Below, piece by piece: positions 1 through 35,450 of a DNA stretch of 35,450 nucleotides. This stretch comes from Hymenobacter sp. (GTDB lineage: Bacteria; Bacteroidota; Bacteroidia; Cytophagales; Hymenobacteraceae), in the NCBI GenBank assembly GCA_025356245.1, contig JANXUO010000489.1, positions 1 to 35,450 of the forward strand, read 5' to 3'. The position numbers and the translations under genes are program-made. Under the pieces are notes generated by a model. That model was not told the DNA's origin and did no database searches. It was given only the letters and a program-made list of their open reading frames with translations. Positions within the stretch are counted from its first letter, which is position 1; each line of letters starts with the position of its first letter.

Positions 1-1
1 G

Positions 2-385
2 CGCCAGCGCTTTGCCCAGGAAGTAACCCTGCAGCCCCGCGACATTGCCATCACCTCGGCCGACGAGCAGTTCCTGACCCGCGCCCTGGCCGTGGTCGAA
101 AAACACTTCGCCGACCCAACTTTCGACGTCGAAATCTTCGCGGCGGCAATGGCCATGAGCCGGGTGCATCTCTTCCGCAAACTTAAGGCCCTCACCGACC
201 AGGCCCCCACCGATTTTGTGCGGGTGCTGCGCCTGCGCCGCGCCGCCCAACTGCTGGCCGGCGGCGCGGGCAGCGTGTCGGAAGTGGCCTACGCCGTTGG
301 TTTCGACAACCTGTCGAACTTCAGCAAGAGCTTCCGGGCGCTGCACGGCCACGCGCCCTCCGAACACGCCGCCAGCTTGGCCTAG
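2..385 (+). CDS. C-terminal end of an AraC-type HTH regulator, probably the tail of a hybrid two-component system protein (5' truncated by window)
   Basis: Frame 2 is open from the window edge: RQRFAQEVTLQPRDIAITSADEQFLTRALAVVEKHF...FRKLKALTDQAPTDFVRVLRLRRAAQLL...VAYAVGFDNLSNFSKSFRALHG. Nearly the same as the C-terminus of the gene ending at 4282. Confidence 0.85.
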   Translation, partial: RQRFAQEVTLQPRDIAITSADEQFLTRALAVVEKHFADPTFDVEIFAAAMAMSRVHLFRKLKALTDQAPTDFVRVLRLRRAAQLLAGGAGSVSEVAYAVGFDNLSNFSKSFRALHGHAPSEHAASLA

Positions 386-442
386 CAGCGGTGCCGATGG
401 CGCTTAAGCATTTGGGGCACAGGCTGCTGGTCGTTAGCGGCT

Positions 443-877
443 TTAAAACAACAAGAATTTTTTCTTGCTCTTGTGAATATGCACCAGTGGCTTGCCCGGT
501 GGGTCGATGCCGCCCCGGTAGTGGCCCTGGCCGCGCTGGTCGCCGGCCATCTGGCCGGGGCGGCTCTTGAATTTGCGGACCGTGAAACCGCCGCCGGCCG
601 TGGTTTTATCGAGCTGCCGCTCGGGGCCGCCGCGGCTGAAGCTGGTGTTGCCGGTGCGGGCTTCGAGCAGGGCCATTTGCTCGTCGCGGCGGGCTTCTTC
701 GGGGCTCATGGCGGCGCGGCGCTGCTGGCGGGCGGCCTCCTGGGCAGTGGCGCGGCTGGCGCGGGCGGCAGTAACAGCGGGTTTGCCGGCAGTCGGAAAA
801 TCGGGGGCGGCCGATTGGGCCTGGGCGGCGGCGGCGGTAAGCAACCCGAAGGCGGCCATTGCAAGCAATTGTTTCAT
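443..877 (-). CDS. Small secreted/periplasmic hypothetical protein
   Basis: 144 aa ORF with a signal peptide (MKQLLAMAAFGLLTAAAAQAQ) and a charged Ala/Arg-rich body; no family recognised. Confidence 0.5.
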   Translation of the reverse strand: MKQLLAMAAFGLLTAAAAQAQSAAPDFPTAGKPAVTAARASRATAQEAARQQRRAAMSPEEARRDEQMALLEARTGNTSFSRGGPERQLDKTTAGGGFTVRKFKSRPGQMAGDQRGQGHYRGGIDPPGKPLVHIHKSKKKFLLF

Positions 878-1096
878 TGGTGCGGGGAAGAACGGGCGCG
901 GCGGTACACTGATTGGCGGCGCAACGGCCCGCGCCGGGCAATGGTTCGGGCAGGCAGGGCGCAGGGGGCCACGCCGTGGCCGTTGCTGCTGCTAAGATAG
1001 GGCGGGACGGGAGAGGCGGTGCGCCCCGGCTTCCTAAACGGCTTTATGGTAACTTGTCGGCGCTTGGCCGGTCGGCTGCGCGTTTATCTTGAAACT

Positions 1097-4000
1097 ATGC
1101 GGTGCGTCGGGCCAAAATTGTGGCGACTGTGGTTGTTGGCGCTGGCCCTGGGCGGCGGGCTGCCGGCCCCGGCGGCGGCGCAGGCCCCGGCGGGGCTGTT
1201 GCTGAGCGATACGGCAACGGACTATTCGGTGGGCCGCCACAGCGCGGTGCTGGCCCGGCCCCTGGCCCGCAGGCAGGCCCGGCTGACGCTGGCCGACGTG
1301 CGCGGATACTACGCCAACCGGTTTGAAGCCAGCACTCAGGACGTGCCGACCGTCGCGCTGGCCCGCGCCGACGTGTGGCTGCGCTGCGATGTGCGGGCCG
1401 GCACCGGGCCGGGCACCCACTGGCTACTGCGCGGGCTGCTGCGGGGCCTCAAGCCATTTGAAGCGTATCTGGTGGACACGGCGGGGCGGGTGCGCTTCCG
1501 GCAACAGGCAGGGGTCCAATATTTTGCGGCGAGCCACGTCGTGACGGGCCAGAACTTCAACCTGCGCCTGCCCTTGCCGCCCGGCGAGCGCCTGACGCTG
1601 TATATCCACGGCGGCAGCGGCGAGCAATGCTTCGTCATCAGCGAAGAAAACCACCTGCGCGAACTGGCCCGCTGAAAAGACCAGGGCGCGGCGGTGTATT
1701 TCACGACGCTGCTCACGATGCTGCTCTACAACTTGCTGCTGTACTTGCTCGTCCGCGACCGCAGCTACCGGTATTACGTGCTGTTCGTGGCCTCGTTCGG
1801 GCTGTTGCAGGCCCAGATGACGGGCTACCTGCAACTGTGGGCCGGCCCGGCGCGGGTGCAGGCAATAGAGGGGCCGCTGGCACTGGCGCTGCTGGCCGCT
1901 ACGCTGGTTTTCAGCATCCTTACAGCCCGCGCGTTCCTCGAAACCGCCCGCACCGCGCCCCGGCTCGATTGGGCTTTGCGGGCGCTGGCGGCGCTGACGC
2001 CCGCGCTGGTGCTGCCGGGTTTGGTGCCCCGGCTGGCGGGCCTGGCGCACGTCCTGCTCATCGCGCTGCCGCTGCTGACGGTGGCGGGGCTGCTGGGGGC
2101 TTGCCTGGGGGCCTTGCGCCGGGGCTACCGGCCGGCCAACTACTACCTCGCGGGCTGGGTGCTGCTGATGGCGGCCATCGTGCTGTACTACCTGCGGACG
2201 CTGGGGCTGCTGCCCCTCAACTTCCTCACCGAATACGGCGTGCGGGTTGCTTCGGCCCTGGAAGTCATTCTGTTATCAATGGGTTTGGCCGACCGCATCA
2301 ACCTGGCCCGGCGCGACAAGGAACTGGCCCAGGCCGAAGCCCTGGCCGTGGCCCGCGAGAAGGAAGACGTACAGCGCCGCGCCAACCGCGACCTCACCCA
2401 AGCCTACAACGAGCTGCAAGCCAGCCTCGCCACCACCGACCACCTCACGGCCCTCGACGAGGTGAAGACGCGTTTTTTTACCAACATCAGCCACGAACTG
2501 CGGACGCCGCTCACGCTCATCCTCAGCCCCTTGGAGCAGATGCTGGCCAAACCCGCCCCGCGCCCCGAAGTGCGGCCTATGCACCGCACCGCCCGCCGCC
2601 TGCTGCACCTCATCACCTAACTCCTCGACATTGCCCGTCTCGAAGCCGGCAGTATGCGCCTGCGGGCCGTGCCCACCGACCTGGCCCGCGCCGCCCGCGC
2701 CGCCGCCGACGTGTTCGGCCCCCTGGCCCTGGCCCACGACGTGGCCCTGACCGTGACCGCCGAACCCCCGCCGCCCGCTGCCGCCCCGCTCTACGCCGAC
2801 GCCGACAAGCTGGAACAAATCCTGAGTAATTTGCTCAGCAACGCGCTGAAATTCACGCCCCCCGGCGGGCAGGTACAAGTGCGGGTAAGCTACGCCGACG
2901 GCCTCGCCCTGGCCAGCGTGGCCGACACCGGCACCGGCATTGCCGCCGCCCAATTGCCCCGCGTGTTCGAGCGCTTCGAGCAGGCCGACGCGGGGCGGCT
3001 GCGGCGGCACGGCGGCTCGGGCGTGGGCCTGGCGCTGGTGCGCGAACTCGTGGCACTGCACGGCGGCACGGCCACGGCCAGCAGCACCGTGGGCGAGGGC
3101 AGTACCTTCACCATCAGTTTAGCCCTGGGCACGGCGCACCTGCAAAACCACGACATCGGCCCCGCCCTGCTGGCCGACGAAGCGCCCGGCCCGGCCAGCC
3201 GCTGGGCCGCCGTCGCCGCCGACGAACTGGCTTCGGCCGTGGAAGCGGAAGCGGATTTTGAGGCGGATTCCTGGGCTGGTTTTGGGGGTGATTTTGGGTC
3301 GGATGCTGGGCCGGATGCTGGGTCGGATTCCAGGTCGGATTTTGGGTCGGATTCCGGGTCGGATTCCAGGTCGGATTTTGGGTCGGATTCCGGGTCGGAT
3401 TCTGGGGACAATAACGGCGAAGGTTTCCGCACAACCGGGGTGGGCTTTGAACCGGGGACGGATGCAAACCCGGCCGCTGCCGCCACCAACGCCGCCGGCC
3501 CCGCCGCCCGGCCTCGCGCCGCCGACGAGCGCCCGCTCGTCCTCATCGTGGACGACAGCGCCGACCTGCGCCACTACCTGCGCCACTGCCTGCAAGCCGA
3601 TTACCGCCTGTTGCTCGCCGCCGACGGCACCCTGGGCCTGGCCCGCGCCCAGGCCGCCCTGCCCGACCTGATTGTGAGCGACTTGATGATGCCCGGCCTC
3701 GACGGCCTCGAACTCTGCGAACGCCTCAAAACCGACGAGCGCACGAGCCACATTCCGGTGGTGCTGCTCACGGCCCTGGGCAGCGAGGCCAGCCGCCTCG
3801 CGGGCCTGGAGTTGGGGGCCGACGACTACCTCACCAAGCCCTTCCGGCCCGCCGAACTGCTGGCGCGGGTGCGCAACCTGGTGGCCAGCCGCCGCCAACT
3901 GCGCCAGCGTTTCGGCCGCGAAATAACCCTGCAACCCCGCGACATCGCCCTCACCTCGGCCGACGAGCGGTTCCTGACCCGCGCCCTGACCGTGGTCGAA

Positions 4001-4282
4001 ACCCACCTCGCCGACCCCGATTTTTCAGTCGAAACCTTCGCCAACGACATGGTCGTGAGCCGGATGCAACTCCACCGCAAGCTCAAGGCTCTCACCGACC
4101 AGAGCGCCACCGGCTTCGTGCGGACGCTGCGCCTGCGCCGGGCTGCCCAACTGCTGGCCGCCCGCACCGGCAACGTGGCCGACGTGGCTTACGCCACGGG
4201 CTTCGGCAACCTGTCGCACTTTTCGCGCTGCTTCCGCGAGGAGTTCGGGGTGGTGCCGTCGGCCTACGCGGCGGTGGGCTGA
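1097..4282 (+). pseudogene. Hybrid two-component sensor (7TMR-DISMED2 + 7TM + HisKA + HATPase + REC + HTH_AraC) interrupted by in-frame TGA (1673-1675) and TAA (2618-2620)
   Basis: ORFs 1019..1675, 1694..2620 and 2654..4282 share one frame (2). Reading through gives a continuous architecture: signal peptide from ATG 1097, ...ELAR*KDQGAAVYFTTLLTMLLYNLLLYLLVRDRSYRYYV..., FFTNISHELRTPLTLILSPLEQML, RRLLHLIT*LLDIARLEAGSMRL, HATPase N-box LEQILSNLLSNALKFT, REC LVLIVDDSADL...DLMMPGLDG...KPF, AraC HTH. Confidence 0.85.
3285..3412 (+). repeat. Imperfect short tandem repeat encoding an Asp/Ser/Gly-rich linker (GSDSRSDFGSDSGSD...) between the HATPase and REC domains
   Basis: Repeated units of the ggtcggattccgggtcggattccaggtcggattttgg type are visible; protein GSDAGPDAGSDSRSDFGSDSGSDSRSDFGSDSGSDSGDN. 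Confidence 0.85.
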
Positions 4283-4308
4283 GGCGTTGGCGGGCCGCGT
4301 AGGTGCCG

Positions 4309-4749
4309 CTACGGGCGGGCCGCTGCTTCGGCCGCTGGTTGGTGGGGCGGCGTGGCCACGTAGATTTTGCCAAACGGAGTGGCGGCGGCTTGCACGGCCA
4401 CCAGGGCACGGGCGTGGGCAGCGGCCTCAATCCGCATCAGAGCCAGCAGCGCATTCGGTACTTGCACGGTACTCTTGCCGCTTTGCGGGTCGGTTGCTCG
4501 TTGCATTCCGTGCAGGGCATAGCTGGTCAGGCAAGTGGCCTGGAGTACGGGGGCCGCCGTGCGCTGGTCGAGGTAGGCAATGGTGACCAGAAAATCGAAA
4601 CGATTGGCCTCAAGCATTACCCGCGTCAGTTCGGTAACGCTCAGGTCCACGGCGCTTATGTTTTGCAAGTCGTAATCTATTTCGTAGCTGAAATTGATGA
4701 GTTGGATGTTGGAAACAGCCACTCCGCAGTCGTTGGTGGTGGGGGGCAT
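4309..4749 (-). CDS. Putative SecB-like chaperone, third gene of a toxin-antitoxin operon
   Basis: MPPTTNDCGVAVSNIQLINFSYEIDYDLQNISAVDLSVTELTRVMLEANRFDFLVTIAYLD...LTSYALHGM...VPNALLALMRIEAAAHARALVAVQAAATPFGKIYVATPP. Beta-rich with a late helix followed by a '(T)PFxxIYV' strand, reminiscent of SecB-like proteins. Starts 2 nt after the antitoxin stop. Confidence 0.5.
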   Translation of the reverse strand: MPPTTNDCGVAVSNIQLINFSYEIDYDLQNISAVDLSVTELTRVMLEANRFDFLVTIAYLDQRTAAPVLQATCLTSYALHGMQRATDPQSGKSTVQVPNALLALMRIEAAAHARALVAVQAAATPFGKIYVATPPHQPAAEAAARP

Positions 4750-4751
4750 GG

Positions 4752-5183
4752 CTAGGCAGGTTGAAGGTTGGGCGCAGCGACGGCGCGGGTATTGAACGAT
4801 TGACTGACAGTGAATTGACGGGCCGGGGCGGGTGGTGCCAGGGGCATCGTTTTGGCGGCCGTGCTGACCACCTCGTAGGCGTGGCCGCACTGAATGGAAT
4901 CGCGCTGAAGCACAATTTCCAGGTCTTCGTAGCGCATAAGGGGCACCTTGCCGATGGCGAGGGCAATGTCGTAGAGCTTTTCCTGCGAGAGGTTGGTGTC
5001 GCCGTTCAGGATTTGGGAAACGTAGCTGGGCGAGCAGTGCAGGTAAGCCGCTAGTTTTTTGCGGTTCAGGTGGTTGCGCTCCATGTAGTCGGCAACTGCC
5101 CGCATGAAATCCAGGCGGTTTTCGGTGAGCCAGTACGTGGGGCGGGACAGGATGGCGCGGCGGGTAAACATCGGGGTTGGCAT
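4752..5183 (-). CDS. XRE-family HTH antitoxin (HigA-like) with a C-terminal extension
   Basis: HTH: FMRAVADYMERNHLNRKKLAAYLHCSPSYVSQILNGDTNLSQEKLYDIALAIGKVPL, followed by a ~50 aa low-complexity tail. Confidence 0.78.
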   Translation of the reverse strand: MPTPMFTRRAILSRPTYWLTENRLDFMRAVADYMERNHLNRKKLAAYLHCSPSYVSQILNGDTNLSQEKLYDIALAIGKVPLMRYEDLEIVLQRDSIQCGHAYEVVSTAAKTMPLAPPAPARQFTVSQSFNTRAVAAPNLQPA

Positions 5184-5186
5184 TGA

Positions 5187-5633
5187 TTAGGCGTGAATAA
5201 AATCCAGGTACTGGCCCACCAGGCTTTCGAAGGCAGAAATGTCGGCGGGCTGCGTGTTTTTCTTGCCCGTGAACACCACGATTTCGGCGTTGGGCGGGTG
5301 GTGGAAGTAGTAAATCCGCAGGTTGGTGGTCTTGATTTCGTAGCAGGTGACGGTGTGGATTTTGCCCTTTACGGTGCGGTTCAGGGTGCCCAAGGCGTGG
5401 TGTTGGTGGCCCCGCAGGGGCTTGCACCGGGCGAGTTGGTCCATGAGGTTGATGGATTTATCAACCTCTTTTTCGTAGCCGCCCTCGCGTTCGAGCTGGG
5501 CCAGAAAATCATCGAACTGGCAAGCCCCCTTTTTCAGCAGCTTCACGAACGTCAGTTTGCCGGGCCGGGATTGGTCCAGCCTTTTCGTTTCGAAAAGCGG
5601 TGGGCGCGGAGTTGGTTTGCCGGGGGTTGCCAT
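5187..5633 (-). CDS. RelE/HigB-like type II toxin
   Basis: FVKLLKKGACQFDDFLAQLEREGGYEKEVDKSINLMDQLAR...LGTLNRTVKGKIHTVTCYEIKTTNLRIYYFHHPPNAEIVVFTGKKNTQPADISAFESLVGQYLDF: ParE/RelE-type layout (KtxnlRiyyf...ivvftgkKk). Its stop lies 3 nt from the antitoxin start. Confidence 0.7.
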   Translation of the reverse strand: MATPGKPTPRPPLFETKRLDQSRPGKLTFVKLLKKGACQFDDFLAQLEREGGYEKEVDKSINLMDQLARCKPLRGHQHHALGTLNRTVKGKIHTVTCYEIKTTNLRIYYFHHPPNAEIVVFTGKKNTQPADISAFESLVGQYLDFIHA

Positions 5634-5659
5634 AAAAGTTAAGCAATTACTTAACTTTT
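5634..5659. promoter_or_regulatory. Perfect inverted repeat AAAAGTTAAG-CAATTA-CTTAACTTTT next to the toxin start codon; candidate antitoxin operator
   Basis: 10-bp arms match exactly with a 6-nt spacer, directly upstream (minus strand) of ATG 5633. Confidence 0.65.
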
Positions 5660-5760
5660 TTTAACAAGTCAATGGTTCCGAAATTTCAAAGCTAACGCAT
5701 TATTAATAACAGTCTGACAAACAATAGACAATGCGGCGTTTTTATTCAGTGGATATTGTC

Positions 5761-6003
5761 AAGGAGTACCCCGAAGGGGTTGCACAACGCAGCCGGGGGT
5801 TGGCGACCAGCGGGAGCCTACCCCCGGATAACCGGCCCACCCCGGCCGAACCCCAACGGGGTTCCACCGCCGCCACCCGGTCGTCGCGCAACGGCGGTGG
5901 AACCCCGTTGGGGTTCGGGCATCCAGCGTACCCAAACCGGGGGTAGGCTTCCGCTGGTCGCCAACCCCCGGCTCTGTTATGCAACCCCTTTGGGGTACTC
6001 CTT
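5761..6003. repeat. 243-bp near-full-length palindromic element (MITE-like/giant hairpin)
   Basis: Ends AAGGAGTACC / GGTACTCCTT; inner perfect 27-bp arms CCGAACCCCAACGGGGTTCCACCGCCG (5846..5872) / reverse complement (5892..5918); intermediate arms GCCGGGGGTTGGCGACCAGCGG / CCGCTGGTCGCCAACCCCCGGC. Confidence 0.85.
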
Positions 6004-6200
6004 AGTATTATTAACTTCTGTAAGTCAGGTGTTTAAAACCCGTGTTACATACCCAACAGCATTGGTTACATCAGCGTTTGGCGAAAAATCGGGTGGGTCG
6101 CAGCTTTGCATTGGCCAACCCAAACGAGCGGGGCGGCGGCTGGGGCGCGGGTGCGGCCCGGCGGTTTTTCAACCCCCACCAAACCCCCAACCCAACCACG

Positions 6201-7235
6201 ATGAAAACGCTACTCGCTTCCTTCGTTAGCTTGCTGCTGCTGCTTACTGTGCAGGCGGTCCAGGCCCAAAACATTCTGCGTTGCAACAACGTGGGCGTGA
6301 CCGGCACCGGCATTTTTGCCACGCTGCAAGCGGCGCACGATGCGGCGGCCAACGGCGACATCATCTACCTCGAACCCAGCAGCCTGAGCTACGGCGACCT
6401 GGCGTGCGTCAAGCCGCTCACCATCATCGGCAACGGGTACTTGCACACCGAACGCAGCCCGCTGCTCACGGCCGACCCGCGCCCGTCGGTGGTGGATGTC
6501 GTGACATTCCGGCTGGGGTCGGCGGGGTCGCGCATTACGGGCGTCACGGTCAACAACCGGATAATGATAAACGCCACCAACATCGTGGTCGAGCGCAACC
6601 GGGTGGCCGGCAACGGGGTGAATATCGGGCGCGACGACTTCGTTACCGGGACCAGCGCGGTCGTCACCAGCGGCATCATCCGGCAGAATTTCATCGACGG
6701 GGACCTGACCCTGCGGCCAGGCGGCACCACTTCCATCTCCAATATGCTGGTGGACAACAACCTCATTAGCGGCAACATCGGCGGCGGCAACTCGCCTAGC
6801 GTGAATGGGGTGCTGTTTTCCAACAACGTCATCGGCAACCGGGCCGGTAGCAACGGCGGCAACATTGACGTGGATAACTGCGTGCTGAAGAACAACATCG
6901 TGACGCGGACGACGGCCGTGGTGGCCCCGCGCTCGAACGCTTTTTCGAACAACCTGGGCACGGGCACGCAGTTTGGCGCGGCCAGCGGCAACCAGCAAAA
7001 CGTGGCGCTGACGGGCATTTTCGGCAGCGCCACGGGCACCGAAACGCAGTTCGAGATTGCCGTGGGCGGCCCGGCCGACAACACCGGCGAAAGCGGGGCC
7101 GACTGCGGCGCGTTTGGCGGCGGCCGGCCCTGCATCCTGTCGGGGATGCCCAACGTGCCGGCCATTTTCGAGTACTCGCAAACCGTGTCGGGCACCACGC
7201 TCAACGCCACGATTAGCACCCGCTCGAACAAATAG
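6201..7235 (+). CDS. Secreted right-handed beta-helix (pectate-lyase-like fold) protein
   Basis: Signal peptide MKTLLASFVSLLLLLTVQAVQAQ; repeated N/V/I ladders (ITGVTVNNRIMINATNIVVERNRVAGNGV, MLVDNNLISGN, VLFSNNVIGN, CVLKNNIV). Confidence 0.75.
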   Translation: MKTLLASFVSLLLLLTVQAVQAQNILRCNNVGVTGTGIFATLQAAHDAAANGDIIYLEPSSLSYGDLACVKPLTIIGNGYLHTERSPLLTADPRPSVVDVVTFRLGSAGSRITGVTVNNRIMINATNIVVERNRVAGNGVNIGRDDFVTGTSAVVTSGIIRQNFIDGDLTLRPGGTTSISNMLVDNNLISGNIGGGNSPSVNGVLFSNNVIGNRAGSNGGNIDVDNCVLKNNIVTRTTAVVAPRSNAFSNNLGTGTQFGAASGNQQNVALTGIFGSATGTETQFEIAVGGPADNTGESGADCGAFGGGRPCILSGMPNVPAIFEYSQTVSGTTLNATISTRSNK

Positions 7236-8498
7236 GCTGCCCCGCGCCCGGCTTGGGCGCGTTCGCACCATTCCCGCTCATTATCATGAACATCGCACTC
7301 ACCGTGCGGCACCTTCGGCTGCGGCTGGGGCTGCTGCTGGCGTTGCTGGCCGGGGCCGTGGGGCCGCTGCTGGCCCAAACGCCGCCCGACCTGAACCGCG
7401 TCGAGTTCTTCTTCGACACCGACCCTGGCTTTGGCAGCGGCACGGCCGTGGCCCTGCCCGGTCCGGCCGCGCCCACGCGCCTGGGCCTCTCGTTTCCGGT
7501 GCCGCTGGGCAGCTTGTCGCCGGGCTTTCACCGGTTGTTTGTCCGCTCGCGCGATGCGGGCAGTCAGTGGAGCCAAACCTTTGGGCGGTTGCTGTTTATT
7601 GACAACAGTGCCGCGCTGGCCGCGCCCAACCTGGCCGAAGTCGAGCATTTTCTGGACACCGACCCCGGCTTCGGCAACGGCAGCAGCACGGCCCTCACGG
7701 GCACGAGCGTGGGCAACCGCGTGGTACCGGTGAGCATCGGGAGCCTGGCGCCGGGCTTCCACCGCTTGTTTATGCGGACGCGGGACGTGAACAACCAGTG
7801 GAGCCAAACCTTTGGCCGCCTGTTTTTTGTGGATGATAATTCGGCCCTCACGGCCCCGAATTTGGCCGAAGTCGAGCATTTTACTTCGACACCGACCCTG
7901 GCTTCGGCAGCGGCACGGCCATTGCGACCGGCGCGGCGGCCACTTCCTACACGGCCCTGCCGGTGGCGGCCGATGCTTCGGCCCTGCCCGACGGCCCGCA
8001 CCGCCTGTTTGTGCGGACGCGGGACGCCAACGGCCGCTGGAGTCAGGTGCTGAACCGCGCCTTCGTGCGGAGCGGCTGCGCGGCTTCCGACAACTTCGCC
8101 GAAAACCGGCCCGCCGCCAGCTACGGCGGCAACCTGGGCGCGGCGGCGGCCGAAGCCGTGTTCAACGGCCGGGGCGAGGCCAACTTCTTCAATACCAACA
8201 CCGTGGAAGCCGACCTGGGCGCGGCTACCCGCACGGTGTCGGAAGCGCAGGTGAGCCTACGCAACCCCAACGGCGCGGCCGTGAGCGGCACCCTGACGCT
8301 GGAAATTTCGCTCAACGGCACCACGTTTACGGCGGCGGGTTCGGTGCCAGTGGCGCTGGCCGCCAGCCAGGCCGCGCCGCAGCGCGTGGCGCTGCCGCTG
8401 CCCGCTGCCGTGGCCGGGGTGCGGGCCGTGCGCCTGCTGCTTACCTTGCCTGGCATCAGTCAGGCCATTCGAATGACCGATGCGGGGGTGTGTTTTTT

Positions 8499-8674
8499 AG
8501 AGTTGTTACCAATTGTTAATCAGTGTATTATTTTCAAAGCGCGTCCTGCTGAGCTTGTCGAAGCATCTTCATCATTTCGTTGCACGGTCTACGCGAGGGG
8601 GTAAAGATGCTTCGACAAGCTCAGCAGGACGTTCGTCCATATCAAAGCAATGAGTAGCAAATTGTAGCAACTCT
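8499..8674. mobile_element. 176-bp non-autonomous MITE-like element inserted in a coding region
   Basis: Imperfect TIRs AGAGTTGTTACCAATTGTTAATCA / AGAGTTGCTACAATTTGCTACTCA, internal perfect 28-bp hairpin CGTCCTGCTGAGCTTGTCGAAGCATCTT (8542..8569 / 8604..8631), possible 3-bp TTT target duplication, AT-rich relative to the host gene. Confidence 0.8.
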
Positions 8675-9235
8675 TTTCAACTGCGTAAGTCCGGTCATCA
8701 CCTCTTTTGCGCCCACGAACGGGCCGGTGGGCACGGGCATCACCATCACGGGCACCAACCTGGGCGGCGCGACGGCGGTGCGCTTTAATAGCGTGGCGGC
8801 CACGGTGTTCAGCGGCGTGTCGGGCACGAGCGTGACGGCCACCGTGCCGGCCGGGGCCAGCACCGGCCCCGTCAGCCTGACCACGCCCAACGGCACGGCC
8901 GTGAGCGCCAGCAACTTCACGGTGCTTACCCCGGCCCCGACCATTGCCAGCTTCGCGCCCACGCCCGGCCCCGGCGGCCCCGGCGGCGGCGGCGGCCTGG
9001 CCGGCCCCGGCGGGCCGGTTGGCCCCGGCGGTGGCGGCGGCACGGGCTTTCCTGGCGGCCCTGGCGGCGGCGGCTTCCCCGGCGGCCCCGGCGGGCCGGG
9101 CAGCCCCGGCAGCCCGAACGGCCCCAGCGGCCCCAGCAGCCCGCCCCGCCCCCTGGCGGACCGTCGTGCGGGAATGTGGGCATCTCGACCAAAGACTGCC
9201 AGGACATCGTGGAAGCCATGAATGATGCCCGCGAC

Positions 9236-9269
9236 CTGGCCGGCACCGACAACTGGCCGGCACCGACAA
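9236..9269 (+). repeat. 17-bp tandem duplication (CTGGCCGGCACCGACAA x2) causing a frameshift
   Basis: Exact duplicate at 9236..9252 and 9253..9269. Removing one copy joins ...NDARDLAGTDN to KKDIPKKLGSLGLKYLGKFGLDNC. Confidence 0.9.
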
Positions 9270-12200
9270 TAAGAAGGACATTCCCAAAAAACTGGGTAGC
9301 CTCGGCCTCAAGTACCTGGGCAAGTTCGGGCTGGACAACTGCGTGATGCAGGCCATTTTTGCTGCCGGCGCCGACGGCGTGGGGGCCATTGGGGCCTCGG
9401 GCGCGTTGAAGTGGACGAACGCCGTGGCCTCGTCTGCGCAGTTTGGGCTGCGCCTGGGCAACTGCGCAAACTCGCCCGATGACCGCAGAATGGTGGACGA
9501 ATGGGTGGACGCGCTCGACTGCATCAAGGGCACTTCGGTGAAGGATGTCATCGCCTCGGCCTCGACCTGCGCGGCCAAGAAAATCGTCTGCACCCCCGTC
9601 ATCACCTCCTGCGACCCCAACGAAATCATCGGCCCCGACGGCTACCGGCCCCAGGGCTACGTGGCCGCCGTGCCGCCGCTGCCCTACAAGGTGCTCTTCG
9701 AGAACGACCCGAAAGCGGCCACCACTTCGGCCCAGCGCGTGAGCGTGCGGGTGCCGATTGACGCCAACCTCAACCCCCTCAGCGTGCAGCTCGGCAGCGT
9801 GGGCTTCCAGCGCCTGACGCTGGCCGTGCCCGCCGGGCTGGCCGCCTACAACACCATTTACCGCGTGGCCGACTCGGTGGGCGTGGACGTGGAAATGACG
9901 GCCGGCGTGGACATCGCGGCCCGCGAGGTGTTCTGGGAGTTCCAGGCCCTGGACCGCTTCACCGGCTTGGCCCCGGCCGACCCGCTGGCGGGCTTCCTGC
10001 CGCCCAACGACTCCATCGCCTCCGGCGAGGGCTTCGTGACCTACACCGTGCGGCCCCGGCGCGGCGTCGTCACCGGCGACTCCATCCGGGCCAAGGCCCG
10101 CATCGTGTTCGATTTCAACGACGTGATTGCCACCAACCGCGAGGTGAACATCGTGGATGCCGTGGCCCCCGTGTCGTTCGTGCGGCCCATCGCGCCCCGC
10201 GCCGACAACCAATACCTGCTGCGCGTGAGCATTCAGGACGACCCCGGCGGGTCGGGGCCAAAGGCGTTTGAGGTGTTCGTGTCGGAAGACAACGGACTGA
10301 CCTATAACGCCCTGGCCGGAGCCTTTGCCGGCGACACCGTGACCTTCAGCGCCCAACCGGGCCGCAGCTACTTCTTCTACTCCCTCGCCACCGACAACGT
10401 GGACAACCCGGAAGGCGACAAAACGACCTTTGAGGCCGTCATCAGCCCCTGCCCCGTGGCCACCAACGCGGTCGTGAGCAACATCACCAGCACCACGGCC
10501 ACGGTCGGCTTCGCCACGGCGGGGCCGCTCGTGTCGGGCGGCTACCGCGCCACGGCCACGCCCACCGGCGGCGGCCCGGCCGTCAGCGTATCCGGCCCGG
10601 CCTCGCCCCTCAGCCTGAGTGGCCTGACCCTCGGCACGGCCTACGCCCTGACCCTGACCAGCCGCTGCGGCACCGACTCGACCACCGGCCCGGTGCTGCT
10701 ATTCAGCACGTTGGGGCTGCCGCTGGCCACGGGCACCGTGGCCCCCACGAGCTACTGCCAGGGGCAGGACGTGGACGTGCCCCTCGGGGCCAACACGGCG
10801 GGCTTCGGGACGGGCAACCAATTCCGGGTGCAACTCTCGGACGCGGCGGGCGCGTTTGCGGCCACCGCGCCGCTGCTGGGCACCTTGCTGAGTAGCAGCG
10901 CCAGCGGCGGCGTGGTGCGGGCCAGCATTCCGGCCAGCACGCCGCCCGGCACCGGCTACCGGGTGCGCGTGGTGGCCTCGCTGCCCGCCACCACGGGCAC
11001 CCCCAGCGCCCAGAACCTGACCGTCACCGACGCCAGTGTGCTCACCTGGACCGGCGCGGCCGGCACCAGCAACTGGTTCGAGACCGGCAACTGGAGCTGC
11101 GGGCAGGTGCCCGACGCCACCCGCGACCTCATGCTGCCCGCCGGGCGGCCCCGCTACCCCGTGCTGCCCGCCACCGGCCCCGTGCCGGCCGCCCGCAACC
11201 TCACCCTGGCCCCCGGCGCGAGCCTGACGCTGGGCAACGCCCTGGCCCTGAGCGGCAACCTGACCAACAACGGCACCCTGAACGCCGGCAGCAGCACCCT
11301 CACGCTGGCCGGCATCACGCCCCAAACCCTGGGTGGCGGCGGCGGCACGGTGCTGTTCAATTTGACGCTCGACAACCCGGCCGGGGCCAGCCTGCTCGGC
11401 CCGCTGGCCGTGCGCCGGGTGCTGACCCTGACGGCCGGCAACCTGGCTTCGGGCGGCCGGCTCACGCTGCGCTCCGACGCCACGGGCACGGCCATGGTGG
11501 TGAACCCCGGCGGCGGCGGCCTCGTCACCGGCCCGGCCACGATGGAGCGCTTCATCGGCAACGCCAGCGGCGCGGGCTACCGGCACTACGCCTCGCCCAT
11601 GCAGGGCGGCACGGCCACCGTGCAGGAGTTCGCCGACGACCTCCCCGGCTTCAACCTGAACCCGGCCTGCAACACGACGGACAACACCGTGTCGCCGTTC
11701 CCGACGTTCTTCCAGTACGACGAAGCCCGCCTCGCCACCCCGGCCACCGACTTCTTCGACCGGGGCTGGCGGGTGCCGCTGGCCACCGAAAACCTCGCGC
11801 CCGGCCGCGGCTACACCGCCCAAACCGCCAACGCCACCCTCGTGGACATCAGCGGCACGCTGGCCCACGCCGACGTGAACCTGAACCTCACGCGGGGCGC
11901 GTTCGCCAACTCCGGCTGGCACCTGTTGGGCAACCCCTTCCACAGCCCGCTGGATTGGGATTTGGTGCCCGCCGCGCCGGGCATCGGCCGGGCGCTGTAC
12001 GTGTTCGTGCCCAGCGGCCCCTACACCGGCACCTACCGCAGCTACCTGCCCAACCCCGTGCCCGGCCAGCCCGGCATCGGCCAGAACGGCGGCACCAAGG
12101 ACGTGGCCGCCATGCAGGGCTACTTCGTGCGAAGCACGGCCAACGGCAGCGCCCTCGTGCTGCCCGCCGCCGCCCGCCCCAACACCTACGCCGACCCCCG

Positions 12201-12927
12201 GCCGCTGCTGCGCCTGCAAGTGGCCAACGCCGCCGGCCAAACCGACGAAACGGTCATCTACTTCGACCCCGCCGCCGCCGCTGGTTTCAGCCCGGCGCAC
12301 GACGCGCACCAGGTGCAGCGCAACGGCAACGGCTTCCCATCGCTCTGGAGCGAAGCCAGCGGCCCAACCGGGCCGGTAGCCCTGAGCATCAACGGCCTGC
12401 CCGACGTGCTGCGGGCTCCCAGCATTCCGCTGGGCGTGGTTGTGAGTGCTTCCGGCCCCCACACGCTCAGCGCCCCGGCGCTGCTCAACCTGCCCGCCGG
12501 CACCGAGGTCTGGCTCGAAGACCAAGCCCTGAGCCGCCGCCACAACCTGAGCCAGCAACCCCGCTACGCCTTCCAGATGGCGGCCAGCTTCCGGGGGCCG
12601 CGCTTCGTGCTGTGGCTCCAGCAGCGGCCCACCAGCACGGCCCCCAACGCCGCCCTGCAAGCCAACCTGCGCCTCTATCCCAACCCGGCCACCAGCACCG
12701 CCACCGTGGAGCTGGCCGGAGCCACCGGCCCCGCCGAGCTGACGCTCACCAATGTGCTGGGCCAAGTGGTGCAACGCCGCACGGCCACACCCCGCACCGG
12801 TGCCCTGTGCGAGGAACTCGACCTGCGCGAGCTGCCGGCGGGCGTGTACTTACTGCACGTCGGCACCGCCGCCGGGCACGCCACGCGGCGCTTGCTGCGC
12901 GAGTAGCGCCGGGGCTGCCCAACGGGC

Positions 12928-12963
12928 AAAAAAACCCTTCCCGCAGTACGGGAAGGGTTTTTT
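12928..12963. terminator. Intrinsic terminator downstream of the large T9SS gene
   Basis: AAAAAAACCCTTCCCGCAGTACGGGAAGGGTTTTTT hairpin with T-run. Confidence 0.85.
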
Positions 12964-12983
12964 GGTTTATTGTTCAAAAGTTT

Positions 12984-13026
12984 GTCCCGCAGTGGGCACA
13001 GTGGTCAAAACGCAGTGAGCCCAGTG
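12984..13026. repeat. Dispersed intergenic repeat, copy 1
   Basis: GTCCCGCAGTGGGCACAGTGGTCAAAACGCAGTGAGCCCAGTG, matching 15693..15734 with few differences; followed by ACAATTAA-type heptads. Confidence 0.8.
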
Positions 13027-13093
13027 CCGTTCGGGGGCCGTATGAGCAACAATTAAGCAATGCAACAATTAAACAATTCAACAAGAATAACGC

Positions 13094-13465
13094 CTACGCC
13101 CGGCTCCGCAGCGCGTCGCGGATTTCCATCAGCAGCACTTGGTCTTTCGACGGGCCGGGCTCCACCACGGCCACTTCTACGGGGGCTTTTTTGAGGCCAT
13201 TGGCCCCTTTCACAAGCAGGAAGATGATGAAGGCCAGGATGAGGAAACCCACCACGGCGTTGAGGAACAACCCGATTTTCATGGGGCCCAGCGTGATGGC
13301 CGAAAAGTCGGGCTTGCCGCCCACCATGCCCACGAGCGGCATGATAATGTCGTCGGTGAGCGACTTGACGATGGTGCCAAACGAAGCACCGATGATAACC
13401 CCGACGGCCAGGTCGAGCACATTGCCTTTGGAGATGAACTCCTTAAATTCGGAAACGAGGCCCAT
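13094..13465 (-). CDS. mscL: Large-conductance mechanosensitive channel MscL
   Basis: MGLVSEFKEFISKGNVLDLAVGVIIGASFGTIVKSLTDDIIMPLVGMVGGKPDFS...FLNAVVGFLILAFIIFLLVK: classic MscL. Confidence 0.96.
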   Translation of the reverse strand: MGLVSEFKEFISKGNVLDLAVGVIIGASFGTIVKSLTDDIIMPLVGMVGGKPDFSAITLGPMKIGLFLNAVVGFLILAFIIFLLVKGANGLKKAPVEVAVVEPGPSKDQVLLMEIRDALRSRA

Positions 13466-13571
13466 AAGGTTTTGGAGGGGGTTTTGATGAGGGTAAAACA
13501 GTCACTGCCAACACTGGCAGCCGCCCAAAGGTAGAGCAATTTGCGGAATATAGCCCGGCTCCGTTTGCGCC

Positions 13572-14291
13572 TCACCCCCCGCACGCCTTCCCGAACACCA
13601 CCTGCCACCGAAACGCCCAGCGCCAGCGCACCGCCCCGCCCCGCACCCCGGCCGCCGCCAGCAGCCGCGCCCAGTCGGCCCGCCGAAACGCCCGCGCCAC
13701 CGACAGCGGCGCGTCGTGCCGCACCAGATACGAGCCGCCGGCCAGCCGCGTGATGGCCCAGATGCTGGCGTAGGCCAGCCAGTGCCGGTGCAAGTCATTG
13801 ACGACCACCGCCAGGCCCGTCTGCGCCCGCCACTGCCGCAGCAGCGTCACCAGCTCGTCATCCGTAAAATGGTGGCAGAACAAGCTGGCCGTGAGCACGT
13901 CAAATCGTTCCTTCTGAAAATCATCAGCAAAAATATCGAATTGCTGGTAGCTGATTTCGGGGTAATCCAGGCTGCGGGCGCGGGCGTAGTCGAGCATGAA
14001 AGCGTTGGCGTCCACGCCCACCAATTCCACCGGTACGCGGGCTTTTCGTGCCCAGTCGGCAATGCGGCGCAGAGTGTCGCCGCCGCCACTGCCCAGGTCG
14101 GCCAGGCGCAGCGGGCGGCCCCGTGGGAACTTCGGTTTCAGGCGCTCCAGCGCATCTAGCACGGGCGCGTAGCCCCCGAGCCAGGTGTTGATGGTAGCCA
14201 GCTCATCCAGGTTGCGGCGCAGGTCGTCGGAGGCCAGCGTCAGGTCGTCCATCAGCTCCGGGCCGGGGTGGCGGGTGGTCAATGAGGGCAT
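13572..14291 (-). CDS. SAM-dependent methyltransferase (class I)
   Basis: LRLADLGSGGGDTLRRIADWARKARVPVELVGVDANAFMLDYARARS...FDVLTASLFCHHFTDDELVTLLRQW; start ATG complement at 14289..14291. Confidence 0.85.
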   Translation of the reverse strand: MPSLTTRHPGPELMDDLTLASDDLRRNLDELATINTWLGGYAPVLDALERLKPKFPRGRPLRLADLGSGGGDTLRRIADWARKARVPVELVGVDANAFMLDYARARSLDYPEISYQQFDIFADDFQKERFDVLTASLFCHHFTDDELVTLLRQWRAQTGLAVVVNDLHRHWLAYASIWAITRLAGGSYLVRHDAPLSVARAFRRADWARLLAAAGVRGGAVRWRWAFRWQVVFGKACGG

Positions 14292-14296
14292 GAGCG

Positions 14297-14516
14297 AATG
14301 AGTGGGTGAGTGAATGAGGTTAAGCGGTTGGCGCGGGGCTCTGCCCCGTGACGAAGTGCCGGGGGCTTCTGGCCCCCAATCGTTGAACGATTCACTACGA
14401 GGTCGTTCCAGGGTGCGGGTTGAAAACCCGCAGCACTCAGTCACGGGGCGCAACCGGAAGGCGTAGCCAGCCCCGCGCCAACCGCGTGAGGTCATTCACT
14501 CACTCACGCACTCATT
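14297..14516. repeat. ~220-bp palindromic intergenic element filling the gap between methyltransferase and type III PKS
   Basis: Nested arms: AATGAGTGGGTGAGTGAATGAGG / rev.comp. of CATTCACTCACTCACGCACTCATT; GGTTGGCGCGGGGCT (14326..14340) / AGCCCCGCGCCAACC (14469..14483). Internal GGGGGCTTCTGGCCCCCAATCGTTGAACG is shared with 17499..17527. Confidence 0.75.
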
Positions 14517-15613
14517 GTCAAAAGCATCGCCTCCATTGTCAAACCCGGTCCGAAGGCAAAGCTTAACACCGGGGCGCCATCGTCGGCGGGGGTGGCCTGG
14601 GCCAGCACCTCGCGCAGCACAAAGAGCACCGTGGCCGACGACATATTGCCGTACTCGCGCAGCACTTTGTAGGCCGGGGCGTTGGCCTGCGCGGGCAGGT
14701 GCAGGGCTTTTTCGATGCTTTCGAGGATTTTGCGCCCGCCGGGGTGAATGGCGAAGTGCCGGATGGCCGCCAGCCGCACCGGCAGGCTCGCCAGCAGCCC
14801 GTCGGTGAGGGCCGCAATGCCCCGCTCGATGAGCGTGGGCACGTAGCTGCTCAGCGTCATCTCGAAGCCGAAGTCGTTGATGTGCCAGGCCATGTCCTTG
14901 CGGCCGTCCGGCTCGATGCCGCAGTGGAACGCCGTGAGTTCCAGGCTGGGCGCGGGGGCCGGCAGGGGCGCGGCCAGCACGAGGCAGGCCGCCGCCCCGT
15001 CGCCAAACAAGGCGTTGCTGACGAGGTGGTCGTCTTCGGCGCTCTTCTGAAAATGCAGGGTGCAAAGCTCGACGCTCACCACCAGCACCCGCGCCGTGGC
15101 ATCGGCCCGCACGGCGGCAGCGGCCAGCTTCAGGGCGTTCACGGCGGCGTAGCAGCCCATGAAATTGACGCAGGTGCGCTGCACGTTGGCCCGCAGGCCC
15201 AGCACCTGCACCAGTTCCAGGTCGAGGCCCGGCGCGTACATCCCGGTGCAGCTCACCGTGATGAGATGAGTGATGCTACTAACCTCAATGTCAGGAGCTT
15301 GCCGCAGCGCGTCGGCAATAGCGGCCTGCGCCAGCGGCAGGGCCTCGCGCCGGTACGCGGCCATGCGCTGGCCCACGCTGGGGAAGGGCTCCAGCCCCGG
15401 CGTGTTCGGAAAAAACGTGTAATCGCCGTTGGCCCGCCCGTAATCGGCCAGCACCGAGTAGCGTTGGGCAATGCCCGAGGCCCGGTACAACGCCCGCAGG
15501 CGACGGGTATCGTCGGCCCCGAACGCCAGCGCCTCCGCCATAAAAGCGGCAATCTCAGCCTGTGCGATGCAATGAGCGGGAACGGCAGTGCCAATAGCGG
15601 CGAGATAGGGCAT
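14504..15613 (-). CDS. Type III polyketide synthase (chalcone/stilbene synthase-like)
   Basis: 369 aa thiolase fold with Cys (TCVNFMGCYAAVNALK), His (FAIHPGGRKILESIEKAL) and Asn (EYGNMSSATVLFVL) catalytic motifs, and FGDGAAACLV. Confidence 0.88.
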   Translation of the reverse strand: MPYLAAIGTAVPAHCIAQAEIAAFMAEALAFGADDTRRLRALYRASGIAQRYSVLADYGRANGDYTFFPNTPGLEPFPSVGQRMAAYRREALPLAQAAIADALRQAPDIEVSSITHLITVSCTGMYAPGLDLELVQVLGLRANVQRTCVNFMGCYAAVNALKLAAAAVRADATARVLVVSVELCTLHFQKSAEDDHLVSNALFGDGAAACLVLAAPLPAPAPSLELTAFHCGIEPDGRKDMAWHINDFGFEMTLSSYVPTLIERGIAALTDGLLASLPVRLAAIRHFAIHPGGRKILESIEKALHLPAQANAPAYKVLREYGNMSSATVLFVLREVLAQATPADDGAPVLSFAFGPGLTMEAMLLTMSA

Positions 15614-15621
15614 CGTTTTTG

Positions 15622-15797
15622 AATTGTTTAATTGTTGAATTGGTTAATTATTAAATTGATTAATTACTTAATTATTGCTGGCGAGTGCTCATGTCCCGCA
15701 GTGGGCGCAGTGGTAAAACGCAGTGGGCGCAGTGTCGGGCTGGGTATCTCAGAACAGCCAACAATTAAGCAATTAAGCAATTAAACAATTAAACAAT
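15622..15797. repeat. AT-rich inverted heptad repeats (AATTGTT... / ...AACAATT) flanking dispersed-repeat copy 2
   Basis: gaattgtttaattgttgaattggttaatt... on the left, aacaattaagcaattaagcaattaaacaattaaacaat on the right; centre GTCCCGCAGTGGGCGCAGTGGTAAAACGCAGTGGGCGCAGTG (15693..15734). Confidence 0.75.
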
Positions 15798-15805
15798 CAA
15801 TCCGC

Positions 15806-16921
15806 TTAAAAACTGTCGCCGTGGGTGCGCCGCATCAGGCCGCGCACCACGGTCGGGGCGTGGCGCAGGGTACCCACTACGGCATCGGTGAGGCGGGGGC
15901 CGCCGAAGAGGGCCTGCACGGCCCGGCCCACCCGCAGGCGGGCCGCGAAATGCTGCTGCCAGGCCGTGGCATAGGCGGTTTCCATGCCCGAGCGGGTGGT
16001 TTTGTGGGATAGAAAATCGTCGGCGGCGGTGGCGGCCAGCGCGGCCCCGTGCAGGGCCATGGCCATGCCGTTGCCACAAAGTGGGGTGATGAGGCCCGCC
16101 GCGTCGCCGGCCATCAGCAGGTGCTGCTCGACGGGCGATTTGGGAGCGAAAGATATTTCGTTGATGACTTCGGGCTGCGGGTACAGAAACTCAGCCGCCC
16201 CAAAAATCTCCCGCAAATGCGGGTTTTTGAGCAGCACAGCCGCCTCCATTGCCGGTATCGAGCCGTGGGCTTTGAGGTTGGCGCGGGTGGTTAAGTAGCA
16301 GCAGCACAGCTTATCGTCTTCGATGGCCGAAATGCCGGCGTAGCCGTCGGCGAAGTTGTGCAGGGCGATGAGGTCGCGTCGGAAGCCGGGCAGGCGCAGG
16401 TGGTACTTCACCCCCAGGTAGGCCGAGCGCTGGGCAAAAAACGGGCGGTTGAGCTGCCGGTCGAGGTTGGCCCGCTTGCCGTGGGCGGCAATGGCCACGC
16501 GGGCCGTCAGGCGGCGGCCGTCGGCCAGCAGCAGGCGGTGGGCATCGTCGGCGAAGGTGGTTTCCGTCACGGTGGCGGGCAGGTAAAACGTCACGCCTGC
16601 CGCCAGCGCCCGCTGCCACAAAAACGCATCGAGGGCGTAGCGGCTCACGCCGAAGCCGCCCAAATCGAGGGGCGCGGCCAGGGTGCGCCCGCCGGGAGCC
16701 GAGAGCAAAAATTGGCTAATGGCGGCCGGCCCGAGCGCGGCGGGGTCGGCCCCGAGGCGGCGCAGGTAGGGCAGCACTTCGTTGCTCACGTACTCGCCGC
16801 ACACCCGATGAAACGGGTATTGCTTGCGCTCGACCACCGCCACGCGGTGCCCGCGCCGGGCCAGGTCGAGGGCCGCGCAGAGGCCGGCCAGCCCCCCGCC
16901 GATGATGGCCACGTCGTACAC
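15806..16921 (-). CDS. FAD-dependent oxidoreductase (geranylgeranyl reductase/monooxygenase-like)
   Basis: MYDVAIIGGGLAGLCAALDLARRGHRVAVVERKQYPFHRVCGEYVSNEVLPYL...LMAGDAAGLITPLCGNGMAMALHGA: Rossmann GxGxxG and GDAAG motifs. Confidence 0.88.
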   Translation of the reverse strand: MYDVAIIGGGLAGLCAALDLARRGHRVAVVERKQYPFHRVCGEYVSNEVLPYLRRLGADPAALGPAAISQFLLSAPGGRTLAAPLDLGGFGVSRYALDAFLWQRALAAGVTFYLPATVTETTFADDAHRLLLADGRRLTARVAIAAHGKRANLDRQLNRPFFAQRSAYLGVKYHLRLPGFRRDLIALHNFADGYAGISAIEDDKLCCCYLTTRANLKAHGSIPAMEAAVLLKNPHLREIFGAAEFLYPQPEVINEISFAPKSPVEQHLLMAGDAAGLITPLCGNGMAMALHGAALAATAADDFLSHKTTRSGMETAYATAWQQHFAARLRVGRAVQALFGGPRLTDAVVGTLRHAPTVVRGLMRRTHGDSF

Positions 16922-17019
16922 GGCTACCTTATCGGGAAAAAGAACGCAGTGGCGGCCGAAAGTCGGGCCTTCATCGAAGAGATAATATGCATTTTAAGAA
17001 TTAACGTGTTAAGCTGTCG

Positions 17020-17027
17020 TACCTTTG
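17020..17027 (+). promoter_or_regulatory. Candidate Bacteroidota -7 promoter element TACCTTTG
   Basis: Matches TAnnTTTG, ~80 nt upstream of ATG 17108; -33 region only weakly TTTG-like. Confidence 0.45.
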
Positions 17028-17107
17028 TCAACCAAAAACGGCCATTATCGTTAGGACAAATCTACGCTGTGGCCCCAGCCGGGCCGCGTTCTCTTCCTGC
17101 TACTGCT

Positions 17108-17458
17108 ATGATGCGACACCTACTCTCCTTGGTTTTGGCCCTGAGCCTGAGCGCGGCAACCGCCGCCGCCCGGCCGCTACACCGCCCCACCCGCCCCGTG
17201 GCCGACGATAAAACCCTCGTCGTTTATCCCAACCCCAGCGCCGGCCTCGTCCACCTCACCATCAACGGCCAAGAAGGCAAACGCCTGGAACTGCAAGTCC
17301 TCAACGTCATCGGCACCATCATGTTGCGCGAAACGATAACCGAACTCAACGACCGCTACACCAAAACCCTCGACCTGAGCCGTTTCGCCAACGGCCTATA
17401 CTACGTCAAGCTCGAAGGCAGCGGCACCAACCAGATTTGCAAGCTGCTGATACGCTGA
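17108..17458 (+). CDS. Mini secreted protein: signal peptide + T9SS type A sorting domain with almost no cargo
   Basis: MMRHLLSLVLALSLSAATAAARPLHRPTRPVADDKTLVVYPNPSAGLVHLTINGQEGKRLELQVLNVIGTIMLRETI...LDLSRFANGLYYVKLEGSGTNQICKLLIR. Confidence 0.85.
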   Translation: MMRHLLSLVLALSLSAATAAARPLHRPTRPVADDKTLVVYPNPSAGLVHLTINGQEGKRLELQVLNVIGTIMLRETITELNDRYTKTLDLSRFANGLYYVKLEGSGTNQICKLLIR

Positions 17459-17466
17459 AGAAGTTT

Positions 17467-17598
17467 GGCGCGGGCCTCCAGGCCCGTGCCGCTTACCAGG
17501 GGGCCTCTGGCCCCCAATCGTTGAACGGTGCGTGTTGGACGAGCGGACGATTTCGGCCTGGGGTGCGGGCCTGCGGCACGGGCCAGGAGGCCCGCGCC
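17467..17598. repeat. 132-bp element with 26-bp terminal inverted repeats (25/26)
   Basis: GGCGCGGGCCTCCAGGCCCGTGCCGC (17467..17492) / GCGGCACGGGCCAGGAGGCCCGCGCC (17573..17598); shares GGGGGCCTCTGGCCCCCAATCGTTGAACG with 14361..14389 (28/29). Confidence 0.85.
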
Positions 17599-17650
17599 AC
17601 CGCACAAGAGCGTTTTGTAAGCAAGGCGACAGAAACGAAAAACAATTACC

Positions 17651-17700
17651 GTTTCGAGCAAAAAAAGGCAGCCCACAGGCTGCCTTTTTTTGCTCGAAAC
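17651..17700. terminator. Bidirectional intrinsic terminator between convergent genes
   Basis: GTTTCGAGCAAAAAAAGGCAGCC-CACA-GGCTGCCTTTTTTTGCTCGAAAC, 23-bp perfect arms. Confidence 0.92.
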
Positions 17701-17723
17701 CGCACCCGCCCGGCGTTATCCGT

Positions 17724-20700
17724 TCACTCCACCAGCACCTTAAGCGTGGCGGTTTCTTCGCCTTGCAGCCGCAGCAGGTAGAGGCCGGGGGGCAGGCCAG
17801 CCACGTCGAGCGTAGTGTGGCCGCCGGTGGCGACGCACTGCCGCCGCACCCGCCCGAGGGCATCGGCGAGGGCGAGGGTGGCCGGGGTGCGGTCGGGGCG
17901 CCAGTCGATGTGGAGCACGGCGCGGGCCGGGTTGGGCCAAGCCGTGAGGCCGGCCGCCGCCGCAGGGCCGGCAGCGGCCAGCGCCCCGCCGGGCCGGAAC
18001 TCCAGGGCAAAGCGGCCGGGGGCCGTCGTGGCCGTCAGGGTACAGGCGTAGCGGGCGGTGGCCGTCAGCCGCAGGCGGGTGCCGGTCAGCGCGTCGCGCA
18101 GGTACACGGCCGTGCCGGGGCCAAAATTCGCCAGCTCGGCCACGGCGAAGGCGTAAGCGCCGGGCGCGGGCACGGCCAGGGCCAGGGGCACCACCTGCGG
18201 CGCGGCCCCGAGCGGCGGCAGGCCGTTGATGGCCAGCGCGATGTCGGCGGTGCTGCCGCCTGCGGTGCCGCCCGCCGCCGGCCCGGCCAGCGAGGCCAGC
18301 GAGGGCACCGGGCCGGGGTTCCAGAGCTTGTGGGCGTCGAAGCGGGCGTCGGGGGCGGGCGTTGCCCCGGCCTCGAAATAGACCGTCGTTTCGTCGCCGG
18401 TGGCGGGGGCGTGGGGGTCGGCGGCGGCGGCGGCCAGGGCCAGGCGCAGCACGGGGCGCGGGTCGGCCGCGCCCCGGCCCAGGGCCGGCTCGGTGCCGAA
18501 GGTGGTCAGGCGGGCGGCGTTGCCGAAGGCGAGCACGGGCGCGGCCCCGGCCGTGTTCACGCGCACGAAAAAGCCCTGGCCCGTGCCCACGAGCGGGGCG
18601 GGGCCGAAGCCGTTGGCCCAGGCGCGGTAGCGGCCGGCGTAGGGGGCCGCGGGCTCGAAGACGTACACCGCGTCGTCCAGCCCGGCGGGTTTGGGCAGCA
18701 GGCGCCAGTCGAGGGGGCTGGGGTAGGGGTTGCCCACCAGGTGCCAGCCCGCGTCGGCGGCCAGGGCGGCGGGGGCGGCGCTGCGCGTGAGGGGCAGGGC
18801 CAGCGGGCCGTTGTGCAGCGGCCCCACGAACTGCGCCGTGGCCCCGGCCGGGAACTGCACCGCGTAGCCCCGGCCCGGCACGAGCGCGTCGGCCAGGGCG
18901 GTGGGCGCGACCCAGCCGCGGTCGAAGGCGCTGAAGCCGGTGGCGGGCGAGGCGGCCAGGCGGCGCTCGTCGTAGCCGTACACCGTGGGGAAGGGCAGCA
19001 CCAGCCCCGGCGTGGCCGAGGCGTTGTAGGCCGCGCCCCGGCTCACCTCGGGCGCGAAGCCCGCCGTGGCCAGGCTGCCCACGGTGGCCCCGCCCACGGG
19101 CGGGGCAAAGTGCCGGTAGCCCCGCCCGGCGTAGGCGGCCGGGCTGACGAAGCGCTGCACGGTGGCGGTGCCGCGCACCGCGCCGCCGGCATTGTCCACG
19201 AGCGCCGTGCCGGCCGCCGACGACAACAGCGTGAGCGTTTGCCCGTTGGTGGCCAGGTCGCCGGCGGCCAGGCGCAGCACCTGGGCCACGGCCACGGCCT
19301 GGGTCAGGGTGAGGCCGGCGGGGGTTTGCACCGTCAGGTTCCGCACCTGGGCGGGCAGGCCGTCGCCGGTGGTTTGGGCGGCGGGGCCGGTGTAGGCGTA
19401 GGACGCATCGGCCGCGAACGAGCGCCCGCCCGTCAGTTGCACCGCGCCGCTGGCCGCGCCGGCGCTCAGGCCGCTGGCGTGGCCGCTGCCGAGCGTGCCG
19501 CCCGCCTCGAGCACGAAGTTGCCCGGCCCCGTCAGGGGCTGGCCGGCGCCCAGCAGGGTGCCGCCGTCCTGCACCCGCAGCGTACCGAGCACGGCCAGCG
19601 GGCCGCCGAGCGTGGCCACGCCCGCCCCGCCGGTGGTCGGGCCGGTGACGGTGACGTGGCGGTAGGTGCCCTGCACGGGTTGGGCCGTGCTCACCACCAA
19701 ATCCCCCGGCACCACGAAGGGCGTGGCCGCCGCGCCGGGGCCGTTGGCCGTGACGACGACCGGCCCGGTGCTGGCCCCGGCCGGCAGCGCCACGGTCAGC
19801 GTGGTGCCGCCGGTGCCCACCGCAAAGCCGGGGGCCGCGGTGCCGTTAAACGTCACGCTGCTCGTGCCCGTGAAGCCCGTGCCCGTGAGCACCACCACGG
19901 TGCCCGGCAGGCCCAGGGCGGGCGCGAAGCTCGCAACCACCGGGGCGGGCACGCGCCGCGCCCCCAGCACCAGGGTCCAGTAGTCGTAGCCGCCCTTGTT
20001 GGGCTGCTGGTGCTCGCCGCTGCCGGCGGGCGAGTTGCTCTGCCCGCCCAGGGCGTAGCCGTAGCCGCGGGTAGTCGTCAAGCACGTCAGCACGTCCTCG
20101 CCGCTGCCGCCCAGGCGCTGGTCCCAGAGCACGGCGCCCTGGGCCGAGAGGCGCAGCAGCCAGTAGTCGGTGCCGCCCCGGCTGGCCCCGCTCACCTCGC
20201 CGCTGCCGCCGGCCGAGGTGGTGCTGGCCCCGACGATGTAGCCCCCGTCGGGGTCCACTGCGAGGGCGGCGGCGTACTCGTTGCCGGCCCCGCCGTAGCG
20301 GCGCTGCCACTCGAGCACGCCGGCGGCGTTCACCTTCACGGCCCACAGGTCGCGCCGGCCGCGGGGGGCGTCGGTGTTTTCGCCGCCGGGGGCCGAGGTG
20401 GTGGTGCCCAGCAGCAGGGTGCCGCCGTCGGGGGTGGGGCGGGCCTGGGCGAGCCAGTCGTCGCCGGGGCCGCCGTAGCGGCCCTGCCAGAGCACGGCGC
20501 CCAGGGCGTTGACTTTCACGAGCCAGTAGTCGGCCCCGCCGCGGGGGGCCTGCGTCACGTCGCCGCCCAGGGGCGAGGCGGTGGAGCCGGCCAGCAGGTA
20601 GCCGCCGTCGGGGGTCTGGCGCAGGCTCACGAGCGAGTCGCGGCCGGTGCCGCCGTAGCGGTGGTCCCAGGTTTTGGCGCGGGCAGCGGTGAGTTTGACG

Positions 20701-22571
20701 ACCCAGAAGTCGGCCCCGCCGCGGCTGGCCTCGGTTTTGTCGCGGCCGGTGCCCGAGCGCGAGGTGCCGCCCAGGGCGTAGCCGCCGTCGGCAGTGGCGA
20801 TGGCTTCGCCCAGCCAGTCGTCGGCGGGGCCGCCGAACTCCAGGGTGGCCTGCACGCCGTTGGCCGCGTCCAGCTTGTAGGCGATGAAGTTGGCCCGCAA
20901 GTTATTTCGGGTGTCGGCGTTGTAGTCGCTTCCCCCCAGGCTCACGGTGCCCGCCGCCAGCAAGCCCCCGTCGGGGGTGGACAGCAGGTTGCGTAGCGTG
21001 TGGCCGCGTGTATTTTCCACCGAGATGTCCGAAATCCGGTTGCCCAGCGAGTCGCGGCGCACCAACCAAAAACCATTCATGCCCCCGCTGGCCAGGTTAT
21101 TAAACGCCTTGTCAGCACTCTCGAATCCGTAGGTCTGGCCGCCCAACCAGAAGTCGCCACCCGCAGTTTGCAGCACGGCCTGTTGCACGTCGTCGGTGTC
21201 GCCGCCGCTGGCCTGGTCCCACTGCTTGGTGCCGGTGGCATCGGCCTTCAGCAACCACATATCGCCCACCCCGTGCAACCCCACGGTGCGCTGGCCCGAG
21301 GGAGGCGAGTAGCTGTTTGAAACGAAAGCAAAGCCGCCATCACCCGTACCGCAAGCCGACCGGCAAAACTCCCCGACGTTGCCGCCGTAGGCGCGGTCCC
21401 ACTGTTTGGCACCGGTGCCGGAAATGCCCACCGCCCACACGCTGTAGAACGCGTTCCCGGCGGGCTGGCTCCGGTCGCCGGTCGCCCCGCCCGCCGAACT
21501 ACCGACCAGCGCGTAGTTACCCCCGGCCAGGGGCGCAATGCTGTAGAGAAAGTCGTCGTTGCTGGTGCCAAAATTGGCATCCCACTGCGGTTGGCCGGTC
21601 GCGGTTATTTTGATGACCCAATAATCGGCCATGCCCCGGTTGGGTTGGCTGTGGTTGCCGCTCACGCCCGAGCCGGAAAAGCCTCCCACAAGGTAGCCGC
21701 CATCCGGCGTGGGGCAGCAGGCAAACCCGACTTCGTAGTCGGTGCCGCCGTAACGCCGGTCCCACTGCTTCACGCCCTGCGCGTCGAGCTTCACTACCCA
21801 ATAGTCGTCGTTTTCGACCGTGCCGCTACTGGTCTGGCTCACGTCGCCGTCGCCGGGCGAGGAGGTGCTGCCCACGAGCAGGCAGCCCCCGTCGGGGGTG
21901 GGTTGCCCGCCCTGAAGGTTTTCGGAGCCTGAGCCCCCCAGCGTGCGGTCCCAGAGCTTGTTGCCCTGCACGTCGAGTTTCAGTACCCAATAGTCGCTGT
22001 CCCCCCGGCCCGGCTCGGTTTTGTCGCCGTTGGGGACCGTGGCGGAACTATTGCCAATGACTAGGTAGGTGCCATCGTTGTTCTGATATATACCGTGAAT
22101 GCCTTCTGTTTCGTTGGTGCCGAAGTTGCGGTCCCATTGCTTGCGCCCCTGTGTGTCAAGCTTGACTACCCAATAATCGGCTTGCCCGCGATTGGCTTGG
22201 CTATGGTCGCCGCTTCGTTCCGAATTAGTAGTCGTCCCTATCAAATAGCCACCGTCCTGCGTACATATAATGCTCCAACTGTGTTCCTGCTGATTGCCGC
22301 CGAACCGGCGGGACCATTGCTGCTGGCCCGCTGCCGAATACTTAACTACCCATGCATCGCTGACACCCCGGGTTGAATCTGTTACGTCACCGCCTCGGTC
22401 AGCGTAAATTTCGCCGCAGGTAACATAGCCTCCGTCAGGGGTTTGCTTGATACCAAGAGCAACCGCCGCCCCGCTGCTACCCGATGTTTTTTCCCAGCGC
22501 AGGGTCTGCCCCTGGGCGCTCGTGTTCAGTGCCCACCAGGCACCGCACACCAACAAAAAAATTCGCCACAT
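17724..22571 (-). CDS. Giant (~1615 aa) T9SS surface protein: N-terminal TPDGGYxxxG...DYWVVKLDAxGxxxWDRxYGG repeats, IPT/TIG domain, C-terminal module and sorting domain
   Basis: ORF with signal peptide MWRIFLLVCGAWWALNTSAQGQ; many ~50-60 aa repeats; PVVASFAPALGLPGTVVVLTGTGFTGTSSVTFNG; ends LTAWPNPARAVLHIDWRPD...LPPGLYLLRLQGEETATLKVLVE. Confidence 0.92.
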   Translation of the reverse strand: MWRIFLLVCGAWWALNTSAQGQTLRWEKTSGSSGAAVALGIKQTPDGGYVTCGEIYADRGGDVTDSTRGVSDAWVVKYSAAGQQQWSRRFGGNQQEHSWSIICTQDGGYLIGTTTNSERSGDHSQANRGQADYWVVKLDTQGRKQWDRNFGTNETEGIHGIYQNNDGTYLVIGNSSATVPNGDKTEPGRGDSDYWVLKLDVQGNKLWDRTLGGSGSENLQGGQPTPDGGCLLVGSTSSPGDGDVSQTSSGTVENDDYWVVKLDAQGVKQWDRRYGGTDYEVGFACCPTPDGGYLVGGFSGSGVSGNHSQPNRGMADYWVIKITATGQPQWDANFGTSNDDFLYSIAPLAGGNYALVGSSAGGATGDRSQPAGNAFYSVWAVGISGTGAKQWDRAYGGNVGEFCRSACGTGDGGFAFVSNSYSPPSGQRTVGLHGVGDMWLLKADATGTKQWDQASGGDTDDVQQAVLQTAGGDFWLGGQTYGFESADKAFNNLASGGMNGFWLVRRDSLGNRISDISVENTRGHTLRNLLSTPDGGLLAAGTVSLGGSDYNADTRNNLRANFIAYKLDAANGVQATLEFGGPADDWLGEAIATADGGYALGGTSRSGTGRDKTEASRGGADFWVVKLTAARAKTWDHRYGGTGRDSLVSLRQTPDGGYLLAGSTASPLGGDVTQAPRGGADYWLVKVNALGAVLWQGRYGGPGDDWLAQARPTPDGGTLLLGTTTSAPGGENTDAPRGRRDLWAVKVNAAGVLEWQRRYGGAGNEYAAALAVDPDGGYIVGASTTSAGGSGEVSGASRGGTDYWLLRLSAQGAVLWDQRLGGSGEDVLTCLTTTRGYGYALGGQSNSPAGSGEHQQPNKGGYDYWTLVLGARRVPAPVVASFAPALGLPGTVVVLTGTGFTGTSSVTFNGTAAPGFAVGTGGTTLTVALPAGASTGPVVVTANGPGAAATPFVVPGDLVVSTAQPVQGTYRHVTVTGPTTGGAGVATLGGPLAVLGTLRVQDGGTLLGAGQPLTGPGNFVLEAGGTLGSGHASGLSAGAASGAVQLTGGRSFAADASYAYTGPAAQTTGDGLPAQVRNLTVQTPAGLTLTQAVAVAQVLRLAAGDLATNGQTLTLLSSAAGTALVDNAGGAVRGTATVQRFVSPAAYAGRGYRHFAPPVGGATVGSLATAGFAPEVSRGAAYNASATPGLVLPFPTVYGYDERRLAASPATGFSAFDRGWVAPTALADALVPGRGYAVQFPAGATAQFVGPLHNGPLALPLTRSAAPAALAADAGWHLVGNPYPSPLDWRLLPKPAGLDDAVYVFEPAAPYAGRYRAWANGFGPAPLVGTGQGFFVRVNTAGAAPVLAFGNAARLTTFGTEPALGRGAADPRPVLRLALAAAAADPHAPATGDETTVYFEAGATPAPDARFDAHKLWNPGPVPSLASLAGPAAGGTAGGSTADIALAINGLPPLGAAPQVVPLALAVPAPGAYAFAVAELANFGPGTAVYLRDALTGTRLRLTATARYACTLTATTAPGRFALEFRPGGALAAAGPAAAAGLTAWPNPARAVLHIDWRPDRTPATLALADALGRVRRQCVATGGHTTLDVAGLPPGLYLLRLQGEETATLKVLVE

Positions 22572-22616
22572 AACGATAAAGTGAATGAAAGGTGATGTAA
22601 ACCGTAAAACGGGTTG

Positions 22617-22643
22617 GCCCGAAGCCACCGCGTGGCTTCGGGC
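22617..22643. promoter_or_regulatory. Perfect hairpin in the 5' leader of the giant minus-strand gene
   Basis: GCCCGAAGCCAC-CGC-GTGGCTTCGGGC, 45 nt upstream of the ATG at 22571. Confidence 0.45.
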
Positions 22644-22693
22644 ACGTTGTCCTGATAAGCATCGCCCACCCCGTAGTTTTCGGCGGCCCCAAG

Positions 22694-22728
22694 CCAACGC
22701 CTCCCCACCGGTTGGGGGGAGGCGTTGG
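22694..22728. terminator. GC-rich hairpin between two minus-strand T9SS genes; possible terminator
   Basis: CCAACGCCTCCCC...GGGGAGGCGTTGG, 13-bp arms; no clear U-tract. Confidence 0.4.
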
Positions 22729-22778
22729 TTAGCGGGAAATAATCGAAGCCAGTTACGGGGCAGGGTGCTGCCCGGCGG

Positions 22779-25049
22779 TTAGCGGATTTCGAGGCGTTGC
22801 GTGGTCACGGCGTTAGCTGCCGTAAGGCGCAACGTGTACAGGCCCGGCTTCAGCGCCGTGGTGGCCAGCGCACCCGTCAGTTGCCCGTCGCGCACGGCCA
22901 CTTGCTGGGTGGCAACCGTCCGGCCGAAGGCATCGAAGAGCACCGCCACGGCGGTGGTACCGGCCACGCCCGCCGACTTGAAGGTCAGCGGATTGCCAAC
23001 CTGTCCGGGGTTGGGGTACGTAACGAGGAGCGCCCGTTCGGCAGCGGGGACGGCCGTTGCCCCTTCCGGGGCTTCGAAGCGCAGGGCAAAGCGTTGGTCG
23101 TGGCTCGTGCCCTGGGCCGTGAAGGCGTAGCGGGCCTGCCGGGTCAGCTCCTGCGAGCGGCCGGTGTGGCGGTCGGTGAGGTACACGCGGGTGCCCCGGG
23201 CCAGGGTGTTGCGGGTCAGGGCCAGGGCGTAGGCGTGGCCGGCTTCGAGCGTGTGCAGCCCCAGGGGCACGGTCACGGCCCCGGCCAGGGCGGGCAGGGC
23301 GTTGAGGGCGCACTGTTCGGCGGCGGCGTTCACGGTGAACAGGGTCGGGTTGCCCACGTTGTCGGCGGGGCGCACGGCGTCGTAGCGGGCGTCGTGGCCG
23401 GGCGTGGCATTGGCCCGAAAACTCACCTGGGCGTGGTCGCGCAGGCCGGTGAACTCGTCGGTCAACTGGAAAACGGCGGCCGGCACAGCCGCTACGGCGG
23501 TAAGCTTAACTTTACCAGTGGCAACTACGGCGGTGGTTCCGGCGGCCGACCGGTAGAAAGGCGTCACGGTGCCGGCGGAAGGGACGGCAGTGGTGAGGCG
23601 GTGGTAATTGTAGAAGTAGAACGGTTGGGGGGTGTTGTCCACTTTACGGACAAAGAAGCCCTGCATGGTCGGAAAGTAGCGCGTTTGCAGCGTGTTGGCC
23701 ACGGGCTGGCCCTGTGCGTCGTAGGCCCCCACCTCTCCGGTGGCGGTGTTGATGTACTGGTAGATACCGTTGTTGATGCGGAAGGGGTTGCAAGGGTCTG
23801 CGGGCAGGGGCTCCCCTGAGTGGTAAAAGTACACCGTGGCATCGAACCCCCCGGGGTTGCCGGTGGCGTCGTGCAGGTTGTCGGTCATCATGGCGTACGC
23901 GTCAATGGGGCTGGGGTAAGGGTTGCCCAGCAGGTGCCAGCCCGAGGCGGAGGCGTTGGCACCCCGCGTGAGCGCAGCGGTGGCGTAATCGCCGGTGTTC
24001 GGCTCCCCCGACAGCACGGCCTTGGCCGTGGCCGCAATCTGCACGTTGTAGCCGCGCGTGGTTTCCAGCGGGGTGGCCAGGTCAGCCGGGGAGCCCCAGC
24101 CGTATTCGAAGGCGCTAAGGGGCAAGAATGCGCAGCCAGCGGGCGGGGTGCCCGTGCGCGGGGGCACCGTGGCCGGCACCGAGGGCTCGTTAAAATAAAA
24201 GACGTTGGGCAAGGGCGAGGGCGTGGTGTTGTCGGGGTAGGAATACGCCGGGTTGACCACCGGCGCAAAGCCCGTCGTGGCGAGTGAGCCCACCGTCACG
24301 CCCGCCACCGGGCTGGAAAAATGGCGGTAGCCCGTCGAGCCATTGCCCGGCAGCACGCCGTTGGTGGTCGGGTCGATGGCCCGCTCCACGGATACGCTGC
24401 CGGTCATTTGCCCGGCCCCGGTAATGGCAATCATGCCGGTGGTGGTGGCGGCATCGGAGGTGAGGCGAACGTGTGCATCGGCATTCACGTTGAATGCCTG
24501 CACCGTGGCGACGCGGGCAATTTTCACCTGATTGGTGGTCGTGAAAGTAGTAACGGCATTGTTGCTGAACTTCACGTCGTTCAGCGTTGTGTTGCCCGTG
24601 CCGCTGATTGTAACCGGAAGTACCGGACCGCTAAAGTACTTGAATTCGAGCAAGCTGCTGCCGCCGCTGGCAACGGTGCCGTTGTTGGTGAGGTTGCCCA
24701 CCACATTCAGGGTGCCGTTGTTGGTCAGGGTGCTGGCGTTGCTGACGAAGCCCCGGACGGTTAAGTCACTGCCAGCGTTTATCGTCAAAGTGGGCACGTT
24801 TGAGCCGCTAGGTGCGCTGATGGTAAGGGACTTGCAGTTGCGGCCGAAGGTTGATACCACGGGGTAACGGCCGTTGGTCGTAGTTCCGATGACGACGTTG
24901 GAGGAAACGCCCGGTTGCAAACCACTACTCCAATTTGCATCGTCTGTCCATTTAGTGGAGATGGGGCTATTAACCCATGTGGCTGTTTGGGCGTGGGCGG
25001 ACGAGGCCAGCAGCATCAGCGCTGCTACGAATTTTAAAAAGTTTTCCAT
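22779..25049 (-). CDS. T9SS type A sorting domain surface protein, paralogous in its C-terminal module to 17724..22571 and 9343..12906
   Basis: Signal peptide MENFLKFVAALMLLASSAHAQ; TLTNNGTLNVVGNLTNNGT; GYRHFSSPVAGVTVGSLATTGFAP; GWHLLGNPYPSPIDA; C-term VTYPNPGQVGNPLTFKSAGVAGTTAVAVLFDAFGRTV...LKPGLYTLRLTAANAVTTQRLEIR. Confidence 0.9.
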   Translation of the reverse strand: MENFLKFVAALMLLASSAHAQTATWVNSPISTKWTDDANWSSGLQPGVSSNVVIGTTTNGRYPVVSTFGRNCKSLTISAPSGSNVPTLTINAGSDLTVRGFVSNASTLTNNGTLNVVGNLTNNGTVASGGSSLLEFKYFSGPVLPVTISGTGNTTLNDVKFSNNAVTTFTTTNQVKIARVATVQAFNVNADAHVRLTSDAATTTGMIAITGAGQMTGSVSVERAIDPTTNGVLPGNGSTGYRHFSSPVAGVTVGSLATTGFAPVVNPAYSYPDNTTPSPLPNVFYFNEPSVPATVPPRTGTPPAGCAFLPLSAFEYGWGSPADLATPLETTRGYNVQIAATAKAVLSGEPNTGDYATAALTRGANASASGWHLLGNPYPSPIDAYAMMTDNLHDATGNPGGFDATVYFYHSGEPLPADPCNPFRINNGIYQYINTATGEVGAYDAQGQPVANTLQTRYFPTMQGFFVRKVDNTPQPFYFYNYHRLTTAVPSAGTVTPFYRSAAGTTAVVATGKVKLTAVAAVPAAVFQLTDEFTGLRDHAQVSFRANATPGHDARYDAVRPADNVGNPTLFTVNAAAEQCALNALPALAGAVTVPLGLHTLEAGHAYALALTRNTLARGTRVYLTDRHTGRSQELTRQARYAFTAQGTSHDQRFALRFEAPEGATAVPAAERALLVTYPNPGQVGNPLTFKSAGVAGTTAVAVLFDAFGRTVATQQVAVRDGQLTGALATTALKPGLYTLRLTAANAVTTQRLEIR

Positions 25050-25774
25050 GACGGTTGTGTTGGGTTGAATTGGGTCAAAGTTTGAAAAAAAGTAAGGTAA
25101 ATGCGTGGTTGCTCGTTTTGTATTTGCTCGCCTTCCAGTGTGTTCGCCTTCCGAAATTAAAGGGTGAAAAAGATGGTCCCGATGAGTAGTAGCGTAGGCA
25201 GCAGAAAGTTAAGGGTGAGAAAGAAACCGTAAAACCAAACCAACCGCCGCGCACACCCGTGTACAAGCCGTCGCCGGCCGTTTTCCGTAACCAACAGCGG
25301 CCCCGGCGGCGGCGCAATGGCCGCCCAACCGAATGCCGAACGCCGGCCCGCGCCAGCCCCGAACGCGCCCGGCCGCCAACGCCCGGCCCAAAGCCAAACG
25401 ACGCAGCGCGGAACCTCGCCCGAAAGCCAGTCGCACAACCAGGAAAAAAGGGTATTCGCTCTCCGGGCCAACGGCCTCGGGCAACCACGCAACCCGGCTG
25501 CGGCCCCGCCGCCCGCCAAAAGCAGGAAGAGCGGACGAAACGCAAACCGAAAAAAGAAAAACCGCCGCCGGGAACGGGAAAGGAACCGGCAACGGGCAGC
25601 AGGCGTAACCGGCACTAGGCGGCCGGGGGCAACGACGGTAAAACGCTAAGCTAAATTTTCTAAGGATGTGGGCAAAAGCGTGGCGAGCAACCACAGCACA
25701 AACGTAACGAATTATGTTGGATTGGGCAAGCGTTGCGCTGTGTTTTTAATGACCTTATTTTTAAACTATTTTCA

Positions 25775-25785
25775 GGGGGGGGGGG
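25775..25785 (+). repeat. G11 homopolymer followed directly by TATAATAA in an intergenic region
   Basis: ttcaGGGGGGGGGGGTATAATAAACTG. Confidence 0.9.
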
Positions 25786-25979
25786 TATAATAAACTGATT
25801 TACAGCGCATTAAGTAAAAAATATTAGAAATATTATTTTTACGTTACGGCGGTTCGCGTCGCTGCCGGTGCGCCAGCGGCCGGATTCCGGTTCCCAGCGC
25901 CGGGCCGGGTGCGCCCCGCGTGGTAGCGGCCCTGCCACCGGTGCTAACCCGCTCATTCCGTGGGGCTACGCGGCAGCCG

Positions 25980-27152
25980 TCACCGAATAATCGTGCTGCG
26001 CTCGAAGGTCCGTTCGCGGTCGAAGAGGAACCGGTAGGTGGCGTGGGTTTTGCGAATTTTGCCCCCGATGGAGCGCATGAGCACCATCATGCGGGGGTTG
26101 AAATCGCCGACCCAGTTCATCTCGCAGTCGGTGTAGCCCGCGTCTTCGATGCCCTGCCGGCCGGCGGCGTTGAGGGCCATGTCCACGCCCGTGCCCTGGT
26201 GGGCGGGCACTACGCCGTAGATGAGGCCCAGGCACTTTTTGTGGGCGCGGCGCTGGTAGCGCCAGCGGGCCAGCACGAAGCGCAGCTTGCCCAGCAAATC
26301 CAGGCGGCGGCCGACGTGCCGAAAAATCTGGTTCAGTTCGGGCAGGGTGATGAAGAAGGCCACCGGCTCGTCGTGGTGGTAGGCAAACCAAAGCAGGCGC
26401 TCATCCAGCACCGGCTGCATTTCCTGCACAATGGCCTGGGCCTTAATCAACGACATATCGGCTACGCCGGAGTGCCGCGCCCAGGCCAGGTTATAAACGT
26501 GCTGGAAGTCGCGGGCCATTTTGTCGGCTTCGGCTTTGCGGGCGTGCTCGAAGCGGTAGCCCTGCGCTGGCAGCTCGGCCAGGCGCTGGGCAAAGGCGGC
26601 GTGCAGCGGCAGCCGCACGGGCCGGTAGCAGGTGTACTGTTTAAAGAAAACTTGGAACCCGTAGCCCTCAAACAGCGCCTGATAATAGGGCGGGTGCCAA
26701 AACATTCCGTAGTTCGGCTCCCACTCGAACCCGTCAATCAGCAGGCCCCAGAACCGGTCGCGCTCGCCGAAGTTGATGGGGCCGTCCATGGCTTGCATCC
26801 CGCGCTGGGCCAGCCAGTGGCGGGCCGCGTCGAAGAGCAGCCGGGCGGCTTCGGGGCTGTTTTCGCACTCGAAAAACCCCAGGCCGCCGGTGGGTAAATC
26901 GAGGTTTTTGCTGTCCACGCTCTCGCGGTTGAGGAAGGCGGCCACGCGGCCCAGGGCCGTGCCGTGCGCGTCTGTCACGAGCCAGCGGATGGCCTCGCCG
27001 GTGGCGAAGTTGGGGTTTTTGGCCGGGTCGAAGGCCGATTCAATCGCGTCGTCGAGCGGGCCGATGTACACGGGGTTGGCCCCGTGCAGGCGGCGGGGCA
27101 GGTCCAGAAACTGACGGTGCTGGGCGGGGGTCGTGACTTCGAGGAGTTGCAT
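25980..27152 (-). CDS. GNAT-like N-acyltransferase-fold protein (~390 aa)
   Basis: MQLLEVTTPAQHRQFLDLPRRLHGANPVYIGPLDDAIESAFDPAKNPNFATGEAIRWLVTDAHGTALGRVAAFLNRE...GPINFGERDRFWGLLIDGF...GLIYGVVPAHQGTGVDMALN...TDCEMNWVGDFNPRMMVLMRSIGG. Confidence 0.75.
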   Translation of the reverse strand: MQLLEVTTPAQHRQFLDLPRRLHGANPVYIGPLDDAIESAFDPAKNPNFATGEAIRWLVTDAHGTALGRVAAFLNRESVDSKNLDLPTGGLGFFECENSPEAARLLFDAARHWLAQRGMQAMDGPINFGERDRFWGLLIDGFEWEPNYGMFWHPPYYQALFEGYGFQVFFKQYTCYRPVRLPLHAAFAQRLAELPAQGYRFEHARKAEADKMARDFQHVYNLAWARHSGVADMSLIKAQAIVQEMQPVLDERLLWFAYHHDEPVAFFITLPELNQIFRHVGRRLDLLGKLRFVLARWRYQRRAHKKCLGLIYGVVPAHQGTGVDMALNAAGRQGIEDAGYTDCEMNWVGDFNPRMMVLMRSIGGKIRKTHATYRFLFDRERTFERSTIIR

Positions 27153-27404
27153 GGGCGGTGGGCGGGGCGGGCTTGAAGGGAGCGGGCTTGAAGGGAGCGG
27201 GGGGCCGGGCAAGAAGCCCGACGGCGCGGGGTTTAGGGCGCAATATCCGCCCCAAAACCCGCGCCTGGCGACCGAAGCGGCGGCGGCTTCGGCGGCAAGC
27301 ACCCCCGAAGCCTGCGCCGCCGGACCGGCAGCGGCGGCCGGAACTGGCCCCAGCAACAAAGCCAGCCGGCCGAACTTCGCCCCCCACGGCCCCGTTTCAG
27401 GGCC

Positions 27405-28250
27405 ATGCCCGACCCTGCCGCTTACCCCGCCGCGTCCGCTGCCCCCGCCGCCGCCGTGCCCCTGCCCGCCGCCCGCCACTTTGCCGACCTCGTGCCCATC
27501 ACGCCCTGGCAACGGGCCACTACGCTGGCCCTGCCGTTTGCCTGCGCGGGGCTGTTTTTTGTGTTTGCGGCGGCGGGCTGGTGGGTGCCGGCCGTGGGGC
27601 TGCTCATGGCCCTGAGCTTCCTCACCTACGGCTCGACCTCGCACGACCTGGTACACGCCAACCTGGGCCTGAGCCGCCGGGCCAACCGCTTCTTCCTGAG
27701 CGTGATTGAGCTGCTGGCCCTGCGCAGCGGCCACGCCTACCGCCTGGCCCACCTGCACCACCACGCCCGCTACCCCGCCCCCGACGACATTGAGGGAGCC
27801 GCCGCCGGAATGTCGTTGCCCCGCGCCCTGCTCGAAGGCGTCACCTACAATTTCAAGCTCCACTTCTGGGCCTTGCGGCAGCCCCAGGGCGACAAAACCT
27901 GGGTGCGGGCCGAGGGCTGGGCCTGCCTCGCGCTGCTGGCCGGGGCCGCCGCCGCCGCCGCCGCCGGGCACTGGCTGCCCCTGCTCTACGTGGGGCTGAT
28001 GACGCTGGGCAGTTGGGTGTTGCCGGTCATGACCTCGTATATGCCGCACCATCCGGCCGGCGACGGCCCGCTGCTGCAAACCCGCCTCTTCCGGGGCAAG
28101 GTGGCCTCGGTCATCGCCATCGAACACCTTTACCACCTCGAACACCACCTCTACCCCGCCGTCCCCCATCACCACTGGCCCCAACTGGCGCGGCGGCTCG
28201 ACCCGTACTTCGAGGCCAACCAAGTGCCCGTCACCAAGCTGTGGTTCTGA
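27405..28250 (+). CDS. Membrane fatty-acid desaturase family protein
   Basis: Histidine boxes HDLVHAN, HLHHHARYP, HLYHLEHHLYPAVPHHHW plus TM segments. Confidence 0.85.
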   Translation: MPDPAAYPAASAAPAAAVPLPAARHFADLVPITPWQRATTLALPFACAGLFFVFAAAGWWVPAVGLLMALSFLTYGSTSHDLVHANLGLSRRANRFFLSVIELLALRSGHAYRLAHLHHHARYPAPDDIEGAAAGMSLPRALLEGVTYNFKLHFWALRQPQGDKTWVRAEGWACLALLAGAAAAAAAGHWLPLLYVGLMTLGSWVLPVMTSYMPHHPAGDGPLLQTRLFRGKVASVIAIEHLYHLEHHLYPAVPHHHWPQLARRLDPYFEANQVPVTKLWF

Positions 28251-29278
28251 TGCTCGCCGCCGTTCCCGTTTCCCGCGTACCGCCGTCTGTTGCCCTTGGC
28301 CGCCCGGCCCGGCCGTGGCGGTCCGATGGCCCCCGGCTGCTGGCGCTGGTGGGGGCGGGGCTGCTGGGGTGCGGCGCGGTGGCGCTGGGGCTGGCGGCCA
28401 CCCAAACGCTGCTGCCGCACGACGTGGCCTACCTGGGCGTGGTGGCCGCGCAGGTCTGCGGCACTGCCCAGGGCGGGCGCATCCTGCATTTCATGTTCCA
28501 CGACCGCACCGCGTTTGGCGGGGCCGTCATCGCCATCGGGCTGCTCTACGTCTGGCTGGCCGAAGGGCCGTTGCGGCAGGGCCACGCCTGGGCCTGGTGG
28601 CTGTTTGCGCTCAACGGGGCGGTGGGGTTTGGCAGTTTTCTGGCCTTCTTGGGCTTTGGGTACTACGACACCTGGCACGGGGCCGCCACGGCGCTGCTGC
28701 TGCCCGTGTTTGTGGGGGGGCTGGTGCGTTCGTGGGCGGGGGTGTGCGGCCCGCGCCACGTCCGCGCCCTGTGGCGGCCGGCGGCGGCCGGCGCGGCGGC
28801 GTGGCGCGGCCGGGCGGGGGCGGGCCGCACCTGCCTGCTGGCGGCGGCGGCGGGTATGCTGGTGGCGGGCCTCACCATCACGCTGGTTGGCTCGACGCAG
28901 GTGTTTGTGCCCCAGGATTTGCAGTACATGAACCTGACGATGAAGGAGCTATTGGTCATCAGCCCGCGCCTGGTGCCGCTCATCGCCCACGACCGGGCCG
29001 GGTTTGGGGGGGCGCTGGCGGCGGTGGGCGTGGCCATGTTTTTTGCGGTGTGGTGCGCGGCACCGCAGCCGGGCCTGTGGCGGGTGCTGGCGGCGGCCGG
29101 CGCGGCGGGCTTCGCCACGGCCATCGGGGTGCATCCGCTCATCGGCTACACCGACGCCGGCCACCTCGCCCCGGCCTTTGCCGGGCTGGCTCTGTTCGGG
29201 GCTGGGCTGGGCCTGAGCTACCGGGCCATGCACCCGGCAGCGGCCGGCGCGGGCCGCTCCGGGGCGACGGTTGGGTAA
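28250..29278 (+). CDS. Multi-pass membrane protein with internal duplication, translationally coupled to the desaturase
   Basis: ATG at 28250 overlaps the desaturase TGA (TGATG). Two halves share HDRxxFGGAxxAxGxxxxx...GFxxxxG (LHFMFHDRTAFGGAVIAIGLLYVWLAEGPL / VPLIAHDRAGFGGALAAVGVAMFFAVWCAAP). Confidence 0.75.
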   Translation: MLAAVPVSRVPPSVALGRPARPWRSDGPRLLALVGAGLLGCGAVALGLAATQTLLPHDVAYLGVVAAQVCGTAQGGRILHFMFHDRTAFGGAVIAIGLLYVWLAEGPLRQGHAWAWWLFALNGAVGFGSFLAFLGFGYYDTWHGAATALLLPVFVGGLVRSWAGVCGPRHVRALWRPAAAGAAAWRGRAGAGRTCLLAAAAGMLVAGLTITLVGSTQVFVPQDLQYMNLTMKELLVISPRLVPLIAHDRAGFGGALAAVGVAMFFAVWCAAPQPGLWRVLAAAGAAGFATAIGVHPLIGYTDAGHLAPAFAGLALFGAGLGLSYRAMHPAAAGAGRSGATVG

Positions 29279-29282
29279 CCGG

Positions 29283-29430
29283 CTGCTGTTGCGCGGGCAA
29301 TTCGAGCGTCTTGTGTTTCGGGTTGTTTCTCGTTGCTTGTTGCTCGTTGCTTGTTGCGTTAGTGCCTCAAAAACTGTCCAGAAACCACCAACAAGCAACA
29401 AGAAACAAGAAACAGCCCGCGTAACAGCAG
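29283..29430. repeat. ~150-bp imperfect palindromic intergenic element
   Basis: CTGCTGTTGCGCGGG (29283..29297) / CCCGCGTAACAGCAG (29416..29430), inner TTGCTTGTTGCTCGTTGCTTGTTG / CAACAAGCAACAAGAAACAAG. Confidence 0.7.
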
Positions 29431-29515
29431 TAATCGGGTAGGCCGTCGGCCTCAACCGCCGGGCCGGGGTTGCGTACAGAGTCCCGTTCTTCGCCTTCTT
29501 TTTTCCCTGATTCAC

Positions 29516-30067
29516 ATGAATAAATTCTCTGCCCTTTGCACGGCGCTGGCCTTTTCGGCCTTCACGGCCGTGCTGGCCCCCGCCGTGGCGCAAGCCCAAA
29601 CCGCTGGCCGCCCCGAAATGGGCACCCTGCCCGAAGCCTACCGCGACGACAAGCAACTGAGCGTAACCGTGGTGCGCTACGGCCCCAAGGCCAACAAGCA
29701 GGCCCTGGTCGAACTCGCCGGCCTCGACCATCCCTGGAACCGCCGCATCTTTCTGGCCAACGTCGTGGACGTGGCCCGCCGCGCCGGCGAAGTCAAGAAT
29801 TCGTACTGGATTCAGCTTGCCGGCAAGCCCTGGGGCCTCGTAGCGCAAGACTTGGGCTACGGCGGCCCGATGCTGAACCTGTGCGAAGACGGCGACACCG
29901 GCAAGAACGTGCGCTACCCCATCTATTACAGCAAGGAACTTTCGGAGCAGAGCAACGCGCAGTTCATGCTCACGGCCTACCTGGAGCAGGAAAAGGACCC
30001 CAAACGGGCCACGGCCCGCTACAAAGGCAACGCCACCGCCGCCCGGCTGCGGGCCGGCGGCAAATAA
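29516..30067 (+). CDS. Secreted hypothetical protein
   Basis: Signal peptide MNKFSALCTALAFSAFTAVLAPAVAQAQ; 183 aa; no recognised family. Confidence 0.75.
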   Translation: MNKFSALCTALAFSAFTAVLAPAVAQAQTAGRPEMGTLPEAYRDDKQLSVTVVRYGPKANKQALVELAGLDHPWNRRIFLANVVDVARRAGEVKNSYWIQLAGKPWGLVAQDLGYGGPMLNLCEDGDTGKNVRYPIYYSKELSEQSNAQFMLTAYLEQEKDPKRATARYKGNATAARLRAGGK

Positions 30068-30124
30068 GCCAACCACCAGCCCGTCGGACCTGTGAGCCGC
30101 CCGCCCGGCAAAACCCTTTTTTGC

Positions 30125-30163
30125 AAAAAAGCCCTTCGAACGTGCGTTCGAAGGGCTTTTTTT
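30125..30163. terminator. Intrinsic terminator between the secreted protein gene and the tRNA-Val pair (convergent)
   Basis: AAAAAAGCCCTTCGAACGTGCGTTCGAAGGGCTTTTTTT. Confidence 0.85.
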
Positions 30164-30240
30164 GGTGGGAGATACTGGATTCGAACCAGCGACCCCCTGC
30201 GTGTGAAGCAGGTGCTCTAAACCAACTGAGCTAACCTCCC
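30163..30240 (-). tRNA. tRNA-Val (anticodon CAC), 3' CCA encoded
   Basis: Minus strand GGGAGGTTAGCTCAGTTGGTTTAGAGCACCTGCTTCACACGCAGGGGGTCGCTGGTTCGAATCCAGTATCTCCCACCA; full cloverleaf. Confidence 0.93.
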
Positions 30241-30263
30241 GGTTGTATCCAAATGAAAAAAAG

Positions 30264-30338
30264 TGGGAGATACTGGGTTCGAACCAGTGACCCTCTGCTT
30301 GTAAGGCAGATGCTCTGAACCAGCTGAGCTAATCTCCC
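30264..30338 (-). tRNA. tRNA-Val (anticodon TAC), CCA not encoded
   Basis: Minus strand GGGAGATTAGCTCAGCTGGTTCAGAGCATCTGCCTTACAAGCAGAGGGTCACTGGTTCGAACCCAGTATCTCCCA. Confidence 0.94.
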
Positions 30339-30550
30339 CGGTAGCGGACGTTTTCCGGTTTGGGACTACAAAGGTGCGGCGTTTTTTTGAGAATGCCAAA
30401 TCGAGGGGTCCGATTTTTTGCCCGGCGCGGGGCCGAATGTTCTGTTGCGCCGCCGCTTTTCCTGCTTGCCGTAACGTATCGGGGCAAACGCCGTTAAAGC
30501 GCGAAATTGCCCCTTCGGCAAGCCCTCCTTCACCTCTTTTTACTTTTCTG

Positions 30551-31450
30551 ATGAACACGCAACTCCTTCAAAACTACTCCGAAGCCGAAAAAATTGCCTA
30601 CCTCTGCGCCGTGGCCAGCCTGGCCACCGCCGACCGCGAAGCCTCGCCCGCCGAAGGCGAGTTCTTGCAGGCCCTTTCGCAGCAGGCCGGCTTGTCGGCC
30701 GAAGGCGTGCAGCAAGTGGTGGCCGCCGCCCGCGACGCCAACAACCAAGGCATTCAGCGCCAGCTCGACGTGCTCAAAAGCTCCGACCTGCGCTTCTCGC
30801 TCGTGACGGACCTCATCAGCTTCGCCCGCGCCGACGGCTCCTACGCCAACGACGAAGAGGCCATGATTACCAAAATGAGCACCTACCTCGGCATCAACCC
30901 CGAGCAGCGCCAGACCCTCGAAACGGTGGTGGACCAAGCCAATACCGTGGCCCACGACCCGCAAGACCCTGCCAAGGAAGGCTTTTTCAGCAGCATCGGC
31001 GACAAGCTCTCCAACGTCGGCATCCCGAAAGGGGCGCTCATGGCGGGCCTGCTCGGCGTGGTAGCCCCCATGGTGCTCTCGCGGGTGATGGGCGGCGGCC
31101 AGCAACAAACCGCCGGCTACGGCAACGAGCAAAGCGGCGGCGGCGGCGGAATGCTCGGCGGCCTCATGGGCTCGGGCATGGGCGGGCTGCTGGGCGGCGC
31201 GGCGCAGTCGGGCATGGGCGGCCTGCTCGGCGGGCTGCTGGGCAGCGTGATGGGCGGCGGCCAGGGCAACGCCGGGCAGCAGTCGGCCATCGGCAGCGGC
31301 GGCCTGGGGTCGATTATGTCGGTGCTGGGCGGGCTGGGCGGGCAGCCCAACACGCAGCCCCGCAGTGCCGGCGGCGGCGGGCTGGGCTCGCTCTTTGGCG
31401 GCGGCGGCGGCATGGGCTCGCTGCTGGGCGGCCTGCTGGGCGGGCGGTAA
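30551..31450 (+). CDS. TerB-like helical protein with Gly/Met/Leu-rich low-complexity C-terminus
   Basis: AEKIAYLCAVASLATADREASPAEGEFLQALSQQAGLS...SFARADGSYANDEEAMITKMSTYLGI (TerB-like), then GGLMGSGMGGLLGGAAQSGMGGLLGGLLGSVMGGG. Confidence 0.75.
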   Translation: MNTQLLQNYSEAEKIAYLCAVASLATADREASPAEGEFLQALSQQAGLSAEGVQQVVAAARDANNQGIQRQLDVLKSSDLRFSLVTDLISFARADGSYANDEEAMITKMSTYLGINPEQRQTLETVVDQANTVAHDPQDPAKEGFFSSIGDKLSNVGIPKGALMAGLLGVVAPMVLSRVMGGGQQQTAGYGNEQSGGGGGMLGGLMGSGMGGLLGGAAQSGMGGLLGGLLGSVMGGGQGNAGQQSAIGSGGLGSIMSVLGGLGGQPNTQPRSAGGGGLGSLFGGGGGMGSLLGGLLGGR

Positions 31451-31456
31451 GAGCTT

Positions 31457-31608
31457 CTTATAGCGGTTCCCAGGTTGGTGTACGTAATCGTAGAGACGCG
31501 ACCCTTCGCGTCTCTACGCGTGGGCGGCCCTCTCAACGTCAGGAGATGCGAAGGGTCGCGTCTCTACGATGCGGGTTTCCTGTACACCGACTTAGGAACT
31601 GCTCTAAG
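31457..31608. mobile_element. 152-bp MITE-like palindromic element
   Basis: Imperfect ~27-bp TIRs CTTATAGCGGTTCCCAGGTTGGTGTAC / CTTAGAGCAGTTCCTAAGTCGGTGTAC; inner 21-bp perfect arms CGTAGAGACGCGACCCTTCGC (31489..31509) / GCGAAGGGTCGCGTCTCTACG (31548..31568). Confidence 0.8.
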
Positions 31609-31644
31609 TGATTGGTTACGGATTTAATTTATTTTCGGAAAATT

Positions 31645-31675
31645 AAAAAGGCCGCCCGTATGGGCGGCCTTTTTT
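31645..31675. terminator. Intrinsic terminator
   Basis: AAAAAGGCCGCCCGTATGGGCGGCCTTTTTT. Confidence 0.88.
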
Positions 31676-31852
31676 GCTTTGATGCCAACTACAAAAATCA
31701 CGCCAGGCAAACAATTTTTTATAATAACATTCATTTTTGAAGCCGGGGCTTAGGTCGTGGAAGAAATATTTTAGGGGCCGCTTGTTTTAGAGCCGGCACT
31801 ACTGTAATTGCGATGGCTTCGGTCTTCACCTCCTTTTTTCCTCAAACTTTTT

Positions 31853-34800
31853 ATGAAAAACCTTACCCTGCGTCCGTCTCTACTCTCCCCCCCCCCCCCT
31901 GCTTTGCTTCGTTGGCCCCTGCTGCGGTTAACACTCCTACTCCTAGCACTAATGGTTAGCAGCGGGGTACGGGCGCAAGCAAACTTAGGTGTTGCCCCCC
32001 AAGCCAAGATGACTGTTTGCGCTAATGGACAAGTGCAGGGCTGGGGCGGCTCCTTCCTTTTTGGCCAACCAGCTTCAACAACAGCTCCCGTTTTAGTACA
32101 TCCCAGCACTTTGGCCAATATCGTAGCTGTTGAAAGCGGTAACTATAACAATGAATGCGCCTACGCGATTGACCGTTGTGGCACCTTGTATGCCTGGGGT
32201 AACAATTCTTTTGGCAAGTTGGGACTGGGTAGTACCATTGCTTATGTGTCAGTTCCTACCATCGTCACAATCCCTGGCCAACGAAGGGTGAGCCGGGTAT
32301 CAGCGGGTTCAGATTTTGCCTTGGCAGTTTGCACCGATGGCTCTGGATGGTCGTGGGGCCGCAATAGCAGCGGCCAGTTGGGCATCGGTACTACTGGCCC
32401 TGATGAGTTGAGTCCGGTACAGTTCCAAAGTATGGGGATAGTCGAAGTCCGGGCCGGTCAAGCATTTGGCTTGGCGCTACGTGCCACAGGCAAAGTTTTA
32501 TCGTGGGGTGAAGATACTTATGGAGAACTGGGCCGTAACCTGACCAGTGGCACCATAAGTGCTACTCCTGCTCCTTTGAATACGTTGGTTGGTGGCGGCG
32601 GTACAGCTATTGAGGTGTTTGGCCGTTTTGCAGCGGGTGTAGTGCAAGCCGACGGGTCGGTGTACTGCTGGGGGCAAAATCAACTGAACCTGCTAGGTAC
32701 TGGTGGAGGCGATGCTTCTGTACCAACTCAAACCTTACCACCTGGCAGTGGAGCAGTTTCGCTGGCAGGCAACGAATATGGCGTCACGGCCCTTCTTGGT
32801 AATGGCCAAACTCGGGTATGGGGCCTTACATCCGAGTTTTTGGGTTTTTGCGGTTCCCCTTTTTCTGTTCCGCTACCCATAACTGGCCCTACGATACCGA
32901 GCAATTCGCATATTTTATGCATCGCCACCGATGCTACAGCTTGCATTACGGGCAGCGGACAGCTCCTTTTTTGGGGTTGGGGAGGGCTACCCCAAAATGG
33001 CCCAAATGGCAATAGTACGGCTACTTATGCCTGCGCTCCTACCCCGCTGCCCAACGCCTTCCCGGCCGTAGCCAACACCGGCCCGCTGCCCGCCATTGCG
33101 CCCGTCACCGTAAACGCCACGGCCGTGACGCTCTGCGCTGGCAGTAGCACGGTGCTGCAAGCCAGCGGTGGCGACGGAATAAACTACCGCTGGAGCCCCG
33201 ACATCGGCCTCTCGGCCCGCAACGGGGCCACGGTGGTGGTGGCCCCCGGCCAAACCCAAACCTATACCGTGACGAGCAGCAACGCCTGCGGCACGGCCTC
33301 GGCCACGGTGGCCGTGACGGTGAACGAAAACTGCTGCCAGGCCAACGACGGCTTTGGAATTGCCTTGCAGGGCACTTACAATGTTTCGCCCTTCATCGGC
33401 ACACCGGGCACCCGCTACCTCGGCGCGTCCGACCTGGTACTGCTCAACAGCGTGTTTACGCTGGGCGTGGGCCAGACGCTGCTCATGAAGCCCAACACCA
33501 CCATTACCCTCTCCGACGGGGCCGAGCTGCACCTCAATGGGGCCACCATCACGGCCTCCTGCGATGAAATGTGGGGCGGCATCGTCGTGGCCGACCAAGC
33601 TGCTGGCTTGTTCACGAATGGGGTCGGTTCTATTCGTAGCCGCATTCAACACGCCGTACAAGGCGTGGATATGCAGGAAAGCAGTGGCCCGGCTCGTTTT
33701 CAATTGCACAACACCGATTTCTTGCACAATCAAATGGGCCTGGCCCTGCACCGCCGCACTGGCGGGGCCACCTCGCAGGATTTTGTGCGAAGCTGCACCT
33801 TCGATAGCAACCCGGATTTTTTCAAAACCCCCTGGCAGCGGCGCAGCCCCACCGACTACCACTACACCCGGCACCAACTGTATTTGGCGGGTAATTTCCT
33901 GCCCGCCACCTTCACCCGCAACAAGCTGCGCCACGCCATCTTTGGGATGGTGGGGTCGAGTGTTGACGGGGAAGCGTCCAACATTGAGTTCGATGAGGGT
34001 GAACTGACCGACTACTACCTGGCCGGGGCCTACAACTTCATCAACCCCAGCTACCGCAGCACCTGGTCGTTTAACGGCACGTTGTTTCGGTTGCCGGGCG
34101 GCAACGCACTGCCCGACATCCAACAAATCCGCGACGACCTGCCCCTGGTGAGCAGCGACGGGCAACGGGAAGAAACCTACGGCATCTGGACGCACAACGA
34201 GGCTGCGACCCGCGTACTAAACTGTAGCTTCGTGGCCGCCCCCGACGCCCCCGCCTGGCAAGCGAGCAATTACGACGAGTTTGGCCACAACACCCCCCGG
34301 CAGGTCGGCATTCACACCTACAACCTGATGACGGTGGAGGGCAGCCGCTTCGAGACCCTGGAAACGGGCATCGACCAGTGGGCCTACCCCTTCGCCAGCA
34401 GCAGCCTGATAGGCAACACCTTTGAGAACTGCCGCATCGGCTGGGATGTCCTAGCCCCCGGCAACATCACCTCCTCCAATTCCAGCGCGCCCGAGCCCCT
34501 GCTCAACGCCACCTGCAACAGCTTCGTGCGCGGCACCTACCCCGATGGCCGGGCCACCGGCATCCACGTCCAGCGCAACGAAATCCTGTACTCGGCCAGC
34601 ACCGGCGGCTACTACCCGCAGTATCCTACCGTCAAGCTGGAAACGCCTAACTTGTCCACCACTGGTGCGCGGGTGCCACTCAAAAACTACTTCGACAACG
34701 CCGGGCGTGGCGCAGGCGAGTTTTTCGCAGTGAACAACGAGCAGGGCGGCACTCAGATTGACTATTATACCTACGACAATTATATCGCTCCTGTACAGCC

Positions 34801-35224
34801 CTTTTTTACCGGTAACATAGCCATCAATCCTGGTGTAATAATGGGACCAGGGCGAAACGTAAATGGGCTCGACGAAACCCTTACCTGCGAGTTCATCCTG
34901 CCTTATCCCAATGTCGGTCTGCAAGCGCGGAGCGCGGCTCAACCGCATCATTCCGTCGTCACTGCCAAGAACACATTGGCTCAAAACTGGCCCAACCCCT
35001 GCACCGGCAGCACTGCGTTCCGCTACACCATCAAACCTGGTAACAACAAAGCTGAACTGCTGGTACGCCGGGCCACCGACGGGCGGGAAGTGGGCAGACA
35101 GGCATTGAACGTCAAAGCCGTGGAGGCCGTCGTGTCGGTGGCAGGTTGGCCCGCAGGCACCTATTTTGCTACGTTGGTAGTGAACGGAGTACCTGGTACC
35201 ACACGCCGTATCGTTGTTGAATAA
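31853..35224 (+). CDS. Large T9SS surface protein: RCC1-type repeats + Ig/PKD-like domain + right-handed beta-helix + sorting domain
   Basis: Signal peptide region MKNLTLRPSLLSPPPPALLRWPLLRLTLLLLALMVSSGVRAQ; RCC1 units LYAWGNNSFGKLGLGS, GWSWGRNSSGQLGIGT, VLSWGEDTYGELGRN, VYCWGQNQLNLLGTG; VTLCAGSSTVLQASGGDGINYRWSPDIGLS...QTYTVTSSNACGTASATVAVTV; C-term AQNWPNPCTGSTAFRYTIKPGNNKAELLVR...WPAGTYFATLVVNGVPGTTRRIVVE. Confidence 0.92.
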   Translation: MKNLTLRPSLLSPPPPALLRWPLLRLTLLLLALMVSSGVRAQANLGVAPQAKMTVCANGQVQGWGGSFLFGQPASTTAPVLVHPSTLANIVAVESGNYNNECAYAIDRCGTLYAWGNNSFGKLGLGSTIAYVSVPTIVTIPGQRRVSRVSAGSDFALAVCTDGSGWSWGRNSSGQLGIGTTGPDELSPVQFQSMGIVEVRAGQAFGLALRATGKVLSWGEDTYGELGRNLTSGTISATPAPLNTLVGGGGTAIEVFGRFAAGVVQADGSVYCWGQNQLNLLGTGGGDASVPTQTLPPGSGAVSLAGNEYGVTALLGNGQTRVWGLTSEFLGFCGSPFSVPLPITGPTIPSNSHILCIATDATACITGSGQLLFWGWGGLPQNGPNGNSTATYACAPTPLPNAFPAVANTGPLPAIAPVTVNATAVTLCAGSSTVLQASGGDGINYRWSPDIGLSARNGATVVVAPGQTQTYTVTSSNACGTASATVAVTVNENCCQANDGFGIALQGTYNVSPFIGTPGTRYLGASDLVLLNSVFTLGVGQTLLMKPNTTITLSDGAELHLNGATITASCDEMWGGIVVADQAAGLFTNGVGSIRSRIQHAVQGVDMQESSGPARFQLHNTDFLHNQMGLALHRRTGGATSQDFVRSCTFDSNPDFFKTPWQRRSPTDYHYTRHQLYLAGNFLPATFTRNKLRHAIFGMVGSSVDGEASNIEFDEGELTDYYLAGAYNFINPSYRSTWSFNGTLFRLPGGNALPDIQQIRDDLPLVSSDGQREETYGIWTHNEAATRVLNCSFVAAPDAPAWQASNYDEFGHNTPRQVGIHTYNLMTVEGSRFETLETGIDQWAYPFASSSLIGNTFENCRIGWDVLAPGNITSSNSSAPEPLLNATCNSFVRGTYPDGRATGIHVQRNEILYSASTGGYYPQYPTVKLETPNLSTTGARVPLKNYFDNAGRGAGEFFAVNNEQGGTQIDYYTYDNYIAPVQPFFTGNIAINPGVIMGPGRNVNGLDETLTCEFILPYPNVGLQARSAAQPHHSVVTAKNTLAQNWPNPCTGSTAFRYTIKPGNNKAELLVRRATDGREVGRQALNVKAVEAVVSVAGWPAGTYFATLVVNGVPGTTRRIVVE
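31887..31899 (+). repeat. C13 homopolymer inside the signal-peptide coding region
   Basis: CTACTCTCCCCCCCCCCCCCTGCTTTG, codons 12-16 of the 31853..35224 gene. Confidence 0.92.
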
Positions 35225-35239
35225 GCTGCGGCAGGTACG

Positions 35240-35450
35240 ATGAAAACCTTTTTTGGAATGGTGGTTGGTGTCCTGTGGACACTGACCACCTACGCGCAAG
35301 CCCCTGTGCCGCAGTGGAATTTGCCACTTGGACAACGTGCTAAGGCCGTACACGTAGCCCACATCAGCCGTGGCAGAACTTCGTCGCTCACTGCCGGCGA
35401 CCTGATAATTGTGGGTACAACCGTCCGATACAATACCTACGGCCCGCTGC
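35240..35450 (+). CDS. Secreted protein, 3' truncated by window
   Basis: MKTFFGMVVGVLWTLTTYAQAPVPQWNLPLGQRAKAVHVAHISRGRTSSLTAGDLIIVGTTVRYNTYGPL open to the window end; signal peptide. Confidence 0.7.
   Translation, partial: MKTFFGMVVGVLWTLTTYAQAPVPQWNLPLGQRAKAVHVAHISRGRTSSLTAGDLIIVGTTVRYNTYGPL

Follow-up and report, generated by a model that had tools for sequence, protein, structure and literature searches.

A 176-bp MITE at positions 8499–8674 of the window (the whole stretch of 35,450 nt that was analysed, which is contig C71 of a 4.38-Mb Hymenobacter MAG, genome G000, with 678 contigs and 82% completeness) was very probably mobilised in trans by an IS5-family transposase, with a REP-like dimer as its passenger. 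The element has defined ends and a target duplication, its empty site is preserved in homologues, further copies and an IS with matching ends were found, and REP-like dimers also lie within other transposon ends. New beyond the first-pass annotation of this DNA is the suggestion, drawn from sequence comparison, that a genus-wide REP-like dimer travels inside several IS5-type and other ends. The relevant features of the window are:

7855–8498, + strand, frame 1: upstream part of the host gene, repeat modules ending ...RMTDAGVC (tblastn with the 2636-aa orthologue, aa 285–506, 82% identity)
8496–8498, unstranded: left copy of the TTT duplication, closing a run of six T; the empty site shows a 179-nt insertion, 176 + 3
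8499–8674, + strand: the MITE, 176 bp, with inverted ends and TTT/TTT, missing from orthologues; second complete copy in genome G114
8499–8525, + strand: left TIR, AGAGTTGTTACCAATTGTTAATCAGTG, which aligns to the right end and to the two ends of the G114 copies and is similar to the termini of the 969-bp IS of genome G051
8542–8569, + strand: left CGTC-tagged REP-like unit, CGTCCTGCTGAGCTTGTCGAAGCATCTT, matched together with its partner in 101 of 101 Hymenobacter genomes; tag as in PMC3733652
8570–8603, unstranded: spacer between the REP units, the loop of the fold; a stop codon at 8602–8604 terminates the interrupted upstream frame (ORF 7963–8604)
8604–8631, − strand: right CGTC-tagged REP-like unit, inverted, read from the sequence
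8648–8674, − strand: right TIR, AGAGTTGCTACAATTTGCTACTCATTG as read on this strand, from the sequence and the alignment with the G114 copies
8675–8677, unstranded: right copy of the TTT duplication, read from the sequence
8675–8957, + strand, frame 0: downstream part of the host gene, IPT/TIG domain (Pfam PF01833; orthologue aa 496–591, 81% identity)
9343–12906, + strand, frame 1: C-terminal part of the host gene, DUF7619 (Pfam PF24595) and Por secretion C-terminal sorting domain (PF18962)

The TIRs are 27 nt long and imperfect, with the first 7 nt identical (AGAGTTG/CAACTCT), and the ends read AGAGTTGYTAC.... The arms at 8499–8569 and 8604–8674 are 77% complementary over 71 nt, and as single-stranded DNA the element folds into a long hairpin (z = −8.4) whose strength no shuffled sequence matches. 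Its GC content is 44%, against 73% in the flanks. It is shorter than 300 bp and contains neither an ORF of its own nor a transposase gene. When sequence, arms and fold were re-examined, the coordinates, ends, hairpin and frame arithmetic of the first-pass annotation all held as claimed. The MITE assignment of 8499–8674 is confirmed on sequence characters, namely small size, TIRs, target duplication, dispersed copies and ends in common with an IS.

The presence of the IPT/TIG, DUF7619 and Por sorting domains makes 'surface or secreted protein' a fair label for the host gene product. The closest homologue of its upstream part (genome G044, 86% amino acid identity) is a 2636-aa open frame that lacks the insert; the DNA across the site reads ...GACGCGGGCGCGTTTTTCTTCAACTGC... 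uninterrupted, and the protein, ...RMTDAGAFFFNCVSPVITSFAP..., matches the window codon for codon after 179 nt are removed. Six farther homologues (51–56% identity) are likewise insert-free, and these seven cases together establish that the insertion is real relative to the ancestor, with a size of 176 + 3 nt. Thus, neither the closest nor the farther homologues carry the sequence as coding DNA. It had been claimed that excision exactly restores the reading frame of a surface protein; removal of 179 nt does join the frame-1 segment (...TDAGVC) to the frame-0 TIG domain as in the orthologue, but in this assembly it does not restore the gene as a whole, which has at least two more breaks. An origin within the gene itself, as a regulatory or coding hairpin, is scarcely credible: the element's strong fold and the upstream frame that stays open into it would suit such a role, but seven homologues, one of them 86% identical, are in frame without it, copies lie elsewhere in another genome, and the GC content drops sharply at its edges. 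The empty site rules this reading out.

Mapping of the 2636-aa orthologue onto the window placed successive segments in frames 2 (to ~7891), 1 (7855–8517), 0 (8667–8954) and 1 (10717–12885, orthologue aa 1903–2630), with residues 592–1902 giving no alignment as one unit; by this mapping, at least two frame breaks besides the MITE affect the host gene in the present assembly. The extra frame changes fall at 7855–7891, adjoining a skipped repeat module, and at 8957–10717, in a Gly/Pro-rich stretch. Possible causes are decay after the gene had already died, recombination among its repeat modules, and an error of assembly. The host protein has probably been lost. Elsewhere in the window, two neighbouring tRNA genes on the − strand (30166–30338) are the sole Rfam matches.

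A search with the outer arms recovered a complete 176-bp copy in another, fragmented Hymenobacter MAG (G114, contig C149, 4425–4600), identical at 166 of 176 positions and flanked by AAT/AAT, together with a partial copy that runs from position 9443 until contig C143 breaks off, with 120/123 identity in what remains of it. The copies are thus few, with the window's own in G000 and, in G114, the complete one and the one cut by the contig end, so that the element is not the solitary sequence that would have spoken against the mobile origin claimed earlier. In the window's own genome no further copy with AGAGTTG ends was detected, and an exact end-pattern scan of GTDB contigs returned, among Hymenobacter, records of G114 only. 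Single matches to the end pattern in other bacteria (L077, L078, L080 and L081, the four that were checked) had no paired inverted end; the scan also gave one archaeal match (L082). A phage search gave no match to the element, and a plasmid search matched Hymenobacter records only, over the core region.

The second copy also bears on whether the insertion might be a product of the MAG assembler, through a misjoin of a repeat copy to the gene. The assembly is fragmented (678 contigs, 82% complete), two or more further frame breaks occur in the host gene, and several REP copies here lie at contig ends (L011, L012), all of which would fit a misjoin. However, a misjoin is not expected to yield exact element ends with a perfect 3-bp duplication at the junction, and an independent copy in the other MAG has equal length and ends with a different duplication. 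Since ends, length and independent duplications agree in this way, misassembly is very unlikely, and we retain transposition of a MITE as the explanation.

As for the transposase with matching TIRs that had been proposed as a check, a one-mismatch search with the end pattern matched, in genome G051, one end of a 969-bp IS (contig C3; L084:552–1520). This IS has the ends AGAGTTGTTATTGAC.../AGAGTTGTTATTACTTGTTAGCC, with AGAGTTGTTATT at both ends, is flanked by AAT/AAT, and encodes its transposase in two reading frames, with HTH_Tnp_4 (PF13613, slightly under the cut-off) and DDE_Tnp_4 (PF13359) matches. Its end AGAGTTGTTATTACTTGTTA differs by one base from the G114 MITE end AGAGTTGTTACTACTTGTTA, a likeness confined to the terminal ~20 nt, and the IS copy is itself broken. 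The assignment to the IS5 family is based on Pfam, and the subgroup is one that we take to be ISL2-like. ISL2-type elements use a 3-bp ANT target; the AAT of the G051 IS and of the G114 copy fits this pattern, and the TTT of the window copy does not. Related Hymenobacter ISs of ~980 bp have AGACTTGTT... ends and AAT or AGT duplications. Around transposases in G084 and G053 that are related to that of G051, no AGAGTTG-type ends were found, and no relative of the proposed transposase was detected in G000 or G114, both MAGs of ~82% completeness. By the likeness of its ends, the G051 element is a plausible source of the transposase, and an IS5/ISL2-type family would be the one that moved the MITE. 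The mobile origin put forward by the first-pass annotation is thus borne out by the empty site, by other copies with their own duplication and by an IS with matching ends.

What that reading overlooked is the identity of the hairpin, a CGTC-tagged REP-like dimer found throughout the genus, including inside other, unrelated transposon ends. The inner region at 8536–8634 was matched in all 101 genus genomes searched. It consists of two inverted copies of CGTCCTGCTGAGCTTGTCGAAGCATCTT, each starting with CGTC (8542–8545 on the + strand and 8628–8631 on the − strand), and inverted dimers were recovered across the genus. The CGTC REP superfamily (Di Nocera et al., 2013; PMC3733652) is characterised by the CGTC tag, a predominance of inverted dimers, high copy number and members in Bacteroidetes; its units have an 8–9 bp stem, a 4–5 nt loop and a 3-nt tail that is mostly CCA, and it occurs in at least five phyla with no associated transposase genes apparent, its mobility being stated as an open question (PMC3733652). 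By inspection, a single Hymenobacter unit in the common CGTCATGCTGAG form could make six of eight standard pairs, folding gives a 4-bp stem only, and its tail is CTT or CTC, not CCA. On account of this weak single-unit fold and non-CCA tail, we use the term 'REP-like' and claim no formal membership of the CGTC REPs. The exact dimer pattern was found in two of 396 Bacteroidota-level genomes, both Hymenobacter, and literature searches gave no match to the palindrome sequence itself.

For a wider survey of the dimers, 80 further loci were fetched, giving 109 non-redundant dimers, and the 60 nt outside each side were compared with shuffled flanks. The outer inverted arms exceeded the 99th percentile of the shuffles in 41 of the 109, where ~1 was expected; ~62% of the surveyed REP-like dimers had no recognisable outer ends. 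Loci had been picked by likeness to the window core or by exact A1 ends, and these proportions are not genome-wide frequencies. At least six end-types surround REP-like dimers, different copies having different outer inverted arms; lengths are near constant per end-type and are given for elements with a REP-like dimer as cargo:

End-type A1: GAAGCTGTTTARRAAGTC; element 150–152 bp; exact 3-bp duplication in 23 of 28 (28 including the IS)
End-type A2: GAAGCTGTTTGAGTTA; element 148–149 bp; exact 3-bp duplication in 3 of 5
End-type A3: GAGCGTGTTTGGGAATT; element 151–152 bp; exact 3-bp duplication in 4 of 5
End-type B: TAAGTAGTCGTGCAAAAGTAA; 164–166 bp around a REP-like dimer (L016, L024, L032, L175, L202)
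End-type B2: TAAGTGCTTG..AAATTAAAC; clear outer arms
End-type C, that of the window: 176 bp; exact 3-bp duplication in 2 of 2
End-type D: TTAGGCTGTGTCTGAAAAGTC; single case

Exact 3-bp duplications were present in 32 of 40 elements from the four end-types with mapped boundaries, as compared with 2–3% at outward-shifted positions; for B and B2, whose outer arms are clear, no such duplication was seen. Thirteen genomes searched for A1 ends yielded many pairs, with 87 ends in G001 and 97 in G030. Among the 20 A1 pairs that were read, the contents were the same REP-like dimer or variants of it, a GAGACGC hairpin or a GTCATCCTGAGC hairpin; some pairs were shortened forms that keep REP remnants, and one was an IS. 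This IS is 915 bp long and belongs to the IS5 family, matches DUF4096 and, weakly, DDE_Tnp_4, and has an ATT duplication.

Several further loci are recorded here as observations. In G001, A1 ends enclose a GAGACGCA..TGCGTCTC hairpin and no REP-like dimer (L267, L270), and neither locus has an exact 3-bp duplication; in G085, they enclose a GTCATCCTGAGC..GCTCAGGATGAC dimer, another REP-like palindrome (L278, L279). Further REP-like dimers in G000 (L003, L004, L008), outside the counts above, have outer arms that resemble A2. At ~1040–2024 of L102 (G034, contig C59), an IS with AGACTTGTT ends lies between the two units of a CGTC REP-like dimer, occupying their spacer, and has ATT on both sides, a reverse nesting that is possibly a step towards composite elements.

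These data bear on the chief alternative, namely insertion of the dimer alone, by a tyrosine transposase (RAYT) or an unknown one, with a palindrome or MITE already in place as the target. REP dimers within longer palindromes in Anabaena variabilis and Halothiobacillus neapolitanus have been phrased as insertions into targets (PMC3733652), many of the surveyed dimers lack outer ends, and Y1 transposase genes are present in 43 of 61 genomes. Yet none of 30 Y1 loci, most taken with 1.5-kb flanks and some shortened by contig ends, had a REP-like unit at ≤4 mismatches. Moreover, the end-to-REP distance and the total length are near constant per end-type, as would follow if the dimer had been captured once and the whole unit then transposed, and no clean REP-free target was seen among the A1 pairs read, where the shortest (L264, L276) retain REP remnants. 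We regard separate insertion of the dimer as improbable, though deserving more weight than a misjoin. The window's own genome has a Y1 (IS200/IS605-type) transposase gene (C515:1001–1345; L133), with a weak 5-mismatch REP-like match nearby.

Under the preferred reading, capture and transposition as a unit, an IS5-family (ISL2-like) DDE transposase would act in trans, recognising the AGAGTTGYTAC ends and making 3-bp target duplications. The interior, an inverted dimer of the CGTC-tagged REP-like palindrome, would be a passenger, with dimer and ends copied together as one unit. Landing of this unit in the surface-protein gene would have shifted the frame, ended the upstream frame at 8604, and cut off the TIG domain and the secretion-sorting tail. 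By extension, Hymenobacter REP-like dimers appear to have spread largely as passengers in transposon ends. Whether transposase-less CGTC palindromes are interchangeable passengers in several DDE-IS end-frames, with hairpins and ends recombining as separate modules, we hold to be evenly balanced; this broader proposal is based on the variety of hairpins within A1 ends, three kinds or more, and on the occurrence of a single kind of REP-like dimer in six or more end-types. A snap-back core possibly helps the two ends to meet, favouring module exchange. The dimers without outer ends (~62%) must have required another route or have decayed. For a CGTC-type dimer carried between IS5-type ends, the element is a clean case, with its empty site, the 3-bp duplications and an end-matched IS; defined substrates are now at hand for a direct transposition test. 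It also calls for caution in reading REP copy numbers, since a family may owe its abundance to the activity of several ISs that are unrelated to one another.

Bacterial MITEs such as NEMIS/Correia, Nezha and MITEAba12 are shorter than 300 bp and non-coding, and have TIRs, short target duplications and ends common to an autonomous IS. The element described here is alike in size, lack of coding capacity, TIRs, short duplication and IS-matching ends, whereas its interior is a REP-like dimer, also found in unrelated end-types, instead of an IS remnant. IS5-family members (ISL2-like, IS427-like) encode a DDE_Tnp_4 or DUF4096 transposase in two frames, measure ~0.9–1 kb and make 3-bp duplications; the 176-bp element lacks a transposase and matches them in its ends only. 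REPINs and RAYTs (PMC3116915) provide a parallel in that two inverted REPs and the spacer between them fold as one long hairpin, but no tyrosine transposase gene was flanked by the Hymenobacter repeat at the 30 loci. With the CGTC REP dimers (PMC3733652) there is agreement in the CGTC tag at the outer end of the unit, the inverted dimers and the high copy number, while the dimers described here differ in lying between IS5-type ends with 3-bp duplications, in the weak unit fold and in the CTT/CTC tail. The closest precedents are GTAG-15 of A. variabilis and CGTC-1 of H. neapolitanus, in which a longer outer palindrome likewise surrounds a REP dimer; in those species the palindrome was interpreted as the target, and no target duplications or related IS were described (PMC3733652). 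In contrast to those cases, Hymenobacter offers duplications, an empty site, matching ISs and several end-types around the same dimer. Taken from these sequence comparisons, hitchhiking in IS5-type MITEs suggests a concrete answer, within Hymenobacter, to the question of how CGTC REPs move.
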